64,000 bases of DNA from an uncultured Clostridia bacterium (GTDB lineage: Bacteria > Bacillota > Clostridia > Monoglobales > Monoglobaceae): assembly GCA_947631965.1 (NCBI GenBank), contig CANRNL010000013.1, forward strand, positions 1 to 64,000. The letters are read 5' to 3'. The notes beneath the pieces were generated by a model that worked only from the letters and a program-made list of their open reading frames with translations, was not told where the DNA came from and did no database searches. Position numbers and translations under genes: made by a program. Positions 1 to 64,000 of this stretch are shown in pieces. Every line of letters starts with the position of its first letter. Positions within the stretch are counted from its first letter, which is position 1.

Positions 1-60
1 AATTGGAAAGCTCCTATTGATTATGTCAATGCCTTCATCATTGATGGCGAACTTTTTTAG
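1..60 (+). CDS. C-terminal end of an unidentified protein (partial)
   Basis: The window opens inside a 20-codon open frame ending in TAG at 58-60; its last residues are IIDGELF. Only 19 residues are visible, so the product cannot be named. A terminator-like hairpin at 114-151 lies shortly downstream and would suit the end of this transcript, which is the main support for a real gene end. The frame could also be chance. Confidence 0.35.
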   Translation, partial: NWKAPIDYVNAFIIDGELF

Positions 61-113
61 GAGATTTTTGTAACACAGCATTGACAAACCTACATATTTT
101 CAATAAAATTATT

Positions 114-153
114 AAAACCGACGCAAATCGTTCGATTTACGTCGGTTTTTTAT
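114..153. terminator. Bidirectional Rho-independent terminator
   Basis: An inverted repeat (arms beginning CCGAC and ending GTCGG around a TTCG-type loop, one internal mismatch) has a T-run on the plus side and an A-run on the other side. It sits between the plus-strand partial gene and the stop of the minus-strand oxidoreductase and can serve both. Confidence 0.75.
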
Positions 154-163
154 TTTACCATAT

Positions 164-1126
164 TTATTCGTTCGGATATTTAACGCCCCAGCGTTTTCTC
201 AGTTCGTCCATAACGCCCATAACGAACAGAGTAGTATCGTGAGGTATTTCCGCGCACTCCTTTTCTCCGCGCTCTATCGCCTCAATACAAGCCTTAAGCT
301 CAAATTCGTATCCCGTAACAAATTCGGGCGTGATTTCGCGGATAAGCTCTCTTTTGCTGTCGAACACCTTTACGCTTTTCCAGTTTGAAGGACCGACTAT
401 CTCAATATATCCGCCGTCGCAATAAACTCTCACTTTGCTGTCCAAAGCCATATCCACGCTGCTTGAGAGGTAGGCGCATCTGCCGTCGGGATATTTCAGC
501 AGGGTAAAGCTGTGGGTGTCAATTCCGCTTTCGGACAGGATAGCCGACGTTTTGGCAATTTCAAAATCTCTGCCGAGCAGTAAATCGGCGGCTGTAATAT
601 TATAAATCCCCAAGTCCAACAACGCTCCGCCGCCAAGCTCCGGCCTGTGAAGTCTCGGTGAGTCCTTTTTAAGTCCGAACTTCGCGTCCAGAAGTATCGG
701 CTTGCCTATCTCGCCGCCGCTTATAATTTCCTTGATTTCCTCCACCCACGGGAAAAATCTTGTCCAGACCGCCTCGCAGATAAACGCGTCGTTCTCACGC
801 GCCGTTTTAAACAGGTCCTCCGCCTGAGCGCGGTTTAGCGTGACAGGCTTTTCGCACAAAACGCTTCTCCCTCTCTCAAGCAGTTTTTTCGCAATCGGAT
901 AGTGAAGCGGATGAATTGTGGAGATATACACAAGCCCCGCGTTCGGGTCCTCAATCAGTTCGTCATAGCTCCCGTAGGCTACGGGTATGCCGAACTCCGC
1001 CGCAAATTTTTCCGCGGAAGCAAGGTCTCTCGACGCGACCGCGTAAAACTCCGCCTCGCTTGTCGCCGCAATCGTCCTTGCCATCGTGTGAGCAATATTT
1101 CCGGTTCCTATAACAGACACTTTCAT
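164..1126 (-). CDS. Gfo/Idh/MocA-family NAD(P)-dependent oxidoreductase
   Basis: A 320-residue cytoplasmic dehydrogenase. The N-terminal Rossmann fold shows GTGNIA at residues 7-12, and the family EKP motif (CEKPVT) is at 92-94, where Lys is the usual catalytic or substrate-binding residue. The C-terminal alpha/beta domain carries GGGALLDLGIY near 167-175, matching the family D-x-G-x-Y pattern. The start at 1126 is chosen because the encoded sequence begins directly with the beta strand MKVSVIG and a GGGGAAG ribosome binding site lies just upstream; a longer in-frame extension to 1198 has no homology-like content. Family members oxidise sugars, inositols or trans-dihydrodiols; the substrate cannot be told from sequence. 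It stands alone, with no sugar transporter or kinase adjacent. Confidence 0.9.
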   Translation of the reverse strand: MKVSVIGTGNIAHTMARTIAATSEAEFYAVASRDLASAEKFAAEFGIPVAYGSYDELIEDPNAGLVYISTIHPLHYPIAKKLLERGRSVLCEKPVTLNRAQAEDLFKTARENDAFICEAVWTRFFPWVEEIKEIISGGEIGKPILLDAKFGLKKDSPRLHRPELGGGALLDLGIYNITAADLLLGRDFEIAKTSAILSESGIDTHSFTLLKYPDGRCAYLSSSVDMALDSKVRVYCDGGYIEIVGPSNWKSVKVFDSKRELIREITPEFVTGYEFELKACIEAIERGEKECAEIPHDTTLFVMGVMDELRKRWGVKYPNE

Positions 1127-1234
1127 AATATCTTCCCCTGCAATATAATTATTTTTAATAACATATAAGATTATATCACAAGCTCCGTCTTTTTTCAATA
1201 CGTCCGCAAAAAATCAAAAATAATCAAAAAGCTA

Positions 1235-1263
1235 TTGAGAAATGTCGGAATATGTGTTACAAT
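1235..1263 (+). promoter_or_regulatory. Promoter of hisH-hisF
   Basis: TTGAGA (1235-1240) and TACAAT (1258-1263) are separated by 17 bases, a good sigma-A match, about 30 bases before the hisH start. No T-box or attenuator-like structure is evident in the short leader. Confidence 0.7.
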
Positions 1264-1295
1264 ACCTCTCGTAAAAAACGACGGACGGTGAAATT

Positions 1296-1910
1296 ATGAT
1301 TGCGATTATTGATTACGGCGCGGGGAATTTGAGAAGCGTGCAAAAGGCGTGCGAATTTCTCGGCGCGGACGCTCGAATTACCTCGGACAAATCCGAGATA
1401 CTCTCGGCGGACGAGGTGATACTTCCGGGCGTGGGCGCGTTCGGCAATTGTATGCAAAGTCTCGGCGCGCTCGGTCTTACCGACGCGGTGCGCGGCGCGG
1501 CAGGCAGCGGAAAGCCCTTTCTCGGAATATGTCTCGGACTTCAGCTTTTGTTCGACGAGAGCGAGGAAAGCGAAGGCGCGGCGGGGCTCGGCGTTTTTTC
1601 GGGCAAAAACGTGCGCCTTAAGGACTGCGGTCTTAAAATACCCCACATCGGCTGGAACTCTCTTGAGTACGACAAAAACTGCCCGATATTCAAGGGGATA
1701 GGAGACGACCCGTTCGTGTATTTCGTCCACTCGTACCGCATAGCTCCCGCCAACGAAAGTGTTGTTTCGGCTTATACCGAATACGGCGAGCGCATACCCG
1801 TTGCGGTATGGCGGGATAATATATTCGCGACGCAGTTCCACCCCGAAAAGAGCGGCGATGTCGGGCTTAGGATACTTCAAAATTTCATTGAACTGGGAGG
1901 CGGCGCATAA
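1296..1910 (+). CDS. hisH: Imidazole glycerol phosphate synthase, glutaminase subunit HisH
   Basis: A 204-residue class I glutamine amidotransferase of histidine biosynthesis. It hydrolyses glutamine and channels ammonia to HisF, which converts PRFAR to imidazole glycerol phosphate and AICAR. The nucleophile Cys79 lies in the elbow [10 protein letters not shown] and the dyad partners are His182 and Glu184 in QFHPEKSG; all three are present. Length is typical. The TAA stop overlaps the hisF ATG by one base, so the two subunits are translationally coupled. Other his genes are not in this window, so the pathway must be split or the rest lies elsewhere. Confidence 0.96.
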
Positions 1911-2671
1911 TGTTTGCAAAACGCATAATCCCCTGTCTTGACATAAACGCGGGGCGCGTCGTAAAGGGCGTTAACTTCGTCAATTTAAAAGACGCGGGCG
2001 ACCCGGTAGAGGTCGCAAAAATATACAACGAGGCGGGCGCAGACGAGCTTGTGTTTCTCGACATAACGGCGACCCACGAGGCGCGCGGCACCGTCGTGGA
2101 TATGGCGCGGAGGGTTGCCGAAACCGTGTTCATTCCATTCACGGTGGGCGGCGGAATTAAATCCGTTGAGGACTTCCGCTCTCTGCTCGGCGCGGGCGCG
2201 GACAAAATCTCGATAAACTCCTCGGCGATACGCGACCCAAATCTCATCTCCCGTGCGGCGGACAGGTTCGGCAGTCAGTGCGTGGTCGTTGCGATAGACG
2301 CAAAGCTCAGAGACGACAAAAGCGGCTGGAACGTATTTGTAAACGGAGGTCGCATAGACACGGGAATTGACGCACTCGAATGGGCGGTGCGCGCGAACCG
2401 TCTCGGAGCGGGCGAGATACTGCTCACGTCGATGGACCGCGACGGCACCAAAGCGGGCTACGACAACGAGCTGACCCGCGCGGTGGCGGACAACACCACC
2501 ATTCCCGTGATTGCTTCGGGCGGCGCGGGAAATATGGAGCATTTCAAAGACGCTCTGACCATCGGAGGGGCGGACGCGGCCTTGGCGGCTTCGCTGTTCC
2601 ACTTCAAAGAAATCGAGATAAACGACCTGAAAAAATATTTAAAAAGCGAGGGCGTTTCGGTAAGAATTTAA
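1910..2671 (+). CDS. hisF: Imidazole glycerol phosphate synthase, cyclase subunit HisF
   Basis: A 253-residue (beta/alpha)8 barrel, the usual HisF length. The catalytic aspartates are Asp11 ([12 protein letters not shown]) and Asp130 (VVVAIDAK), and the phosphate-binding segments TVGGGI and ASGGAG are intact. It forms the heterodimer with HisH encoded immediately upstream with a one-base overlap. The cation exchanger follows 39 bases later on the same strand and may share the message, although its function is unrelated. Confidence 0.97.
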
Positions 2672-2710
2672 TCAAAACAAACCATAATATATTAAAGGGG
2701 AGTAGAACAA

Positions 2711-3664
2711 ATGATATATGTACTTTATCTGCTGGTTGCCGCAATAGTTACGACGCTTTCGGTAAAGGCGGCGCAGTATGTGGATATGATAGACAAAAGC
2801 ACTAATCTTTCGGGCGCATTCATAGGCGGCGTTATGCTTGCCGCCGTCACCTCGCTGCCTGAGCTTTTCACAAGTATATCCTCGGTCGTGTGGCTCGACT
2901 CGCCGGGTCTGTGCATAGGAAACATTCTCGGAAGCGACTTTTTCGACGTGCTGATTATCGGAGTGCTTTCTCTGTTTGTAATACGCGACCTGAAAAACGC
3001 GGTAATATCAAACGCGCAGTTTAAGCTCACCATAATCGTAATCATAATTTACGCTTTTATGATTTTAAATTTCTTCGGAATTTTAAACATACAGATAGCG
3101 CATATAAATATAACGTCAATAATCATACTTTTGCTCTATATCGCAAGCGTGCGCTTTACAATGGAGGACAACGGCGAGGAAAGCGAAAACGACGAGGATA
3201 TTTCACTGTCGCTCGGTCAAATCGTTTTCCGCTTTGTAATATCCTCGATAGGCCTGATTTTCTTCAGCATCGTGATAACCTATATAACCGACATAATAGC
3301 CGACGAGGAGCATTTAAACCTCGGCGCGGGACTTGCGGGCGCACTGTTTTTGGGCATAGCCACCTCGCTCCCCGAACTCGCCTCCTCTGTTTCGCTGTTT
3401 AAAATGAAAAGCTATAACATAGCGGCGGGAAATATAATCGGAAGCTGCGTATTTAACTTCCTGATTTTGTTTATTGCGGACGCGCTGTACTTCGGAGGCA
3501 AAGCGATATATGACTTTTCCGACCCGAAAACGGTGAATCTTCTGTTCTTCGGCGTTTTGGCAACCATACTTTTCGGAGTTTATCTGAAGTTCCGCAAAAC
3601 CTGGGTGCGCGTCGCGGTGTCTCTCGGAATAATCGCGTGCTACGCCGCGTTTTTGATAATATAA
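2711..3664 (+). CDS. CaCA-family sodium/calcium-type cation antiporter
   Basis: A 317-residue polytopic membrane protein with the two-fold pseudo-symmetry of the CaCA (NCX-like) superfamily. The first alpha repeat, residues 34-80, contains TSLPELFTS and GNILGSDFFD; the second, around 190-255, contains ATSLPELASS and GNIIGSCVFN. The conserved Glu of each S/T-x-P-E motif coordinates the exchanged cation in known members. An acidic loop (EDNGEESENDED) in the middle separates the halves, as in other family members. Expected role is cation extrusion in exchange for Na+ or H+; ion specificity is not decidable. A ribosome binding site AAAGGGGAG precedes the ATG, and a strong terminator follows. Confidence 0.9.
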   Translation: MIYVLYLLVAAIVTTLSVKAAQYVDMIDKSTNLSGAFIGGVMLAAVTSLPELFTSISSVVWLDSPGLCIGNILGSDFFDVLIIGVLSLFVIRDLKNAVISNAQFKLTIIVIIIYAFMILNFFGILNIQIAHINITSIIILLLYIASVRFTMEDNGEESENDEDISLSLGQIVFRFVISSIGLIFFSIVITYITDIIADEEHLNLGAGLAGALFLGIATSLPELASSVSLFKMKSYNIAAGNIIGSCVFNFLILFIADALYFGGKAIYDFSDPKTVNLLFFGVLATILFGVYLKFRKTWVRVAVSLGIIACYAAFLII

Positions 3665-3694
3665 CACGCGCTTTATATAATTTTAAAATATTTC

Positions 3695-3728
3695 AAAAAA
3701 TGTCGTATTAAACAATACGGCATTTTTT
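3695..3728 (+). terminator. Rho-independent terminator after the cation antiporter
   Basis: Inverted repeat with arms AAAAAATGTCGTATT and AATACGGCATTTTTT around AAAC, with terminal T-run, about 30 bases after the antiporter stop. Confidence 0.85.
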
Positions 3729-3901
3729 GTTTCAAATTTATCTCAAACCGCGACTTTTTGCAAAATTTACACTCAAAAATCCGCGAATCCGTTTTTACAA
3801 GCACGATTTAAAATTTAAGGTTCAATCCCCAAAGATTTTGTAACATAAAAATCATTAAAAAACACCACAATAGTTAAGAACTCTGGATTTTGGAGGTCAT
3901 A

Positions 3902-3976
3902 ATGAAAAACATTCTTCCGATTTTTTGTTTGATTGTGTTTATCCTCTCTAAAGTATATGTACCTGTTTTGGTATAG
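3902..3976 (+). CDS. Putative 24-residue hydrophobic peptide
   Basis: ATG at 3902 is preceded by TTTGGAGGTCATA, a near-ideal ribosome binding site with good spacing, and opens a 24-codon frame ending TAG at 3976. The product starts MKN and continues with a hydrophobic stretch (ILPIFCLIVFIL) long enough for one short membrane helix, then SKVYVPVLV. It is too short for a signal peptide plus mature protein, so a single-pass membrane peptide or a leader peptide for murA is possible. No family was recognised. The strong ribosome binding site is the main evidence that it is translated. Confidence 0.4.
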   Translation: MKNILPIFCLIVFILSKVYVPVLV

Positions 3977-3985
3977 CATAATTTA

Positions 3986-4006
3986 CGGGTGTGCGCCGCA
4001 CACCCG
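3986..4006 (+). other. GC-rich hairpin upstream of murA
   Basis: The arms CGGGTGTGCG and CGCACACCCG are exact complements separated by one base. No T-run follows, so it is not a classical terminator. It lies between the small peptide ORF and the TTG start of murA and could affect RNA stability or translation. Confidence 0.5.
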
Positions 4007-4038
4007 TACATAAACCAACCGAAAAGGAAGTGTCCGAT

Positions 4039-5328
4039 TTGACTTATTATATAGACCCTGCCGAATCACTCAAGGGAAGCGTTTCGATAAGCGGCGCCAA
4101 AAACGCCGCCCTGCCGATAATAGCAGCGTCGCTGCTGTGCGACGGCGGCACTACTCTCGAAAACATACCGAAGCTTTCAGATGTGCGCAATATGATTTCT
4201 CTTATACGCGCTCTCGGCGCGGAGGCGGAGCTTGGCGACGCGGGCGAGCTTTCAATAAACACCGAAAACATACGGGAGTCCACAGTTCCGTACGAGACGG
4301 CGGGACTTTTTCGCGGTTCGTTCCTGGTTATGGGTTCGCTCCTCGCAAAGCTCGGCAAAGTAAAAATCCCTCTGCCGGGCGGCTGCAGAATAGGTGCGCG
4401 ACCCATCGATTTACATTTAAAAGGCTTTGCGGCGATGGGCGCGAAAATCAAGCAAAACGGCGAGTATATAGAAGCCAAATGTCCCGCCCTCACAGGCGCA
4501 AAAATATACCTCGACTTTCCGAGCGTGGGCGCGACCGAAAACATAATAATAGCGGGCTGTCTCGCGGAGGGTACAACCATAATCGAAAACGCGGCGACGG
4601 AGCCTGAAATAACCGACCTAATCGGATTTTTAAACGCCGCAGGCGCAAAAATAACTCAGGATAACCGAGCGGTGACGATAAAGGGTGTCAAGTCCTTAAA
4701 GCGGGTGTCATACGGAATAATTCCCGACCGCATCGAGGCGGGGACTTATCTCACCGCCGCCGCGCTGACCCGCGGCGAAGTCACGGTCAAAAACGTGATA
4801 CCCGACCATTTAAAGCCGGTGACCGCGAAGCTCTCTGACATAGGTGTGGACGTCGCGGTAAAAAGAACGACGGTTTCGGTGAAGTGCGCCGAAAAAAAGC
4901 TGTGCCGCACCGACATAAAGACACTGCCGTTTCCGGGATTCCCGACAGATATGCAGGCGCTGTTCGCGTCGCTTCTCAGCGTTACCGACGGAACAAGCAT
5001 AATTACGGAGACCATATTTGAAAACAGGTTCCTGCACGTTCCCCAGCTCGTCAGAATGGGCGCGAAAATAAAAACAGACGGCAGGACTGCCGTCATAGAA
5101 GGAACAAAATATTTAAAGGGTGCGCGCGTAAACGCGCCCGACCTTCGCGCGGGCGCCGCGCTCGTGGTCGCGGCGCTCGGCGCAAAAGGTACAACAGAGA
5201 TAACAAACGCCAATCTCATCGAGCGCGGCTATGAAAACTTTGTCGCAAAGCTGACCGCGCTTGGCGCTAAAATCGAAGTCGGCGAGGATTCTTCCGCTAT
5301 CGAAACTGCGCCCGAAATCGAAAAATAG
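4039..5328 (+). CDS. murA: UDP-N-acetylglucosamine 1-carboxyvinyltransferase MurA
   Basis: A 429-residue cytoplasmic enzyme catalysing the first committed step of peptidoglycan synthesis, transfer of enolpyruvate from PEP to UDP-GlcNAc. Lys21 lies in SGAKNAALPI and the catalytic Cys116 in PGGCRIGARPID, so fosfomycin sensitivity is expected. The PFPGFPTDMQA motif of the second domain is intact. The TTG at 4039 is chosen as start: it has AAAGGAAG upstream and places both motifs at the standard family positions, while an in-frame ATG at 3991 would add 16 non-homologous residues and begin inside a GC hairpin. The stop lies four bases from that of the convergent citrate synthase gene. Confidence 0.95.
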   Translation: MTYYIDPAESLKGSVSISGAKNAALPIIAASLLCDGGTTLENIPKLSDVRNMISLIRALGAEAELGDAGELSINTENIRESTVPYETAGLFRGSFLVMGSLLAKLGKVKIPLPGGCRIGARPIDLHLKGFAAMGAKIKQNGEYIEAKCPALTGAKIYLDFPSVGATENIIIAGCLAEGTTIIENAATEPEITDLIGFLNAAGAKITQDNRAVTIKGVKSLKRVSYGIIPDRIEAGTYLTAAALTRGEVTVKNVIPDHLKPVTAKLSDIGVDVAVKRTTVSVKCAEKKLCRTDIKTLPFPGFPTDMQALFASLLSVTDGTSIITETIFENRFLHVPQLVRMGAKIKTDGRTAVIEGTKYLKGARVNAPDLRAGAALVVAALGAKGTTEITNANLIERGYENFVAKLTALGAKIEVGEDSSAIETAPEIEK

Positions 5329-5332
5329 CGCG

Positions 5333-6685
5333 TTATCTCAAATCAATAGGAACATACTCCTTACGCTTGGCAATCGACTTATACGCGGGTCTTATGATTT
5401 TCTGACCCGTCAGCACCTCTTCAATGCGGTGCGCGCTCCAGCCGACAATTCGAGCCATCGCAAAGATAGGAGTATAAAGCTCGGACGGAATGTCCAGCAT
5501 CTTATAAACAAATCCCGAATAGAAATCCACGTTTGCGCAAAGCGGGCGGTCAAAGCCCTTGACCTGCGAAAACGCCTTTGGCGCAAGCCTCGCCACCGTA
5601 TTATAGAGCCTAAATTCGTCGCTAAAACCCTTAAGCTCGGCAAGCTCGCTCATCTTCTCTTTGAGAAGGACTGCGCGGGGGTCGGACAGCGTGTATACCG
5701 CGTGTCCCACGCCGTAAATAAGACCGGTTCCGTCGCCCGCCTCCTTGTTGAGTATCTTAACAAGATAGCCGTAAACCTCGTCCTCATCAGACCAGTCTTT
5801 GACGTTCGCCTTAATTTCGTTCATCTGCGCCATCATTTTTTCGTTTGCGCCGCCGTGCTTAGGTCCTTTGAGAGAACCGATAGCCGCCGCAATCGCCGAA
5901 TATGTATCCGTTCCCGACGACGAGAGGACCCTCGTCGCAAAAGCGGAGTTGTTTCCTCCGCCATGCTCCGCGTGGATTATCAGAGCGAGGTCGAGTATCT
6001 GCGCTTCGAGACGCGAATACTCATGGTCGCTTCTTATCATATAGAAAAAGTTCTCCGCGGTCGAAAGGTCGGGATTCGGGTGGTGAAGCACCAGACTCTT
6101 GTTATCGTAATAATGCTGTTTTGCGGCATACGCGTAGGCGATAATGCTCGGGAATTTAGCGATAAGCCCCATACATTGCTTCAAAAGATTGGGCAGAGCC
6201 AAATCGTCGGGATTGTCGTCATATGAATAAAGCGCAAGCACCGAACGCGCTATTTTGTTCATAATATTTTTACTCGGAGCCTTTAAAATCATATCTTCGG
6301 TAAAATTGTCGGGTAGCGCACGCATACCCTCAAGGAAACTGACAAATACCGCAAGCTGCTTACGATTGGGCAAAAATCCGAACAAAATAAGGAACGTTGT
6401 CTCCTCAAATCCCAGACGGTCCTCCGCCTGACAGTTGCGGACAATATCGTACAAATCTATTCCGCGGTAGCGCAAGCTTCCTTCCACAGGCGTTTTCACG
6501 CCCTCGTCAAGTATATAACCGTGTACTTCGCCTATAGTGGTAAGACCCGCCAGAACGCCGGTTCCGTCCGCGTTTCTCAGCCCCCTCTTAACATTGCTTT
6601 CGCTGAAAAAAGACCTTGGAATTTCATTTCGCTCTTTGTGCGTCTCTCTTATAATTCTGACAAAGTCATCAAAGTTCTTAGGCAT
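5333..6685 (-). CDS. gltA: Citrate synthase
   Basis: A 450-residue citrate synthase that condenses oxaloacetate and acetyl-CoA, feeding 2-oxoglutarate and glutamate synthesis in an anaerobe with a partial TCA route. The conserved histidine motifs GPKHGGANE and GVGHAVYTLSDPRA and the C-terminal IVGWSAHRIEE segment are all present, with DFYSGFVYKMLDIP before it. It has an N-terminal extension of about 60 residues before the fold begins, as in other clostridial forms. The start at 6685 is chosen for the AGAGGAGTGAGATT ribosome binding site; the frame stays open to 6739 without a better one. Specificity for citrate over 2-methylcitrate is likely but not proven. Confidence 0.93.
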   Translation of the reverse strand: MPKNFDDFVRIIRETHKERNEIPRSFFSESNVKRGLRNADGTGVLAGLTTIGEVHGYILDEGVKTPVEGSLRYRGIDLYDIVRNCQAEDRLGFEETTFLILFGFLPNRKQLAVFVSFLEGMRALPDNFTEDMILKAPSKNIMNKIARSVLALYSYDDNPDDLALPNLLKQCMGLIAKFPSIIAYAYAAKQHYYDNKSLVLHHPNPDLSTAENFFYMIRSDHEYSRLEAQILDLALIIHAEHGGGNNSAFATRVLSSSGTDTYSAIAAAIGSLKGPKHGGANEKMMAQMNEIKANVKDWSDEDEVYGYLVKILNKEAGDGTGLIYGVGHAVYTLSDPRAVLLKEKMSELAELKGFSDEFRLYNTVARLAPKAFSQVKGFDRPLCANVDFYSGFVYKMLDIPSELYTPIFAMARIVGWSAHRIEEVLTGQKIIRPAYKSIAKRKEYVPIDLR

Positions 6686-6821
6686 AATCTCACTCCTCTG
6701 CGCCGAATAAAACTCGACAAAAGTTTTAAAAAACTTCAAATTGAAAATTTATTATACCATTTTTCGATTTTTCTGTCAAGACCCGTGTTTGAAGGCTTGG
6801 CAATTTACATATTAAAACCGC

Positions 6822-6850
6822 TTGCAAAAAAGCGCGCATTGTGATAGAAT
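6822..6850 (+). promoter_or_regulatory. Promoter of hydG-hydF-clp operon
   Basis: TTGCAA (6822-6827) and TAGAAT (6845-6850) are separated by 17 bases, about 45 bases before the hydG start. Confidence 0.65.
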
Positions 6851-6894
6851 AATTTTGTATGCAAATATTTAATCAGCAAAGGAGCCGAGGGGCT

Positions 6895-8313
6895 ATGTAC
6901 GATGTGAAAAGCAAGAACGCGGTTGAGTTTATTAACGACGACGAAATACAATCAACGCTTAAATACGCCGCCGAAAATAAAAACAACCTGAATCTTATGA
7001 GGGAAATACTTAAAAAAGCGTCCGAGTGTAAAGGACTCAGCCACCGCGACGCGGCGGTGCTTTTGGAGTGTGAGGACAAAGAGATACTTGAAGAAATATA
7101 CGCTTTGGCGGACGAGATAAAGCAAAAATTCTACGGCAACCGAATAGTTATGTTCGCGCCGCTTTATCTCTCGAACTACTGCGTAAACGGCTGTCTTTAC
7201 TGCCCGTATCACTACAAGAACAAGCACATTGCGCGCAAGCAGCTTTCTCAGGAGGAGATAGAGAAAGAGGTAATCGCTCTTCAGGATATGGGTCACAAGC
7301 GCCTTGCGATAGAAACAGGCGAGGACCCTGAAAGATGTCCTATTGAGTATGTGCTGGAGAGCATAAAGACCATTTACGGAATAAAGCATAAAAACGGAGC
7401 GATAAGGCGCGTAAACGTCAACATCGCGGCAACAACCATTGAAAACTACAAGAAGCTCAAAGAGGCGGGAATAGGCACATATATTCTGTTTCAGGAAACC
7501 TATCACAAAGAGACATACGAGCGTCTGCACCCGACCGGACCGAAAAGCAACTACGCATATCACACCGAGGCTATGGACAGAGCAATGCAGGCTGGAATCG
7601 ATGACGTCGGCTGCGGCGTTCTGTTCGGGCTTAACCTTTACAAGTACGACTTTGTGGGTATTCTTATGCACGCGGAGCATCTGGAGGCGGCATACGGCTG
7701 CGGTCCTCACACGATAAGCGTTCCGCGCGTCCGTCCCGCGGACGACATTGACCCGAACGAGTTTGACAACAGTCTTTCGGACGAGCTGTTTGAAAAATTG
7801 GTTGCGGTGCTTCGTATTGCCGTTCCATATACGGGAATTATTATATCGACCCGCGAGAACAAAAACGTGCGCGAGATTTTGTTAAAGCGCGGCGTTTCTC
7901 AGATAAGCGGCGGAAGCCGTACCTCGGTCGGCGGATATGTCGAGAAAGAAACACCCGAAGAAAACTCGGCGCAGTTTGACGTAAACGACACCAGAACGCT
8001 CGACGAGGTAGTAAACTGGCTGCTTTCGACCGGACACATTCCGAGCTTCTGCACAGCCTGCTACCGTGAAGGCAGAACAGGCGACCGATTTATGAGCCTT
8101 TGCAAGAGCGGTCAGATAGTCAACTGCTGTCACCCGAACGCGCTTATGACGCTCAAAGAATATCTGGAGGACTACGCAAGCCCCGACACCCGCGAAAAAG
8201 GCGAAAAGGTAATTGCCGAAGAACTTAAAAAAATCACAAACCCGAAGGTACGCAGTCTTGCCGAGGAATATATCGAAAACATAAAGCACGGCAAGCGCGA
8301 CTTCAGATTTTAA
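6895..8313 (+). CDS. hydG: [FeFe]-hydrogenase maturase HydG (radical SAM tyrosine lyase)
   Basis: A 472-residue radical SAM enzyme that cleaves tyrosine to p-cresol and dehydroglycine and produces the CO and CN ligands of the H-cluster. The SAM-cluster motif Cx3Cx2C is at residues 96-103 (CVNGCLYC), and the C-terminal auxiliary-cluster region reads CTACYREGRTGDRFMSLC followed by VNCCHPNALMTLKEYL, as expected for HydG. The start at 6895 (MYDVKSKN) is preferred because purine-rich AAAGGAG and GAGGGG precede it; an in-frame ATG at 6859 adds 12 residues. It is followed 14 bases later by hydF. Its presence implies an [FeFe]-hydrogenase encoded elsewhere. Confidence 0.95.
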   Translation: MYDVKSKNAVEFINDDEIQSTLKYAAENKNNLNLMREILKKASECKGLSHRDAAVLLECEDKEILEEIYALADEIKQKFYGNRIVMFAPLYLSNYCVNGCLYCPYHYKNKHIARKQLSQEEIEKEVIALQDMGHKRLAIETGEDPERCPIEYVLESIKTIYGIKHKNGAIRRVNVNIAATTIENYKKLKEAGIGTYILFQETYHKETYERLHPTGPKSNYAYHTEAMDRAMQAGIDDVGCGVLFGLNLYKYDFVGILMHAEHLEAAYGCGPHTISVPRVRPADDIDPNEFDNSLSDELFEKLVAVLRIAVPYTGIIISTRENKNVREILLKRGVSQISGGSRTSVGGYVEKETPEENSAQFDVNDTRTLDEVVNWLLSTGHIPSFCTACYREGRTGDRFMSLCKSGQIVNCCHPNALMTLKEYLEDYASPDTREKGEKVIAEELKKITNPKVRSLAEEYIENIKHGKRDFRF

Positions 8314-8327
8314 ACGGAGAATTTATT

Positions 8328-9524
8328 ATGTCGCTTAACGATACAACAGCTTCAAACAGACTTCATATAGCGATTTTCGGCAGGCGCAACAGCGGAAAAT
8401 CCTCACTTATCAACGCGATAACCAACCAGAATATCGCGCTTGTTTCGGATTTTGCCGGAACCACCACAGACCCCGTGTTCAAGGCTATGGAACTGCATCC
8501 GATAGGTCCGGTTATGTTTGTCGACACCGCAGGTTTTGACGACGACGGAGAACTCGGAGGAATGAGAGTTGAAAAAACGCGTAATATTATAGACAAGACG
8601 GATATTGCGGTTATGCTCTTCTCTGAAGGCGATTTAAGCTATGAAAAGGAGTGGCTCGCCGCTCTGCGCAAAAAAAACGTTCCTATTGTGGCGGCTGTCA
8701 GCAAGTCCGACCTTACGGATACCGCTCCTCTGCTGCAAAAAATACACGCCGAAACAAATCTTGAGCCAATCGCGTTCAGCTCGGTCACGGGCGACGGTCT
8801 TGCGGAAATCCGCGAGGCTATCGTAAGATGCGTTCCAGAAGATTACGGCGCGCTTTCGCTTACCGGAGATTATGTAAACGCGGGTGACGTGGTTCTGCTT
8901 ATTATGCCGCAGGACATTCAAGCGCCCAAGGGCAGACTTATTCTTCCTCAGGTACAAACTATAAGAGATTTGCTCGACAATAAATGTATTGTGATTTCGT
9001 CCACGGCGGATAATATGCAAGACGCGCTAAGCTCGCTGAAACAGCCGCCCGAGCTCATAATAACAGACTCGCAGTGCTTCGGATATGTGTATGAAAACAA
9101 GCCTTCCGAAAGCCGTCTCACCTCTTTTTCGGTTCTTATGGCGGCGTACAAATCGGATATAGGGGCATATATGGACGGCGCGGCGGCGATTGACAGGCTC
9201 ACCGAAAATTCGAGAGTGCTTATTGCCGAGGCGTGTACCCACGCGCCCCTCGCCGAGGATATAGGCAGGGTAAAAATACCCCGTGCGCTCAGGAAAAAAG
9301 TCGGCGAAGGGCTTAAAGTCGACATCGTTTCGGGAGTGGATTTTCCCAAGGACCTTACCGGATACGACCTGATAATCCACTGCGGCGGCTGTATGTTCAG
9401 CCGAAAATACCTGCTCTCCCGCGTAGAGGCGGCAAAGGCGCAGGGCGTGCCTATTACAAACTACGGTGTGGTACTGGCGAAACTAAACGGAATACTTGAC
9501 AAAATCGACATAAAATTGACATAG
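8328..9524 (+). CDS. hydF: [FeFe]-hydrogenase maturation GTPase HydF
   Basis: A 398-residue GTPase and scaffold for assembly of the 2Fe subcluster of the hydrogenase H-cluster. The N-terminal G domain has the P-loop GRRNSGKSS at 18-26, the switch-like GTTTDPV, DTAGF (G3) and SKSD (G4). The middle is a dimerisation domain, and the C-terminal cluster-binding domain includes HCGGCMFSRK, the His/CxxC ligand region of HydF. It lies directly after hydG. HydE, the third maturase, is not in the window, so it must be encoded elsewhere. Confidence 0.95.
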   Translation: MSLNDTTASNRLHIAIFGRRNSGKSSLINAITNQNIALVSDFAGTTTDPVFKAMELHPIGPVMFVDTAGFDDDGELGGMRVEKTRNIIDKTDIAVMLFSEGDLSYEKEWLAALRKKNVPIVAAVSKSDLTDTAPLLQKIHAETNLEPIAFSSVTGDGLAEIREAIVRCVPEDYGALSLTGDYVNAGDVVLLIMPQDIQAPKGRLILPQVQTIRDLLDNKCIVISSTADNMQDALSSLKQPPELIITDSQCFGYVYENKPSESRLTSFSVLMAAYKSDIGAYMDGAAAIDRLTENSRVLIAEACTHAPLAEDIGRVKIPRALRKKVGEGLKVDIVSGVDFPKDLTGYDLIIHCGGCMFSRKYLLSRVEAAKAQGVPITNYGVVLAKLNGILDKIDIKLT

Positions 9525-9546
9525 AGAAGTAAAAGAGGTGTTTTAA

Positions 9547-12075
9547 ATGGAGCTTTGTTCATTATGCAATAAAAATCCCGCCGTAATCTTTGTCGACGGC
9601 AAGGGATATTGTATGCCGTGCGCGGCGAAGCACAACATAGGCGGCAGCGGCGATATACTTAAAAAATTCGGACTAACCCCCGAAGCGCTCGAACCTATGA
9701 TTAGGTCGCTCGGAAATTCGGTTGACTTTTCGGAAATTATGAAAGAGGTCAGCGAAAGTATGCGCGAAAATATTTCAGACAGCATCGACGCGGGAGACAA
9801 TCAAGAGGAATTTCGTGAAAAGCTCATTGAAAGTATAGACAACGCCATGGAAACTATAAACAGCAGAATCGAGGACGCGCAAATCTCCTATCCCGACGGA
9901 GTTTTTGACGAGGAATACCCCGAAGAGGACGGTGACTTCGAGGATGCTGACGCCTCGGAGGACGGAAGCAACACTATGTATAATATATGCGCCTTTCCGA
10001 TAGGCAAGCTGGACGACGAAATAATCGAAAAGCTCTCCGAAGGCGACTTACATTCGGGGATAGACTATATAACAAATATGGTTTTCGGAGGCGCTCAGCC
10101 CGGCGGCAAAGACAGCGATTCATCAGAAAAGTCAAAGGACAAGAAGAAAGACAAACGCGAAAGAAAACAAAAGAGCGCGCTTGAAACGTATGCGACAAAT
10201 TTAAACGAAAAAGCCAAAAACGGCGAAATCGACCCCGTAATAGGGCGCGAACGCGAGATTACACGCGTAATTCATATTCTGACGCGCCGCACAAAGAACA
10301 ACCCCTGTCTTATAGGCGAACCCGGCGTGGGCAAAACTGCAATCGCCGAGGGTCTTGCCTTGAAAATAGCAAGCGGCGACGTACCGTGGCAGCTTGCCGA
10401 CGCTGAGCTTTATCTTCTCGATATGTCGGCTATGTTGGCGGGAACTCAATTCAGAGGTCAATTTGAAGCGCGTATGAAAAAGCTTATCGACGAGGTAATT
10501 AAATCCAAGAACATTATTCTCGTGATTGACGAAATCCACACCATCGCCTCGGCGGGCGATGCGGAGGGCGCGATGAACGCGGCAAATATATTAAAGCCCG
10601 CCCTGTCTCGCGGGGATATACGCGTAATAGGCGCGACCACGCTTGAGGAATACCGCAAATATATAGAAAAAGACGCGGCTCTGGAGCGGCGTTTTCAGTC
10701 CGTCCTTGTCGAAGAACCGTCAATCGACGAAACGGTTGAAATATTAAAAGGGCTGCGCAAGAACTATGAAAAATTTCACAATGTAATAATTCCGAGCGAA
10801 ATTCTGCGAACTGCGGCTGTGCTGTCAGAGCGATACATAACCGACAAGCTGCTTCCCGACAAAGCAATCGATGTGGTAGACGAAGCGGCGGCAAAGGCAA
10901 AGCTGGAGGACGACAAATTAAAAGTCATCATAGACTTAAAGCGCGAGCTTGAAGCGCTGCAAAGCGAGATTGACGGACTTTCAAGCGGCGAGGAACAGGA
11001 TTTTGAGCGCGCCGCCGATTTAAAGACGCAGGCGTGCCGACTCGAAAGCAAGTTAACCGAACTTTCCGAGCGATATACTCCTCCCTGTCTTACCGCGGAG
11101 GATATAGCGGCTGTAATTCAAAACCGCACCAATATACCCGTAAGCAGAATTTCGGAATACGAAAGCGGTCAGCTCATCGACCTTGAAGCGCGGCTCCATT
11201 CCCGCCTTATCGGGCAGGACGAAGCCGTGGACGCGGTCGCTCGCGCGATAAGGCGCAAACGCGCCGGAATAAGTCTGAAGCGACGACCTGTTTCGTTTAT
11301 TTTTGTAGGTCCGACCGGCGTGGGCAAGACCGAGCTTGTAAAGCAGATTGCGCGCGAGGTTTTCGACAGCGAGGACGCGCTGATACGTCTCGATATGTCC
11401 GAATTTATGGAGGCTCACTCCGTCTCAAAGCTGATAGGCTCGCCTCCCGGTTATGTCGGCTACGACGACGCGGGTCAGCTAACCGAAAAAATCAGGCGCA
11501 GACCTTACTCGGTGATTTTGCTCGACGAGATTGAAAAGGCGCACCCCGACGTTTTCAATATGCTGCTTCAAATCCTTGACGACGGAAAAATAACCGACAG
11601 CCACGGACGCACGGTATCATTTGAAAATACCATAATCATAATGACTTCGAACGCGGGGAGCAGCGAAAAGTCAAATATTGCCGGCTTCGGCGCCGACAGT
11701 ATGGGCGATGAACTGAAGATAGACCGCGCGTTAAAATCGCTTTTCAGACCCGAATTTTTAAACAGAGTGGACGAGACGGTTATATTCAAAAGGCTTGAAA
11801 GAGACGAGCTTCTGCAAATTATAGATTTGATGCTCGGAGATTTATACGGTGGACTTTCGGAAAAGGGCATTTCGCTCAAGGTTTCCGACGAGGCAAAAAA
11901 AGTCGTGCTTGAAAAGAGCTACAACCCGCAGTACGGAGCGCGTCCGATGCGCCGCTTTATAGAGCGCCATATCGAGGATAAGCTCGCACAGATGTTAATA
12001 GGCGGAGAACTGAAGGCGGGCGGCTCGGCTGAGGTCACGGCAGAGGGCGGAGAACTGCAAATCAAAGCGGTATAA
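9547..12075 (+). CDS. ClpE/ClpC-type AAA+ unfoldase with N-terminal zinc finger
   Basis: An 842-residue Clp/Hsp100 ATPase. The N terminus has a four-cysteine zinc finger (Cys4, Cys7, Cys22, Cys25) in place of a canonical Clp-N repeat domain, as in ClpE. Residues about 30-215 form an acidic, then Lys-rich linker ([10 protein letters not shown]). AAA domain 1 begins near 220, with Walker A GEPGVGKT near 257 and DEIHTI; a short coiled-coil middle domain follows at about 450-500. AAA domain 2 has Walker A GPTGVGKT near 588 and [13 protein letters not shown]. It probably hands damaged proteins to ClpP, which is not in the window. It starts 22 bases after hydF and is likely co-transcribed. No CtsR-type operator was noticed. 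Confidence 0.88.
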
Positions 12076-12124
12076 GCTTCTCGCCGTATGCGTCCTCTTT
12101 ACTTTTAATATCGGTTTTCAAAGC

Positions 12125-12158
12125 AAAAGAGCGTATCACCTAGGTGATACGCTCTTTT
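12125..12158. terminator. Bidirectional terminator between clp gene and aldolase gene
   Basis: A perfect palindrome with arms AAAAGAGCGTATCACC and GGTGATACGCTCTTTT around a central TA, with A- and T-runs at either end. It serves the two convergent genes. Confidence 0.9.
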
Positions 12159-12175
12159 AAATATCGTTTTATTTA

Positions 12176-12826
12176 TTACTGCTTGGGTACTGTCGCCCAG
12201 TCCTTATCGAATTTCGCAATACCTATATCGGTAAGGGGATGATTGAGCATCTGCATAATTACGCCGTAGGGAACGGTCGCTATGTCGCAGCCCATTCTCG
12301 CCGCCTCGATTACATGGATGGGATTTCTTATCGAAGCCGCAATGATTTCGGTCTTAATATCGGGGTCGTTGGCAAATACGTCAACTATTTCCTCAATAAG
12401 CCTGAGTCCGTCGGTGCCTACGTCGTCAAGTCTGCCGAGGAACGGGCTTACATATGTAGCGCCCGCCTTTGCCGCAAGCAAAGCCTGAGCCGCCGAGAAT
12501 ATAAGCGTTACATTCGTCTTGATTCCTAGAGCGGTCATCTTCTTGCATGCCATAAGACCTTCCTTGTTGAACGGTATTTTGATAATGATATTCTTGTGAA
12601 TTTTGGTCAGCGGAATAGCCTGCTCTACCATTTCATCGGGGTCCTTTGCGGTAACTTCCGCGCTTATCGGGCCGTCCACAATTCCGGTTATCTCCTTTAC
12701 CACATCTTCAAATTTTCTTCCCGACTTTGCGATAAGCGACGGGTTTGTGGTAACGCCGCAAATTACGCCCATATCGTTGACTTCTCTTATCTCGTCAACT
12801 ATGGCTGTGTCAATAAAGAGTTTCAT
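12176..12826 (-). CDS. fsa: Small transaldolase / fructose-6-phosphate aldolase-like (TalC/Fsa)
   Basis: A 216-residue class I aldolase of the short transaldolase subfamily, about two thirds the length of classical transaldolases. It begins MKLFIDTA and has the GVTTNPSL motif at 24-31; the Schiff-base Lys83 lies in [11 protein letters not shown]. The C-terminal [22 protein letters not shown] is typical. It could act as a transaldolase in the non-oxidative pentose phosphate route or as a fructose-6-phosphate aldolase; sequence alone does not settle this. It is single-cistron on the minus strand and ends against a bidirectional terminator. Confidence 0.9.
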
Positions 12827-12880
12827 AATAACATTTCTCCTTTTATATAAATTTTATTTTTTTCGTTTTTAATAAGACTT

Positions 12881-14254
12881 TCAGCCGCTTAGCCGCTCAC
12901 GGCAAAGCGCTATTGCACGCCGTACCGTATCGGCGGCGGGTCCTCCGATAAGCTTTCTCTGATTTACACAGGTTTCAAGCGAAATAGCCTCGTAAATATC
13001 CTCCTCAAACAGAGGCGAAAACGAGTGAAGCTCATCAAGCGACAGGTCCTCGATAACTGTATTGTTACTAATGCAATACGCCACCATACGTCCCGAAACC
13101 GCGTGCGCATCGCGGAACGGAAGTCCGTGCTTTACGAGATAGTCCGCAACGTCTGTTGCGTTCGTAAAGCCGCGCGCAGCGCCGGAGCGCATATTTTCTT
13201 TGTTTATCTTCATTGTGGCAAGCATTTTTGAAAACACAGGCAAACACATTTTAACCGTGTCCACACTGTCGAAAATCTGCTCCTTGTCCTCCTGCATATC
13301 CTTGTTATACGCAAGCGGTATGCCTTTCATAACCGTGAGAAGTCCGATAAGCGAACCGTAGACGCGCCCCGTCTTTCCGCGAGCAAGCTCCGCCACGTCG
13401 GGATTTTTCTTCTGCGGCATAATGCTCGAACCCGTAGAATATGCGTCGTCAAGCTCAACAAATCCAAACTCGTTGGAGCTCCACAGGATTATCTCCTCCG
13501 AAAAGCGGCTGAGGTGCATCATAATCAAAGATAAATCAAACGCCAGTTCAAGGACAAAATCCCTGTCCGAAACGCCGTCGAGACTGTTGAGCGTCACTCG
13601 GTCAAAACCCAGCTTTTGGGCGACAAACTCACGGTCGAGGTCATATGTCGTTCCCGCGAGAGCGCCGCTTCCAAGCGGCATCACGTTCATTCGTCGGCGG
13701 CAGTCGGCAAGACGTTCGCCATCCCGCGAAAACATTTCAAAATACGCCATAACGTGATGCGCGAACGTGATAGGCTGCGCCTTTTGCAAATGCGTATAGC
13801 CCGGCATAACAGTTTCGACGTTCTCCTCGGCTATATCCAAAAGTGTGGTTTTAAGCTCGGTGAGCTGTTTTAAAATCTCGTCTGTCTCGGAACGGAGATA
13901 CATTCTTATGTCAAGCGCAACCTGGTCGTTCCGGCTGCGCCCCGTGTGCAGTTTTTTCCCGACGTCGCCTATTCTGGAAATCAAAATTGTTTCGACATTC
14001 ATATGAATGTCCTCCGCGTCGGTTGCAAAATCAACCTTTCCGTCCTCAATGTCGTGAAGAATTTCTCCGAGCGTCTTTACAATCAGATTTGCGTCCTCTT
14101 GGGGGATAATTCCCTGCCTGCCGAGCATTTCGGCGTGAGCGCAGCTTCCCTCAATGTCCTGCCTGTACATACGCGCGTCAAATCTTACGGATGAATTAAA
14201 ATCGTCAACAAGCGCATCGGTCGACTTGCTGAAACGTCCTCCCCAGAGCTTCAT
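12881..14254 (-). CDS. argH: Argininosuccinate lyase
   Basis: A 457-residue enzyme of the fumarase/aspartase superfamily that splits argininosuccinate into arginine and fumarate. The start [10 protein letters not shown], the [10 protein letters not shown] segment with substrate-binding residues, [14 protein letters not shown] with the catalytic His, and the signature loop [12 protein letters not shown] with the catalytic Ser are intact. Length is typical. It follows argG on the same strand with a gap of about 55 bases, so the last two steps of arginine biosynthesis are probably co-transcribed. Confidence 0.97.
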
Positions 14255-14309
14255 AACCTATATCCTTTCCAAAGTTTCCGATTCCGAAATTCAAAGCTTT
14301 AAGCGGAAA

Positions 14310-15527
14310 TTACTTGTTTCCTCGGTTTTTCTCCATAAGAGCGCGAACCTTGAGCGGAAGTCCGAACAGGTTTATAAAGCCCTCCGCGTCCTTATGGCTG
14401 TAAAGCTCGTGGCTGTCGCCGAAGCTTGCTATATCCTCATTGTAGAGCGAATAAGGCGACCTTGCGCCGGCGGGCGTGCAGGATCCTTTATAGAGCTTTA
14501 ATCTTACCTCGCCCGTAACATTTTTATCCATTTCGTCATACATTGCGCTCATCGCCTCGCGGAGCGGAGTAAACCACTTTCCGTCGTAAACAAGCTGAGA
14601 GAACTGTGTCTGGCTCATTCTCTTGAACGCCTGCGTGTCGCGGTCGAGGCAAAGATATTCAAGCTCCGCGATTGCGGTATACAAAATCGTTCCTCCCGGA
14701 GTTTCATATACGCCGCGGCTCTTCATTCCAACCAGTCTATCCTCGCAGATGTCGGCAATTCCTACGCCGTTCGCGCCGCCAAGCTCGTTGAGCTTTTCAA
14801 CCAGCGGGCGGGGCTCCATTTTAACGCCGTCTACCGAAACGGGCTCGCCCGCTTCAAAGCCTATCGTTACATAGGTCGGTTCGTCGGGCGCTTTTTCGGG
14901 AGACACGCCGAGCTTTAAAAGACTGTCAAGTTGAGGCTCGTTCCACGGGTCCTCCAAATCCATACCCTCGTGGCTGATATGCCAAATATTCCTGTCGCGG
15001 GAATAAAGCTCCTTTTTGGTCACGGGAATCTCGATTCCGTGAGCCTCGGCATAGTCAACCGCGTCCTCGCGGGATTTTATATCCCAAATTCTCCACGGAG
15101 CTATAATTTTAAGCGTGGGGTCAAGCGCCTTTATCGCAAGCTCAAAGCGCACCTGGTCGTTACCCTTTCCGGTCGCGCCGTGACAGATTGCCGCCGCGCC
15201 TTCCTTATGCGCTATCTCAACAAGCCTTTTCGCGATAACGGGGCGTGCGTGAGACGTTCCCAAAAGGTACTTGCCCTCATACATCGCGCCCGATTTAAGC
15301 GTCGGGAATATGTAATTTTTAACATAATCGTCGCGCAAATCCTCTATATAGCATTTGAGAGCGCCCGAACGCTTTGCGCGTTCCTCAAGACCGTCGGTCT
15401 CCTTGCCCTGTCCGACGTCGCCGCATACGCACACCACGTCATAACCATAATTTTCTTTCAGCCAGCTTATGATAATCGAAGTATCAAGACCGCCCGAATA
15501 AGCCAAAACAACCTTTTCTTTTGCCAT
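14310..15527 (-). CDS. argG: Argininosuccinate synthase
   Basis: A 405-residue ATP-dependent ligase joining citrulline and aspartate. The N-terminal PP-loop AYSGGLDTS is at about 8-16, [13 protein letters not shown] binds citrulline and aspartate, and [13 protein letters not shown] lies in the synthetase domain. The start at 15527 ([13 protein letters not shown]) is chosen because AGGAG lies upstream at proper spacing; nine extra in-frame residues upstream are unlikely. It is the first gene of an argG-argH operon with its own promoter. No ARG-box or T-box was recognised in the short leader. Confidence 0.97.
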
Positions 15528-15568
15528 CACAAAAACTCCTTTTTTAAATTCCATAATATTCTCAAATA

Positions 15569-15597
15569 ATCATACCACATTGTTATTTATTTTTCAA
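15569..15597 (-). promoter_or_regulatory. Promoter of argG-argH
   Basis: On the minus strand, TTGAAA (15597-15592) and TATGAT (15574-15569) are spaced by 17 bases, about 40 bases before the argG ATG. Confidence 0.65.
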
Positions 15598-15633
15598 TAT
15601 TTAATTTTGATTTTATATAAAACAATTAAAATA

Positions 15634-15662
15634 TTGCATTTATGGAAAAAGTTTGATAAAAT
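15634..15662 (+). promoter_or_regulatory. Promoter of the ankyrin-GH43 gene
   Basis: TTGCAT (15634-15639) and TAAAAT (15657-15662) are separated by 17 bases, about 35 bases upstream of the start codon. It is divergent from the argG promoter. Confidence 0.65.
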
Positions 15663-15697
15663 AGTTTTATTATCAGAATTTTAAAGGGGTTTTTAAA

Positions 15698-17608
15698 ATG
15701 AGCGAGATTATAGAGCTTATCAAAAAGCGTGATTTAGACGGTATAAAAGCCGTTATCAATAAAAATTCGGGCGCGATACGCGACGAGGATGAAAACGGTG
15801 TACCCGCCGCCTTCCATATGGTAAAGACGGGCGACATCAACTTTGTCCGCTATCTCGTCGAGTACACCTTTGCGAGCTTTAACGTCGGCGACAAAAATCA
15901 CCGCTCCATACTCCACGAGGCGGTGCTTACAGGAAACCTTGAGTGTGTCAAATACATAGTCGAGCGCGTCGGTATGTCGCCGTGTATGGGCGACAAAGAC
16001 CTCGTTACGCCGTTTCAGCTTGCGCACGACAACGGTTTTTCGGACATAGAAAAATATTTTGAAAAGGTTGTCGGCGCAAAGTATGAGGATATGTACCAAA
16101 ATCCCGTAAGACGCGGATTTTACGCAGACCCCTCGATAATAAGAGTCGGAGAGGACTACTATATGGTAAATTCCTCTTTCATATTCTTCCCCTGCATCCC
16201 CATTTCGCACTCTAAAGACCTCGTGCATTGGGAGACGATAGGAAACGCCATAACAAACCCCGACTGGGCGCACCTTGACGGCTTGGAGGGCGGCAGAGGC
16301 TACTGGGCTCCCGACATTTCGTATTACAAGGGCAGATTTTATATAACGGCAACCCTCCGAAACAACGACGATATGCCTATCAAGCGCAGACAAATCGTGG
16401 TTTCGTCCGACAAGCCCGAAGGTCCGTACTCCGAGCCCGTTTTCATTGACGAGGACGGAATAGACCCGTCAATATTCACCGACGTGGACGGCAGACGCTA
16501 TATGCTTTTAAACCGCGGCGCGAGAATTTTTGAGCTGAGCGAGGACGCGACGCGCAAAATCTCGGAGCCGAAGCTTCTGTACTACGGCACGAACAAGCGC
16601 GCGCCCGAGGGTCCGCATCTGCTCTACAAGGACGGCTACTATTACCTCTTTGAAGCGGAGGGCGGCACCGGCGTAAACCATCAGATAACCGTTTCCCGAA
16701 GCAAAACGCTTATGGGACTTTACGAGCCGTGTCCTTACAATCCGATAATGACCGAGCGCGACCAAAGCGCGCCCATAACCTGCTGCGGACACGGAAAACC
16801 GGTTCAGACGCAAAACGGCGAGTGGTACATCGTCTATCTTTGCAACAGATTTTTGGACGGAAAATACGGTATGCTCGGACGCGAAACCTGTCTTGACCCG
16901 ATAACCTGGACGCCCGACGGCTGGCCTGTTGTAAACGGGCTTCAAGGACCGAGCGCGCTTCAGAAACGCCCGAATTTACCGGTATCAAAGCCTAAAGCGG
17001 GCGCGGGATTTGACGGATTTGACGGCGACACTCTAAAGCCTCAATGGGTATTTGTCGGAACTCCGGAAAAGGGCGGTATAAAAATTTCGGACAGCCGTCT
17101 CTATATAAAAGGCTCCCGACTGCCGCTCAGCGACAAAAACGCGTCCAACGTAATCGTTCAGCGCCAGCCCGACTTTAAATTTGACGCAATATGCAAGATA
17201 GATTTGCTCCCCACGCTCAGCGGCGAACAAAACTACGGTCTTACGGGCTATTATGATGAATATACGTTTTTCACCTACGGAGTTTACAAGAGCGAAAAAG
17301 GCTACTCGCTAAAATTGTTTGAAAAAGTTGATGAGGACGAGAAAATCTCCTGCACCGCCGAAATACCCGAAACTGCCGAGGCTCTGTATCTCAAAGTGCT
17401 GACCGACGGGCTTAAACGCACGTTTCTTTACAGTACGGACGGAGAAAATTACACCGAACTTTACACTGCGGAAAACGTTTACTACCTCTGCTCGCAGGCT
17501 ATAAACAAAGGCAAGCGTTTCACGGGTGCGATGATTGGAATGTATGCCTACGGCGGCACGGAAAACGAGCTTCACGCTCCGTTTGACAGCTTTGAGTGTA
17601 TATATTAA
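15698..17608 (+). CDS. Ankyrin-repeat / GH43 glycoside hydrolase fusion, cytoplasmic
   Basis: A 636-residue protein with an unusual order of domains. Residues 1-125 resemble ankyrin repeats, for example NGVPAAFHMVKTGDINFVRYL and HRSILHEAVLTGNLECVKYI units of about 33 residues. Residues about 135-430 are a five-bladed GH43 propeller: catalytic base Asp144 in YADPSIIRVGEDYYM, second Asp in GIDPSIFTDVDG, general acid Glu in APEGPHLLYKDGYYY. Residues 430-636 form a beta-sandwich of the kind that follows GH43 xylosidase/arabinofuranosidase domains. There is no signal peptide, so it should act in the cytoplasm on imported oligosaccharides such as xylo- or arabino-oligomers; exact substrate unknown. 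The ankyrin part may mediate protein contact. It precedes ruvC by 19 bases. Confidence 0.85.
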   Translation: MSEIIELIKKRDLDGIKAVINKNSGAIRDEDENGVPAAFHMVKTGDINFVRYLVEYTFASFNVGDKNHRSILHEAVLTGNLECVKYIVERVGMSPCMGDKDLVTPFQLAHDNGFSDIEKYFEKVVGAKYEDMYQNPVRRGFYADPSIIRVGEDYYMVNSSFIFFPCIPISHSKDLVHWETIGNAITNPDWAHLDGLEGGRGYWAPDISYYKGRFYITATLRNNDDMPIKRRQIVVSSDKPEGPYSEPVFIDEDGIDPSIFTDVDGRRYMLLNRGARIFELSEDATRKISEPKLLYYGTNKRAPEGPHLLYKDGYYYLFEAEGGTGVNHQITVSRSKTLMGLYEPCPYNPIMTERDQSAPITCCGHGKPVQTQNGEWYIVYLCNRFLDGKYGMLGRETCLDPITWTPDGWPVVNGLQGPSALQKRPNLPVSKPKAGAGFDGFDGDTLKPQWVFVGTPEKGGIKISDSRLYIKGSRLPLSDKNASNVIVQRQPDFKFDAICKIDLLPTLSGEQNYGLTGYYDEYTFFTYGVYKSEKGYSLKLFEKVDEDEKISCTAEIPETAEALYLKVLTDGLKRTFLYSTDGENYTELYTAENVYYLCSQAINKGKRFTGAMIGMYAYGGTENELHAPFDSFECIY

Positions 17609-17627
17609 ATATTTCGGAGAAGCAATT

Positions 17628-18095
17628 ATGCGAATTTTGGGAATAGACCCCGGCTTTGCGATAGTCGGCTACGGTATAATAGAATATACCGGCAGCAAAT
17701 TCAAGGTTTTGCACTATGGCGCGATAACCACGCAGGCGGGCGAAAATATTTTTGACAGACTGAAAAAAATTCACGACGATTTGAATGAAATAATCGAGCA
17801 TTTCAAACCCGACGTTATGGCGATAGAAGATCTTTTCTTCAACAGCAACCAAAAGACGGCGATAAACGTGGCGCAGGCGCGCGGCGTGCTTGTGCTTGCC
17901 GCGATGAACGCGGGCGTGAAAATATTTGAGTACACGCCTCTCCAGGTGAAGCAGGCGGTCACGGGGTACGGACGCGCGGACAAAAATCAGGTGCAGCAGA
18001 TGGTAAAGCTCCTGCTCTCGCTCGACAAGGTCCCCAAGCCCGACGATACCGCGGACGCTCTCGCTCTCGCCATCTGCTGCGCGCACAGCACATAG
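17628..18095 (+). CDS. ruvC: Holliday junction resolvase RuvC
   Basis: A 155-residue endonuclease that cuts Holliday junctions delivered by RuvAB. Acidic active-site residues are visible: Asp7 in GIDPG, Glu in MAIEDLFF near 66, and the C-terminal DDTADALALA pair. Length is slightly short but complete. The start at 17628 has a CGGAGAAGC ribosome binding site and gives the standard MRILGIDPG opening; an upstream in-frame extension lies inside the GH43 gene. ruvA and ruvB follow on the same strand. Confidence 0.96.
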   Translation: MRILGIDPGFAIVGYGIIEYTGSKFKVLHYGAITTQAGENIFDRLKKIHDDLNEIIEHFKPDVMAIEDLFFNSNQKTAINVAQARGVLVLAAMNAGVKIFEYTPLQVKQAVTGYGRADKNQVQQMVKLLLSLDKVPKPDDTADALALAICCAHST

Positions 18096-18144
18096 AAGCG
18101 ATGAATAAATAACGAAAATTTGCGCCAAAACGGAGGTTAACAAC

Positions 18145-18744
18145 GTGTTCTACTATATTTCGGGAACTCTCGTACACAAGACCGAGCAATTTGCGGTAAT
18201 AGACGCGGGCGGAGTTGGTTATAAAATCTACTCAACCGCGCCGTCTTTAAATGCTCTCGGAGAGATAGGTTCACAGGAGAAAATGTATACTTATCTCCGC
18301 GTGGGCGAGGATTTTATGGACATATACGGCTTTGCGTCGCTTGAAGAGCTTAATATATTCGAAATGCTGCTCGGCGTTTCGGGTGTGGGCGGCAAGGGCG
18401 CGCTCAGCATTTTGTCGACCGTTTCGCCATCAAAGTTCGCCCTTGCGATAATATCGGGCGACGTTGGCACAATAAAAGCCGCGCAGGGAGTGGGTCCCAA
18501 GCTCGCTCAAAGAATAATTTTGGAGCTAAAAGACAAATTCAAGAACATAGATTTATCGGACATAGGCGGAGACGCTCTGGCAAGCGGCGCGGACATTGTA
18601 TCGGGCGACGAGAGCGAAGCCGTCGAAGCGCTTATGGTACTCGGCTACTCGCCTCAGGAAGCCAAAAAAGCGCTTTCTGGCGCGGACAGCGGTCTATCGG
18701 TCGAGGACAGGATAAAGTACGCGCTTAAAAATTTGATGAGATGA
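18145..18744 (+). CDS. ruvA: Holliday junction branch migration protein RuvA
   Basis: A 199-residue tetrameric junction-binding protein. The OB-fold domain starts MFYYISGTL, the helix-hairpin-helix region contains LLGVSGVGGKGALSIL and AQGVGPKLAQRIILEL, and the C-terminal domain III (LMVLGYSPQEAKKAL) contacts RuvB. The start codon is GTG with a GGAGG upstream. ruvB begins 15 bases downstream. Confidence 0.96.
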   Translation: MFYYISGTLVHKTEQFAVIDAGGVGYKIYSTAPSLNALGEIGSQEKMYTYLRVGEDFMDIYGFASLEELNIFEMLLGVSGVGGKGALSILSTVSPSKFALAIISGDVGTIKAAQGVGPKLAQRIILELKDKFKNIDLSDIGGDALASGADIVSGDESEAVEALMVLGYSPQEAKKALSGADSGLSVEDRIKYALKNLMR

Positions 18745-18759
18745 GAGGTGACCTGATAT

Positions 18760-19821
18760 ATGGATTTTGAGCTTGAAAATCGAATTGTGACCTCCAACGA
18801 AACAAGCGAGGACAGCGAAATTGAATACAGTCTGCGCCCCAAGACCTTAAATGAGTATATAGGTCAGCAGAAAGTCAAGGAAAACCTCGGCGTTTTCATA
18901 GAGGCGGCGCGCGGACGCGGGGAGGCTCTCGACCACGTTTTGCTGTACGGTCCTCCCGGACTTGGCAAGACCACCCTTGCGACCGTCATTGCCAACGAAA
19001 TGGGGGTCAACATCCGCACCACGTCGGGACCCGCCATAGAGAAGCCCGGCGACCTTGCGGCTCTGCTTACAAACCTTCAGCCGCACGACATTCTGTTTAT
19101 AGACGAGATACACCGCCTCAGCCGCTCGGTTGAGGAAATCCTATATCCGGCTATGGAGGACTTCAATCTGGATATAATAATAGGAAAGGGACCTTCGGCG
19201 AGGTCGATTCAGCTTGAGCTTAAAAAGTTTACGCTTATAGGTGCCACTACCCGCGCGGGCTCCATTTCCGCGCCTCTGCGCGACCGATTCGGCGTTATAA
19301 GCCGTCTTGAAATGTATAATACATCCGAGCTGAGCGAAATAGTTACACGCTCGGCGGGAATTTTGGGAATAGCAATAGAGCCGAGCGGCGCGGAAGAGAT
19401 AGCGTCACGCTCACGGGGAACGCCTCGTATTGCGAACCGCCTGTTAAAGAGGGTGCGCGACTTTGCCGAGATAAAGGCGGACGGCATTATAACCCGCGAC
19501 GTTGCGGACAGGGCTCTTAAAATGCTGGAGGTCGACGACCTCGGTCTTGACGCGAGCGACAAGCGTATGCTTCTCACGGTCATCAACAATTTCGGCGGAG
19601 GCCCCGTCGGACTTGACACCCTCGCCGCAACCATAGGCGAGGAGGCAAACACGGTGGAGGACGTTTACGAGCCGTATCTTATGCAGATAGGCTTTATCTA
19701 CCGAACGCCGCGCGGACGAATGGTGACCAAGCTTGCGTATGACCACTTCGGCATACCGTTTGTCGAAAACGGCTCTGCCAAAAGCACGAACGCAAATTAC
19801 AGTATATTTGACGGAGAATAA
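18760..19821 (+). CDS. ruvB: Holliday junction branch migration ATPase RuvB
   Basis: A 353-residue AAA+ motor. Walker [10 protein letters not shown], Walker B FIDEIHRL, sensor 1 GATTRAG and the C-terminal winged helix ([14 protein letters not shown]) are intact. It drives branch migration with RuvA, and RuvC resolves the junction, so the full resolvasome is encoded contiguously. metG follows after 14 bases, probably in the same transcript. Confidence 0.97.
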
Positions 19822-19835
19822 AGGAGAGACAGAGA

Positions 19836-21779
19836 ATGAACAAAAAAGAGAAATTTTACATCACGACCGCGATTGCGTACACCTCGCGCAAGCCTCACAT
19901 CGGAAACACCTATGAAATAGTGCTGACCGACGCTATTGCGAGATTTAAGCGTTATATGGGCTACGACGTATATTTTTGCACGGGTACGGACGAGCATGGT
20001 CAAAAGATACAGGAGCTTGCGGAGCAGGCGGGAATAACGCCGAAACAGCACGTTGACGCGATTGCCGCCGAGATAAGGCGCATAGCCGATATGCTCAACA
20101 TCAGCTACGACAAATTCATCCGCACCACCGATGACTACCACGAAAAAGCGGTGCAGAAGATTTTTACCAAGCTGTATAACCAAGGCGACATATACAAGTC
20201 CGAATACGAGGGTTGGTACTGCACGCCGTGCGAGTCGTTCTGGACAGAGACACAGCTAAAGGACGGCAAATGCCCCGACTGCGGACGCGAGGTAAAAAAG
20301 ACCCGCGAGGAAGCGTACTTCTTCAAAATGAGCAAGTACCAAGACAGACTTATGAAGCACATTGAGGAGCATCCCGACTTCATACAGCCCGAATCCCGCA
20401 AAAAAGAGATGGTCAACAACTTTTTAAAGCCCGGACTTCAAGACCTTTGCGTGTCGCGTACCAGCTTTTCGTGGGGAATACCGGTCGAATTTGACCCCGG
20501 ACATATCGTTTATGTTTGGATTGACGCGCTCTCCAACTATATTACGGCGCTCGGTTACAATCCCGAAAACGAAAAGCAGCCCGATTTATACCAAAAATAC
20601 TGGCCTGCCGACGTACACGTCATAGGAAAGGACATTCTCCGTTTCCACACCATTTACTGGCCTATTATGCTTATGGCTCTCGGAGAGCCTCTTCCCAAGC
20701 AGGTTTTCGGACATCCGTGGCTGCTCTTTGGCGAAGAAAAGATGTCCAAGTCGCGCGGCAACGTAATTTACGCCGACGACCTCGTGCGTCACTTCGGCGT
20801 TGACGCGGTGAGATACTACTCGCTTCACGAAATGCCGTTTGCGCAGGACGGAAACATAACGTATGAGGTATTTATAAGCCGATACAATTCCGACCTTGCC
20901 AACACCCTCGGCAACCTCGTAAACCGCACCGTGGCTATGGTAAACAAGTATTTCGGCGGGGTTATACAGTCGGGCGAGGTCGGCGGCGAGTTTGATGATG
21001 ACTTAAAGGAAATCGCGGCGGGCGCGCTCGACAAGGTGACTAAAAAGATGGAGACTTTGCACGTCGCGGACAGTCTCGATGAAATCTGGCATATAGTAAA
21101 CCGCGCGAACAAATATATAGACGAAACCACCCCATGGATTCTGGCAAAGGACGAGCAGACAAAGCCAAGGCTCGGCACGGTGCTTTACAACCTTGTTGAA
21201 GCAATAAGAATTATCGCCTCCCTCCTCTCCCCGTTTATGCCCGAAACCGCGGAGAAAATAAAAGCGCAGATAAACGCGTCCGATATAAGCTCTGAAAGCG
21301 CAAAAACTTTCGGCGTAACAAAGGCGGGGGACAAGGTCGGCGAAGCCGAGCCGATGTTCGCAAGAATAGACGCCGAGAAAAAGCTGGCTGAAATCGAAGC
21401 GGAAAACGAAAATAGCGCCGAAGCCGAAGCCGCGCCCGAAATAGCCGACTTCAAGGGCGAAGTGACGTTTGACGATTTTGAAAAGCTTGATATTCGCGTG
21501 GGAAAGGTGTTGGAGTGTGAAAAAGTGCCGAAGTCGTCCAAGCTGCTCAAATTCAAGCTCGAATGCGGCGGTGAAACGCGTCAAATCCTGTCGGGCATCG
21601 CAAAGTATTACTCACCCGAAGATTTGATAGGCAAAAACGTGCTGTTTATCGCCAACTTCCCGACCCGCAAAATGATGGGACTTGAGTCTCAGGGAATGAT
21701 TTTGTCGGCGGAATACAAGGATAAACTCGTGGTGACAAGCACTCTCGGCGACATACAAAGCGGCGCCGAAATAGTTTAA
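19836..21779 (+). CDS. metG: Methionyl-tRNA synthetase with C-terminal tRNA-binding domain
   Basis: A 647-residue class I synthetase. The HIGH-type motif is HIGN in TSRKPHIGNTYE, the KMSKS loop is MSKSRGN, and a zinc knuckle is formed by CTPC and CPDC cysteines around residues 130-150. An EAE-rich linker near 525-545 leads to a C-terminal OB-fold (Trbp111/EMAP-like; FDDFEKLDIRVGKVLECEKVP) that boosts tRNA binding and dimerisation. The gene ends against a strong terminator. No T-box leader is visible because the gene lies close behind ruvB. Confidence 0.97.
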   Translation: MNKKEKFYITTAIAYTSRKPHIGNTYEIVLTDAIARFKRYMGYDVYFCTGTDEHGQKIQELAEQAGITPKQHVDAIAAEIRRIADMLNISYDKFIRTTDDYHEKAVQKIFTKLYNQGDIYKSEYEGWYCTPCESFWTETQLKDGKCPDCGREVKKTREEAYFFKMSKYQDRLMKHIEEHPDFIQPESRKKEMVNNFLKPGLQDLCVSRTSFSWGIPVEFDPGHIVYVWIDALSNYITALGYNPENEKQPDLYQKYWPADVHVIGKDILRFHTIYWPIMLMALGEPLPKQVFGHPWLLFGEEKMSKSRGNVIYADDLVRHFGVDAVRYYSLHEMPFAQDGNITYEVFISRYNSDLANTLGNLVNRTVAMVNKYFGGVIQSGEVGGEFDDDLKEIAAGALDKVTKKMETLHVADSLDEIWHIVNRANKYIDETTPWILAKDEQTKPRLGTVLYNLVEAIRIIASLLSPFMPETAEKIKAQINASDISSESAKTFGVTKAGDKVGEAEPMFARIDAEKKLAEIEAENENSAEAEAAPEIADFKGEVTFDDFEKLDIRVGKVLECEKVPKSSKLLKFKLECGGETRQILSGIAKYYSPEDLIGKNVLFIANFPTRKMMGLESQGMILSAEYKDKLVVTSTLGDIQSGAEIV

Positions 21780-21800
21780 GCGATTTAAAATTTAATATAA

Positions 21801-21839
21801 AAAACAATCCGCAAAGCATAACGCTTTGCGGATTGTTTT
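21801..21839. terminator. Bidirectional terminator between metG and pectinesterase gene
   Basis: Arms AAAACAATCCGCAAAGC and GCTTTGCGGATTGTTTT form a long perfect stem around a four-base loop. It lies between two convergent genes. Confidence 0.92.
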
Positions 21840-21851
21840 GTTTCACCCGAT

Positions 21852-24800
21852 TTACTCGGTCTTAAGGCTCATATTTGCATAATACGAAGATGTAGCCGTG
21901 GTTACAAATCTTATTGATTTGAGCGTGGTGTCCTCGCCTGAGATAACTCCCATTGATTTTGTACCCAGTTCGGAACCGTCCGCTTTTTGTGCTGTGATTG
22001 TTATGAAATCACCCGCCGACGCCTTGGAGTAGTCCATGGTTATCGTAAAGTGTACCCAGCCGCTCGCACCCAACTGCTCGTAGGTGAACAGCGGGTTTGT
22101 ACTTGAGTCGATTGCCGGACCGGTGTTAACCTGGTTGCCGCGGTTGTTGATAACCTCAGCCATTACCGCTCCGGTATTCTGCCAAGTGCCGACCTCGTTT
22201 TCGAGATACACACGGAAGTTTCTGGGGATAGTCGTGTCAATGTATATATCGAAGTCAAACGTCACCTTTCCGCTCGCAACGGGAGTTTCAAGCGGCATAT
22301 ATACGTTCTTCGCGGTAATATGCAATGCGTCAACGCCCTCGTAGGTCACGTTCTCCGCCGCGCCGTCACCGCTGCCGCTGCTCTGTTCGCCGATTATCCA
22401 ACCTTCGTATTTGCCCAACGTTTTGGGAGTGAATACGACCTTTGCGCTAACCTCCTCGGAGGGCATTATAAACGAATTGCTCTCGTCAAGGCTTACGTCG
22501 CTTCCGCTTGCGGTCTTAACCGTAATCGAGCCAAGCTCGTAATTGTTTGCCGGCGTTGCCTTAACCGTAATCTTAGTACCCTCAGCCGCGCGCGTAACGG
22601 CTCTGCCGTCCGCCTCGAACACTACCGAGCCGCTGCCCTCTATCTCACGCTTGAGTGCGATAAGGCTTGAATCAACCACATAATGCTTGGGCTCCCAGCC
22701 TCCGAAGAAGTCCTCGGGAGTAAGTGTGCCGTTGTATGCGCCGTGCGGATTGTCATCGGCTACTGATGAAACATCCTTGCCGTCTACCGTCGTTACATAC
22801 AGCCCGATTTCTTTTACGGGAACCTCAACATTATTCACCTTGCCCATCGCTATCCACTTTCCGGGCTTTGAAACGCCGTCAAGCATCACATTATCAAATA
22901 CCACCTGACAATTATGTCCGCCCCAGGAACGTCCCCAGGAACCTGCCGCAAACTTCATTCCCGATTCATTGCTGTTCTTTATCACGCAATCCTTGAAGTA
23001 GTAGCCGTTATCCGTAGGGGGCAATTCTCCGGTCTTGCAGGCTGTTATATATCCGCCCTTTGCGGAGTCGCTGTAACCCGTCCAGACAAGATTGCAGTTT
23101 TCAAAATAACAGTTGTCGCCGCCGCAGATGTAGTCGGTGTTTCCGGCAATATCACAGTTTTTAACATACATAGAATCCGCGCTCGTTCCGAAGGTGTCCT
23201 GACTTGAAGCGAAAACGCAGTTATAAAGTTCTATCTCACTTCCGTCCGCATAAATTGCCGCGCCTCTCTCTGTAGCTTCTTGTGTGCGAACATCAAGTCC
23301 CGCTACCGTTCTGTCGGGCTTTTTTACTTTTCCGTCACTGTAATCGGCAGATTCGGGAACCGCGGGCTGTACGCCGTCCGATTTTTCAATGTCGGTAACC
23401 TCGCGGTTTAAAGTGTTGTAAACTATAAGATTCTCTGCCAAAAATCCTTTCTTTGAAGTTCTTATCGTCGCTCCCCAATTCTTAACAGGACTCTTCTTTA
23501 TCTTTGCTACCGCATAGTCCGCGTTGTACCAACCCTCACCGCTAATTCCGGCGGGAACTGCGGAATAGTAAACATATCCTATGCCGTAATACCACTGGAT
23601 AACCGGCTTGTTTTCGGGTTCCGCCGCAACGAGCGCAATGTTGTCCATATCTATATAAAGCTGTTCCTCGTATGTGCCGGGGTCAATCTTAATTGTGACT
23701 GTCTGACCGTCTGTTCTCGTCATCTTGCGAACCGCCGAAAGCGCTTTGTTTATGGTATTGTATTCCTTATCCGCGCCGACCTCAAGGGTGTCTTTATACG
23801 CCACCTCGCCGAGATTGTTGACCAGAAGAATATCCTTGCTCGCCTTCAGCTCTTTAATGCCGATGCTGAAGCTGCCCGACAGTGGCGAAAGGGTGTACTT
23901 ATCCGCGCCCTTTACTGATACCGTGTAGCTGGCGTCCGACATAAGCTCTGCGGAGTAGGTTCCGTCCGCGCCGACAGCCGCCTCAACCTCTTTGCCCGCG
24001 CCGTCGCTGAATACGACCATCGCGCCGCCCTCTGTGAATAACTCAGGCTTGTTCTTCATATCGTCAGAATATGTTGTGTAGATTGTGCCGCTTACGGGTA
24101 CGTTCTGAGCCTTATAGCTTATCGTAGTAATGTCGATATTGTCAACGCCCAGCACTACCTTGCCGCCTCCGGGGGTATGGCAGGAAAGCTTGTCGGGGCT
24201 GAGCGCGGGAACGGTCTTTTTGTTCGTGCCCAATGTTCCGAGGGTAAATGCGCTTTTAAGCTCCACACTGTCGGCAGTATCACCCGCGTAAACATTTACC
24301 TTGTTTTCGGCTCTGATATATTCAACCCTGACGCTGAACCATTTATCAGTGCTGTATGCGAAACCGCTCACGTTCTGCTGAGCAGCTTTGCCTTTGTCGT
24401 CGGCCGAATAATAATCGGCAAGAGCCAGCGCGCCGTTGTCGCCTGTCTTAAGCTCAAACGAGCGTCCGTCGGTCGAATAGGAATTTTCGGCGGTCGTGTT
24501 TGTCGTGTCGTACACTCTGAGCAAAATCGTGTCCTTTTCAAGATTGCTCTTTTTAACGTCCATGGTGTAGACTACCGCGTCGCCGTCCGATATTGCCGCG
24601 TGGGGAATTTGCCACGAATCCTGACGCTGACCCTTGTCTCCGTCGCTCTCGTCGTTAAACTCAAGGTAGTTGTCACCCGCAGCTCTCTCCAATACGGTCG
24701 GTTTAACGTTATCAAAGTCGGCTGCGGTTACCGTCATTTCTCTGCCCTGAGCGTCCGCTATTACGCTTCCCGACTCGTAAACGGTTCCCGCCGCTATCGA

Positions 24801-25172
24801 GTTAAAGTTCCAGCCGCTGCCGGAGGGAATACCCTTAGTGCTGTCAAACGCCGCCGCATAGGGGCTGAGCATATTTTTGTTCCACAAAAACGCCTTGTAG
24901 GTCTGTCCCGCTCCCACCTTAAGGTCGCTGAACGAGAACACTCCGCCCTCTGCCGCGGCGCTCGTCTCGGCGTTTACCAGAACTCCGTTTTGGTAAACAG
25001 CCGCTATGCCTATCGCGTCGGGCTGAACCTCACCGTCAACCGTCATACTTTTAATCGCGCCGTCCTCCACCGAAACGCCCGATATGGAGTTGCCGAAGTC
25101 CGCCGCATACGCGAGCGGCACAGCCGCAGTCATCGAAAGCGCGATAACGATTGAAATAAACTTCTTTTTCAT
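21852..25172 (-). CDS. Large secreted multidomain pectinesterase (CE8)
   Basis: An 1106-residue exported protein. A signal peptide (MKKKF, hydrophobic core, cleavage near AYA-ADF) leads. Residues about 25-430 are beta-rich modules, probably carbohydrate-binding plus a carboxypeptidase-regulatory-like fold. A CE8 pectin methylesterase right-handed beta-helix starts near 455 (INKALSAVRKM, KIDPGTYEEQLYID) and shows CVFASSQDTFG and GNTDYICGG, corresponding to the usual QDTL and G-x-VDFIFG catalytic segments with both Asp residues. It is followed by GSWGRSWGGHNCQVVF. Near 860-925 is an InlB-type repeat (TPANNYELGSITV), and the C terminus is another beta-sandwich. It should demethylate pectin outside the cell. 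No LPXTG or SLH anchor is visible. Confidence 0.88.
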   Translation of the reverse strand: MKKKFISIVIALSMTAAVPLAYAADFGNSISGVSVEDGAIKSMTVDGEVQPDAIGIAAVYQNGVLVNAETSAAAEGGVFSFSDLKVGAGQTYKAFLWNKNMLSPYAAAFDSTKGIPSGSGWNFNSIAAGTVYESGSVIADAQGREMTVTAADFDNVKPTVLERAAGDNYLEFNDESDGDKGQRQDSWQIPHAAISDGDAVVYTMDVKKSNLEKDTILLRVYDTTNTTAENSYSTDGRSFELKTGDNGALALADYYSADDKGKAAQQNVSGFAYSTDKWFSVRVEYIRAENKVNVYAGDTADSVELKSAFTLGTLGTNKKTVPALSPDKLSCHTPGGGKVVLGVDNIDITTISYKAQNVPVSGTIYTTYSDDMKNKPELFTEGGAMVVFSDGAGKEVEAAVGADGTYSAELMSDASYTVSVKGADKYTLSPLSGSFSIGIKELKASKDILLVNNLGEVAYKDTLEVGADKEYNTINKALSAVRKMTRTDGQTVTIKIDPGTYEEQLYIDMDNIALVAAEPENKPVIQWYYGIGYVYYSAVPAGISGEGWYNADYAVAKIKKSPVKNWGATIRTSKKGFLAENLIVYNTLNREVTDIEKSDGVQPAVPESADYSDGKVKKPDRTVAGLDVRTQEATERGAAIYADGSEIELYNCVFASSQDTFGTSADSMYVKNCDIAGNTDYICGGDNCYFENCNLVWTGYSDSAKGGYITACKTGELPPTDNGYYFKDCVIKNSNESGMKFAAGSWGRSWGGHNCQVVFDNVMLDGVSKPGKWIAMGKVNNVEVPVKEIGLYVTTVDGKDVSSVADDNPHGAYNGTLTPEDFFGGWEPKHYVVDSSLIALKREIEGSGSVVFEADGRAVTRAAEGTKITVKATPANNYELGSITVKTASGSDVSLDESNSFIMPSEEVSAKVVFTPKTLGKYEGWIIGEQSSGSGDGAAENVTYEGVDALHITAKNVYMPLETPVASGKVTFDFDIYIDTTIPRNFRVYLENEVGTWQNTGAVMAEVINNRGNQVNTGPAIDSSTNPLFTYEQLGASGWVHFTITMDYSKASAGDFITITAQKADGSELGTKSMGVISGEDTTLKSIRFVTTATSSYYANMSLKTE

Positions 25173-25247
25173 ACTCTCCCTGCTTTCTTTAAAAATTTAT
25201 AAAATTCCGCTGTATTATTCTCGTAAAATCATTTAATATCACTTTCG

Positions 25248-25276
25248 ATTATAACCGATTTTCCTCAATAAATCAA
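25248..25276 (-). promoter_or_regulatory. Promoter of the pectinesterase gene
   Basis: On the minus strand, TTGATT (25276-25271) and TATAAT (25253-25248) are separated by 17 bases, about 75 bases before the start codon. Confidence 0.65.
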
Positions 25277-25325
25277 TACCCAAAATCACTCCCGCACCGC
25301 AATATAAAAATTTTTCAAAAAAGTG

Positions 25326-25376
25326 TTGACAAGGTTGGTCTATTGTGATAGACTTAAATCAATCTATAATTATAGA
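25326..25376 (+). promoter_or_regulatory. Promoter with paired BlaI-type operators (TCTAT-N4-ATAGA)
   Basis: TTGACA (25326-25331) and TAGACT (25349-25354) are spaced by 17 bases. Two inverted repeats with the same half-sites overlap or follow the promoter: TCTAT-N4-ATAGA at 25339-25352 (extended by G and C to GTCTAT...ATAGAC) and again at 25363-25376. Their centres are 24 bases apart. This is the arrangement expected for autorepression by the BlaI-family regulator encoded immediately downstream. Confidence 0.75.
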
Positions 25377-25393
25377 CCTTCGGAGGAAACAAA

Positions 25394-25756
25394 ATGAAAC
25401 AGGTAAAGCTTTGTTTAAGCGACTACAAGTTTATGTGCATTGTATGGGACAACGAGCCCGTGCAGTCGGGCGAGCTTGTAAAAATATGTTTGGAGGTGCT
25501 TGGCTGGAAAAAATCGACTACATACACAATGATAAAAAAGCTCGGTGAAAAGGGATATTTAAAAAACGAGAACAGCATAGTATCCTCTCTTGTGCCCAAA
25601 AAGAGCGTACAGGCATTTGAAAGCGAATATGTGGTAAACAACACGTTCGGAGGCTCTCTGCCCGCGTTTATAGCGTCATTTATGAGCTGCCGCGGGCTGA
25701 GCGACAGCGACGCGGAGGAGATAAGACGGCTGATAGACCAAAAGAGCGCCAAGTAG
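25394..25756 (+). CDS. BlaI/MecI-family transcriptional repressor (locus A)
   Basis: A 120-residue winged-helix repressor of the BlaI/MecI/CopY family. The pattern is standard: an N-terminal MCIVWDNEPVQSGELVKI helix pair, a recognition helix in KKSTTYTMIKKLGEKGYLKNE, then a C-terminal dimerisation helix bundle. In known systems the repressor is cleaved after the partner BlaR1 metalloprotease is activated. The partner gene starts 23 bases downstream. Two matching inverted repeats cover the promoter just upstream. The target genes beyond this operon are unknown. Confidence 0.9.
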   Translation: MKQVKLCLSDYKFMCIVWDNEPVQSGELVKICLEVLGWKKSTTYTMIKKLGEKGYLKNENSIVSSLVPKKSVQAFESEYVVNNTFGGSLPAFIASFMSCRGLSDSDAEEIRRLIDQKSAK

Positions 25757-25779
25757 TATAAGTTCAAGGAGGCAGAGCT

Positions 25780-27354
25780 ATGTCCGCTCATATTTTGCTC
25801 ACCGTTTTGAGAATGAATTTTACCGCGGCAGTCGCGGCGGCGGTCGTGCTTGCGGTAAAATTTATTCTTGTAAAGCTGGGCGCGCCGAGAAAAACAGCGT
25901 TCTTCCTGTGGCTTACGGTTGCCTTCAGGCTCGTATGCCCGTTCGCGCCAACCTCTGACTTCAGTCTGTTCAACGCGCTCGAACCGTCCAAACCAATCGA
26001 AACGGCACAATACGAGCAAGCCGCCGTGCCGTCCGACTTGCAAACGGGAAACGGGTTTACGGCGATTGAGGCGAGCGGCGCTTCTTCGGGTGAAAAATTT
26101 GACAAATTTGATATTTGCGGGGTTTTGTGGCTCACGGGCGCGGGAATTATGCTTATTTTCGGACTTATATCGTATCTGCGCCTTAAAAAACGTCTGCGGT
26201 TTGCGACAAAACACGGCGGAAACGTCTATATGTCCGAAAACATTTCAAACTCGTTTATTTTCGGGATATTCTCGCCCAAAATTTATATACCCGACGGCAC
26301 AGACCCGCGCTGTCTGCGGTATATAATCGCCCACGAGAGGGCGCATATAAAAAGAGGCGACCATATATTAAAGATTATCGCGTACCTCATTTTGTCGGTA
26401 AACTGGTTCAACCCGATAAATCCGATTCTATTCAGGCTGTTTTCGGACGATATGGAGCTTATCTGCGACGAAGAGGCTCTGTATTTTGTCGGGCTTGAAA
26501 ACAGGCGCGAGTATATGAACGCGTTTCTCTTAACCGCCTCAGCGTCCCGCAAAAAACGTATCCTTTTTTACAGCGTGCATTTTTCGGAAAATATTATAAA
26601 GAGAAGGATAAAAAATATGATGAAGCTGAAAAAATGCCCCGCTCCGCTCGCGGCTCTGGCTGTGGTCTTATGTATTTTGACATTCGCGATGCTGGGTACA
26701 AACGCCTCGGCAAGCTACGACGAGCCGAGCGGCGCGGAGACGGCAGCCGATACGGGAACGCCATATCTCGCCGCGACGGAGCCGAACGGGGAAGCGACTC
26801 CCGCGCAAAGCGACGACGCAAAAATTTCGGAAAATCAAGAATTTCAATCCAAAGCCGCGAAAAATTCGGACGAGATGACCGCGCCGACGGCTACGCCGCC
26901 TGCCGAAAGTCCCGTTCCAGACCAAGCGGGCGAAGCTGCCGCAGCCGTAACCCAAAATCCCGACGCGGAATATGACTGCGTTTTATTTGAGCAAACAACA
27001 CCGCCGAACGGATGTGCGAGCGTGTCGGATATAGCGCGTATTTTGGAGCAGAGAGGCGCGGCGGCGGGCAAAAATTACATAGTCGGAAGCTACGGCAACG
27101 AAATACCGCTCAAATCCGTCAGCGCTGACCAAAGCGGCAGGCTGTCGCTCTTTCTTGAGCTTAACGCTCAGATTTTGGAGAGCGTTGTAATATACGACGC
27201 GGAGACGGGCAGGCAGATTACGTCGATTATGGTACCGATTGACGGCAAAACGGCTTACTCGTTCACGGGTCTTGACCCCGATTTGCGATACGACGTATTG
27301 CTTATCAACGAAGCTCCCGAATGGGAGATAGAGGGAAAATATATTGTTTATTAA
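25780..27354 (+). CDS. BlaR1-type M56 membrane metalloprotease sensor (locus A)
   Basis: A 524-residue membrane protein. N-terminal transmembrane segments lead to the cytosolic M56 metalloprotease signature HERAH near 185-190 (IIAHERAHIKRGDHI), with downstream DMELICDEEA supplying the third zinc ligand. After a further membrane helix near 285-305 comes a low-complexity Ala/Pro/Glu/Thr linker (about 315-395) and a C-terminal extracytoplasmic domain of about 130 residues. That domain lacks SxxK and KTG motifs, so it is not the penicillin-binding sensor of classical BlaR1 and must detect something else. It probably cleaves the adjacent repressor. Confidence 0.88.
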   Translation: MSAHILLTVLRMNFTAAVAAAVVLAVKFILVKLGAPRKTAFFLWLTVAFRLVCPFAPTSDFSLFNALEPSKPIETAQYEQAAVPSDLQTGNGFTAIEASGASSGEKFDKFDICGVLWLTGAGIMLIFGLISYLRLKKRLRFATKHGGNVYMSENISNSFIFGIFSPKIYIPDGTDPRCLRYIIAHERAHIKRGDHILKIIAYLILSVNWFNPINPILFRLFSDDMELICDEEALYFVGLENRREYMNAFLLTASASRKKRILFYSVHFSENIIKRRIKNMMKLKKCPAPLAALAVVLCILTFAMLGTNASASYDEPSGAETAADTGTPYLAATEPNGEATPAQSDDAKISENQEFQSKAAKNSDEMTAPTATPPAESPVPDQAGEAAAAVTQNPDAEYDCVLFEQTTPPNGCASVSDIARILEQRGAAAGKNYIVGSYGNEIPLKSVSADQSGRLSLFLELNAQILESVVIYDAETGRQITSIMVPIDGKTAYSFTGLDPDLRYDVLLINEAPEWEIEGKYIVY

Positions 27355-27375
27355 AGCTATTAAGGAGAGATTATT

Positions 27376-28023
27376 ATGAAAAAATTTATTGCTTTGATTT
27401 CGGCAGCGGCGATTATGCTGTCGGTCTTTGCGGTATCGGTCTGCGCGGCGGAGCTCAGCGACGCGCAAAAAGCAGACCTTGGTAAATACAAAATTATGAC
27501 AGGCGACCCAAGCGGAGATTTAAGGCTCGGCGACACGATAACGCGCGCCGAGGCGGTAAAAATGATTTGCACCGCCGGCGGCATTAAGGCAAAAAATCCC
27601 GAAGCAAAGCCTTTTGCCGATATTGACAGCTCGCACTGGGCGTATGATTATATATGCGCCGCAAAGGAAAACGGAATTATAAACGGAGACGAAAACGGGA
27701 ACTTTAACCCAAGCGAAAACATCACGAACGAGGAGATTGTGAAAACGGTGGTATGCCTTCTCGGATATTCGCCCATGGCCGACGCAAACGGCGGTTACCC
27801 GGCGGGCTACACAATGGCGGCTTCGCGCTACGGTATCACGGAGGGATTGACGTTAAAAGTAGACTCCCCCGCGATAAGAAACGATGTAGGAGTTATACTC
27901 TATAACTCGCTCGACATACCGCTTATGAAGGAGCCTGTCGGCGGCGCGGGCGAATATGTGATTATGGACGGTATGTCGGGGTACCCGCTCGAAACTCTCC
28001 GAACGCGCCTCGAAGCCGAATAA
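27376..28023 (+). CDS. Small secreted SLH-domain protein
   Basis: A 215-residue exported protein with a signal peptide (MKKFIALISAAAIML, cleavage near VCAAE) and S-layer homology repeats. The first includes GDTITRAEAVKMIC, the second PFADIDSSHWAYDYICAAKENGIINGDENGNF with NITNEEIVKTVV, and a weaker third follows. SLH modules bind pyruvylated secondary cell-wall polymers. It starts 21 bases after the M56 gene with an AAGGAG ribosome binding site, so it is the third gene of the locus A operon and under the same repressor. A terminator follows. There is no enzymatic domain. Confidence 0.87.
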   Translation: MKKFIALISAAAIMLSVFAVSVCAAELSDAQKADLGKYKIMTGDPSGDLRLGDTITRAEAVKMICTAGGIKAKNPEAKPFADIDSSHWAYDYICAAKENGIINGDENGNFNPSENITNEEIVKTVVCLLGYSPMADANGGYPAGYTMAASRYGITEGLTLKVDSPAIRNDVGVILYNSLDIPLMKEPVGGAGEYVIMDGMSGYPLETLRTRLEAE

Positions 28024-28044
28024 TTAAAATTTTTAGGTAAACCA

Positions 28045-28080
28045 AAATAAATCCGCTTGAAAATTCAAGCGGATTTATTT
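28045..28080. terminator. Bidirectional terminator between the two BlaI/BlaR1 loci
   Basis: Arms AAATAAATCCGCTTGAA and TTCAAGCGGATTTATTT make a perfect stem with a very short loop, followed by more T residues. Confidence 0.92.
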
Positions 28081-28094
28081 ATTTTATGTGCAAC

Positions 28095-30557
28095 TTACTG
28101 CTCGGCAAAATACTTGCGCGCAATTCCTTCGTAGGACTCCGAGTCGTCCCAATATTCCTCTATAAGCGGCTTCGCCGCCTCACCCGAATAGTTTTGATTT
28201 TCATAAATATAAGAGTTACAGCTTTCATATATTATTTTTCCGCCAAAAACCTTGAACATCACATCTATATAAGTCCTTTTAGCATACGGCTCGGAATTTA
28301 AGTATGTAAACTGCAGGTTATGCGTTCCGAACTCGCGGCTCAAATCAAGCGTGGTTTCCCTCGCGCCAAGCTCCGAAACATAGCAGTTGTACACGTCGCT
28401 GTCCGAGTCTATATAGGACGAATAAGAGTAGTACCACGAGTCGGGTTCAAAGCCGTCCTTGAGCTTAAACAAAACCTTCGTGCCGTCCTCGTTTAGCGAG
28501 AGGGTGAACGGCAAATCCGCGAGCCGAAGCAAAGCGGAGCTTTGCACGGCGGTGCGCTCAAAGTCGTTGTCGGCGTAAGGGGCGAGTGGGCGCGTATCGG
28601 AATACCACGCCGACATCTCCACGTCCTCACTTCCGATTATGTCAACCCATATTCTTCCGTCCGCGCTCTTAAATCCTATATTTCCGCTCCTTGTTCCGCT
28701 TATCGTACCCTCGATTTCATCAAAAATTACTCCGCCCCAAGATTCTATATAAAATTTTCCCGAAACCGAATTTTCGCCAAAGGTATATTTTTCTCCGACA
28801 ATTTCGTTTATATATTTAGAATCGGAATTTGCCGAAAGGTGTATGTGCGATATATTAAGCCTTCCCTCCTGCGGATTCATCTCTAACACCGCGGCCGCAT
28901 CCTCAATCACGCCGTCGGTCGTCTCGCCGTTTTCGGTGACGCTTACGGTTTCGTCGCCTCTGAAGTATCGCGTCTCGGTCACGTCAAAGCGCTCGTTTTT
29001 ATCCTTTTCGTAACTCGCATTTATTATGCTGTCGCTCTCTAAGTCAAACATTATACGGTCTATGTCGAAGTATTTATCGCCGTCCTCTATGTGCAGTCTC
29101 GCAACGCCTCTCGCCGCGCCGTCTCCCGGCACCTCGCTTATGCAGCCCAAGGCATTTTCCAATACATTTTCCCCATTTATGTTAACCTTGAAAAGTCCCT
29201 GCCACACCTTGCCGTCGTCGAACGACTTTATAAATTTCTCCATCTCAATATGCACGTCCGCGTCCCATTTCGCAATTTCCGGCTCGCTCTCCACAATATT
29301 CACAATATATTCCTCGCCTTCCTCGCCGGACTGTCCGAGGGTTTCGTATTCGGCTCTCAAATCCGCCGAAAATCCCTTATAAACCTCTGTGTTGACGAGC
29401 GAAGCGCGGTTTTGCTCATAATATTTTTTGCCGCTGATATGAATTGCGTTTCCGTCGTTATAGGTTGTGGAATAAACTATAACGGCGTTATTTATTATAT
29501 ACGACTTCACGTTCGCCGTCTCGTTCAGCGCCGCGGCTGTGACCGTGCCGCCCGCCGCGACCGCAAGCATAAGAACCGCGCTTATAATTACGGCGGACGC
29601 GCCTCTCTTTTTTCGGTTGCCTGTCATAATAAGTTCTATCCTTTCCTTAATATTTTTCCCGTTTTCGGAGAGACAAACCGATGAATGGGTTATCGGGGCG
29701 GCGCAGCCGAGTATACTTTTGCTGTACTCAAGCCTTTCCGCCTCATTCATAAGCGACGACACGCTCTCGTCGCACGATAACTCCATCGCCTTTTTTATGT
29801 GCTTCTGAAAAATATACACGAGCGGATTGAAAAAGTGTACCGCCGCCGCCATCCTGACGACAAGCAGATACAAAATGTCTCTGTTCTTAATATGCGTAAG
29901 CTCGTGCATAAGCGCCTCGTCGCCTATTCCAAGCCTCGGCACAACGATTTTCGGGCGAAATATCCCCAATACAAACGGCGAACACTCAAACGGCACCGAC
30001 AGCATTTCCACACTGCCTTTAACGCCCACGCGCGCCTTGCACTCTTTAAGGCTTTCGCACTCGAACGGCTCGGCAAATTCTTTGAGCATTATTCTGAATT
30101 TAACCGACAAAACCGCGTTTTTTATCGCAAGGAACATAAGTATTGCAAAATACAAAGCCGCAAGCGTGCTTACGTTAAAAATATCGGGCAGACGCAGCTC
30201 CCGCTCAGCAGGCGTATAAACGGCAGTATTCGCCGCCGGTTCGCTCTCGGCAACCGCCGCTTCGGCTCCGTAATCTCCGTCCACGGTCAACTCTTGCGAG
30301 ACTGCAAGCGGTGCGGTCGCCGTTTCGGACGCGTCCGTCCACATCTCGCTTCGTGTGGGCGGCGCTGCCTTGCCGCTTAAAATTCCCGCTCCGCCTATCG
30401 GGACAGCCGCAAGTATCAGCGGCAATATCCACAGCACAAGCACGGCTCTCTTGGAGACCGCGTTTTTAAACAGTCTTTCCGCAAGCAGGACAAGCACGCC
30501 CGCCGCACTCATTCCGACACTCATAAAAACGATTTTTAAAAACAAAAATCTAAGCAT
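28095..30557 (-). CDS. BlaR1-type M56 membrane metalloprotease sensor with large ectodomain (locus B)
   Basis: An 820-residue membrane protein. Transmembrane helices lie at about 1-60 and 115-140, the M56 motif HELTH is in ALMHELTHIKNRDIL, and AMELSCDESV gives the third ligand. A last helix near 315-335 leads to an extracytoplasmic region of about 480 residues rich in beta strands and acidic residues. No SxxK, SxN or KTG motif is present there, so it is not a penicillin receptor. The start at 30557 follows a GGGGGAG ribosome binding site; the frame is open 15 codons further. It is preceded by its repressor gene. The signal it senses is unknown. Confidence 0.85.
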   Translation of the reverse strand: MLRFLFLKIVFMSVGMSAAGVLVLLAERLFKNAVSKRAVLVLWILPLILAAVPIGGAGILSGKAAPPTRSEMWTDASETATAPLAVSQELTVDGDYGAEAAVAESEPAANTAVYTPAERELRLPDIFNVSTLAALYFAILMFLAIKNAVLSVKFRIMLKEFAEPFECESLKECKARVGVKGSVEMLSVPFECSPFVLGIFRPKIVVPRLGIGDEALMHELTHIKNRDILYLLVVRMAAAVHFFNPLVYIFQKHIKKAMELSCDESVSSLMNEAERLEYSKSILGCAAPITHSSVCLSENGKNIKERIELIMTGNRKKRGASAVIISAVLMLAVAAGGTVTAAALNETANVKSYIINNAVIVYSTTYNDGNAIHISGKKYYEQNRASLVNTEVYKGFSADLRAEYETLGQSGEEGEEYIVNIVESEPEIAKWDADVHIEMEKFIKSFDDGKVWQGLFKVNINGENVLENALGCISEVPGDGAARGVARLHIEDGDKYFDIDRIMFDLESDSIINASYEKDKNERFDVTETRYFRGDETVSVTENGETTDGVIEDAAAVLEMNPQEGRLNISHIHLSANSDSKYINEIVGEKYTFGENSVSGKFYIESWGGVIFDEIEGTISGTRSGNIGFKSADGRIWVDIIGSEDVEMSAWYSDTRPLAPYADNDFERTAVQSSALLRLADLPFTLSLNEDGTKVLFKLKDGFEPDSWYYSYSSYIDSDSDVYNCYVSELGARETTLDLSREFGTHNLQFTYLNSEPYAKRTYIDVMFKVFGGKIIYESCNSYIYENQNYSGEAAKPLIEEYWDDSESYEGIARKYFAEQ

Positions 30558-30605
30558 AATCAAATCTCCCCCTGCTCCGCACGCAAAACGCGCGCGAAGC
30601 AACAG

Positions 30606-30977
30606 CTACTTATCGTACTTCTTTAAAATTTCCATAATCTCCTCGTAGTCCTCCGCCGAGACCTTGTCTCTGCAAAGGTACGCTATAAAGCTGCCCGCCG
30701 CGCCGTCGTACATATCCTCCAAGAACTCGTCGGTCTGCTTTAAAAGATACTCGTCTCGGCTCACACTCGCTCGGTAATAATTCTGCTTTCCAACCTTTTC
30801 GCACTCCAAAAAGCCCTTTTTAAGGAGCCTTGTTAGAAACGTGGCAACGGTGGTGTACTTCCACTCGCTGTCTCCGAGCGCGTCGAACACGTCGTTGACG
30901 CAGAGCGCACCCCCGCTTTGCCATATCGCATCCATAATTTCCCTCTCCGAAGCCGAGAGCCTTTTTAATTTTTCCAT
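30606..30977 (-). CDS. BlaI/MecI-family transcriptional repressor (locus B)
   Basis: A 123-residue winged-helix repressor. The N terminus LSASEREIMDAIWQSGG and the recognition-helix region KYTTVATFLTRLLKKGFLE are closer to canonical BlaI/MecI than the locus A repressor. The C-terminal helices (EEIMEILKKYDK) mediate dimerisation. The M56 sensor follows about 48 bases downstream on the same strand. The promoter carries two perfect inverted repeats of the TACTAC/GTAGTA type known from staphylococcal bla and mec operators. Confidence 0.92.
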   Translation of the reverse strand: MEKLKRLSASEREIMDAIWQSGGALCVNDVFDALGDSEWKYTTVATFLTRLLKKGFLECEKVGKQNYYRASVSRDEYLLKQTDEFLEDMYDGAAGSFIAYLCRDKVSAEDYEEIMEILKKYDK

Positions 30978-31031
30978 AACGACCTCCTATTCCTACAGTT
31001 TAAAACCGTACGATTTTTTAATAACGCGTCA

Positions 31032-31083
31032 TTACTACTTGCTGTAGTAATTATATTTTACTACGTTTCGTAGTATTTGTCAA
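31032..31083 (-). promoter_or_regulatory. Promoter with paired BlaI-type operators (TACTAC-N5-GTAGTA)
   Basis: On the minus strand, TTGACA (31083-31078) and TAAAAT (31060-31055) are spaced by 17 bases. Two inverted repeats, TACTAC-N5-GTAGTA at 31059-31075 and TTACTAC-N5-GTAGTAA at 31032-31050, cover the spacer/-10 and the start region. Centres are 26 bases apart. The half-sites differ from those of locus A. Confidence 0.8.
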
Positions 31084-31115
31084 CACTTTTTTGTATTTTA
31101 TTTTTGATTTGGGCA

Positions 31116-31150
31116 AAAGAAAAGAGCAACGGTTGCGTTGCTCTTTCTTG
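31116..31150. terminator. Terminator downstream of the PIN toxin gene
   Basis: Arms AAGAAAAGAGCAACG and CGTTGCTCTTTCTT around a short GTTG loop; T-rich on the minus strand exit. Confidence 0.85.
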
Positions 31151-31184
31151 TGATATTTATATAATTCTCACGGTTTTATATGTC

Positions 31185-31577
31185 TTATTTCAAATTATAT
31201 TGCTCCAAAAATTCCGAAACGGTCAAAACAGCGTTATCTTTCGAAAAATGTTTTATATTTCCCGTAATCAACTTTGCACCGCAAAACTTCGCGACCTCAT
31301 AAAACTTTTTGTCCGCTTCATCAGAAAAATCAACATTGAGCGGCTGTGCAACCACACTGCGCCCGTTATCTGCAATCCAATCAAGCAGGGCGTTCACTTC
31401 ACCGCCTGTAAATTTGAATTTCGGTCTTGTTAAAACTTCTTTGTACTCGCTTAAAATTCTGTAATCATAACAGGGGATGAGTCCTCCGCTGATTATCAGA
31501 CTTAAAACCCTCGCAGGCGCACCATCTTTTGACCATAAAGCAGATACAAGAATATTTGTGTCAATTACTACAAGCAT
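31185..31577 (-). CDS. PIN-domain ribonuclease toxin of a type II toxin-antitoxin pair
   Basis: A 130-residue PIN-fold protein. Acidic metal-binding positions are visible: Asp in VVIDTNILVSAL, Glu in LSEYKEVL, and Asp/Glu residues in DEADKKFYEVA. The terminal GAKLITGNIKHF is typical of the PIN toxins in this subfamily, which lack one canonical Asp but keep the fold. It is expected to cleave RNA when freed from its antitoxin. The ATG at 31577 is preferred over the TTG at 31583 because GGGGAG is well placed; the gene begins two bases after the antitoxin stop. Confidence 0.85.
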   Translation of the reverse strand: MLVVIDTNILVSALWSKDGAPARVLSLIISGGLIPCYDYRILSEYKEVLTRPKFKFTGGEVNALLDWIADNGRSVVAQPLNVDFSDEADKKFYEVAKFCGAKLITGNIKHFSKDNAVLTVSEFLEQYNLK

Positions 31578-31579
31578 AA

Positions 31580-31855
31580 TCAATCTCCCCGACGCATAGC
31601 GGATATTTCGGCTTCTATTTCCTCGTCGGTCATATAGCCGTTTTCCGCCGCTTTCATACGCATAGAATTAAAAGCAAGCATCGCTTTCGCCTGTCTGACC
31701 GCTTTTACGGTTTCCTCAAAACCGCCTTCGGCAATATCAATCAAAAGCGCCGTCGGTTTACCATTGTTCGTAATGACAACCTCGCCGTCCGAAGAGAGAT
31801 TTTCCCATATACTCTTTGGAGTAGTTCTTAAATCTCGTACCGTGTAAAAATTCAT
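31580..31855 (-). CDS. Phd/YefM-family antitoxin
   Basis: A 91-residue antitoxin. The N-terminal DNA-binding and dimerisation part begins MNFYTVRDLRTTPKSIWENL and includes GEVVITNNGKPTALLID, the hallmark of Phd/YefM proteins; the C-terminal helix rich in charged residues should wrap the toxin. The start at 31855 follows AGAGGTG. It precedes the PIN toxin on the same strand and probably represses its own promoter. Confidence 0.87.
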   Translation of the reverse strand: MNFYTVRDLRTTPKSIWENLSSDGEVVITNNGKPTALLIDIAEGGFEETVKAVRQAKAMLAFNSMRMKAAENGYMTDEEIEAEISAMRRGD

Positions 31856-31875
31856 ATCAATCACCTCTCGCAGAT

Positions 31876-31904
31876 ATCATACTATATTGTCACACAATTG
31901 TCAA
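31876..31904 (-). promoter_or_regulatory. Toxin-antitoxin promoter with embedded palindrome
   Basis: On the minus strand, TTGACA (31904-31899) and TATGAT (31881-31876) are separated by 17 bases. The spacer holds the palindrome ATTGT-GTG-ACAAT (31898-31886), a candidate site for antitoxin autoregulation. Confidence 0.65.
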
Positions 31905-31987
31905 CATATTATGCTACATTTTATAGTTTTTTCTAAACCGACTATGTTCTCTTGCGTATATGCTTACCAATGTTCGGCATTCATCGG

Positions 31988-32022
31988 AAAACGCTTTGGG
32001 CGATATTCGTCCAAAGCGTTTT
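31988..32022. terminator. Terminator after the large SLH gene
   Basis: Arms AAAACGCTTTGG and CCAAAGCGTTTT around an 11-base loop. It ends the minus-strand SLH gene transcript. Confidence 0.85.
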
Positions 32023-32079
32023 CTATCGGCTTATTTTATGCTTTTTTAAAAATCATCTGTAAGGATAAACTATCTCAGT

Positions 32080-34557
32080 CTATTTCACTGTCACGATGAT
32101 AACTCTCACGCGTTTTGCCGAGGAATTGTCGCAGTACGCAGTCACATAATAATTCGAGAAATTCTTTTTAAGCTCGTCAAGAGTTATTCTCGTATAATTG
32201 TAATTGCTGTTTTTATAAACCGTTACCGACGGGTCGAGGGTGTAGCTCTCTTTGCCCGTGAGTACCTTATCGTCGGTAATCGACGAAACGGTTGATGTTG
32301 AATTGAGCCTGCTCATTGTCGAAACCGAGTTGCCCTTCAGGTTGACCTGCACGGCGCTGCCGGTTTGTATGGAGTTATAAACGCTGTTGCCCGACAGATT
32401 ATACTGCACGCCGCCCACATCAATCGTATAAGCGCCGCTCGACGACATCATATGAGAGGTTGCGGAAGCCGACGTGACAACTCCGTAGCTGTATGCGTCT
32501 CCGGTGACGTTCTTCAAAATCAGCGAGGTTATTTCATCGCTTGAATTTTTCTCGTAATACAACACGTTGGAGGACGAGAGTTGAACGCCGTTTATCCTTT
32601 GCAGGAATGTGCTTGTATAAAGGGTGTTGCTGTACGCATCGTCGGGTACCACGTCCAAAATGGCGACGTTGCTCGCGACCTTTGCCGTGCCTATTCGCCT
32701 TGAAGCCGCCGATACGGTACCGCTGAGCGAATTATAATTCCTTTGCGCAAACGACGCAACTCCGTTGTTTATCGTAACCGTTCCGACCGAATTTACATGC
32801 TCGGCATAAGACCTCGAAGTCTTGTACTCGTGCTCTGTTCCGTCGGCTGTGACAATATTTATATAGAAGCTGCTGTAAACTCCTCCGCTTACCGCGTCGG
32901 TATAAGTTTTTTGTCCCGCTCCGACAAGGAAGCCCGTAACCGTCGAGTTTGCGGAGTTGGGCGATACAACGCCGGCGATTCCTCCGTTTTTGCCTATAAG
33001 TACCGTAACCGTATCGCCGTATCTGAAGCTGCCGCCCGATGACAACGCGTTGAACGCCGCGGTGCTTTCAACCTCGTACTCGGTACCCGATATTGTGACC
33101 TTATTGGGCGACGCCATATTCGGAGACGCGGACTCATATGTGCCCGTAACCTTCTTTGAATATACGAGCGCGAGCTTCAAGTCGGGAACGCAGTAAACCA
33201 CATCATATGTCTTTATATCTGCGGTGCTTATGCTTGCGCCGTCCTTGGTTATCGAATAGCCCGAAAAGTCCGCTACGGAATTTGACCATTCGCTTCCCGA
33301 AACTATAATCGGACCTATTACGTCGCCTTCCTCAACGCTCACATAGTCCACGTTGCCGTTGTCGTCATATTTAACATATACAATGTCGCCCATTTCAAGC
33401 TGTTCCTTTACCTGAGCATAGGTAGAGGGCTGTGAGTTTATATACGCGGTCGTGCCCGACGAAATATCGAGCGAGCCGAACGAGCCGTTTCTATATGTGA
33501 CTATACCGCTGTCGAGTACCGAATACACAAAATATTTGTCCATCATTCCCGTGTTAGTATTTGAAATTGCGGACGCGGGTCTTATCAGAAGTCCGTACTC
33601 GATTTCGCCGAGCGAGTTGCGAAAGACCTTCATCGTGTCTCCCTTTTTCGCAAGGCTTACGACCTGCGGGTATGTGTACGTCTGGGATTTAAAGTAAACC
33701 GTGGAGGAGCTTCCGAACTCCAGAGCCGCGCCGTCAAGCAGCAAATCCTCACCTATTACCGAGGTAACCGTATGTTCCTCAACCGTTTGGTCGTTCGGCT
33801 TAAAGGAAACCAGCGTATCGCCGTCCTTTACCGCAATGGTACCCTTGCGTCCCGCGATGGACACGTCAATGCCCGCTCCCAAATCGTAGGTGCCTTCGGT
33901 CGTGACCACCTTATTGCTGTTCACGCTCGGGTCCTCGTTGTGAGTGGCTATAATTACCGCGTTGTCCGTAGACTTGCAGTCAAAGTTTTCCAGAAGCGTC
34001 TGCTGTGAATCCTTGCACTTTGTAAGAAGCGCGTGATTTATTATTATCGCAACATCGCTTCTCGTTATCGCGTCAAACGCGCCGCAGGTTATGCCGTCGG
34101 TAATACCGAGGTTTGCCGCCGCGCCCATCTGACCGTAAGGCCACGACGAGTCAAAGTCCTCGTCGGTATAGTCGAGCGCGCGCAGGGTCATCGTGACCGC
34201 CTCCGCGAGCGTTACATTGTTATCGGGTCTGAAACTGCCGTCAGCATAGCCCTCGCAAATACCGTGCGTGACCGCCGCCTTTATGTACTGCGACGCCCAG
34301 TGGTAATACGGAACATCGCTGTACGGCGAGGTTTTAAGCCCCGACGAAACGTAATTCCTGTACTTTGAGGACGCGACTACCACCTTTGCAAACTCACAGC
34401 GCGTCACATAGTCGTCAAGTCTGCCGTCGGTCATAATGCCTAGATCCGAGAGCAGGGTGGTGTCGTTATCAACCGCGCCGACCGAAATCATACTGCCGAA
34501 GCAAAGAGATGAAACGGCAATCGCAAAAGATGCGGCGAGAGATATTATTTTTTTCAT
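32080..34557 (-). CDS. Large SLH-domain surface protein
   Basis: An 825-residue exported protein. A signal peptide (MKKIISLAASFAIAVSSL, cleavage near VGA-VDN) is followed by three SLH repeats in about residues 35-175; the second contains SDVPYYHWASQYIKAAVTHGICEG and the third GAAANLGITDGITCG. The remaining 650 residues are Ser/Thr/Val-rich beta-sheet segments with repeating units such as GDTLVSF, GDIVYVKYDDNG and YGDTVTVLIGKNGG, perhaps an array of small beta-barrel modules. No catalytic motif was recognised. It likely coats the cell wall. It begins 69 bases after the efflux permease stop with no terminator between, so it may be the last gene of that operon. Confidence 0.85.
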   Translation of the reverse strand: MKKIISLAASFAIAVSSLCFGSMISVGAVDNDTTLLSDLGIMTDGRLDDYVTRCEFAKVVVASSKYRNYVSSGLKTSPYSDVPYYHWASQYIKAAVTHGICEGYADGSFRPDNNVTLAEAVTMTLRALDYTDEDFDSSWPYGQMGAAANLGITDGITCGAFDAITRSDVAIIINHALLTKCKDSQQTLLENFDCKSTDNAVIIATHNEDPSVNSNKVVTTEGTYDLGAGIDVSIAGRKGTIAVKDGDTLVSFKPNDQTVEEHTVTSVIGEDLLLDGAALEFGSSSTVYFKSQTYTYPQVVSLAKKGDTMKVFRNSLGEIEYGLLIRPASAISNTNTGMMDKYFVYSVLDSGIVTYRNGSFGSLDISSGTTAYINSQPSTYAQVKEQLEMGDIVYVKYDDNGNVDYVSVEEGDVIGPIIVSGSEWSNSVADFSGYSITKDGASISTADIKTYDVVYCVPDLKLALVYSKKVTGTYESASPNMASPNKVTISGTEYEVESTAAFNALSSGGSFRYGDTVTVLIGKNGGIAGVVSPNSANSTVTGFLVGAGQKTYTDAVSGGVYSSFYINIVTADGTEHEYKTSRSYAEHVNSVGTVTINNGVASFAQRNYNSLSGTVSAASRRIGTAKVASNVAILDVVPDDAYSNTLYTSTFLQRINGVQLSSSNVLYYEKNSSDEITSLILKNVTGDAYSYGVVTSASATSHMMSSSGAYTIDVGGVQYNLSGNSVYNSIQTGSAVQVNLKGNSVSTMSRLNSTSTVSSITDDKVLTGKESYTLDPSVTVYKNSNYNYTRITLDELKKNFSNYYVTAYCDNSSAKRVRVIIVTVK

Positions 34558-34626
34558 AGCAAATTTGCTCCTTTCATAAACGTATAAACGTAAAAGCCGT
34601 AAACCGATATTCTCGTTTGTTATGCT

Positions 34627-35802
34627 TTATTCGTATCTTAAAGCGTCGATGGGGTTGAGCTTCGCCGCCTTGTTCGCGGGCAGAAATCCGAACAGCAGTC
34701 CAATAGACAGCGAAACGCCGAACGCCAGTGCTATCGCGCCCGGACTCGGTGCCGAGTCTATCTCCACCAGCTTGCCGAACAGCGTTGACATCGCGCCGCC
34801 CAGTATTATGCCGAAAATTCCGCCGACGCTCGATATTGTGCCCGCCTCTATGACAAACTGCTGCATTATATGCCGCTTCTTTGCGCCGAGAGACTTTCGT
34901 ATGCCTATCTCGCGGGTACGCTCGGTTACGGTCACAAGCATAATATTCATAATGCCTATACCTGCGACAAGCAGTGAAATTCCCGCTATTACAACGAGAG
35001 CCACCTCCATTGTGCCGAGCATATCCTGCATCATATCTATAAGCTCTCTCATACTTATTACATTATAGTAGTCCTCGTTGCCGAGGTTTTCATAGCAGAA
35101 ACGCTTTATTACCGCCATCGCTTGGTCCAGCGTTTCCTCGGATACGGCGGATATCGTATAGTTGTTTACTATGTTGCTTCGCGACATAGTAATAGCTATC
35201 GTGTACGGAATGTATATACAATCGTCGTCCGAACCCGCCTCCGAGTCCGCGCTCTCCTCTATAACTCCGACTACGCGGAACTTCGTGCCGTTAATCTTAA
35301 GATCGCTGTCCAGGCACTCTATCGTGCCGAACAGCTCTCTCGCGATATACGAGCCGATAACACAGACGTTGTTGTTTTGCTCTACGTCCATATAGCTTAT
35401 AAACCTGCCGACCGCAAGGTCAAGATTTATAATGTCGGAATATTCCGAGCTTACTCCGGTGGCGGACGAGGTTACCGACTCGCTGCCGTTCTTTACAGTA
35501 CCGCCCACCGTAATTCTCGGTGTAACGGCGCGCAGTACAGTCGGGTTGTCGTCCACGAGGTCCTCCATTTCTTCGGGAGTTATTTGGCGCGTCTGTCCGC
35601 GCGCGGTTATCGAAACGGATATCATTTCGGTACCCATATCCTCAAACGTGGAGGTTATCATATTAGTAAGACCGTTCATCATACTCATAAGAGCTATAAC
35701 CGCGGCAACTCCGATGATTATTCCGAGCATAGTGAGGAACGAGCGTCCCTTGTTGTTCATTATGCTCGAAAAAGCCATGGTGATACATTTTCCTATTCCC
35801 AT
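34627..35802 (-). CDS. MacB/FtsX-type ABC transporter permease
   Basis: A 391-residue permease with the MacB topology: an N-terminal helix (FLTMLGIIIGVAAVIALMSMM), a periplasm-equivalent extracellular domain of about 220 residues, and three C-terminal helices containing ISLLVAGIGIMNIMLVTVTERTREIGIRKSLGA. It starts six bases after the ATPase gene. With the ATPase and the adaptor it should form a mechanotransmission-type exporter of peptides, antimicrobials or lipids. Confidence 0.92.
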   Translation of the reverse strand: MGIGKCITMAFSSIMNNKGRSFLTMLGIIIGVAAVIALMSMMNGLTNMITSTFEDMGTEMISVSITARGQTRQITPEEMEDLVDDNPTVLRAVTPRITVGGTVKNGSESVTSSATGVSSEYSDIINLDLAVGRFISYMDVEQNNNVCVIGSYIARELFGTIECLDSDLKINGTKFRVVGVIEESADSEAGSDDDCIYIPYTIAITMSRSNIVNNYTISAVSEETLDQAMAVIKRFCYENLGNEDYYNVISMRELIDMMQDMLGTMEVALVVIAGISLLVAGIGIMNIMLVTVTERTREIGIRKSLGAKKRHIMQQFVIEAGTISSVGGIFGIILGGAMSTLFGKLVEIDSAPSPGAIALAFGVSLSIGLLFGFLPANKAAKLNPIDALRYE

Positions 35803-35808
35803 ATCTCA

Positions 35809-36594
35809 TCAACCTCCCGCGCTCATTCTGCTTGCAACTATTTTATCGCCTTCCACGGGTCCGTCGTACACTATTTTCCCGTCGGTAATTCTGACAATGC
35901 GCTTCGCCCGCGCCGCGATTGAGTTATCGTGCGTTATAAGGACAATCGTGTTGCCCTCCTCATTGAGCTTTTGCAAAAACTCCATTACCTCGCGTCCGGT
36001 CCTTGAATCGAGCGCGCCGGTAGGCTCGTCGGCAAGAATCACGGACGGATTGCCCGCAAGAGCGCGCGCAATCGAGGCTCTCTGCTGTTGACCGCCCGAA
36101 AGCTGAGCGGGCTTGTTTTTCGCTTTATCCTCAAGCCCTACCCTCCTGAGCGACTCCATAGCTCGCTCGCGCCGCTCTCTGTCGCCTAGTCCGGCGTAAA
36201 GGAGAGGCAAAGCCACGTTTTCCTCGACTGTCAGCTTGGGGATAAGGTTGTACTGCTGAAAAATAAATCCCAGCATCTTATTGCGAACCTCCGCAAGCTC
36301 GTCGTCCTTATACGCGCTTATATCTCTGCCGTTCAAAAGGTAGGTGCCGCTTGTCGGAGTGTCCAGACAGCCCATAATATTCATACACGTCGACTTTCCG
36401 CTTCCCGACTGTCCGACTATCGCGACAAACTCACCGCGGTTTATTTCAAGAGAAATTCCGTCGAGCGCGTGGACTGCAGTATCGCCCATCTGATAAATTT
36501 TGTATATATCCTCAAATTTTACCAAGGGCGCGCCGCTTTCCTCTTTTATCTCGTCTTTGTCGTTGTTTTTGTTGTTCAAAAAATCAAACCTCAT
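35809..36594 (-). CDS. MacB-type ABC transporter ATP-binding protein
   Basis: A 261-residue ATPase of the LolD/MacB group. Walker A is GQSGSGKST, the Q loop is FIFQQYNLIPKLTVEENV, the signature is LSGGQQQR, and Walker B is ILADEPTGALD. A charged N-terminal extension (NNKNNDKDEIKEE) precedes the domain. The gene lies between the adaptor and the permease. Confidence 0.94.
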   Translation of the reverse strand: MRFDFLNNKNNDKDEIKEESGAPLVKFEDIYKIYQMGDTAVHALDGISLEINRGEFVAIVGQSGSGKSTCMNIMGCLDTPTSGTYLLNGRDISAYKDDELAEVRNKMLGFIFQQYNLIPKLTVEENVALPLLYAGLGDRERRERAMESLRRVGLEDKAKNKPAQLSGGQQQRASIARALAGNPSVILADEPTGALDSRTGREVMEFLQKLNEEGNTIVLITHDNSIAARAKRIVRITDGKIVYDGPVEGDKIVASRMSAGG

Positions 36595-36632
36595 ACCATA
36601 ACTCTCCCGATATCAACATATACCGACGTCAA

Positions 36633-38294
36633 TTAAAATCCGCCCGGTCCTCCGCCGCCGGGTCCTACGCCCGATGCGCCGCCGGGACCGCCGCCCTGTC
36701 TTTCGCCTGCTGCGCCTCGGATGTCTTCCATCTCGGTTTCGGGGGTAAGGGTGGTGTTATTTGTGTTGGTCGTGGCAACTCTCACCATATCGCCCTCTTT
36801 AAGTCCCGAAACGATTTCTATGTATCTGTCGTCCGACGCGCCTGTTTCGACCTGAACGGTCTTATAGCCGTCGGGCGCGGTGTCATTTTCATCGGTTTTG
36901 TCGCCCTTTACATAGACCTGACGGCGGCGCTGAACCGCCTCGATAGGAACCGCGAGGACGTTATCCGCGCTTGAAACCTCGATAACAGCGTCGATGTTCA
37001 TACCCGGAAGCAAATCGCCGTACTCCTCAAGGCGCACCGTCACGGGGTACGAGGTGACGCCGTTTGACGAGGTGCCGTCAACGCCCACCTTTTCAACATA
37101 TCCGATAAAGCTGCCCTGAACCGCATCGGCTGTGACCGTTACCGACTGTCCGACCTGAACCAGACCTATCTCGGTCTCATCGACGTCGAGCGCAAATTCC
37201 AGACTTGTGAGGTCGTATATAAGAGCCATAGGCTCGCTGTCCTGCCTTGTGTTGTCCACCTTGTCGCCCACCTTCGTATTCTTTGTAACGACCGTTCCGG
37301 ATATGGGCGCGGTAATATTGTAATCGTCAAACTGCTCCCGCGAGCGCTCCAGGCTGAGCTGTGCGTCGCGCAGTGAGAGACGCGCGTTATTTGCGTTCGA
37401 GGTTACCGAATCGCTGGTCAGCACAACGGCAACCGTGCCGCTTGAAACCCTGCTTCCCTCGTGTATGTTGAGAGTTGCTACTTCTCCCGAAACCTCCGAA
37501 GTTATTTTAAACTCCGAAATGTACTTAAATTCGCCCGAATCATTGCAGGTTATGCCGTTTATTTCGGCTGTCGCCCTGTCGCCCGGCTTGATTGCGCCGG
37601 GGTTATTGACGTTTATCGTCACATAGCGCACTATCATATTTCCCGCCAGAGCGGTATTCGCGCTGTCAACTCCGACAACGCGCCCCGTCACTATCGAGCC
37701 GCTCATCATTGTGAGAGTTGCGGTGCTTCCATAGCCGATGCCCGCCGCGTCCGCCGAATTAAAAGGCACGCGTATCTGCATCACCGAGTCGTTGTAGCAC
37801 TCGGCGACCGCCATTCCCGCCTGAACGCTGTCGCCCACGCTTACGTTTACGGTCTTGACCGTGCCCGACTCCTTCGCCTTAACGCTGAGGTCGCCCACCG
37901 ACTTGTTGGCGCTGTTGTAGCTGTCCTGAGCTTTTTCCAGACCAAGCTGTGCGCTCTCTATATTCTTTTCGATGTCAGACGAATCAATCTGATAGAGCAA
38001 ATCGCCCTTTTCGACTATATCTCCCTCTTCAAACGGAGCCGCGATAACGTCGCCCGTTACGATTGAAGTAATCTCATACTGGTCCTTCGCCTGAAGCGTC
38101 GCCGAGCCCTCGACCGTGGTCGTTATGGAGCGCCGCTCGACCGCGACATCCTGAGCCGTCACGGTTTCCTCCTCATCCGAGCCGCAGCTCTTCGCCGCGA
38201 ATATCAGAAGCAAAATCAAAACGACGATTGCCGCAAGGATAATTATTCGCTTCTTTGTGAAAAACTTTTTTAAATTAGCAAGAAAATTTTTCAT
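36633..38294 (-). CDS. MacA/HlyD-type efflux adaptor subunit
   Basis: A 553-residue membrane-fusion protein anchored by an N-terminal helix (IIILAAIVVLILLLIFAA). Biotinyl-lipoyl-like half-motifs occur around residues 85-165 (EEGDIVEKGDLLYQI and VSVGDSVQAGM), and a second set with a coiled-coil hairpin follows (ITAPISGTVVTKNTKVGDKV), suggesting duplicated lipoyl domains. Beta-barrel and membrane-proximal domains follow. The C terminus is a Gly/Pro-rich tail (GGGPGGASGVGPGGG), common in clostridial MacA-like proteins. It heads the MacAB-type operon. Confidence 0.9.
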   Translation of the reverse strand: MKNFLANLKKFFTKKRIIILAAIVVLILLLIFAAKSCGSDEEETVTAQDVAVERRSITTTVEGSATLQAKDQYEITSIVTGDVIAAPFEEGDIVEKGDLLYQIDSSDIEKNIESAQLGLEKAQDSYNSANKSVGDLSVKAKESGTVKTVNVSVGDSVQAGMAVAECYNDSVMQIRVPFNSADAAGIGYGSTATLTMMSGSIVTGRVVGVDSANTALAGNMIVRYVTINVNNPGAIKPGDRATAEINGITCNDSGEFKYISEFKITSEVSGEVATLNIHEGSRVSSGTVAVVLTSDSVTSNANNARLSLRDAQLSLERSREQFDDYNITAPISGTVVTKNTKVGDKVDNTRQDSEPMALIYDLTSLEFALDVDETEIGLVQVGQSVTVTADAVQGSFIGYVEKVGVDGTSSNGVTSYPVTVRLEEYGDLLPGMNIDAVIEVSSADNVLAVPIEAVQRRRQVYVKGDKTDENDTAPDGYKTVQVETGASDDRYIEIVSGLKEGDMVRVATTNTNNTTLTPETEMEDIRGAAGERQGGGPGGASGVGPGGGGPGGF

Positions 38295-38385
38295 AAACTA
38301 TGTATCCTTCCTTAAAAATATGTCTTTTATTTGCCTTAAAATTCGGTACGGCAAAGCCTGCCGAAATCAAATCGAAAACAATAAA

Positions 38386-38414
38386 ATTTTAAAACAATAA
38401 TTCAAAAAAGTCAA
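38386..38414 (-). promoter_or_regulatory. Promoter of the MacAB-type efflux operon
   Basis: On the minus strand, TTGACT (38414-38409) and TAAAAT (38391-38386) are separated by 17 bases, about 90 bases before the adaptor start. A small CGGCA/TGCCG hairpin lies in the leader. Confidence 0.65.
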
Positions 38415-38490
38415 TAAATTTAATAGAATGTTAACAATTTGTTTTACTCTTATTCATTTTCTCCGGCAGGCGCAAACACTGCAATAAATA

Positions 38491-38524
38491 CCGCCGCGAA
38501 AAATATTTTTATTCTTCGCGGCGG
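38491..38524. terminator. Terminator after the S41 protease gene
   Basis: Arms CCGCCGCGAA and TTCGCGGCGG around an AT-rich loop. The exit on the minus strand is AT-rich but has no long T-run, so it may act mainly as a stabilising 3-prime hairpin. Confidence 0.6.
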
Positions 38525-38553
38525 TAAAATATGTATTAATTATGATTATGATT

Positions 38554-40014
38554 TTATTCTTCGGTGTTTTTAATTCCGAAATGTTCGAGCGCGGCTTCGA
38601 GCTGCCTGTCAACCACGTCTTGGCTCTGCTCCATACGGTCGTAGAGCGTGGTCTGAGTGGTGAGGTCAAGCTCTCCGTACTCAAAAAGTCCGGTTGCGCG
38701 CTGGAACAGACTCACCGCAAGAAATAGGTTTGTATCAAACTCGTCGTTTTCGGTATCTCCGTAGAAAAATCCGAGCCTGTCGAGATACCTTTTGGCAACC
38801 ACAACGTCCGGTCCTCTGTCGCCGAGAGTATATATTTTTGAGAACGTGAAATCTCCGTAGCTCTGCGATACATCAATGTCCGCAAGCTCGTTTTTCACCT
38901 CAATATCGGGAATTATTCCCGCCTTGTTTATGTCGTTTCCATCCGGTGTTTTGTAAACGGCTTCGGTATATTTTAAAAGTCCGCCGTTGCTGAGAGCGAC
39001 CATATTTTGAACCGTCGCCTTGCCGAACGACTTGCCTCCGATTACAATACCGCGTTTGTTTTCCTGTATCGCCGCGGTCACAAATTCCGAAGCGGAAGCG
39101 GAATTTTCGTCAATCAAAACCGCCGTGTCGTACTTCGCCTTTTTGTTGTCACGGGCGATATACACCTTTTTGTGAGTTTCGCCGCGGTATTCCTCAAGCG
39201 AGATAACATCTCCGTCTTCCAAGAATATATTTGCGATATTTATAGCCTGCTCAAGGTATCCGCCGCCATTGCCGCGCAAATCGAAAATCACTTTTTTTAT
39301 ACCATGCGAATCAAAGTAATCCGCCGCCTCTTTCATATATACGTCCGACTTTAAGCTAAACGTATAGAGAGCGACATATCCCACCTTTACGCCGTCCTTC
39401 TCGTAAATCGTGTAGTAGACGGGATTTTCGTCTATCTCCTCGCAGTTCATATTAAACGTAAGCGGCTCTTCCGTGCCGTATCTTCTGACCGTTACTTCAA
39501 CCGGCGCGCCGGTACCGCCTTGGATAATTCCGACTATGTCTTCGACGGGTCTGCCTTCAACATTTTCTCCGTTTATTCCGATAAGAATGTCTCCGGCTTT
39601 TATTCCGGCGCGGTCGGCGGGCGCATTTTCATACACATACTGCACGAACGCCTCTCCGCCCGTGCTTACGATGGATATTCCTATTCCCGCAAAGCCGCCC
39701 GACAAACTGTCGATAAATTCTTCCGCTTCACTCGGCGTATAATAAACCGTATATTCATCCACCGCCGACATCATACCTTTGAGCGCCGTTTCATAAAGTT
39801 CGGGATTTTCAATGATTATTTTTTTGAGAGCGGCTTTCGCCATATCTTCGTCCGTAATGTCCTCGTATTTTGCGTTGTTTTTGACAAAATTGCCGACCTC
39901 CGTTATAAAACGATAATTAGCCTCGCCCTCGCTTTCCTCGGCAGATACCGCCAAAGGAACGAGCGTAAGCGCAAAAGCAAGTATTATCGCCGACATTCTT
40001 TTGAAAATACTCAT
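38554..40014 (-). CDS. S41-family C-terminal processing peptidase with peptidoglycan-binding domain
   Basis: A 486-residue exported CtpA/CtpB-like serine protease. The signal peptide ends near VSAEE. A PDZ domain sits at about 100-180 (GIKAGDILIGINGENVEG). The protease domain has the catalytic Ser in DENSASASEFV and the general-base Lys in GGKSFGKATVQ. Residues 400-486 form a peptidoglycan-binding (PG_binding_1-like) repeat: LGDRGPDVVVAKRYLDRLGFF. Such proteases process secreted or sporulation proteins. The next gene upstream, encoding a small exported protein, is only six bases away. Confidence 0.92.
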   Translation of the reverse strand: MSIFKRMSAIILAFALTLVPLAVSAEESEGEANYRFITEVGNFVKNNAKYEDITDEDMAKAALKKIIIENPELYETALKGMMSAVDEYTVYYTPSEAEEFIDSLSGGFAGIGISIVSTGGEAFVQYVYENAPADRAGIKAGDILIGINGENVEGRPVEDIVGIIQGGTGAPVEVTVRRYGTEEPLTFNMNCEEIDENPVYYTIYEKDGVKVGYVALYTFSLKSDVYMKEAADYFDSHGIKKVIFDLRGNGGGYLEQAINIANIFLEDGDVISLEEYRGETHKKVYIARDNKKAKYDTAVLIDENSASASEFVTAAIQENKRGIVIGGKSFGKATVQNMVALSNGGLLKYTEAVYKTPDGNDINKAGIIPDIEVKNELADIDVSQSYGDFTFSKIYTLGDRGPDVVVAKRYLDRLGFFYGDTENDEFDTNLFLAVSLFQRATGLFEYGELDLTTQTTLYDRMEQSQDVVDRQLEAALEHFGIKNTEE

Positions 40015-40020
40015 TTTTTA

Positions 40021-40401
40021 TCACTCCTCATCAAAATTCATATAAAGTATTTTTAAACCGTGTGTATTTCTGCCTATAACAACGCTTGCGGTCTTGTCGA
40101 GCATATATGTGTTGACGGTACTCAAATACGCAAAGTTGTTGTCTATCCTGACCAATTCCGCGCGAACGGGAATTTCCGCGTACTCCGCGTCCTTAACTAT
40201 CGATAGAGCGTCGTCCGTCGTTTCGACCGGCGTTACCGACTTCAGCACAACGGTGCTGCGAACATCATCACACACATAGACCTGAGCCTTGAAAATACCT
40301 ATTTCGGTATAAATCATATCGGTCTTGACGGCAAACGCGTTTGTGGGACAAAGCAATATTAAAATAAGCAACAAAGCTGATTTTTTTATAATATTCTTCA
40401 T
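40021..40401 (-). CDS. Small exported protein of unknown function
   Basis: A 126-residue protein with a clear signal peptide (KKSALLLILILLCPTNAFA) and a mature part of about 100 residues with alternating beta strands (VKTDMIYTEIGIFKAQVYVCDD). One Cys only remains in the mature part. No family was recognised. It sits six bases upstream of the S41 peptidase and downstream of argS, on the same strand, so it may be a substrate or partner of the protease, but this is only context. Confidence 0.75.
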   Translation of the reverse strand: MKNIIKKSALLLILILLCPTNAFAVKTDMIYTEIGIFKAQVYVCDDVRSTVVLKSVTPVETTDDALSIVKDAEYAEIPVRAELVRIDNNFAYLSTVNTYMLDKTASVVIGRNTHGLKILYMNFDEE

Positions 40402-40440
40402 ATCGATGATTTTTCCTTTGAGTTTTTGCTTGTTAAATTT

Positions 40441-42144
40441 TTACATTTTTTCGGGAGCGGTTATTTTCAGCATTTCGAGTATGCCGCGAATCACCGAGCG
40501 CGTGCTGTCCGCCAGCTTTAATCTCGCGTCCATAAGCTCCCTGTCATCCTCTACCTTAACGCGGCACGCGTTATAGAACGAGTGGAACGCCGTCGAAAGG
40601 TCGATAACATATCGCGTGATTTTTGACGGTTCGAGGCTCTCCGCCGCCGCGCGTATTTCCTCGGGATAATCGCACAGCTTTTTGAGAAGCGCAAGCTCTT
40701 CCTCGGTATTCAGCCTTGCGGGATTTATGTCGGCAAACTTGGGCACGTTTATCCCCTCCTCCGCCAGACGGCTGACTATACTGCATATTCTCGCGTGAGC
40801 ATACTGAACGTAATATACTGGGTTATCGCTGTCCTGCCTCTTCGCAAGCTCCAAGTCAAAATCCAAATGACTGCCCGCCGCGCGCATATTGAAGAAGAAT
40901 CTCGCCGCGTCTACCGAAATTTCGTCAAACAAGTCGGTAAGCGTTATCGCCTTGCCCGTTCTCTTTGACATACGCACCACCTCGCCGTCACGCGTGAGAC
41001 GGACGAGCTGCATCAAGACCACCTCGAAGCGGTCGGAATCAAGTCCCGCCGCCGAGAGCGCCGTTTTCATACGCGCAACGTGACCGTGGTGGTCTGCTCC
41101 CCATACGTCTATCGCGCGGTCAAACCCGCGCGTCTCCAGCTTGTTTATATGATACGCTATATCCGCCGCAAAATAGGTCGGAATACCGTTAGCACGCACA
41201 AGCACCTCGTCCTTTTCAAGACCGAGCTTTGTGCAGCTGAGCCAGAGCGCGTTTTCTTTTTCGTATGTGTAACCGCGCTCCTTCAATTTTGCGATAGCGC
41301 TCTCTACCGCGCCGCTCTTGTGAAGCTCGCTCTCTCGGAACCACACGTCATATTCTATACGATATTTTTTCAAATCGGTTTTAAGCTTGTCTATATTTTT
41401 TTCAAGCGCATAAGAGATAAGCGCGGCGCGGCGTTTTTCGGGTGTTTCGTCGAGCAAACCGTCGCCGTAGAGGTCTATATATTCAATCGCGCGTTCGGTT
41501 ATATCGCCGCCCTTGTAGCCCTCTTCGGGGAACTCAAACGCGTCCTCGCCGCGAAGCTGCTGAATGTATCTCGCCTCCAGCGACGCGCCGAACTTTTCTA
41601 TTTGGTTGCCCGCGTCGTTGATATAAAACTCGCGCGAAACCTTATATCCCGCCTTTTGAAGCACGCTTGCCATACAGTCGCCGAGCGCGCCGCCGCGCGC
41701 GTTGCCCATATGCATAGGACCCGTCGGGTTGGCTGAGACAAACTCGACCATAACCGACTGCCCCTTGCCCAAATCGACAGAACCGTAGTCCGCGCCCATT
41801 TTCTCGATTGCGTCCATAACCTCATAGAGATATTTTGGAGTGAGATAAAAATTTATAAAGCCCGCTCCCGCTACCTCAACCTTTTTGATATTTTCGTCGG
41901 GCGCGATACGAGACGCTATTGTCTCCGCGATTTTTCTCGGCGGCATACCGAAGTTTTTCGCGGTGATAAGCGCAATATTGCTCGCAAAATCTCCGTACTG
42001 CTTGTCCTTCGGGACTTCAAGCCTTGCGCCCGCTCCCAAGTCGCCCTCGTTCTTAACAATCAGCTCGCCCGCTTCGACCGCGCTCTTGAGCGCGCTCAGA
42101 ACAACCGCCGAAATTTTTTCCTTAATATTTTCAATTATATTCAT
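40441..42144 (-). CDS. argS: Arginyl-tRNA synthetase
   Basis: A 567-residue class I synthetase. The N-terminal Add-1 domain is followed by FVSANPTGPMHMGNARGGAL, where HMGN is the HIGH motif; the KMSKS-equivalent is MSKRTGK; and the anticodon-binding domain with DALR-type features closes the protein. The start at 42144 has AGGAGGAAACAG upstream and lies inside the end of the DUF1934 gene, a 14-base overlap. This gene order (DUF1934-argS) is common in Bacillota. Confidence 0.96.
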   Translation of the reverse strand: MNIIENIKEKISAVVLSALKSAVEAGELIVKNEGDLGAGARLEVPKDKQYGDFASNIALITAKNFGMPPRKIAETIASRIAPDENIKKVEVAGAGFINFYLTPKYLYEVMDAIEKMGADYGSVDLGKGQSVMVEFVSANPTGPMHMGNARGGALGDCMASVLQKAGYKVSREFYINDAGNQIEKFGASLEARYIQQLRGEDAFEFPEEGYKGGDITERAIEYIDLYGDGLLDETPEKRRAALISYALEKNIDKLKTDLKKYRIEYDVWFRESELHKSGAVESAIAKLKERGYTYEKENALWLSCTKLGLEKDEVLVRANGIPTYFAADIAYHINKLETRGFDRAIDVWGADHHGHVARMKTALSAAGLDSDRFEVVLMQLVRLTRDGEVVRMSKRTGKAITLTDLFDEISVDAARFFFNMRAAGSHLDFDLELAKRQDSDNPVYYVQYAHARICSIVSRLAEEGINVPKFADINPARLNTEEELALLKKLCDYPEEIRAAAESLEPSKITRYVIDLSTAFHSFYNACRVKVEDDRELMDARLKLADSTRSVIRGILEMLKITAPEKM

Positions 42145-42574
42145 TCTGTTTCCTCCTGACGTCAACCCTGAGAAAATTTTTTACAAGTCCGGTATTGTCA
42201 TAATCGAGCGAATAGTCGATTTCAAGCCGCCCGCCCTGCGGCGTCAGCGCGTTTTCAATACGCTCTGTCTCCACCAGCATACCTATCGTGCCGTAGAGCG
42301 TGTCGTAATACGAAAGATTTTTTTCGCCGACCTCAAATTTCATCTTTGTTCTGAACCTGCCTCGGCGCGTCATTGTGACGGTATCGCCCTCCGCCTTGAT
42401 GGAGGTCGAGCTGTCCTCAAATCCGGTGATTTCACTTTCCTCATAATTTATATAATATTTGCCTCCGCCGAAAAACAGCTTTCCGTCTGTCTGAAGCTCT
42501 ATTTTATTATCCCCGTCGGAGGTTTTTTGATTTGTTTCGATGCTTATTATTACGTCGCAAAAACCTTTTTCCAC
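42131..42574 (-). CDS. DUF1934 domain protein, lipocalin/calycin-like
   Basis: A 147-residue protein matching the DUF1934 (YwiB) group, a calycin-like beta barrel encoded directly before argS in many Bacillota. It contains alternating strands (KYYINYEESEITGFEDSSTSIKAEGD and VTMTRRGRFRTKMKFEVG) and the TPQGGRLEIDYSLD segment conserved in the family. The function is not known. Its ATG overlaps the murI stop by one base and its end overlaps the argS start, so the three are translated as a coupled unit. Confidence 0.85.
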   Translation of the reverse strand: MEKGFCDVIISIETNQKTSDGDNKIELQTDGKLFFGGGKYYINYEESEITGFEDSSTSIKAEGDTVTMTRRGRFRTKMKFEVGEKNLSYYDTLYGTIGMLVETERIENALTPQGGRLEIDYSLDYDNTGLVKNFLRVDVRRKQNEYN

Positions 42575-43386
42575 TAAACCACCCCGTCTATATCGATATA
42601 TTCTATGGAGCCGCCTATCTCTCTTTCAAGGAACATTCCGCCAAGCTCCGCGAAGCCCTCCACCATATCGCTGACAAAATATCTGACGCTTCCGCGTTTT
42701 TTCTCGTCTCCGAGCATATTAAGCTCCGCCAGTCTCTTTTTGGTGTGACGCGCCGCCGCCGCGCCCGAATTTATGAGCGTTACGCTCTCTCCGACTATAC
42801 CCGATATGACCTTTTCCAAAATCGGGTAGTGGGTACAGCCGAGTATTATTGTATCGGCGCCGAATTCTATGACGGGCTCAAGGTACTCCCGCGCAATCTC
42901 CTCGGTTATTTTCCCGCTTGTATAGCCGTTTTCCACGAGCGGAACGAACATAGGACAGGCCTTTTGCAGAACGGATATGGATTTATCCGCACCCGCTATC
43001 ACCTCGGCGTATTTTCCGCTTCGGACGGTGCCCGCCGTTCCGAGTACCGCAATTTTCTTGTTTTTTGTCGCGGCGACCGCCTCATCCGACGCGGGCTTCA
43101 CAACGCCCTCTATCTCGGTATCGTAATCCTTTTCAATCATGGGCAGAGCCGCGCTGCTCGCGGTACCGCAGGCTATTATTATGTATTTCACGTCAAATCG
43201 GCGCAGAAATTTAATATTCTGGCGCGTATATTTAACTATGGTGTCGCGTCCCTTTGAACCGTAAGGCACACGTCCGGTGTCTCCGAAATAAATAACGTCC
43301 TCGCACGGCATAAGGCTGAGTACCTCTTTAACGCAGGTGAGCCCGCCAAGTCCGCTGTCGAAAATTCCAATCGGGCGTTTATCCAT
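42574..43386 (-). CDS. murI: Glutamate racemase
   Basis: A 270-residue cofactor-independent racemase supplying D-glutamate for peptidoglycan. Both catalytic cysteines are in place: IIACGTASSAALP and IILGCTHYP. The N-terminal FDSGLGGLT motif is intact. It is followed immediately by the DUF1934 gene and preceded by ddl, making a small wall-precursor group. Confidence 0.96.
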   Translation of the reverse strand: MDKRPIGIFDSGLGGLTCVKEVLSLMPCEDVIYFGDTGRVPYGSKGRDTIVKYTRQNIKFLRRFDVKYIIIACGTASSAALPMIEKDYDTEIEGVVKPASDEAVAATKNKKIAVLGTAGTVRSGKYAEVIAGADKSISVLQKACPMFVPLVENGYTSGKITEEIAREYLEPVIEFGADTIILGCTHYPILEKVISGIVGESVTLINSGAAAARHTKKRLAELNMLGDEKKRGSVRYFVSDMVEGFAELGGMFLEREIGGSIEYIDIDGVV

Positions 43387-43411
43387 AAACGTAAATCTCC
43401 TTTTTCACAAT

Positions 43412-44458
43412 TTACCGCTCACTATCGAGCGCAAAGCCTATGAGCCTGTCGATAAGCTCGGAATAGCCGACGCCCGCCTTGTCCCAGAGCATAGAGTACA
43501 TACTTATCGAGGTAAATCCGGGAATTGTGTTTATCTCATTAAGTCTTACCGAGCCGTCTTTCTTATCCACGAGGAAGTCAACTCTCGCCAGACCTCTGCA
43601 CTCGCACGCCTTGTATGCCCTGACCGCCAAGGCGCGTATCTCGTCGCGCATCTCATCCGACACGGGCGCGGGAATCAGCAATTTTGAGTTTGCATTTTTA
43701 TATTTTGCCTCATAGTCGTAAAATTCGTTTGCGGGAAGCACCTCTCCCAGCACCTCCGCCGACTCCGGATTTTCGTTTCCGATGACGCTGCACTCAACCT
43801 CGCGGGCGTTTATGCCCTCCTCAATCAAAATTTTCTCGTCCTCGCGAAACGCAATTTCTATACCGCGCAGAAGACCCTCTCTGTCAACCGCCTTTGACAC
43901 GCCGACCGACGAGCCGGCGTTGGCGGGCTTTATAAAGCAAGGGTAGCCGAGCTTTTTCTCTATCATTTCAACGTCCGCGCGGTCGCCTCGGCGAAGCTCC
44001 ACCCAGTCCGCCTGAGGGATGTTCTCGTTTTTAAACACGATTTTTGCCATACACTTGTCCATACATACCGCGCTTCCGATTACTCCCGAACCGACGCACG
44101 GTATATCCGCAAGCGCAAGAAGTCCCTGAACGGTTCCGTCCTCGCCGTACTTGCCGTGCAGCACGGGGAAAACCACGTCAAGCGGAATCACCTTGCCGCT
44201 CTGCGCTACTATGCCGCGAACGGTACGGTCGGGTGAAATTATCGCGGGAGTGCATTTCCCCGACTCCCACTCGCCGGTACGCATAGCGTCGGTATCTCCC
44301 TCATACAGGAGCCACTTTCCCGACTTTGTAATTCCGACAGTATATATATTGTATTTTTCGGGGTTAATATTATCGATAACGGAAGCCGCCGAAACACGCG
44401 ATACATCATGCTCGCTCGACGTTCCGCCGAATATTATGCAAAGGTTTAATTTATCCAT
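43412..44458 (-). CDS. ddl: D-alanine--D-alanine ligase
   Basis: A 348-residue ATP-grasp ligase forming the D-Ala-D-Ala dipeptide of peptidoglycan. Motifs include IFGGTSSEHDVS, VLHGKYGEDGTVQG, the omega-loop segment NEFYDYEAKY and metal-binding NEINTIPGFT. The Tyr in the omega-loop, rather than His, points to D-Ala-D-Ala rather than D-Ala-D-lactate specificity. It is longer than E. coli DdlB, like other DdlA-type enzymes. murI follows 25 bases downstream. Confidence 0.94.
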   Translation of the reverse strand: MDKLNLCIIFGGTSSEHDVSRVSAASVIDNINPEKYNIYTVGITKSGKWLLYEGDTDAMRTGEWESGKCTPAIISPDRTVRGIVAQSGKVIPLDVVFPVLHGKYGEDGTVQGLLALADIPCVGSGVIGSAVCMDKCMAKIVFKNENIPQADWVELRRGDRADVEMIEKKLGYPCFIKPANAGSSVGVSKAVDREGLLRGIEIAFREDEKILIEEGINAREVECSVIGNENPESAEVLGEVLPANEFYDYEAKYKNANSKLLIPAPVSDEMRDEIRALAVRAYKACECRGLARVDFLVDKKDGSVRLNEINTIPGFTSISMYSMLWDKAGVGYSELIDRLIGFALDSER

Positions 44459-44626
44459 ACAGTTACACCCTCCATCAAAAATCCTTGATTTTACATTTTA
44501 TTCTATAAAAGCCACATTATACTATTTTACATTCTTTCGCATTAAATTTCAAGATGTATAACGAAGAAATTTTAGGTAAATAATATAAAAAAACCGTTAC
44601 AAAGTGACAAACGGCGAAATACGGAG

Positions 44627-45250
44627 ATGAAAATTTTTATGACGACAAAAATAAAATCGGGATTTATTTGTCTGTTTTCGGCTTTGACCCTTATTCTTTC
44701 GGGAATGTTTACATATGCCGAAAACGTGAACCGAGATTTGAGCGGCGGACTTTTAAGGCTTCATATCCTCGCGAACAGCGACAGCGAGGCCGACCAGGAG
44801 CTAAAGCTCGCGGTGCGCGACAAAATCATAGACGAAACCGCGGCGCTTTTCAAAGACGCGCAAAGCGCCGACGACGCGGCAAGAATCGCAGAGGAAAACG
44901 CGGCGCTTATACAAAAAATCGCCTCGGACGAAATAACCTCGCGCGGATTTGACTATCCGGTATCGGTAAGCCTTGAAAACACGCGGTTCCCGACTAAGGA
45001 ATACGGTAAAATAACTCTTCCGCGCGGCGAATACCGCGCTTTAAGAGTGCTGATAGGCGACGCAAACGGCAAAAACTGGTGGTGCGTTATGTATCCTCCG
45101 CTCTGCTTCACAAACGGCGTTCTCGACGTTTCGGACGAATCGTGCGAAACGCTGAGGAGCGCGGTCGGCGAGGAGGATTACAAGCTTATAACAAGCGACG
45201 AGCCGCAAATTAAAATAAAATTTAAAATTGTTGAACTTTTGAGCAGATAA
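44627..45250 (+). CDS. spoIIR: Stage II sporulation protein R
   Basis: A 207-residue exported signalling protein made in the forespore that triggers SpoIIGA to process pro-sigma-E in the mother cell. An N-terminal hydrophobic segment (GFICLFSALTLILSG) precedes the family motif GGLLRLHILANSDSEADQ and LKLAVRDKIIDE; the NWWCVMYPPLCF segment is also typical. The ATG at 44627 directly abuts GGAG, so a second in-frame ATG at 44639 may be the used start; either leaves the secretion signal. It sits alone on the plus strand, followed by a SASP gene. Confidence 0.93.
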   Translation: MKIFMTTKIKSGFICLFSALTLILSGMFTYAENVNRDLSGGLLRLHILANSDSEADQELKLAVRDKIIDETAALFKDAQSADDAARIAEENAALIQKIASDEITSRGFDYPVSVSLENTRFPTKEYGKITLPRGEYRALRVLIGDANGKNWWCVMYPPLCFTNGVLDVSDESCETLRSAVGEEDYKLITSDEPQIKIKFKIVELLSR

Positions 45251-45420
45251 TTTGAATAAATTACCGGTTTATCAACCGAATTTTCGGACAAAATAATAAC
45301 GAACCTCGATTCGCTCATAAGAAAGAAACATTGGTTTCAAAATCTTATGACTAATCCGTAAGGTCTTTGTTTTAACAAAGCCGTAAAAATTACGACTTGG
45401 TGAAAAGGAGCTGAAGGAAA

Positions 45421-45591
45421 ATGAGTCGAAGCAAAATGTCTGAAGCACTTAAAACCGAAATAGCAAAGGAACTTGGTGTTTACGACATCGTTCAAAGAGA
45501 GGGATTTGGCGGAGTTACCTCGCGTGACTGCGGTAATATGGTGACAAAAGCCATTGAGATTGCCAACCGTTCGGTTGGCAACAAGGGATAA
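45421..45591 (+). CDS. Alpha/beta-type small acid-soluble spore protein
   Basis: A 56-residue ORF starting MSRSKMSEALKTEIAKELGV, with the GPR protease site region TEIAKEL and the second conserved block GFGGVTSRDCGNMVTKAIEIA that defines alpha/beta SASPs, DNA-coating proteins of dormant spores. AAGGAG and AAGGAAA precede the ATG. Length is near the lower end of the family. The Cys in the TSRDCG block is at a position usually taken by Asn or another polar residue. A strong terminator follows. With spoIIR upstream it supports a sporulating lineage. Confidence 0.9.
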   Translation: MSRSKMSEALKTEIAKELGVYDIVQREGFGGVTSRDCGNMVTKAIEIANRSVGNKG

Positions 45592-45621
45592 CGGTCTTGC
45601 AAAATAATAAGCAAAGATGAT

Positions 45622-45665
45622 AATACCCGCGCTCATTGATTGAGCGCGGGTATTCCCTTTTTACA
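45622..45665 (+). terminator. Terminator after the SASP gene
   Basis: Arms AATACCCGCGCTCA and TGAGCGCGGGTATT around a short TTGAT-type loop, followed by CCCTTTTT. It also lies just past the stop of the convergent substrate-binding protein gene and could act both ways. Confidence 0.9.
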
Positions 45666-45681
45666 TTATGTAAACTTATGA

Positions 45682-46455
45682 TTATTCTGCCTCTTCGGTG
45701 TCGCTCTCTGCGTACTGAGCCGCGATTTCGGAAACCGTGCCGTCCGCGAGCATTTTTTCGATAGACGCGTTAATCTTGTCAAGAAGCTCGGTATTGCCCT
45801 TCTTTACCGCAATAGCGTACTCCTCGTTTTCAAACGCTTCGCTGTCCTCAACGATTTTAAGGCCTTCGTTGTCGCCTATGAACTTCTCGGCGGTAGCGGA
45901 GTCGATAACCACAACGTCGCACTTGTCGTTAACAAGCTCCAAGATAGCCTCCGTGCCCTTCTTGAACGCCTCATAGGGATAGCCCAAATCCTGAACGCAA
46001 ACCTCGCCGGTGTAGCCCTGGATAACAACTATTCTCTTGTCAGCCATATCGGTAGCCTTCTGAATGTCGGAGTCTTCCTTAACTATCATAACCTGAGTTG
46101 CGGTATAATACGGGGTCGAGAAGTCAACAGCCTCTGCTCTGTCCGCGGTAACGGTCATTCCCGCGATAGCCGCGTCTATCTGACCGTTCTGGAGAGCTAT
46201 GGTGAGCGAGTCAAACTCCATATTCTCGATTGTAGCGGTCATATCGTTATCCTCGGCAATCTGCTTTGCGATAGCGATGTCAATTCCGTCGTAGCTGTCG
46301 ATAATTCCATTTGCGGTAACAAACTCAAAAGGCGGAAATTCCGCGTTTGTACCGAAAACTATCTCGTCGCCGCCCGACGAAGCACAGGACGCAAGCATTA
46401 CGACCATAAGCGAAGCCGCCAATACGAGCGACAAGACCTTTGTAAATTTCTTCAT
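45682..46455 (-). CDS. Polar amino acid ABC transporter substrate-binding lipoprotein
   Basis: A 257-residue lipoprotein of solute-binding family 3. The lipobox is LASC near residue 24, followed by a Ser/Gly linker. The signature FPPFEFVTANGIIDSYDGIDIAIAK and later DAAIAGMTVTADRAEAVDFSTPYY match His/Gln/Cys-type binding proteins. It ends in an acidic tail. It is encoded after the permease and ATPase on the same strand and completes the importer. Confidence 0.93.
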   Translation of the reverse strand: MKKFTKVLSLVLAASLMVVMLASCASSGGDEIVFGTNAEFPPFEFVTANGIIDSYDGIDIAIAKQIAEDNDMTATIENMEFDSLTIALQNGQIDAAIAGMTVTADRAEAVDFSTPYYTATQVMIVKEDSDIQKATDMADKRIVVIQGYTGEVCVQDLGYPYEAFKKGTEAILELVNDKCDVVVIDSATAEKFIGDNEGLKIVEDSEAFENEEYAIAVKKGNTELLDKINASIEKMLADGTVSEIAAQYAESDTEEAE

Positions 46456-46511
46456 TTTGATTTCTCCTTTTTATTTTTTAAATATATTTTTAATATAATT
46501 TTTCCAAAGTT

Positions 46512-47234
46512 TTACAGCACCTTGCTGAGGAAGGATTTTGTTCTTTCGTTCTGAGGATTTGAGAATATATCGTCGGGCTTGCCCTGCTCTATAACTATTC
46601 CTCTGTCCATAAACAGCACCCTCGTTCCGACCTCTCGCGCAAAGCTCATCTCGTGCGTGACTATAACCATTGTCATACCCGACTTCGCCAAATCTCTTAT
46701 AACGTCCAAAACCTCACCGACCATTTCGGGGTCGAGCGCCGAGGTAGGCTCGTCAAACAGCATAATGTCGGGCTCCATCGCAAGCGCGCGGGCTATCGCA
46801 ACTCTCTGCTGCTGTCCGCCCGAAAGCTGAGACGGATACGCGTCCGCCTTATCGAACAGCCCTACTCTTTTAAGCAGCTCCTCGCCCTTTTTCACCGCGT
46901 TCTCCTTGCTCATCTTTTTGAGCTTGACCGGCGCGAGAGTAACGTTTTCCATAATTGTAAGATGCGGGAAAAGGTTAAAATGCTGGAAAACCATTCCCAT
47001 CTTCTGCCTTACCTTATTCACGTTGACCTTGGGGGCGTTTATCCGTTCTCCCTCAATGTAAATCTCGCCTTCGGTCGGAGTTTCAAGCAGGTTGATACAG
47101 CGCAAAAACGTACTCTTTCCGCTGCCCGACGGACCTATTACGACAACCACCTCGCTCTTGGCAACGTGTTCGTCTATTCCGTTTAAAACCTGCAGGTCGC
47201 CGAAGCTCTTATGTAAATTTTTAATATCTATCAA
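46512..47234 (-). CDS. Polar amino acid ABC transporter ATP-binding protein (GlnQ/HisP type)
   Basis: A 240-residue ATPase. Walker [11 protein letters not shown] loop [17 protein letters not shown], signature LSGGQQQR, Walker [15 protein letters not shown] and the switch His in VTHEMSFA are intact. It starts 12 bases after the permease stop. Confidence 0.95.
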
Positions 47235-47246
47235 TTTCCCCGCCTC

Positions 47247-47942
47247 CTATCTCTCCGACTTTCTCAGATTTTTCTCTATCCGTCCGAGCAGGAGCGTCAG
47301 AGCCTTAACTATAATAAAGTAGATAATCGCAACGCCCACCAAAGGCATAAACGGCTTAAACGTAGCCGACTTTATAAAGTCTCCCGCCTTCTGAATGTCC
47401 ACAAGTCCGACATATCCGACAATGGCAGTTTCCTTTACAAGCGTTATAAATTCATTGCACAGAGCGGGGAAAACATTTTTTGTCGCCTGAGGCAAAATTA
47501 TGCTCATCATAGTCTGCCTTTCGCTGAGTCCGAGCGAGCGTCCCGCCTCGGTCTGACCCTTGTCTATCGACAAAATTCCGCCTCGTATTATCTCGGACAC
47601 ATACGCGCCCGAATTTATGCCGAACGCTATCGACGCGATAATCCATTTGGACCAGTGTACCGAAGCGAACACAACGAAGTAAATTATCATAAGCTGAGTG
47701 ACCATCGGCACGCTTCTTATAACGTCGAGGTACACATATCCGAACGCATTGAGCCCCTTGTTCTTGGACAGGTTGCAAAGCGCAACCAGCAGACCGATAA
47801 TAACTCCGAGAACCGCGGCAAGAATCGTGACCCTCACCGAAATACCTATACCGCTGATAAATAACTGATAACGGTTGTCCTCTATAAAACACAGACAAAA
47901 GGTCTTAACGACCCCTGCCCACCAATTCGACAGACCTTCCAT
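47247..47942 (-). CDS. Polar amino acid ABC transporter permease
   Basis: A 231-residue HisMQ-type permease with about five membrane helices and the EAA-like cytoplasmic loop EAGRSLGLSERQTMMSIILPQA. The start at 47942 (MEGLSNWW) has GGAGG at ideal spacing; an in-frame GTG at 47954 overlaps that ribosome binding site and is unlikely. It is the first gene of the importer operon. Confidence 0.93.
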   Translation of the reverse strand: MEGLSNWWAGVVKTFCLCFIEDNRYQLFISGIGISVRVTILAAVLGVIIGLLVALCNLSKNKGLNAFGYVYLDVIRSVPMVTQLMIIYFVVFASVHWSKWIIASIAFGINSGAYVSEIIRGGILSIDKGQTEAGRSLGLSERQTMMSIILPQATKNVFPALCNEFITLVKETAIVGYVGLVDIQKAGDFIKSATFKPFMPLVGVAIIYFIIVKALTLLLGRIEKNLRKSER

Positions 47943-47966
47943 ATTATCCTCCACCCCTTTTTTCTT

Positions 47967-47995
47967 ACAATACTATAATTACAATAAAATGTCAA
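47967..47995 (-). promoter_or_regulatory. Promoter of the amino acid importer operon
   Basis: On the minus strand, TTGACA (47995-47990) and TATTGT (47972-47967) are spaced by 17 bases, about 25 bases before the permease ATG. Confidence 0.7.
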
Positions 47996-48001
47996 CAAAA
48001 A

Positions 48002-48853
48002 CTAACAATAAGCCGAGATGACAAAGACCTCGTTTGTGCCGTACCGCAGTATCTCCGCGGCTTTGACCGCGTCCGCCTCCTCGGAGAACAGCCCGAATAC
48101 CGACGGTCCGCTTCCGCTCATCATTGAAAACAGCGCGCCGCACTCGTCCATAACCGACTTATACTCATTGATTTCACCGTGTTTTCGCGCCGTCACGTCC
48201 TCAAGCACGTTTTTCGCACATCCGCGAAGCCGCGCCGCGTTCCCCTCCGAAACCGCGCGAATTACCGCCTCGGTATCGGGGTGAACCGCCTCGGTCAATC
48301 CGTCGTAATCCTTATAAACCTGCGCGGTGGACACCTCAAATTCGGGTTTGGCAATAACTATGGAATGTTTCAGCCCGCAAACGAGTGGAGTCAAAATTTC
48401 ACCTATTCCCTCGGCACGCGCACAGCCGCTGTCTATGCAAAACGGCACGTCCGCACCGACCGCCGCGCCAATCGCCTTGAGCCTTTCGGTAGTAAACACA
48501 TTTCCGAAAAGGCGGTTGAGTCCGCGCAAAACGCCCGCCGCGTCCGCGCTACCGCCCGCAAGTCCCGCTCCTATCGGGATTTTTTTATCAATTTTTATCA
48601 AAATGCCGCGCTCGTCTATACCGGCGGCTTCCAAGAAACGCTCAGCCGCCTTATAACAAATATTGTCTTTGCCGAGCGGCACATTTTCGTTTCCGCACTC
48701 GATAACGATTTCTCTGCCGCCGCGCACAAGGCTTACGGTGTCGCAAAGCCCGACCGACAGCATAATCATATCCACAAGATGATAGCCGTCCTCCCGCCTG
48801 CCGACTATGTCAAGGCTCAAATTTATTTTTGCGGGACACTTTTCGGCAATCAT
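48002..48853 (-). CDS. ispE: 4-diphosphocytidyl-2-C-methyl-D-erythritol kinase
   Basis: A 283-residue GHMP kinase of the MEP isoprenoid pathway. PAKINLSLDI begins the fold, the ATP-binding loop is PIGAGLAGGSADAAGVL, and the C-terminal SMMSGSGPSVFGLF motif is intact. The start at 48853 overlaps the MATE stop in an ATGA arrangement, so the gene is coupled to the transporter; the longer open frame upstream runs inside the MATE gene and is not meaningful. Confidence 0.94.
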   Translation of the reverse strand: MIAEKCPAKINLSLDIVGRREDGYHLVDMIMLSVGLCDTVSLVRGGREIVIECGNENVPLGKDNICYKAAERFLEAAGIDERGILIKIDKKIPIGAGLAGGSADAAGVLRGLNRLFGNVFTTERLKAIGAAVGADVPFCIDSGCARAEGIGEILTPLVCGLKHSIVIAKPEFEVSTAQVYKDYDGLTEAVHPDTEAVIRAVSEGNAARLRGCAKNVLEDVTARKHGEINEYKSVMDECGALFSMMSGSGPSVFGLFSEEADAVKAAEILRYGTNEVFVISAYC

Positions 48854-50259
48854 TCGCTCTCTCCGATCTCGGCGGCAACAGCCTCCTCTCGCTTTCTGCT
48901 GCGGCGAAGCTCTACAAAAAGCCACGAAGCCGAAACAACGGTAGACAGCACGTCGCAAAGCGGCTGAGCGTAGAAAATACCCTGAAGCTTCCAAATACGC
49001 GGCAAAATAAGCAACGCCGGAATGAGGAACAGGCATTGACGCAGCATATTCAAAATCATAGCGGGGCGCGCCTTGCCGATATACTGAAAGTAATTCGCCG
49101 ACAAAATCTGAATACCGACAATGGGCAAGAACATAGTGTTTACCTTCAGCGCCATTGTTCCGACCTTAATCAAATCGGGCGACTGATTGAACGCGCGCAC
49201 TATCTGTTCGGGGAAAATATGTATTACCGCAAATGCCGCCGTAAGTATTATTGTCGCGCCTATCATACCGTAAAACAAAGCCTGTCTCACGCGCTTGAAC
49301 TGACGCGCTCCGTAGTTATAGCTTACTATCGGCTGAACTCCCTGGTTTATACCGAAGATAGGCATAACCGCGAGCGTCATCGCGCTGTTGAACACCGAAT
49401 ACGCCGCGACCGCGATAGTACCGCTCGCAACGGTCGGGTCAAGCTCGCCGTAATAATTGAGCGAATTATTGTAAACTATGTTGATAAGAGCCATTATAAT
49501 TTGTACCAATGCGGGCGGAAGTCCGAGTATCAGTATTTTGCTGATGTAAGACCCAACCGGCTTAAAGTACTTGGGCTTAATGCGAAGCTCGCTTTTTTTG
49601 CCCACGAAGTAGTAAAGCGTCCAAACCATAGAGGCGAACTGTCCCAATATGGTCGCGATAGCCGCGCCGCGAACGCCCATCTGTATTACAACCGTGAAGA
49701 GCCAGTCAAGCACGATATTCACGCCCGCGCCGATTAGCATTGTCATCATTGACGCTCTCGGATTTCCCTCGGCGCGTATAATCGCGCTGAGCGAAAAGCT
49801 TATACCCTGGAATATAGCGCCGAAAAATATTATGCTCATATAAGCTACCGCCATATTCATAACCTCGCCGTCCGGCGTTCCGAACAGGCGGAGCAGAGGC
49901 CGCATAAACGTCATTCCGATAATCATAGCTATAAATTCCAGCACTATTACAAGGACAAAGACGTTATTTGTCATAATCTCCGCTCGTTCCTTATCCTTTT
50001 CGCCGAGACTTATCGCAATCAGCGACGTTCCGCCCTGACCTACGAGCATAGCTACCGCAAAAACAATGGTCATTATCGGGAAAGAAAATGTCAGCGCCGC
50101 AAGTCCGTTCTCTCCGACCATATTTCCGACAAACATTCTGTCTACTATATTATAAATCGCATTGACAACCATACCGACTATCGCAGGTATCGAAAACCCA
50201 ATCAAGAGCTTTAATACCGGCGCGTTGCCGAGCTTTTGTGTTCTGCTGTTTTCCTCCAT
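48850..50259 (-). CDS. MATE-family multidrug/sodium efflux transporter
   Basis: A 469-residue, 12-helix transporter with the two-fold MATE symmetry. The N-half motif LIGFSIPAIVGMVVNAIYNIVDR and GENGLAALTFSFP, and the middle GINQGVQPIVSYNYGARQF, are characteristic of the DinF/NorM-like clostridial branch. The charged C-terminal tail ends KREEAVAAEIGESE. ispE follows with a four-base overlap. Confidence 0.93.
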   Translation of the reverse strand: MEENSRTQKLGNAPVLKLLIGFSIPAIVGMVVNAIYNIVDRMFVGNMVGENGLAALTFSFPIMTIVFAVAMLVGQGGTSLIAISLGEKDKERAEIMTNNVFVLVIVLEFIAMIIGMTFMRPLLRLFGTPDGEVMNMAVAYMSIIFFGAIFQGISFSLSAIIRAEGNPRASMMTMLIGAGVNIVLDWLFTVVIQMGVRGAAIATILGQFASMVWTLYYFVGKKSELRIKPKYFKPVGSYISKILILGLPPALVQIIMALINIVYNNSLNYYGELDPTVASGTIAVAAYSVFNSAMTLAVMPIFGINQGVQPIVSYNYGARQFKRVRQALFYGMIGATIILTAAFAVIHIFPEQIVRAFNQSPDLIKVGTMALKVNTMFLPIVGIQILSANYFQYIGKARPAMILNMLRQCLFLIPALLILPRIWKLQGIFYAQPLCDVLSTVVSASWLFVELRRSRKREEAVAAEIGESE

Positions 50260-50335
50260 ATTACCCTAGTTATCCTCCTTGCAGTCCGTCAAAATAAATT
50301 ACTCTCTTCCCTCTTTTTACCCGCTTCGCTCTTTT

Positions 50336-52183
50336 TTACTCGTTTTCCTCTTTTATCTCTTTTTCGGGAGTCTGAGTATCCTCAAACAGCGCGTCGAACT
50401 CGTCCTCTTCTATCTTTTCCTTGTCAAGCAGCAGCTCCGCAACCTGCTTCAGCTTCTGCTCGTTTTCCTTGAGGATTTTCATACATCTGTCGTAACATTC
50501 GTCTATAATGCTCTTTATTTCCATATCTATCTCAGCCGCAACCTTTTCGCTGTAATTCTTGGAATGGGCGAGATCGCGACCTATGAATACCTCGTCGTTG
50601 CTGTCGCCGAATGTACGCGTTCCGAGCTTGGGGCTCATACCGTATTTGGTCACCATACTTGTAGCTATGGACGTTGCTCGCTCTATGTCGTTGGATGCGC
50701 CGGTGCTTATGTCGCTGAGCATAAGCTGCTCCGCCGCACGTCCGCCGAGAAGTCCGACGATTTCTTCAAGCATCTCGGTCTTAGACGAGAAAAATGTATC
50801 CTCTTTGGGTAGCGAAAGCGTATAGCCTCCCGCGCGTCCTCTCGGAATAATCGAAACCTGATGAACTCTGTCCTGCGTCGGAAGCATTTTCTGGACCACG
50901 GCGTGTCCCGCCTCGTGGTACGCCGTCAGCTTCTTCTCGCGCTCGGTCACGCGGCGGCTCTTCTTTTCGGGTCCCGCGATAACCTTCATAATAGATTCCT
51001 CTATGTCGGTCATATCAATAACCTTTTTGCCGCGCCTTGCCGCAAGCAGCGCGCCCTCGTTCATAAGGTTTTCAAGGTCGGCGCCGGTAAAGCCCACCGT
51101 AGTCTTTGCAAGCACGTCAAGCTTTACGTTTTCCGAAAGCGGCTTGTTCTTGGAATGTACCTTCAGTATAGCCTCTCTGCCGCGGACGTCGGGGCGGTCA
51201 ACCACTACCTGCCTGTCGAATCTGCCGGGGCGCAGAAGCGCGGGGTCAAGTATATCGGGACGGTTGGTCGCCGCGATTATAATTACGCCGTCGTTCACGC
51301 CAAAGCCGTCCATCTCGACAAGGAGCTGGTTGAGCGTCTGTTCTCTTTCGTCGTGCCCGCCGCCAAGACCCGCTCCGCGGTGTCTTCCGACAGCGTCTAT
51401 CTCGTCAATAAAAATTATGCAGGGAGCGTTTTTCTTCGCCTGCTCAAACAAGTCGCGCACGCGGGACGCGCCCACGCCGACAAACATTTCAACAAAGTCG
51501 GAACCGGAAATCGAGAAAAACGGAACTCCCGCCTCTCCCGCTACCGCCTTAGCGAGCAGGGTTTTACCTGTTCCGGGAGGACCCACCAAAAGCACGCCTT
51601 TGGGTATTCTCGCGCCGAGCTGATGGAAGCGGTCGGGAGATTTCAGAAATTCGACAATTTCTTCAAGCTCCTCCTTTTCCTCGTCGGCGCCCGCCACATC
51701 CTCAAACGTCTTGCGGCTTGCGGGGTCGGTATTAACTCTTGCTTTGCTCTTTCCGAACGACATCACGTTGTGACCGCCGCCGCCCTGCGACTGTCGGAAA
51801 AAGAATACCCAGAAAATCACGCATACTATTATAATTCCCAGCGTGGGAAGCATACTTATCCACCACGGAATGGTAGCCGGCGGAGGGGTCGTGAGCGTGA
51901 GCTTGCCCGCCTCGATTTGAGAGTCTATCTCGTCGCCGACGCTGAGATAGAGAGCGGCATAGCTCGGAATATCCACTTCAAGCTTTCTTCCGTCAAGCAA
52001 TTTTGCCGTAGCCACGTTGTCGGTCACACTCAATTCGGCGACCTGTTCGTTTTTTATCAATGAAATAAGCTCCGAATAAACATGAGTTTCGGTAGTTTCG
52101 GGAAAAGAGCTTAACAAAAATACCGTAATTATAACAATTCCAAGAATTATATAAAAACCTATCCCGCTAATCTTCTTTCGCAT
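50336..52183 (-). CDS. ftsH: ATP-dependent zinc metalloprotease FtsH
   Basis: A 615-residue membrane AAA+ protease. Two helices ([17 protein letters not shown] and [18 protein letters not shown]) flank a small extracytoplasmic domain of about 75 residues. Walker A is GPPGTGKT, Walker [10 protein letters not shown], and SRH includes [18 protein letters not shown]. The zinc site is HEAGH in [13 protein letters not shown] with the third Asp ligand downstream. The C terminus is acidic (EKEIKEENE). It degrades membrane and short-lived proteins. Confidence 0.97.
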
Positions 52184-52548
52184 ACATATCCTCCTTTATT
52201 AAGACCGAGAGCCCGTTATACAACATTTATCAATGCGGTCTATGACCGTACTCGTATCGGCGCATATGCCGCCGATATTCCCATACATATAAATATACAC
52301 ATACAGTATAATACCACAAACCAAAAATAATTACAACAAAAATTTTGTTCAAAGCATAATAAAATTGCTCTCCGACGATTTGCGGCGAAGCGCCGATATA
52401 GTTTTTGCCGAAAAAATTTAGAATTTTTATGAATAATATTTTCAAAGCCGTTAAAAATAATATTGAGTTTGAAAGGTTTGCGTCAAGCTCTTCCGCGCAC
52501 AGCGCGGTAATACACAAAATTTAATTGCGAACAGAAAGGTGTTTAACT
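52184..52548. other. Intergenic region between ftsH and the Asn/Gln-rich micropeptide gene
   Basis: This AT-rich divergent gap has a hairpin at about 52255-52280 (TATCGGCG/CGCCGATA) in the ftsH leader and must contain promoters for both sides. An open minus-strand frame here has no recognisable protein character. Nothing else was identified. Confidence 0.5.
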
Positions 52549-52647
52549 ATGAACAACCAGAACAACAATCAGAACAAAAACAACAATAACAACCAGAACA
52601 AGAACAACAACCAGAACCAGAACAAAAACAATCAGGAAAGCCGTTAA
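52549..52647 (+). CDS. Asn/Gln/Lys-rich 32-residue micropeptide
   Basis: ATG at 52549 follows GAAAGGTG and opens a 32-codon frame composed almost only of Asn, Gln and Lys, ending QESR. The composition is 19 Asn, 6 Gln and 4 Lys of 32, so it is intrinsically disordered. A very strong terminator stands just after the stop, so it is a monocistronic unit. The composition resembles gamma-type SASPs and other Asn/Gln-rich spore-associated peptides, but no cleavage motif (TEFASE) is present. Function unknown; a spore or amino-acid-reserve role is only a guess. Confidence 0.65.
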   Translation: MNNQNNNQNKNNNNNQNKNNNQNQNKNNQESR

Positions 52648-52659
52648 CAACAGTTCGGA

Positions 52660-52702
52660 AATAATTTAAGGAGCGGAAACATTTCCGCTCCTTAAATTAT
52701 TT
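52660..52702 (+). terminator. Strong terminator after the micropeptide gene
   Basis: Arms AATAATTTAAGGAGCGGAAA and TTTCCGCTCCTTAAATTATT form a 20-base-pair perfect stem with a two-base centre, T-rich on exit. Confidence 0.92.
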
Positions 52703-52720
52703 TAAGCTAATTAAAATCAA

Positions 52721-53014
52721 TTACTCGCAGCAAGAGCAAAAGCTCATATGCTTAACTCTGTCATGCTCTTCCGCACGCTTTGCATTGTTGAATCTGTCGG
52801 TCGTACCAACGAGATAACCCGTGATTCTTCTTATTCTCTCGAAAGGAACCGGCTCAAACGTATATGTCATTTCAACATAGTCGTCATCACAAATTTTAAG
52901 ATTCAGGCTGTCAAGCGTATTGCCGGGATTGTGCGCGTGCAGATATTCTACATAGCCGTTGATTTCCTCTTGGCTCATTACTCCGTTTTCAACATTCACT
53001 ACCACTTTAAACAT
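52721..53014 (-). CDS. Small protein resembling the C-terminal region of anaerobic ribonucleotide reductase (NrdD-like)
   Basis: A 97-residue protein ending in FERIRRITGYLVGTTDRFNN, then AKRAEEHDRVKHMSFCSCCE. From memory of the family, this resembles the C-terminal end of class III ribonucleotide reductases, where a GYL segment, an asparagine-rich turn and a K-x-x-E block recur, but the glycyl radical and catalytic domains are absent. Cysteines cluster in the last residues (CSCC), possibly a metal or redox site. The ATG at 53014 directly abuts AGGAG, an unusual zero spacing; the GTG at 53005 (fourth codon) has better spacing and may be the true start. It stands alone on the minus strand. The resemblance is moderate and could be coincidental. 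Confidence 0.6.
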   Translation of the reverse strand: MFKVVVNVENGVMSQEEINGYVEYLHAHNPGNTLDSLNLKICDDDYVEMTYTFEPVPFERIRRITGYLVGTTDRFNNAKRAEEHDRVKHMSFCSCCE

Positions 53015-53162
53015 CTCCTAAAATTTTTTATTATTTATTATACTAAAATGTTAGCACTGTGATTAGCAAATGTCAATATCGTTTTGATTACATTTATGTT
53101 ACATTTCGCACATATTGTGGTTACATAATCAAATTATGAACTATATATTGTGTTTTGCCGAA

Positions 53163-54116
53163 TCAGTCCGCAATTATGATTTCATACGCCGCAGTCTGCG
53201 GAGGGATGCTCTTTGTCATCATTGTGGAGCATACCGCCTGCACCTTCATACCCGCCTCAAGGTCGGATACGGTGTAAGCTCTTTTGTTAACCTCGTGATG
53301 AACGCTCGTATCATCACTAACGGTGAGAAGTATCTCTCCGTAGTTCTCTTCCGAGATAAGCACGCCTTCCTCGCTGACCTCTTTTACGGTTCCCTCATAT
53401 ACCGCGCTTACGGGAGCGGTCTGGCTAACCTGCAAGGACGGGTTCTCAGGTTCGGTGTTTACTGCTTTTACAAGAATTTCAACGGCTACCGCGCTCGTCT
53501 GCGGAGGGATGCTCATAGTCATAGCGTTTGAGTAGAAAACCCGAAGAATATCGTTATCTCCGATGTCCTCAAACGAAGCGGTAAGCTCCGCGTTCTCGAA
53601 TGATGTTATTTCGGTTTCGTCGGTTACATAAAGTACAACGTGACCGCGTTCGGGGTCGTCAACCAATATGCTTTTATCATCCGCCGAAATTTCCTTGACC
53701 GTTACAATCGCGCTCGGCGCAATCTCCGCAACCTCGCCGTTTACGGTATACTTCTCGCCCATAACCTCGGACAGGCTCTCAAGGGGAATATATGTAGACG
53801 AGTCGTTTACCAGCACGGGAGCTTTTGTGAAATCGTCCTTGGACATAATTTTAAAGTCATAGGTCGTTCCCAACACGTTGACGAGCGAAGCCGTCTCGGT
53901 GTCGTTGTTCCACGAAACCTCATAGCCGAGAGCCTCTCCCACCGCGCGGAGCGGCACGAATACGCCGTTCTCGTTCGAGATAACCTCTACGAGAGTATCG
54001 CCCGCCATAACGCCCGAAACTGCCGGTGCGCCGTCGGCGTACGCCATAACCGCGGACGCTCCCAAAAGGGATATTGCCGCCGCCACGGAAATTATTTTCT
54101 TAATTGCCTTTTTCAT
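53163..54116 (-). CDS. Exported copper-amine-oxidase-N-like protein with duplicated SIPPQT modules
   Basis: A 317-residue exported protein. The signal peptide ends near AYADG. Residues about 30-145 form a copper amine oxidase N-terminal-like domain (NGVFVPLRAVGEALGYEVSW and STYIPLESLSEVMG), common in secreted clostridial proteins and probably wall-binding. Residues 150-235 and 240-317 are two homologous beta modules, each ending in a matching motif: MTMSIPPQTSAVAVEILV and MTKSIPPQTAAYEIIIAD. There is no catalytic residue set known to me. Possibly an extracellular binding protein. It is monocistronic. Confidence 0.82.
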   Translation of the reverse strand: MKKAIKKIISVAAAISLLGASAVMAYADGAPAVSGVMAGDTLVEVISNENGVFVPLRAVGEALGYEVSWNNDTETASLVNVLGTTYDFKIMSKDDFTKAPVLVNDSSTYIPLESLSEVMGEKYTVNGEVAEIAPSAIVTVKEISADDKSILVDDPERGHVVLYVTDETEITSFENAELTASFEDIGDNDILRVFYSNAMTMSIPPQTSAVAVEILVKAVNTEPENPSLQVSQTAPVSAVYEGTVKEVSEEGVLISEENYGEILLTVSDDTSVHHEVNKRAYTVSDLEAGMKVQAVCSTMMTKSIPPQTAAYEIIIAD

Positions 54117-54316
54117 AATTTTCCTCCTTGAAAATTTTTTATTTGTTGTTTATATATTTTAGACTGCGCAACCTACAAAAAAGTTCCGCAATCTTAAAAT
54201 TTTTTCAAAAAGTTTAATAAAAAGCCAATCTGTATATAATAATATAGAAAATACAGCCCAAATGCAAGCGAAATTACAAATTACGGATAATTTTTTTAAT
54301 TTTTTTAAAAATACAC

Positions 54317-54345
54317 TTGATTTTTTCGGATTACTGTGTTAGAAT
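54317..54345 (+). promoter_or_regulatory. Promoter of tRNA-Gln
   Basis: TTGATT (54317-54322) and TAGAAT (54340-54345) are separated by 17 bases, about 33 bases before the tRNA. Confidence 0.75.
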
Positions 54346-54377
54346 AGCAAAAGCGGCTGAAAGGTCGCCGAAAATAT

Positions 54378-54451
54378 TGCCGAATTGTGTAAGGGTAGCA
54401 CAGCAGACTCTGACTCTGTTTGTCTGGGTTCGAATCCTAGTTCGGCAGCCA
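54378..54451 (+). tRNA. tRNA-Gln, anticodon CTG
   Basis: A 74-base cloverleaf with CCA encoded. Acceptor stem TGCCGAA (54378-54384) pairs with TTCGGCA (54441-54447), discriminator G, then CCA. The anticodon stem GCAGA/TCTGT encloses the loop CTCTGAC with anticodon CTG, reading CAG. The T arm is CTGGG/CCTAG around TTCGAAT. It is a single tRNA with its own promoter and terminator. Confidence 0.93.
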
Positions 54452-54452
54452 C

Positions 54453-54486
54453 ATCGGAGCAAGCAAGACTTGCTCCGATTTTTTTG
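54453..54486 (+). terminator. Terminator of the tRNA-Gln gene
   Basis: Arms ATCGGAGCAAG and CTTGCTCCGAT followed by seven T residues, directly after the encoded CCA. Confidence 0.92.
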
Positions 54487-54548
54487 GAAATACGGCGGAA
54501 TAGTTTTGTTTAAATCGGAACAGCGCTCCGGCGTACACGGGAACAAGC

Positions 54549-54597
54549 AAAAAACGGATGCCTATTACCGATACCGGTAAAAGGCATTCGTTTTTTC
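54549..54597. terminator. Terminator of the beta-lactamase-fold cluster
   Basis: Inverted repeat with outer arms AAAAAACGGATGCC and GGCATTCGTTTTTT, plus an inner TTACCG/CGGTAA stem, a few bases beyond the minus-strand serine hydrolase stop; A- and T-runs at both ends make it bidirectional. Confidence 0.85.
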
Positions 54598-54602
54598 AAA
54601 CG

Positions 54603-55532
54603 TTAATTATTGATTTCCGCATAGTTTGTCAGTAAAAACTCATATGCTTTTTCAGCCAAACGACCTATTTCGATTCGCGTCTGCGCTGAATTTACGGTGT
54701 TGTTTGTAAGTACGGCGACGGCAAAAGCCGACTTGTCGGAAAACACAATTCCTACATCGTTTTCCACATTTTCAAGCTCTCCGGTTTTGTTCGCAACCAC
54801 AACGTTTTCGGGTAAAAACAACGGTATTTTCGTTCTGACCGTCTGCCCCTTCATAATTTCAAGCATTTCCCGATACGGGCTGTTGTCACGATTGTTGTAC
54901 AATTTTTTCAGGAAGCACATTACATCGTCCAAAGATGTGTAATTATCCAAGCCCGCCTCTCGCGCGGCATTATCGAGCATTTTTCTTTCCAGCACCGTTT
55001 GTGTATAACCGTTCGCTTTAATATACTCGTTGACAGCATCCATACCAAACCTGTCAATCAATGTATTTGTTGCCTGATTATCGCTGTTTTGTATCATTTT
55101 TTTAACCAACGCTTCAACACTTTGGTTGCCTACCGTTTCTTCAAGATTGATTTTTCCCTCACTTGCGCCGGTATAAATATATTCCATAATAAATACCTTA
55201 ATTACGCTCGCGGAAGGCGTTTTTTCGGATTTGTTACAATAGTAGGCAGCGTCGTCAAAATAATAAATTCCGTAGTACACGTTTTTCGCGTAAAGCAACA
55301 GTTGCTCGTCGGAAAAAGGATTTACAACGGGAGCGCCCGTTCCCGCAGGCTGCGAGGAAGATCTTTCATCAACGCCCAAATCGGTCATAACTTTTTCCGT
55401 CTCGGCATCGTCGCCAATATCGTCAGCTGTGTTTTTCTCCTTCACCGCACTATGAAAGACCGCAACCAACGAGACGGCAATCAGCACGACAAAAATAAGA
55501 ATTATCAGTAAAATAAAGTGTTTTCTATTCAT
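54603..55532 (-). CDS. Membrane-anchored class A beta-lactamase-like serine hydrolase
   Basis: A 309-residue protein with an N-terminal membrane anchor (FILLIILIFVVLIAVSLVAVF, residues 6-26), a disordered linker to about 65, and a beta-lactamase-fold domain. Active-site motifs are present: SxxK Ser108-Lys111 (SASVIK), SDN 149-151 (NSDNQATN) and KTG 248-250 (ANKTGELE). The loop reads LERKMLDNAAREAG, which lacks a clear class A ExxLN deacylating Glu, as in beta-lactamase-2 type serine hydrolases. It may be a slow beta-lactamase, a peptidase, or a wall-binding protein; it is oriented with the domain outside. It is the last gene of a three-gene zinc-ribbon cluster. Confidence 0.87.
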   Translation of the reverse strand: MNRKHFILLIILIFVVLIAVSLVAVFHSAVKEKNTADDIGDDAETEKVMTDLGVDERSSSQPAGTGAPVVNPFSDEQLLLYAKNVYYGIYYFDDAAYYCNKSEKTPSASVIKVFIMEYIYTGASEGKINLEETVGNQSVEALVKKMIQNSDNQATNTLIDRFGMDAVNEYIKANGYTQTVLERKMLDNAAREAGLDNYTSLDDVMCFLKKLYNNRDNSPYREMLEIMKGQTVRTKIPLFLPENVVVANKTGELENVENDVGIVFSDKSAFAVAVLTNNTVNSAQTRIEIGRLAEKAYEFLLTNYAEINN

Positions 55533-55540
55533 AATATCCG

Positions 55541-56572
55541 TTATAACCCCTGTGCCTGTCGGTTAATTTCGCCGAGCAAATCCGAAACCAACGAAGTTGC
55601 GTTTGCCTTTACGGTTTCCGATGAACTTCCCATATCCTTTGTCATTATCGCCACGCAGTAATCCCTGCCCGCGCCCGTAACAACGGCAAACACATTGTAC
55701 GCGGTGCCTATTCCGAGACCTCTGTGCGCATACACCGTACCGATATTCGGCAGGACAACTCCATCTGACTTAAGATTTGCATTCATCTCTTTGTATGCGC
55801 CCATTTGATAAACTTTAGCCAAAAAAGCTACCGCGTCATTTGCGCTGGTATAATTTTCATACCCCTGTTTGCTCGCTTCCGTATCTCCGAATTTTCGGTT
55901 AAATGAAGTTGACATATAAGAAAGCTGTCTAATCTCGGCGTTTACGCTGCTCAAACCACCTAAAGAATTTATAACCGCATTGGCGGAATTGTTGTCCATC
56001 GCGGTCATCATCTTGTCCGCCGTTTCACGCAGAGTAATGTTCGTGCTGTCTTTTCCGTATGCCAACACATATAACGGAAGATAAAATCCTGAAGCTATAA
56101 ATTCGTTTCCCGAATTATATGTTGTATAAAAAACTCCGGTCTCGCAGTCGCATATTGCTACCGAGACATTGGCAGGAGCTGTTTTTTGGGAAATAACCAT
56201 TCCTATTTTGTCCATATCAAAGACATTGCGGTTTATTTCGCTATTTCTGTTTTCCATAGGCGTTTCCGCCGTTTCGCGAGGCGCTGCCGTCTGCTGTACT
56301 GCGGTTGAATCTTTCGGTTTGTCCGCAGGTACGGATTTAATATACTCAAGGACAAAGAAACCGCACACGGCTATTACCGCCGCAACAACAACCGCTATTG
56401 CAACAATCATCATTATCTTATTGGGATTGTTTTTTCTTCCAACGTGGGCGTATCTATTTGTATTTTCGGTTTTTGGAGCCACAGGTTTGGAATTTATGTT
56501 AACTTTTTGACCGCAATTACCGCAGTATTCGGCTCCGTCCTCTATCTTTTTCCCGCAGTTGTTACAAAACAT
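55541..56572 (-). CDS. Zinc-ribbon membrane protein with degenerate beta-lactamase-fold ectodomain
   Basis: A 343-residue protein with three parts. A cytoplasmic zinc ribbon has Cys3, Cys6, Cys17 and Cys20 (CNNCG, CGNCG). A basic linker leads to a single helix at 53-78. The outer domain aligns with the adjacent serine hydrolase but has lost catalysis: SxxK is ASGFY (Ser kept, Lys changed to Tyr), SDN is MDN in MDNNSAN, and KTG is HRG in YAHRGLGIG. It is therefore probably a receptor or structural pseudoenzyme. The stop is eight bases from the hydrolase start, so the two are probably co-translated. Confidence 0.85.
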   Translation of the reverse strand: MFCNNCGKKIEDGAEYCGNCGQKVNINSKPVAPKTENTNRYAHVGRKNNPNKIMMIVAIAVVVAAVIAVCGFFVLEYIKSVPADKPKDSTAVQQTAAPRETAETPMENRNSEINRNVFDMDKIGMVISQKTAPANVSVAICDCETGVFYTTYNSGNEFIASGFYLPLYVLAYGKDSTNITLRETADKMMTAMDNNSANAVINSLGGLSSVNAEIRQLSYMSTSFNRKFGDTEASKQGYENYTSANDAVAFLAKVYQMGAYKEMNANLKSDGVVLPNIGTVYAHRGLGIGTAYNVFAVVTGAGRDYCVAIMTKDMGSSSETVKANATSLVSDLLGEINRQAQGL

Positions 56573-56625
56573 AAATAACTGTCTCCTTTCATATATAGCG
56601 CATTATACAGAGAAAATTCAAATTT

Positions 56626-57567
56626 TCAATCTCGGCTTTGCCATTTCTCTATTCCGCGGTCACCCAATTCCTGAATATCCGAAATAATCGCGCCGATTTC
56701 TCTGATTGCGCTTTCGGTCTCTTGGGTTGATAAAACTTCCGCAAAGCCCAAACCCGAAGTGCCGTTCTTTTGAATATTAATTGCCGGCAAGGGGTTCCTA
56801 GCTTTTATGGAGATAACCAAATTCGGCTTAAAGCTGAACAAAAGAAGGTCTGCCAATATAATTATCAACGAAATGATATAAAAAACCACGAAAAAGGCAG
56901 AAGATAGCATAAGAGCCCCAAAAGCACCGACAGATATGCCGAGTGGAATCAGCTTCAGCAAAAAATGTTTATGTACGCAAAAAAACGGAATCAGCCCTGC
57001 AAAGCCGAGCAAAACGCCAAGGATTAACCCAAAAGCATTTAACGACATAGCGGTAATGGCAAGGCGAATAATAGAAGCGGACAAACCCGCCACAATAAAC
57101 CCAAACAAAAAGTCCAAAAAGTGAAATTTGAAATTACGGGCGGATTGTATTCCTTTGATTTCATCAATTGCAAATTCGTTCTGCTGTGTTATTCTGCCCG
57201 AAATCGAGCGACCTGTCGAACGAAATATCAAGCGTTTGTTCGTGACCTGCAATCGTCCTTCGGCGCGTTTAAAAAGCCAGCGTGTTCTAAGTGTCGCCAA
57301 GTTATATTGTTTTACCGGTATTTCTCCTTCGCTCGCCTTAACACAGTCGGGAACAATATTCATACCACGCTCGTAAAGACCCATTCCGTCGTTTTCGGGC
57401 TCTCCTATTCCCATTTGGTTTTTCAGCGCCACAAAAAACGATTTTACCGTCATTGGTTCTCCCGTTTCATCATATCCTCCGTTGCTTGCCGAAATTTGCG
57501 CCGCGCAATTCCGGCAAACCTCTCCCTCTTCAATTGGAGCTCCGCAATTCGTGCAAAATTTTCCCAT
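56626..57567 (-). CDS. Zinc-ribbon membrane protein with PH-like domain
   Basis: A 313-residue protein. An N-terminal zinc ribbon has Cys5, Cys8, Cys18 and Cys21 (CTNCGAPIEEGEVCRNC). Residues about 75-145 resemble a bacterial PH/GRAM-like domain (RWLFKRAEGRLQVTNKRLIFRSTG). Four hydrophobic segments between 150 and 250 form the membrane part (FLFGFIVAGLSASIIRLAI and others). The C-terminal tail is cytosolic. The function is not known; it is first of the three intact genes of this cluster and shares the zinc-ribbon N terminus with the next one. Confidence 0.8.
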   Translation of the reverse strand: MGKFCTNCGAPIEEGEVCRNCAAQISASNGGYDETGEPMTVKSFFVALKNQMGIGEPENDGMGLYERGMNIVPDCVKASEGEIPVKQYNLATLRTRWLFKRAEGRLQVTNKRLIFRSTGRSISGRITQQNEFAIDEIKGIQSARNFKFHFLDFLFGFIVAGLSASIIRLAITAMSLNAFGLILGVLLGFAGLIPFFCVHKHFLLKLIPLGISVGAFGALMLSSAFFVVFYIISLIIILADLLLFSFKPNLVISIKARNPLPAINIQKNGTSGLGFAEVLSTQETESAIREIGAIISDIQELGDRGIEKWQSRD

Positions 57568-57654
57568 TTCAATTTATCCTCCTTGTATTTAAAAATATAA
57601 TTATAGTTATCTATTGATTGAATGTTCCTATGCCTGTAATCGCGGGTATACGGT

Positions 57655-58030
57655 TACAAAAGCAAAACGCTTAAAACGGGTACGGTTAAAAATCCGATTG
57701 CGCAATCCTACGATTTTCGTATCGCCGTTTCGGTATTTTGCACCGGCTTGTTAATCTCACTCGTTTTAATGGGAATATCGGATACACAAAACGCAGAATC
57801 TCTGTCGTTGTTAATCGTTTCTATATGATTCTCCGTTACGTCGGATGTGATTTTAAGTTTGAGCGCCCGTTAAAAGGCAACGAGACTCTGGCTGAAAAAT
57901 TTTTTAAAATATAATTTCTTTTTGGCGAGCGGAAGCAATGTTTGATTATCCTTCAATCTGCTCCCGCATTTAGTGTAAAAAAACCGAACCGTCCTTATTT
58001 GGCGCTCCGTATTCGTGGCACAGCACAACG
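57655..58030 (-). pseudogene. Decayed zinc-ribbon transmembrane gene
   Basis: Reading the minus strand across frames gives the outline of a zinc-ribbon protein. One frame reads VVLCHEYGAPNKDGSVF near 57975-58030, matching the family pattern C-x-x-C-G-A-P-N-x-D-G with the second Cys changed to Tyr; a frameshift then gives FYTKCGSRLKDNQ. Further on, DRDSAFCVSDIPIKTSEINK looks like a hydrophilic linker, interrupted by a stop before GFLTVPVLSVLLL, a membrane helix. Frameshifts, stops and a lost Cys ligand point to decay. It lies between the promoter and the intact cluster. This is by-eye reading and remains tentative. Confidence 0.55.
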
Positions 58031-58083
58031 GTTCTTCACTTTTAAACACATTTATGAACCAAAAAACGTATTTAATGAATATG

Positions 58084-58113
58084 ATTATATCATATTATAT
58101 TTTTTCTTGTCAA
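58084..58113 (-). promoter_or_regulatory. Consensus promoter facing the zinc-ribbon cluster
   Basis: On the minus strand, TTGACA (58113-58108) and TATAAT (58089-58084) are both perfect, with an 18-base spacer. It would transcribe the decayed gene and, lacking an evident terminator, the three cluster genes. Confidence 0.7.
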
Positions 58114-58179
58114 CAATATATAACAATATGTCAAAAAACAAAAGGTCGTATGCCGTGAATCTGGGCTTCCGCGCTTAGG

Positions 58180-58518
58180 TTACACAAAAACAGCCTGCAC
58201 GAGGAACATATAAACCAGCGTACCTCCGGCAACGCTTATAATCGTTTTTCTTTTCCAAATATGAAGTACGGCCACAATAATAACCGAAATAAAAGACGGA
58301 AGCCAATCCGCAAGCGCGCCGAAGCTCACGTTTCTAAGGCAATAAACTATAAGCATACCTATAATGGCATACGGCAGCTTATCTCCCAAAAACATAGTAT
58401 ATCTCGGCACTTTGCGTCTGCCGTTAAACACCAAAAACGGAAACGCCCTCAGCATTACGGTAACCACGGCAATAACCGCAATCAACACAGCGGAATGTAA
58501 GTTATTCATCCGAAACAC
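58180..58518 (-). CDS. azlD: AzlD-type branched-chain amino acid exporter subunit
   Basis: A 112-residue membrane protein with about four helices and the AzlD hallmark TVMLRAFPFLVFNGRRKVP near 20-40. With AzlC it forms an exporter of branched-chain amino acids or analogues. The start lies within the last codons of azlC (17-base overlap). Confidence 0.93.
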   Translation of the reverse strand: MFRMNNLHSAVLIAVIAVVTVMLRAFPFLVFNGRRKVPRYTMFLGDKLPYAIIGMLIVYCLRNVSFGALADWLPSFISVIIVAVLHIWKRKTIISVAGGTLVYMFLVQAVFV

Positions 58519-59200
58519 CTCTCTTTCTGTAAGAGATTGTAAGAATCAAGGCGATAAGCAGCATGGTCGGAATTAAAAAATTGCTCTCCCCGAATATAAT
58601 CAAACACACAACCGCCGCACCTATGCCCGTCAGCGCGCACCGCTGCTCTTTTGACGTCAGCCATTGTTCTACAAACACTGTGACAAACAGTGCGGTCATA
58701 GAAAAATCAATGCCCTTTGAATTGAAATTAAAAACCGCGCCGATAAGCGCACCGAGCAAGGTCCCGATAATCCAATACATCTGGTCGAACAATGTGACGA
58801 GAAAGCAGTAAAGCTCCGCGTCCTTCTTTTGCGGCGGATAATCTTTGTCGTCGCAAAGCAGAGAATAAGTTTCGTCGGTAAGACCGAAAATAAGGTACGG
58901 TTTGGTCTTGCCCATATTCCTGTATTTTCCAATCATCGAAATGCCGTAAAAAAGATGCCGAGCATTTACCATAAGCGCCATTATTGCCGCGTTTATCGGG
59001 GAAACCGCAGCCGCGAGCAAGTCGGCGGTGACATATTGCATAGACCCCGCAAATATAAAAACGCTGCAAACGAGCGACCACACCGTACCGTAGCCGCGGT
59101 CATCCATCAAAATACCGAAGCCCATACCGAGAATAACATACGCCGCCATAACCGGCAAACTCTTTATAAACGCTTTTTTAACCGTGGTTTTTATTCCCAT
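58502..59200 (-). CDS. azlC: AzlC-type branched-chain amino acid exporter subunit
   Basis: A 232-residue membrane protein. The N-terminal half has SLPVMAAYVILGMGFGIL and SMQYVTADLLAAA, and MVNARHLFYGISM is the conserved family core; FGLTDETYSLL follows. The start at 59200 has AAAGGCGGAAAA upstream; a longer in-frame ATG at 59215 overlaps that site. It overlaps azlD by 17 bases. Confidence 0.93.
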   Translation of the reverse strand: MGIKTTVKKAFIKSLPVMAAYVILGMGFGILMDDRGYGTVWSLVCSVFIFAGSMQYVTADLLAAAVSPINAAIMALMVNARHLFYGISMIGKYRNMGKTKPYLIFGLTDETYSLLCDDKDYPPQKKDAELYCFLVTLFDQMYWIIGTLLGALIGAVFNFNSKGIDFSMTALFVTVFVEQWLTSKEQRCALTGIGAAVVCLIIFGESNFLIPTMLLIALILTISYRKRGVSDE

Positions 59201-59589
59201 TTTTCCGCCTTTCAATAATGCAATACCTCTGCTCTATGTATTCCTGCAAATACTTTGCGCTCATTTACCAACCGAAATATATCGTTTCTTTAAAACTTAC
59301 TTTGACATTAAAACTACCATTCCATTCGCTTTTTTCCACATCCATAGAATAATGCCCGTCATCATATGCTGTCAAAAAAACAATCTGCAAACATCCAAGG
59401 GAAAGGTCATCCCTCCGTTTGGATTGCGCTCTGCGCTTTTTAACTGTTTTGACGTGATGAGACTGCGGTGATTTTTGTTCTTTCCCTCCGACAGCCTTTG
59501 CCGTACACCAAAAACAAATTTATACTTTTTTCGCGTGCTTCCATATAATCATCCTCCGATTCTTTATTTCATAACCTTGATTATACCGA
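59201..59589. other. Intergenic region between azlC and hsdR
   Basis: No intact gene recognised. On the minus strand an ATG at 59544, preceded by CGGAGGATGATT, opens a 33-codon frame (MEAREKSINLFLVYGKGC...) ending at 59443; it may be a small gene or the remnant of a longer one. Base composition changes towards the hsdR side. Confidence 0.4.
59443..59544 (-). CDS. Possible 33-residue ORF, low support
   Basis: The start has a good ribosome binding site (CGGAGGA with proper spacing). The encoded peptide is basic (KGCRRERTK) and matches nothing I recognise. It could be a truncated remnant; without conservation data it should be treated as doubtful. Confidence 0.2.
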
Positions 59590-62499
59590 TTAATAGTACT
59601 GTTCAATATAGTTATATGCTTTATCAAAGACTTCCTTATCCTTGATTTTATATTTTACCCATACGACACTGCGAAGAGCCTTCTTGACCTCCTGACGGCC
59701 ACCGGTCGTGCTCTGCCATCCATCAAAGCGGACAATCTTAACAATGTCATCAATATCGGTAACAATACGCTCCACGATTACCGGGGTATTGGTATTCTTC
59801 ACGCCGTTGAAAAGTTCCGTCAATGCCGCTTTGCCCTTATCGATTTCTTCCTCCGGCACAACTTCCTTCTCGGCTTGCGCTGCTTCTCTTGCGAGCTCAA
59901 GCAGCATCTTCAGAAACTCGATACTGTTAATCAGCCCCTGCTCATGCTGTTCGCGGAGCTTCTCCAACTTGTCACCCAGACGCATAAACTTCGGATCGTC
60001 GGAGTGCTTACGAATACGGGCTACAAGGTCAATCTCGACTTTCTTCGCTGCATTCTTTGCACCTTTGTGCTTCTCAATGAAGGCATCTATGAGTTCTGCG
60101 TTAAGGGAAAGAATATCCTCATCCTCATGAACCTCACCGATGTCTATGTTGGAGTTTACTATTTCCATCGTCTTAGGTCCGAGTGCAGCCCAGATAAGAC
60201 CACCGCCGCCATTAGCAGGCTTTACGGATTCATATACCTTAGTCAGCCATACATAATCAGTTTGGATAGGTGAAAGCATAGGATCGGGAGAGACTGCGTT
60301 CCATGCACGGTTAAGCACTTGGTAGTCTGCCGCAAACTTATCCTTCTCAGCATTTTTAGGCAAGCACTCCTGTGCTGCCATTAAGCCTTCCCAGCCGTCT
60401 ATAGTACGGTCAACACCCATGAAATAGCTCAAACACTTTCTAAGGAGCGCCGGAATCTGTTTCTTAACTTCCTCGATATTTGTAATGACCTTCTTCATGC
60501 TGCCTTCGTCAAAGTCCAGAGCCTTTGCCACGTTATCAAAGATTCCGATGTAGTCGACAATCAAGCCGTGCGTCTTACCCTCATTGAAGGTACGGTTTGT
60601 ACGACAGATTGCCTGCAACAAGGTGTGATCCTTCATAGGTTTATCCAAGTACATAACCTGAAGAATAGGAGCGTCGAAACCGGTCAGCAGCTTAGCTGTA
60701 ACGATGACAATCTCAAGCGGATCGTTAGGGTCTCTGAAGCGGTCGAGTATCTTTGCTTCCTCATCCTTCGAACGACGGTACTTTTTGTACTCATCAGCCT
60801 TGTCGTAGTTGGTATCCATAACGATTGTCGAGCATTCTTCTCCGAGAAGCTTGTCAAGCTCGGCTTTATACTTCAAGCAGCAGGGGCGGTCGTAGACAAC
60901 CACCTGCGCCTTGTATCCGTTCGGACGAATCTTTTCAGTGAAGTGTTTTGCAATGTGTGCGCAGACCTTATGAATACGCCTCTCGTTATACATGATAGCC
61001 TGCATATTTACGCGTTTCGAAAGCTCAGCCTTATCGGAATCTGGAAGGTCACGCGTCAAAATATCAAACTCGCGGTCCATCGTATCTCTGTCCACACGAA
61101 GATCAACCGGCACCGGCTCAAAGTTAAGCGGCAATGTCGCATGGTCGCGGATAGAATCTGAGAAGGAATACTTGCTCATGTATCCGCTGCGGTCCTCAGT
61201 GGCCCCGAAAGTAACAAATGTATTCTTATCCAGACGGTTGATAGGTGTACCTGTCATACCAAAGAAGAATGCGTTCGGAAGGGCAGTTCTCATTTTGATA
61301 CCGAGGTCACCTTCCTGCGTTCTATGGCACTCATCGACCATTACAATGATGTTGTCTCGCGGGCTAAGCTCACCGGTGACTTCCTGAAAACGGAAGATAG
61401 TCGTGATGATAATCTTACGAATATCCTGTCTCAGAATTGTCATAAGCTGTTCACGGGTAGATGCTGATTCGAGGTTCCCGACATCAGAGGAGTGGAACTG
61501 CGCTGTAATCTGCGATTCTAGATCCAAACGGTCATCAACAATAATGACCGTAGGATTCCCAAGGTCAGGAAGCATACGGAGCTTCACCGCAGCAAACTCA
61601 ATAAGGTAGGATTTACCGGAACCCTGAAAGTGCCAGATAAGACCTTTCTTTGGATATCCTGCACGCACACGCTCTACAATCATGTTTGCGCCTTCGTACT
61701 GCTGATAGCGGGCGATGACCTTGTACTTACAATAATTGTTGTCGGTCGCATAAAGTGTAAAGAACTGGAACAGATCCATAATCTTATACTTCGTAATCAT
61801 ATCCTGCACGCTGGTCTGTACTGCTGCCAGGGAACCATCCGACTTATCGTCCGTTGTATGCCAAGGGCCGTACTTTGAAGCCGGCATGCAGACGGAACCG
61901 TAACGATAATATTTACCCTCGGTAGCAAAGTTAAATACATTCGTTACAAACATCTGCGGAATGCTCTGCTCATACTTGTTAATATCCTGTGCTCCGTCCA
62001 GCCAGGTGATAGCAGAACGGACCGGAGTTTTCAGTTCACCGATGACAAATGGGAATCCGTTCACAAGGAGGACAATGTCCAGACGCTTGCCTCCTTCCTT
62101 CTTCGGATACACCCACTGATTCGTTACAACATACCGATTCTGATCCGGTTTGCCATTAATCTCGGTTCCGAAGAAGTCAATAGATACCTGCTTGCCGTCT
62201 TCTCCAAACGGATATGAATTCTTTTCGAATACCATCTGCTTGAATGCTTCGTTTTGGGTGACAAGGTTCTGCTCGTTTGTCGAGAGGAAAAGAGTGCGCA
62301 GCTTATATATTATCTCATCAGCACGTGATTCATCCTTTGCAATTTCGGGATTGAGTCTTATAAGCGCATCACGCACCATAGATTCCACCATGACATCACT
62401 TTCTTCTCTGTCAAGGTCATCTGCTGAGATGTACTCCCAACCATTTTTCTTGAGCGTTGATATAATCATCTGTTCAGTTGTGTTGTCTTCATTAAACAT
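59590..62499 (-). CDS. hsdR: Type I restriction enzyme, HsdR subunit
   Basis: A 969-residue restriction and translocase subunit. The N-terminal nuclease is of the PD-(D/E)xK kind, with LDIVLLVNGFPFVIGELKTP supplying the D and E-x-K residues near 140-165. Two RecA-like helicase domains follow: Walker A FQGSGKSY, DECH in MVDECHRTQ, and TGFDAPILQVMYLDKPM. The C-terminal helical domain should contact HsdM. The ATG at 62499 has AGGAGG upstream and overlaps the end of hsdS by eight bases. hsdM is not in the window. Confidence 0.94.
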   Translation of the reverse strand: MFNEDNTTEQMIISTLKKNGWEYISADDLDREESDVMVESMVRDALIRLNPEIAKDESRADEIIYKLRTLFLSTNEQNLVTQNEAFKQMVFEKNSYPFGEDGKQVSIDFFGTEINGKPDQNRYVVTNQWVYPKKEGGKRLDIVLLVNGFPFVIGELKTPVRSAITWLDGAQDINKYEQSIPQMFVTNVFNFATEGKYYRYGSVCMPASKYGPWHTTDDKSDGSLAAVQTSVQDMITKYKIMDLFQFFTLYATDNNYCKYKVIARYQQYEGANMIVERVRAGYPKKGLIWHFQGSGKSYLIEFAAVKLRMLPDLGNPTVIIVDDRLDLESQITAQFHSSDVGNLESASTREQLMTILRQDIRKIIITTIFRFQEVTGELSPRDNIIVMVDECHRTQEGDLGIKMRTALPNAFFFGMTGTPINRLDKNTFVTFGATEDRSGYMSKYSFSDSIRDHATLPLNFEPVPVDLRVDRDTMDREFDILTRDLPDSDKAELSKRVNMQAIMYNERRIHKVCAHIAKHFTEKIRPNGYKAQVVVYDRPCCLKYKAELDKLLGEECSTIVMDTNYDKADEYKKYRRSKDEEAKILDRFRDPNDPLEIVIVTAKLLTGFDAPILQVMYLDKPMKDHTLLQAICRTNRTFNEGKTHGLIVDYIGIFDNVAKALDFDEGSMKKVITNIEEVKKQIPALLRKCLSYFMGVDRTIDGWEGLMAAQECLPKNAEKDKFAADYQVLNRAWNAVSPDPMLSPIQTDYVWLTKVYESVKPANGGGGLIWAALGPKTMEIVNSNIDIGEVHEDEDILSLNAELIDAFIEKHKGAKNAAKKVEIDLVARIRKHSDDPKFMRLGDKLEKLREQHEQGLINSIEFLKMLLELAREAAQAEKEVVPEEEIDKGKAALTELFNGVKNTNTPVIVERIVTDIDDIVKIVRFDGWQSTTGGRQEVKKALRSVVWVKYKIKDKEVFDKAYNYIEQYY

Positions 62500-63100
62500 A
62501 TAAGTAACCTCCTGTCTTGATTCGTTTTTTCATACTTGTCTTGAAGTAGCAATTTTGATTTGAACATATCCGAGCAGCAAATTTTGATTTATCGCTCTGA
62601 CGAACAAAGTCAGCAAATTGTTCTTGGAGACTTAGTGGAGGGAGCAATATTTTGCGATTGCTTAGATCTTCTTTGTTAAAACCCGCTTGGGCTCCCCTAC
62701 CGGAAGCAATAGCTATGATATAGTCCTGAAAATAAGGCAATAAAAAATATTTTTGCAGATAAATACTGTTAAGTACTCTGTTATCAGGAATAGATTTCAT
62801 TATAGCTACGTTATAGGCACCTGCATGACCTGTAAGTATTTTCCCTACGGAAGCGCCATATCTGCCAATCAAAACATCATCTTTAGTGCAGGTTTTGATA
62901 GAACTGCTAAAACGTACATATTCTGCCTTAAATTTTCCTTCCTGTGTAAAATCCCGAATTTGAAGCATTCTTATGTATCCTTCGGCAGGTTCTTGGATCC
63001 AATCCTTTTTTGGAGGTTGCGAACCACCCTGAAAATCACATACATCAGTGAGTACAGCTTTTTCCCATCCTTTTGGATTTTTCTCTATATCCCCAAACAT
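62492..63100 (-). pseudogene. hsdS: Half-length HsdS specificity fragment, possibly silent
   Basis: The open reading starts MFGDIEKNPKGWEKAVL, which corresponds to the central conserved helix that normally joins the two target-recognition domains of HsdS, so this is one half only (202 residues). The second-TRD body follows (LIGRYGASVGKIL, GAQAGFNKEDLSNRKILLPP) and it ends LQEQFADFVRQSDKSKFAA, after which the tail (RICSNQNCYFKTSMKK) does not look like the usual helix. Reading upstream in frame gives FNSQFIE up to within 20 bases of the recombinase stop, with no ribosome binding site. It is probably a donor cassette or a truncated gene. Confidence 0.75.
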
Positions 63101-63126
63101 CTCGATAAATTGAGAGTTGAAAAAAA

Positions 63127-64000
63127 CTATCCGATGAATTTACGATGCGATTCCTTAACATTGTTTTGATTCACCATAGCATACTGAAGCGTTGTATCAA
63201 TACTTTGGTGGCCAAGAAGCTGCTGTACCTGTTCGATTGGCATCCCTTTATCAATTGCCATCGTCGCCAAAGTTCGGCGGAACTTATGCGGATGTACTTT
63301 CTGGAAGTTTAACTCTCGTCCGATTTTACGGAGGCGGATTTCCACACCGCTTATCTGTAAGCGTTCAAACGGCTTAAGCAGCGATACAAATAATGCCTCA
63401 TTCTTATCTGCTCGTTCGGCCAGATATCTCTGCAAATGTATCTTTGTTCGAGCATCAAAGTAAACCTTACGTTCCTTGTTGCCCTTTCCAAAAACGATAC
63501 ATTCCCTATTGTCAAAGTCCACGTCGTTGCGATTAAGCTTTACAAGCTCTCCGACACGGATTCCTGTCGATGCTAATAAATCAATCATCGCAAGATCGCG
63601 TGTGTTATCACAATGATCCCGCATCAACTCCAGCGATTCGTCTGTATAGGTCTCCTTTACTGTTTTACCGGTCTTGACTTTATGTATCCTTCTCACCGGG
63701 CTCTTAACGATGTAGTCTTCATCTTCAAGCCACGCAAAGAAGCTGGACAGGATGCGTCTCACATTGTCAAGGGTAACTTTACTAATTGTTCCTCGGCGTT
63801 GATAATTGTCGAGGTATGAGCGAAGGTCCTCTGTTGTTATCTGACATTCCGGTTTGCTTATGCTTTCCAGCATATTCCGGATTGTAGATTCATAGTAGCG
63901 GAGGGATTTTTCTGAACATCCCTCTACACGCTTTGCGGCTATAAAAACCGGCAGCATGTCCTTTTTCTCTGTCGTGTCTTTTTTCTCTACATATTCAAGA
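63127..64000 (-). CDS. Tyrosine recombinase (XerC/D-like), 5-prime end cut by the window
   Basis: At least 290 residues of a tyrosine site-specific recombinase. The N-terminal SAM-like core-binding domain includes EKSLRYYESTIRNMLES. Catalytic residues of the second domain are all visible: Arg in STGIRVGEL, Lys in GKGNKERKVYF, His-x-x-Arg in HPHKFRRTLAT, His in LLGHQSIDTT and the nucleophile Tyr in LQYAMVNQN. The first Met in view is at 63957, but the frame is open to the window edge (LEYVEKKDTTEKKD), so the true start is likely outside. It sits directly before the half hsdS gene, the arrangement seen in shufflons of type I restriction loci. Confidence 0.92.
   Translation of the reverse strand, partial: LEYVEKKDTTEKKDMLPVFIAAKRVEGCSEKSLRYYESTIRNMLESISKPECQITTEDLRSYLDNYQRRGTISKVTLDNVRRILSSFFAWLEDEDYIVKSPVRRIHKVKTGKTVKETYTDESLELMRDHCDNTRDLAMIDLLASTGIRVGELVKLNRNDVDFDNRECIVFGKGNKERKVYFDARTKIHLQRYLAERADKNEALFVSLLKPFERLQISGVEIRLRKIGRELNFQKVHPHKFRRTLATMAIDKGMPIEQVQQLLGHQSIDTTLQYAMVNQNNVKESHRKFIG

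What the first reader, a model, noticed from the sequence alone, without database searches (positions are those of the whole stretch)
54603..58113. Clustered zinc-ribbon membrane proteins and beta-lactamase-fold domains
Three minus-strand genes form an apparent operon: zinc ribbon plus PH-like domain plus helices; zinc ribbon plus helix plus degenerate beta-lactamase fold; membrane anchor plus serine hydrolase with intact SxxK, SDN and KTG. A cytosolic zinc finger physically joined to an outer beta-lactamase-like domain, next to an active-looking homologue, suggests a transmembrane sensing or wall-surveillance module I cannot place in a named system. The three gene products share either the zinc ribbon or the hydrolase fold, which argues for a joint function. 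The whole is inference from motif reading.
Basis: partly seen in the sequence, partly recalled or inferred. Interest (0 to 1): 0.7.

Follow-up and report, generated by a model that had tools for sequence, protein, structure and literature searches.

The report
Zinc-ribbon pseudo-beta-lactamase paired with peptidase
Gut Clostridia carry a conserved two-gene unit that pairs a wall-peptidase-like enzyme with a catalytically dead copy of itself, anchored in the membrane and ending inside the cell in a zinc ribbon; it looks like an undescribed wall-remodelling or wall-sensing pair, while the third neighbouring gene belongs to a different recurrent gene cluster.

Summary
The three genes are real and anatomically as described: P1 (zinc ribbon, PH-like domain, four TM helices), P2 (zinc ribbon, one TM, degenerate class A beta-lactamase fold) and P3 (anchored serine hydrolase with SVIK, SDN, KTG). 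The three-gene operon is not the conserved unit; P2-P3 is. Six further Clostridia genomes carry the same bicistron, with overlapping or nearly abutting genes. The seven P2s form one clade and the seven P3s another, with compatible branching. In every P2 the catalytic Lys73 is Tyr; Ser70 is Trp in six of seven; yet the dead pocket is rich in invariant residues. P3 lacks the beta-lactamase Glu166 (Met185, aligned with Leu158 of cyanobacterial PBP-A), so it reads better as a PBP-A-like DD-peptidase than a beta-lactamase. P1 is a PH domain split by a four-TM insert; its 40 relatives sit with TcaA-like zinc-ribbon proteins and a soluble VirD4-like ATPase, never with P2-P3. A promoter-like site between P1 and P2 supports separate units, though all three share low GC3, suggesting joint acquisition. 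The mechanism (P2 as tethered pseudoenzyme partner of P3) is inferred, not shown.

The parts
55541..56572 (-). P2: zinc ribbon (C3,C6,C17,C20) + TM helix 51-78 + degenerate class A beta-lactamase fold (aa 115-343); ex-catalytic positions S161 (Ser retained only here), Y164 (K73), M192-D193-N194 (SDN), H283-R284-G285 (KTG)
   Evidence: Pfam; AF2 and structural match Z 25; alignment of 7 orthologues
54603..55532 (-). P3: N-terminal membrane anchor + PBP-A-like serine peptidase domain; SVIK, SDN, KTG intact; Glu166 position is Met185
   Evidence: Pfam PF13354 1.6e-44; PDB sequence matches 4hes, 4ewf, 2j7v; orthologue alignment
56626..57567 (-). P1: zinc ribbon + PH-like domain split by a four-TM insert; upstream neighbour, member of a different recurrent cluster
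   Evidence: AF2 pLDDT 87, PH match Z 9.3; 40 relatives
56602..56629 (-). promoter-like TTGAAA-16-TATAAT between P1 and P2, likely start of the P2-P3 unit
   Evidence: 11 of 12 matches; one of nine sites of at least 11/12 in the whole 64 kb, both strands
58084..58113 (-). promoter-like TTGACA-18-TATAAT, extended -10, 517 nt upstream of P1
   Evidence: 12 of 12 matches
57970..58078 (-). possible structured leader segment ending in a U tract (attenuator or small RNA); no Rfam match
   Evidence: MFE -28 kcal/mol, z -2.2; Rfam negative

Best explanation
P2-P3 is a conserved pseudoenzyme-enzyme pair acting on the cell wall. P3, held at the outer membrane face by a TM segment or lipid anchor, is a class A-fold serine peptidase of the PBP-A type, most likely a DD-carboxypeptidase or endopeptidase. 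P2 arose from a related peptidase domain and lost the acyl-enzyme chemistry, but it keeps a conserved pocket outside and has one TM helix and a cytosolic zinc ribbon. The best guess is that P2 binds the same wall peptides and/or P3 itself and couples that to the inside through the zinc ribbon, recruiting or tuning P3 or signalling wall state. P1 is a probably separately transcribed neighbour, found there only in the window genome, from a family that normally sits with other zinc-ribbon membrane proteins and a VirD4-like ATPase. Shown by sequence or model: folds, motif losses, pairing, shared inheritance. Inferred: peptidase activity, P2-P3 contact, signalling.
For: Same P2-P3 bicistron in six other genomes, stop and start overlapping or within a few bp in most. 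P2s form one clade (99/98) and P3s another (99/99), both pairing L113 with L115 and setting the window apart. All seven P2s have Tyr at K73; Ser70 is Trp in 6 of 7; K234/T235 are replaced; yet 11 of 23 invariant ectodomain residues fall in the three ex-catalytic segments (39 of 226 residues, p 3e-4). Five of the six other P2 ectodomains have no PF13354 match, but profile comparison with P3 gives E 3.7e-16. P3: SxxK Ser and Lys, SDN and KTG invariant in eight sequences, Met185 invariant and aligned with PBP-A Leu158; PBP-A is a DD-carboxypeptidase/endopeptidase and class A beta-lactamases differ from it by an omega-loop Glu (PMC11189452). Neighbours elsewhere include wall or spore-wall genes: SpoIIP (L112, L114), PgdA/PdaB-type deacetylases (L111, L115), GlmS and MurT (L115).
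Against: No activity, complex or signalling was tested; no multimer model was possible. The zinc ribbon may be only a docking or assembly element with no signalling role. The window P2 keeps a Ser at the nucleophile position, so residual chemistry there cannot be excluded. Distribution is sparse (seven genomes plus the variant G066), and the window's own neighbours are not obviously wall genes. The invariance test used segments chosen from P3 and treats related sequences as independent.
Confidence: 0.5

Rival explanations
1. P2 is a TcaA-like envelope organiser: the zinc ribbon docks a cytosolic partner and the dead lactamase fold is simply a wall- or teichoic-acid-binding module; P3 is an independent enzyme that is only co-expressed.
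For: Same topology as TcaA (one TM, intracellular zinc finger, large outer part; PMC10328498); zinc ribbon + TM of P2 matches the TcaA model weakly; zinc-ribbon proteins abound in these genomes.
Against: Does not explain why the outer module is always a paralogue of the adjacent P3 and inherited with it. No TcaA outer domain is detected in P2 or its orthologues.
Confidence: 0.25
2. All three genes form one functional module: P1, P2 and P3 act as one sensing complex.
For: P1, P2 and P3 all have low GC3 (0.446, 0.453, 0.468; ranks 2, 3 and 5 of 41 ORFs), suggesting joint acquisition; P1 relatives often have a zinc-ribbon TM protein directly upstream (13 of 36 with enough flank).
Against: No P1 near P2-P3 elsewhere and no P2-type domain near P1 elsewhere; a promoter-like site of its own for P2.
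Confidence: 0.13
3. BlaR1/MecR1-like beta-lactam receptor: P2 is acylated by beta-lactams and signals through the zinc ribbon, with P3 as the induced beta-lactamase.
For: Analogous layout of an outer lactamase-like domain and a cytosolic zinc domain; BlaR1 senses by acylation of its sensor domain (PMC9834060).
Against: K73 is Tyr in 7 of 7 and Ser70 is Trp in 6 of 7 P2s; the zinc ribbon is not a metalloprotease; P3 lacks Glu166.
Confidence: 0.05
4. P2 is a decaying duplicate with no function.
For: Catalytic residues lost.
Against: Seven orthologues across three families keep an intact frame, zinc ribbon, TM and their own invariant motif A-x-G-F-Y-L-P-x-Y.
Confidence: 0.04

Closest known systems
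PBP-A of Thermosynechococcus elongatus (PDB 2j7v; PMC11189452)
   Same: P3: class A-fold serine peptidase with SxxK, SDN, KTG and no omega-loop Glu; P2 has the same fold (Z 22.6)
   Different: P3 is gene-paired with a dead zinc-ribbon paralogue; sequence relation is distant (E 6.7e-12); activity of P3 untested
Veillonella parvula 'beta-lactamase class A-like' protein (PDB 4hes)
   Same: Nearest solved sequence to P3 (E 5.8e-20) and best fold match of P2 (Z 25); Met at the Glu166 position in the alignment
   Different: No zinc ribbon; its function was not established here
TcaA of Staphylococcus aureus (PMC10328498)
   Same: P2 topology: intracellular zinc finger, one TM, large outer part
   Different: Outer part is a pseudo-beta-lactamase, not TcaA domains; NCBIfam TcaA match is 21 bits against a cut-off of 550
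BlaR1/MecR1 beta-lactam receptors (PMC9834060)
   Same: Outer lactamase-like domain joined through the membrane to an inner zinc-containing domain
   Different: P2 lacks the residues for an acyl-enzyme; inner domain is a ribbon, not a protease
VirD4/TraD-type coupling ATPases next to P1 relatives
   Same: Concerns the P1 family only
   Different: No such ATPase found in the window genome (81% complete)

Membership tests
Class A beta-lactamase (for P3) | Fold and PF13354 signature | tested here: met
   PF13354 1.6e-44
Class A beta-lactamase (for P3) | SxxK, SDN, KTG | tested here: met
   Catalytic residues invariant in eight P3 sequences
Class A beta-lactamase (for P3) | Glu166 in the omega loop | tested here: not met
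   Met185, invariant; aligned with PBP-A Leu158
Class A beta-lactamase (for P3) | NCBIfam class A cut-off | tested here: not met
   76 bits against 200
PBP-A-like DD-peptidase (for P3) | Class A fold without catalytic omega-loop Glu | tested here: met
PBP-A-like DD-peptidase (for P3) | DD-carboxypeptidase/endopeptidase activity | not testable with these tools
   Needs an enzyme assay
Active serine acyl-enzyme (for P2) | Ser70 and Lys73 | tested here: not met
   Ser only in the window (Trp in six); Tyr in 7 of 7 at K73
Class A beta-lactamase fold (for P2) | Fold | tested here: met
   VIA-align Z 25.0, 223 residues, rmsd 3.1 to 4hes
TcaA (for P2) | Zinc ribbon + single TM + outer part | tested here: met
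TcaA (for P2) | TcaA domains and NCBIfam cut-off | tested here: not met
   21 bits of 550; no TcaA domain in Pfam scans of P2 and orthologues
BlaR1/MecR1 (for P2) | Acylatable sensor Ser and Lys | tested here: not met
BlaR1/MecR1 (for P2) | Cytosolic zinc metalloprotease domain | tested here: not met
   Only a 23-residue zinc ribbon before the TM
Bacterial PH domain (for P1) | PH fold | tested here: met
   Z 9.3 to 3hsa and 3dcx, aligned across 56-297 around the TM insert
P1 / VirD4-like ATPase cluster (for the window locus) | ATPase downstream of P1 | tested here: not met
   21 of 27 relatives with enough flank have it; none in the window genome (81% complete)

The most novel reading that the evidence does not exclude
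P2-P3 is a new kind of transmembrane wall sensor: a dead DD-peptidase paralogue reads wall peptide or peptidase state outside and passes it through one helix to a cytosolic zinc ribbon, using non-covalent ligand binding instead of the acylation used by BlaR1.
Probability: 0.22. Interest if true: 0.75.

Novelty: new variant of a known kind. Interest (0 to 1): 0.5.

Why it matters
It would give a paired active/dead serine peptidase system for the cell wall, with a physical link to the cytosol, in gut Clostridia whose wall control is little studied. The window protein is a useful intermediate: it still matches the beta-lactamase family and keeps the old Ser, whereas five of its six orthologues have drifted beyond Pfam recognition. 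It also points to a likely mis-annotation: P3-like proteins would be called beta-lactamases although they lack the deacylating Glu.

Tried and rejected
Phage or plasmid origin: no relatives of P2 in viral contigs; in plasmids only one partial match, in a Fusobacterium record. Known defence systems: no PADLOC match for P1, P2 or P3. Three-gene conservation: not found. A known riboswitch in the 517-nt leader: no Rfam match. BlaR1-like beta-lactam sensing: rejected on residues. tRNA adjacency as a general feature of the pair: close only in the window and L113. Literature searches for this architecture returned nothing.
Full report
Observation. Three minus-strand ORFs lie at 56626-57567 (P1), 55541-56572 (P2) and 54603-55532 (P3), with gaps of 53 and 8 bp. 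P3 is a PF13354 protein (1.6e-44) with SVIK, SDN and KTG. P2 carries Zn_Ribbon_1 (1.5e-7) and a weaker PF13354 match (6.7e-15). P1 has only sub-threshold zinc-ribbon and GRAM matches. P2 and P3 are paralogous (27% identity over 200 aa; profile-profile E 3.7e-16). The host is a 1.95 Mb, 81% complete assembly; a family member, G012, carries the same contig as a record titled uncultured Monoglobus sp..

Structure. The AlphaFold model of P2 (mean pLDDT 72.8; about 80-93 over most of the outer domain) shows a TM helix at 51-78 and a class A beta-lactamase fold at 115-343: Z 25.0 to 4hes, 22.6 to PBP-A. The P1 model (pLDDT 87) has PH-like strands at 84-148, four TM helices at 150-245 and the closing strands and helix at 246-301; VIA-align matches PH domains across the insert (3hsa and 3dcx, Z 9.3). 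Foldseek alone gave no match for P1 below E 0.001, so the PH assignment rests on that second look plus weak GRAM and bPH_3 matches.

Conserved unit. A search with the P2 outer domain over 391 genomes of the class found six genomes with strong matches (E 8e-17 to 2e-25), each with a second match just downstream. Fetching them shows the same bicistron: zinc ribbon + TM + degenerate domain, then an anchored or lipoprotein-like hydrolase with intact motifs. Genes overlap or lie within a few bases in most. They come from two families, f22 and f15, other than the window's; the window's own family has none in 37 other genomes, including a same-genus genome 93% complete. A looser variant occurs in G066 (L117), with a third zinc-ribbon gene; its lactamase domain is a long branch outside the main P2 clade. 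A phylum-wide draw of 398 genomes found only the window.

Tree. In a 26-row tree the seven P2s form a clade (99/98) and the seven P3s another (99/99). Both set the window apart and pair L113 with L115; weakly supported forks aside, the branching is compatible. This fits inheritance as a pair, though no species tree was used to separate co-evolution from common descent.

P2 is dead but constrained. In seven sequences the Lys73 position is always Tyr; Ser70 is Trp in six and Ser only in the window; KTG is replaced by H/Q-x-G. Invariant residues include A-x-G-F-Y-L-P-x-Y at the old nucleophile helix, N194, N198, Y281 and G285. Eleven of 23 invariant outer-domain residues lie in the three ex-catalytic segments (39 of 226 residues, p 3e-4; the segments were chosen from P3 and the sequences are related, so this is indicative). 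Five of the six other orthologues have no PF13354 match.

P3 is not a typical beta-lactamase. Its Glu166 position is Met185, invariant in the eight aligned P3-type proteins. In the HMMER alignment to PBP-A this residue faces Leu158, the position altered in the PBP-A entry 2j9o titled L158E mutant. PBP-A is a DD-carboxypeptidase and DD-endopeptidase that prefers amidated muropeptides, and class A beta-lactamases differ from it by an omega-loop glutamate (PMC11189452). Peptidase function of P3 is inferred from this.

P1 belongs elsewhere. P1 relatives are rare (5 of 391 class genomes). A named-genome scan gave 40 loci, mostly Clostridia of animal guts, plus Treponema, Cloacimonadota and Fibrobacterales. 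Of 27 loci with enough downstream sequence 21 have a VirD4/TraD-like ATPase, usually after one or more variable soluble genes; of 36 with enough upstream sequence 13 have a zinc-ribbon TM protein within 300 bp, two of those tested with weak TcaA second-domain matches. Profile searches found no P1 in the P2-P3 loci and no P2-type domain in the P1 loci. L111 starts 227 bp before P2, so P1 cannot be excluded there. The ATPase was not found in the window genome, with the caveat of incompleteness.

Transcription and origin. A 12/12 promoter-like site lies 517 nt upstream of P1, and an 11/12 site between P1 and P2; only nine sites of this quality occur in the 64 kb on both strands. P2 orthologues L111, L112 and L114 also have good promoter-like sites directly upstream. 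So P2-P3 probably starts its own transcript. Against full independence, P1, P2 and P3 all have unusually low GC3 (ranks 2, 3 and 5 of 41 ORFs), so the block may have been acquired together, near tRNA-Gln.

Function. The best reading is a pseudoenzyme-enzyme pair at the wall. Neighbours in other loci include wall or spore-wall genes: SpoIIP in L112 and L114, polysaccharide deacetylases in L111 and L115, GlmS and MurT in L115. MurT is part of the lipid II amidation enzyme, which is suggestive beside a PBP-A-like enzyme, but it is one locus. Whether the zinc ribbon signals, docks a cytosolic protein or only helps assembly is open.

Verdict. Observation confirmed; three-gene interpretation partly supported; the conserved and interesting object is P2-P3. 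Interest 0.5: a specialist would find the paired dead/active peptidase with a cytosolic zinc ribbon unexpected, but its parts are of known kinds and no function is shown.

Noticed in passing
L052-L091 (e.g. L049 1740-5976; L048 1622-6988; L059 291-6899): A recurrent, apparently undescribed cluster: zinc-ribbon TM protein (some TcaA-like), split-PH four-TM zinc-ribbon protein (P1 family), highly variable soluble protein(s) of about 100-1100 aa, and a soluble VirD4/TraD-like ATPase without TM segments. The variable gene between a conserved membrane protein and an ATPase suggests a secretion, conflict or envelope machine; the ATPase weakly matches PADLOC mad8 (1e-15).
   Followed up: partly
window 59590-63999: Restriction-type genes (HsdR-like 59590-62499, HsdS-like 62492-63100 with GC3 0.28) next to an ORF that looks like a tyrosine recombinase (63127-63999) near the contig end; possibly a variable specificity locus or a genomic island. 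Names are from reading the sequence, not from a family search.
   Followed up: no
window 57568-58084: 517-nt leader between a perfect promoter-like site and P1, with a stable fold ending in a U tract near 57975; possible attenuator or small RNA, no Rfam match.
   Followed up: partly
L117 6643-9838: G066 variant: two zinc-ribbon TM proteins flank a P3-like hydrolase; the lactamase domain of one keeps SDN but has lost the SxxK Lys, maybe an independent or earlier stage of pseudoenzyme formation.
   Followed up: partly
L051 5081-6199 and L032-L039: Other genomes of the family carry a different PF13354-like protein with repeated N-terminal YLsDGWydaPV-type motifs and SSN in place of SDN, in L051 beside ribosomal protein genes.
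   Followed up: no
window 53163-54116: Secreted protein with a copper amine oxidase N-terminal-like domain and DUF3221 domain(s), downstream of tRNA-Gln.
   Followed up: no
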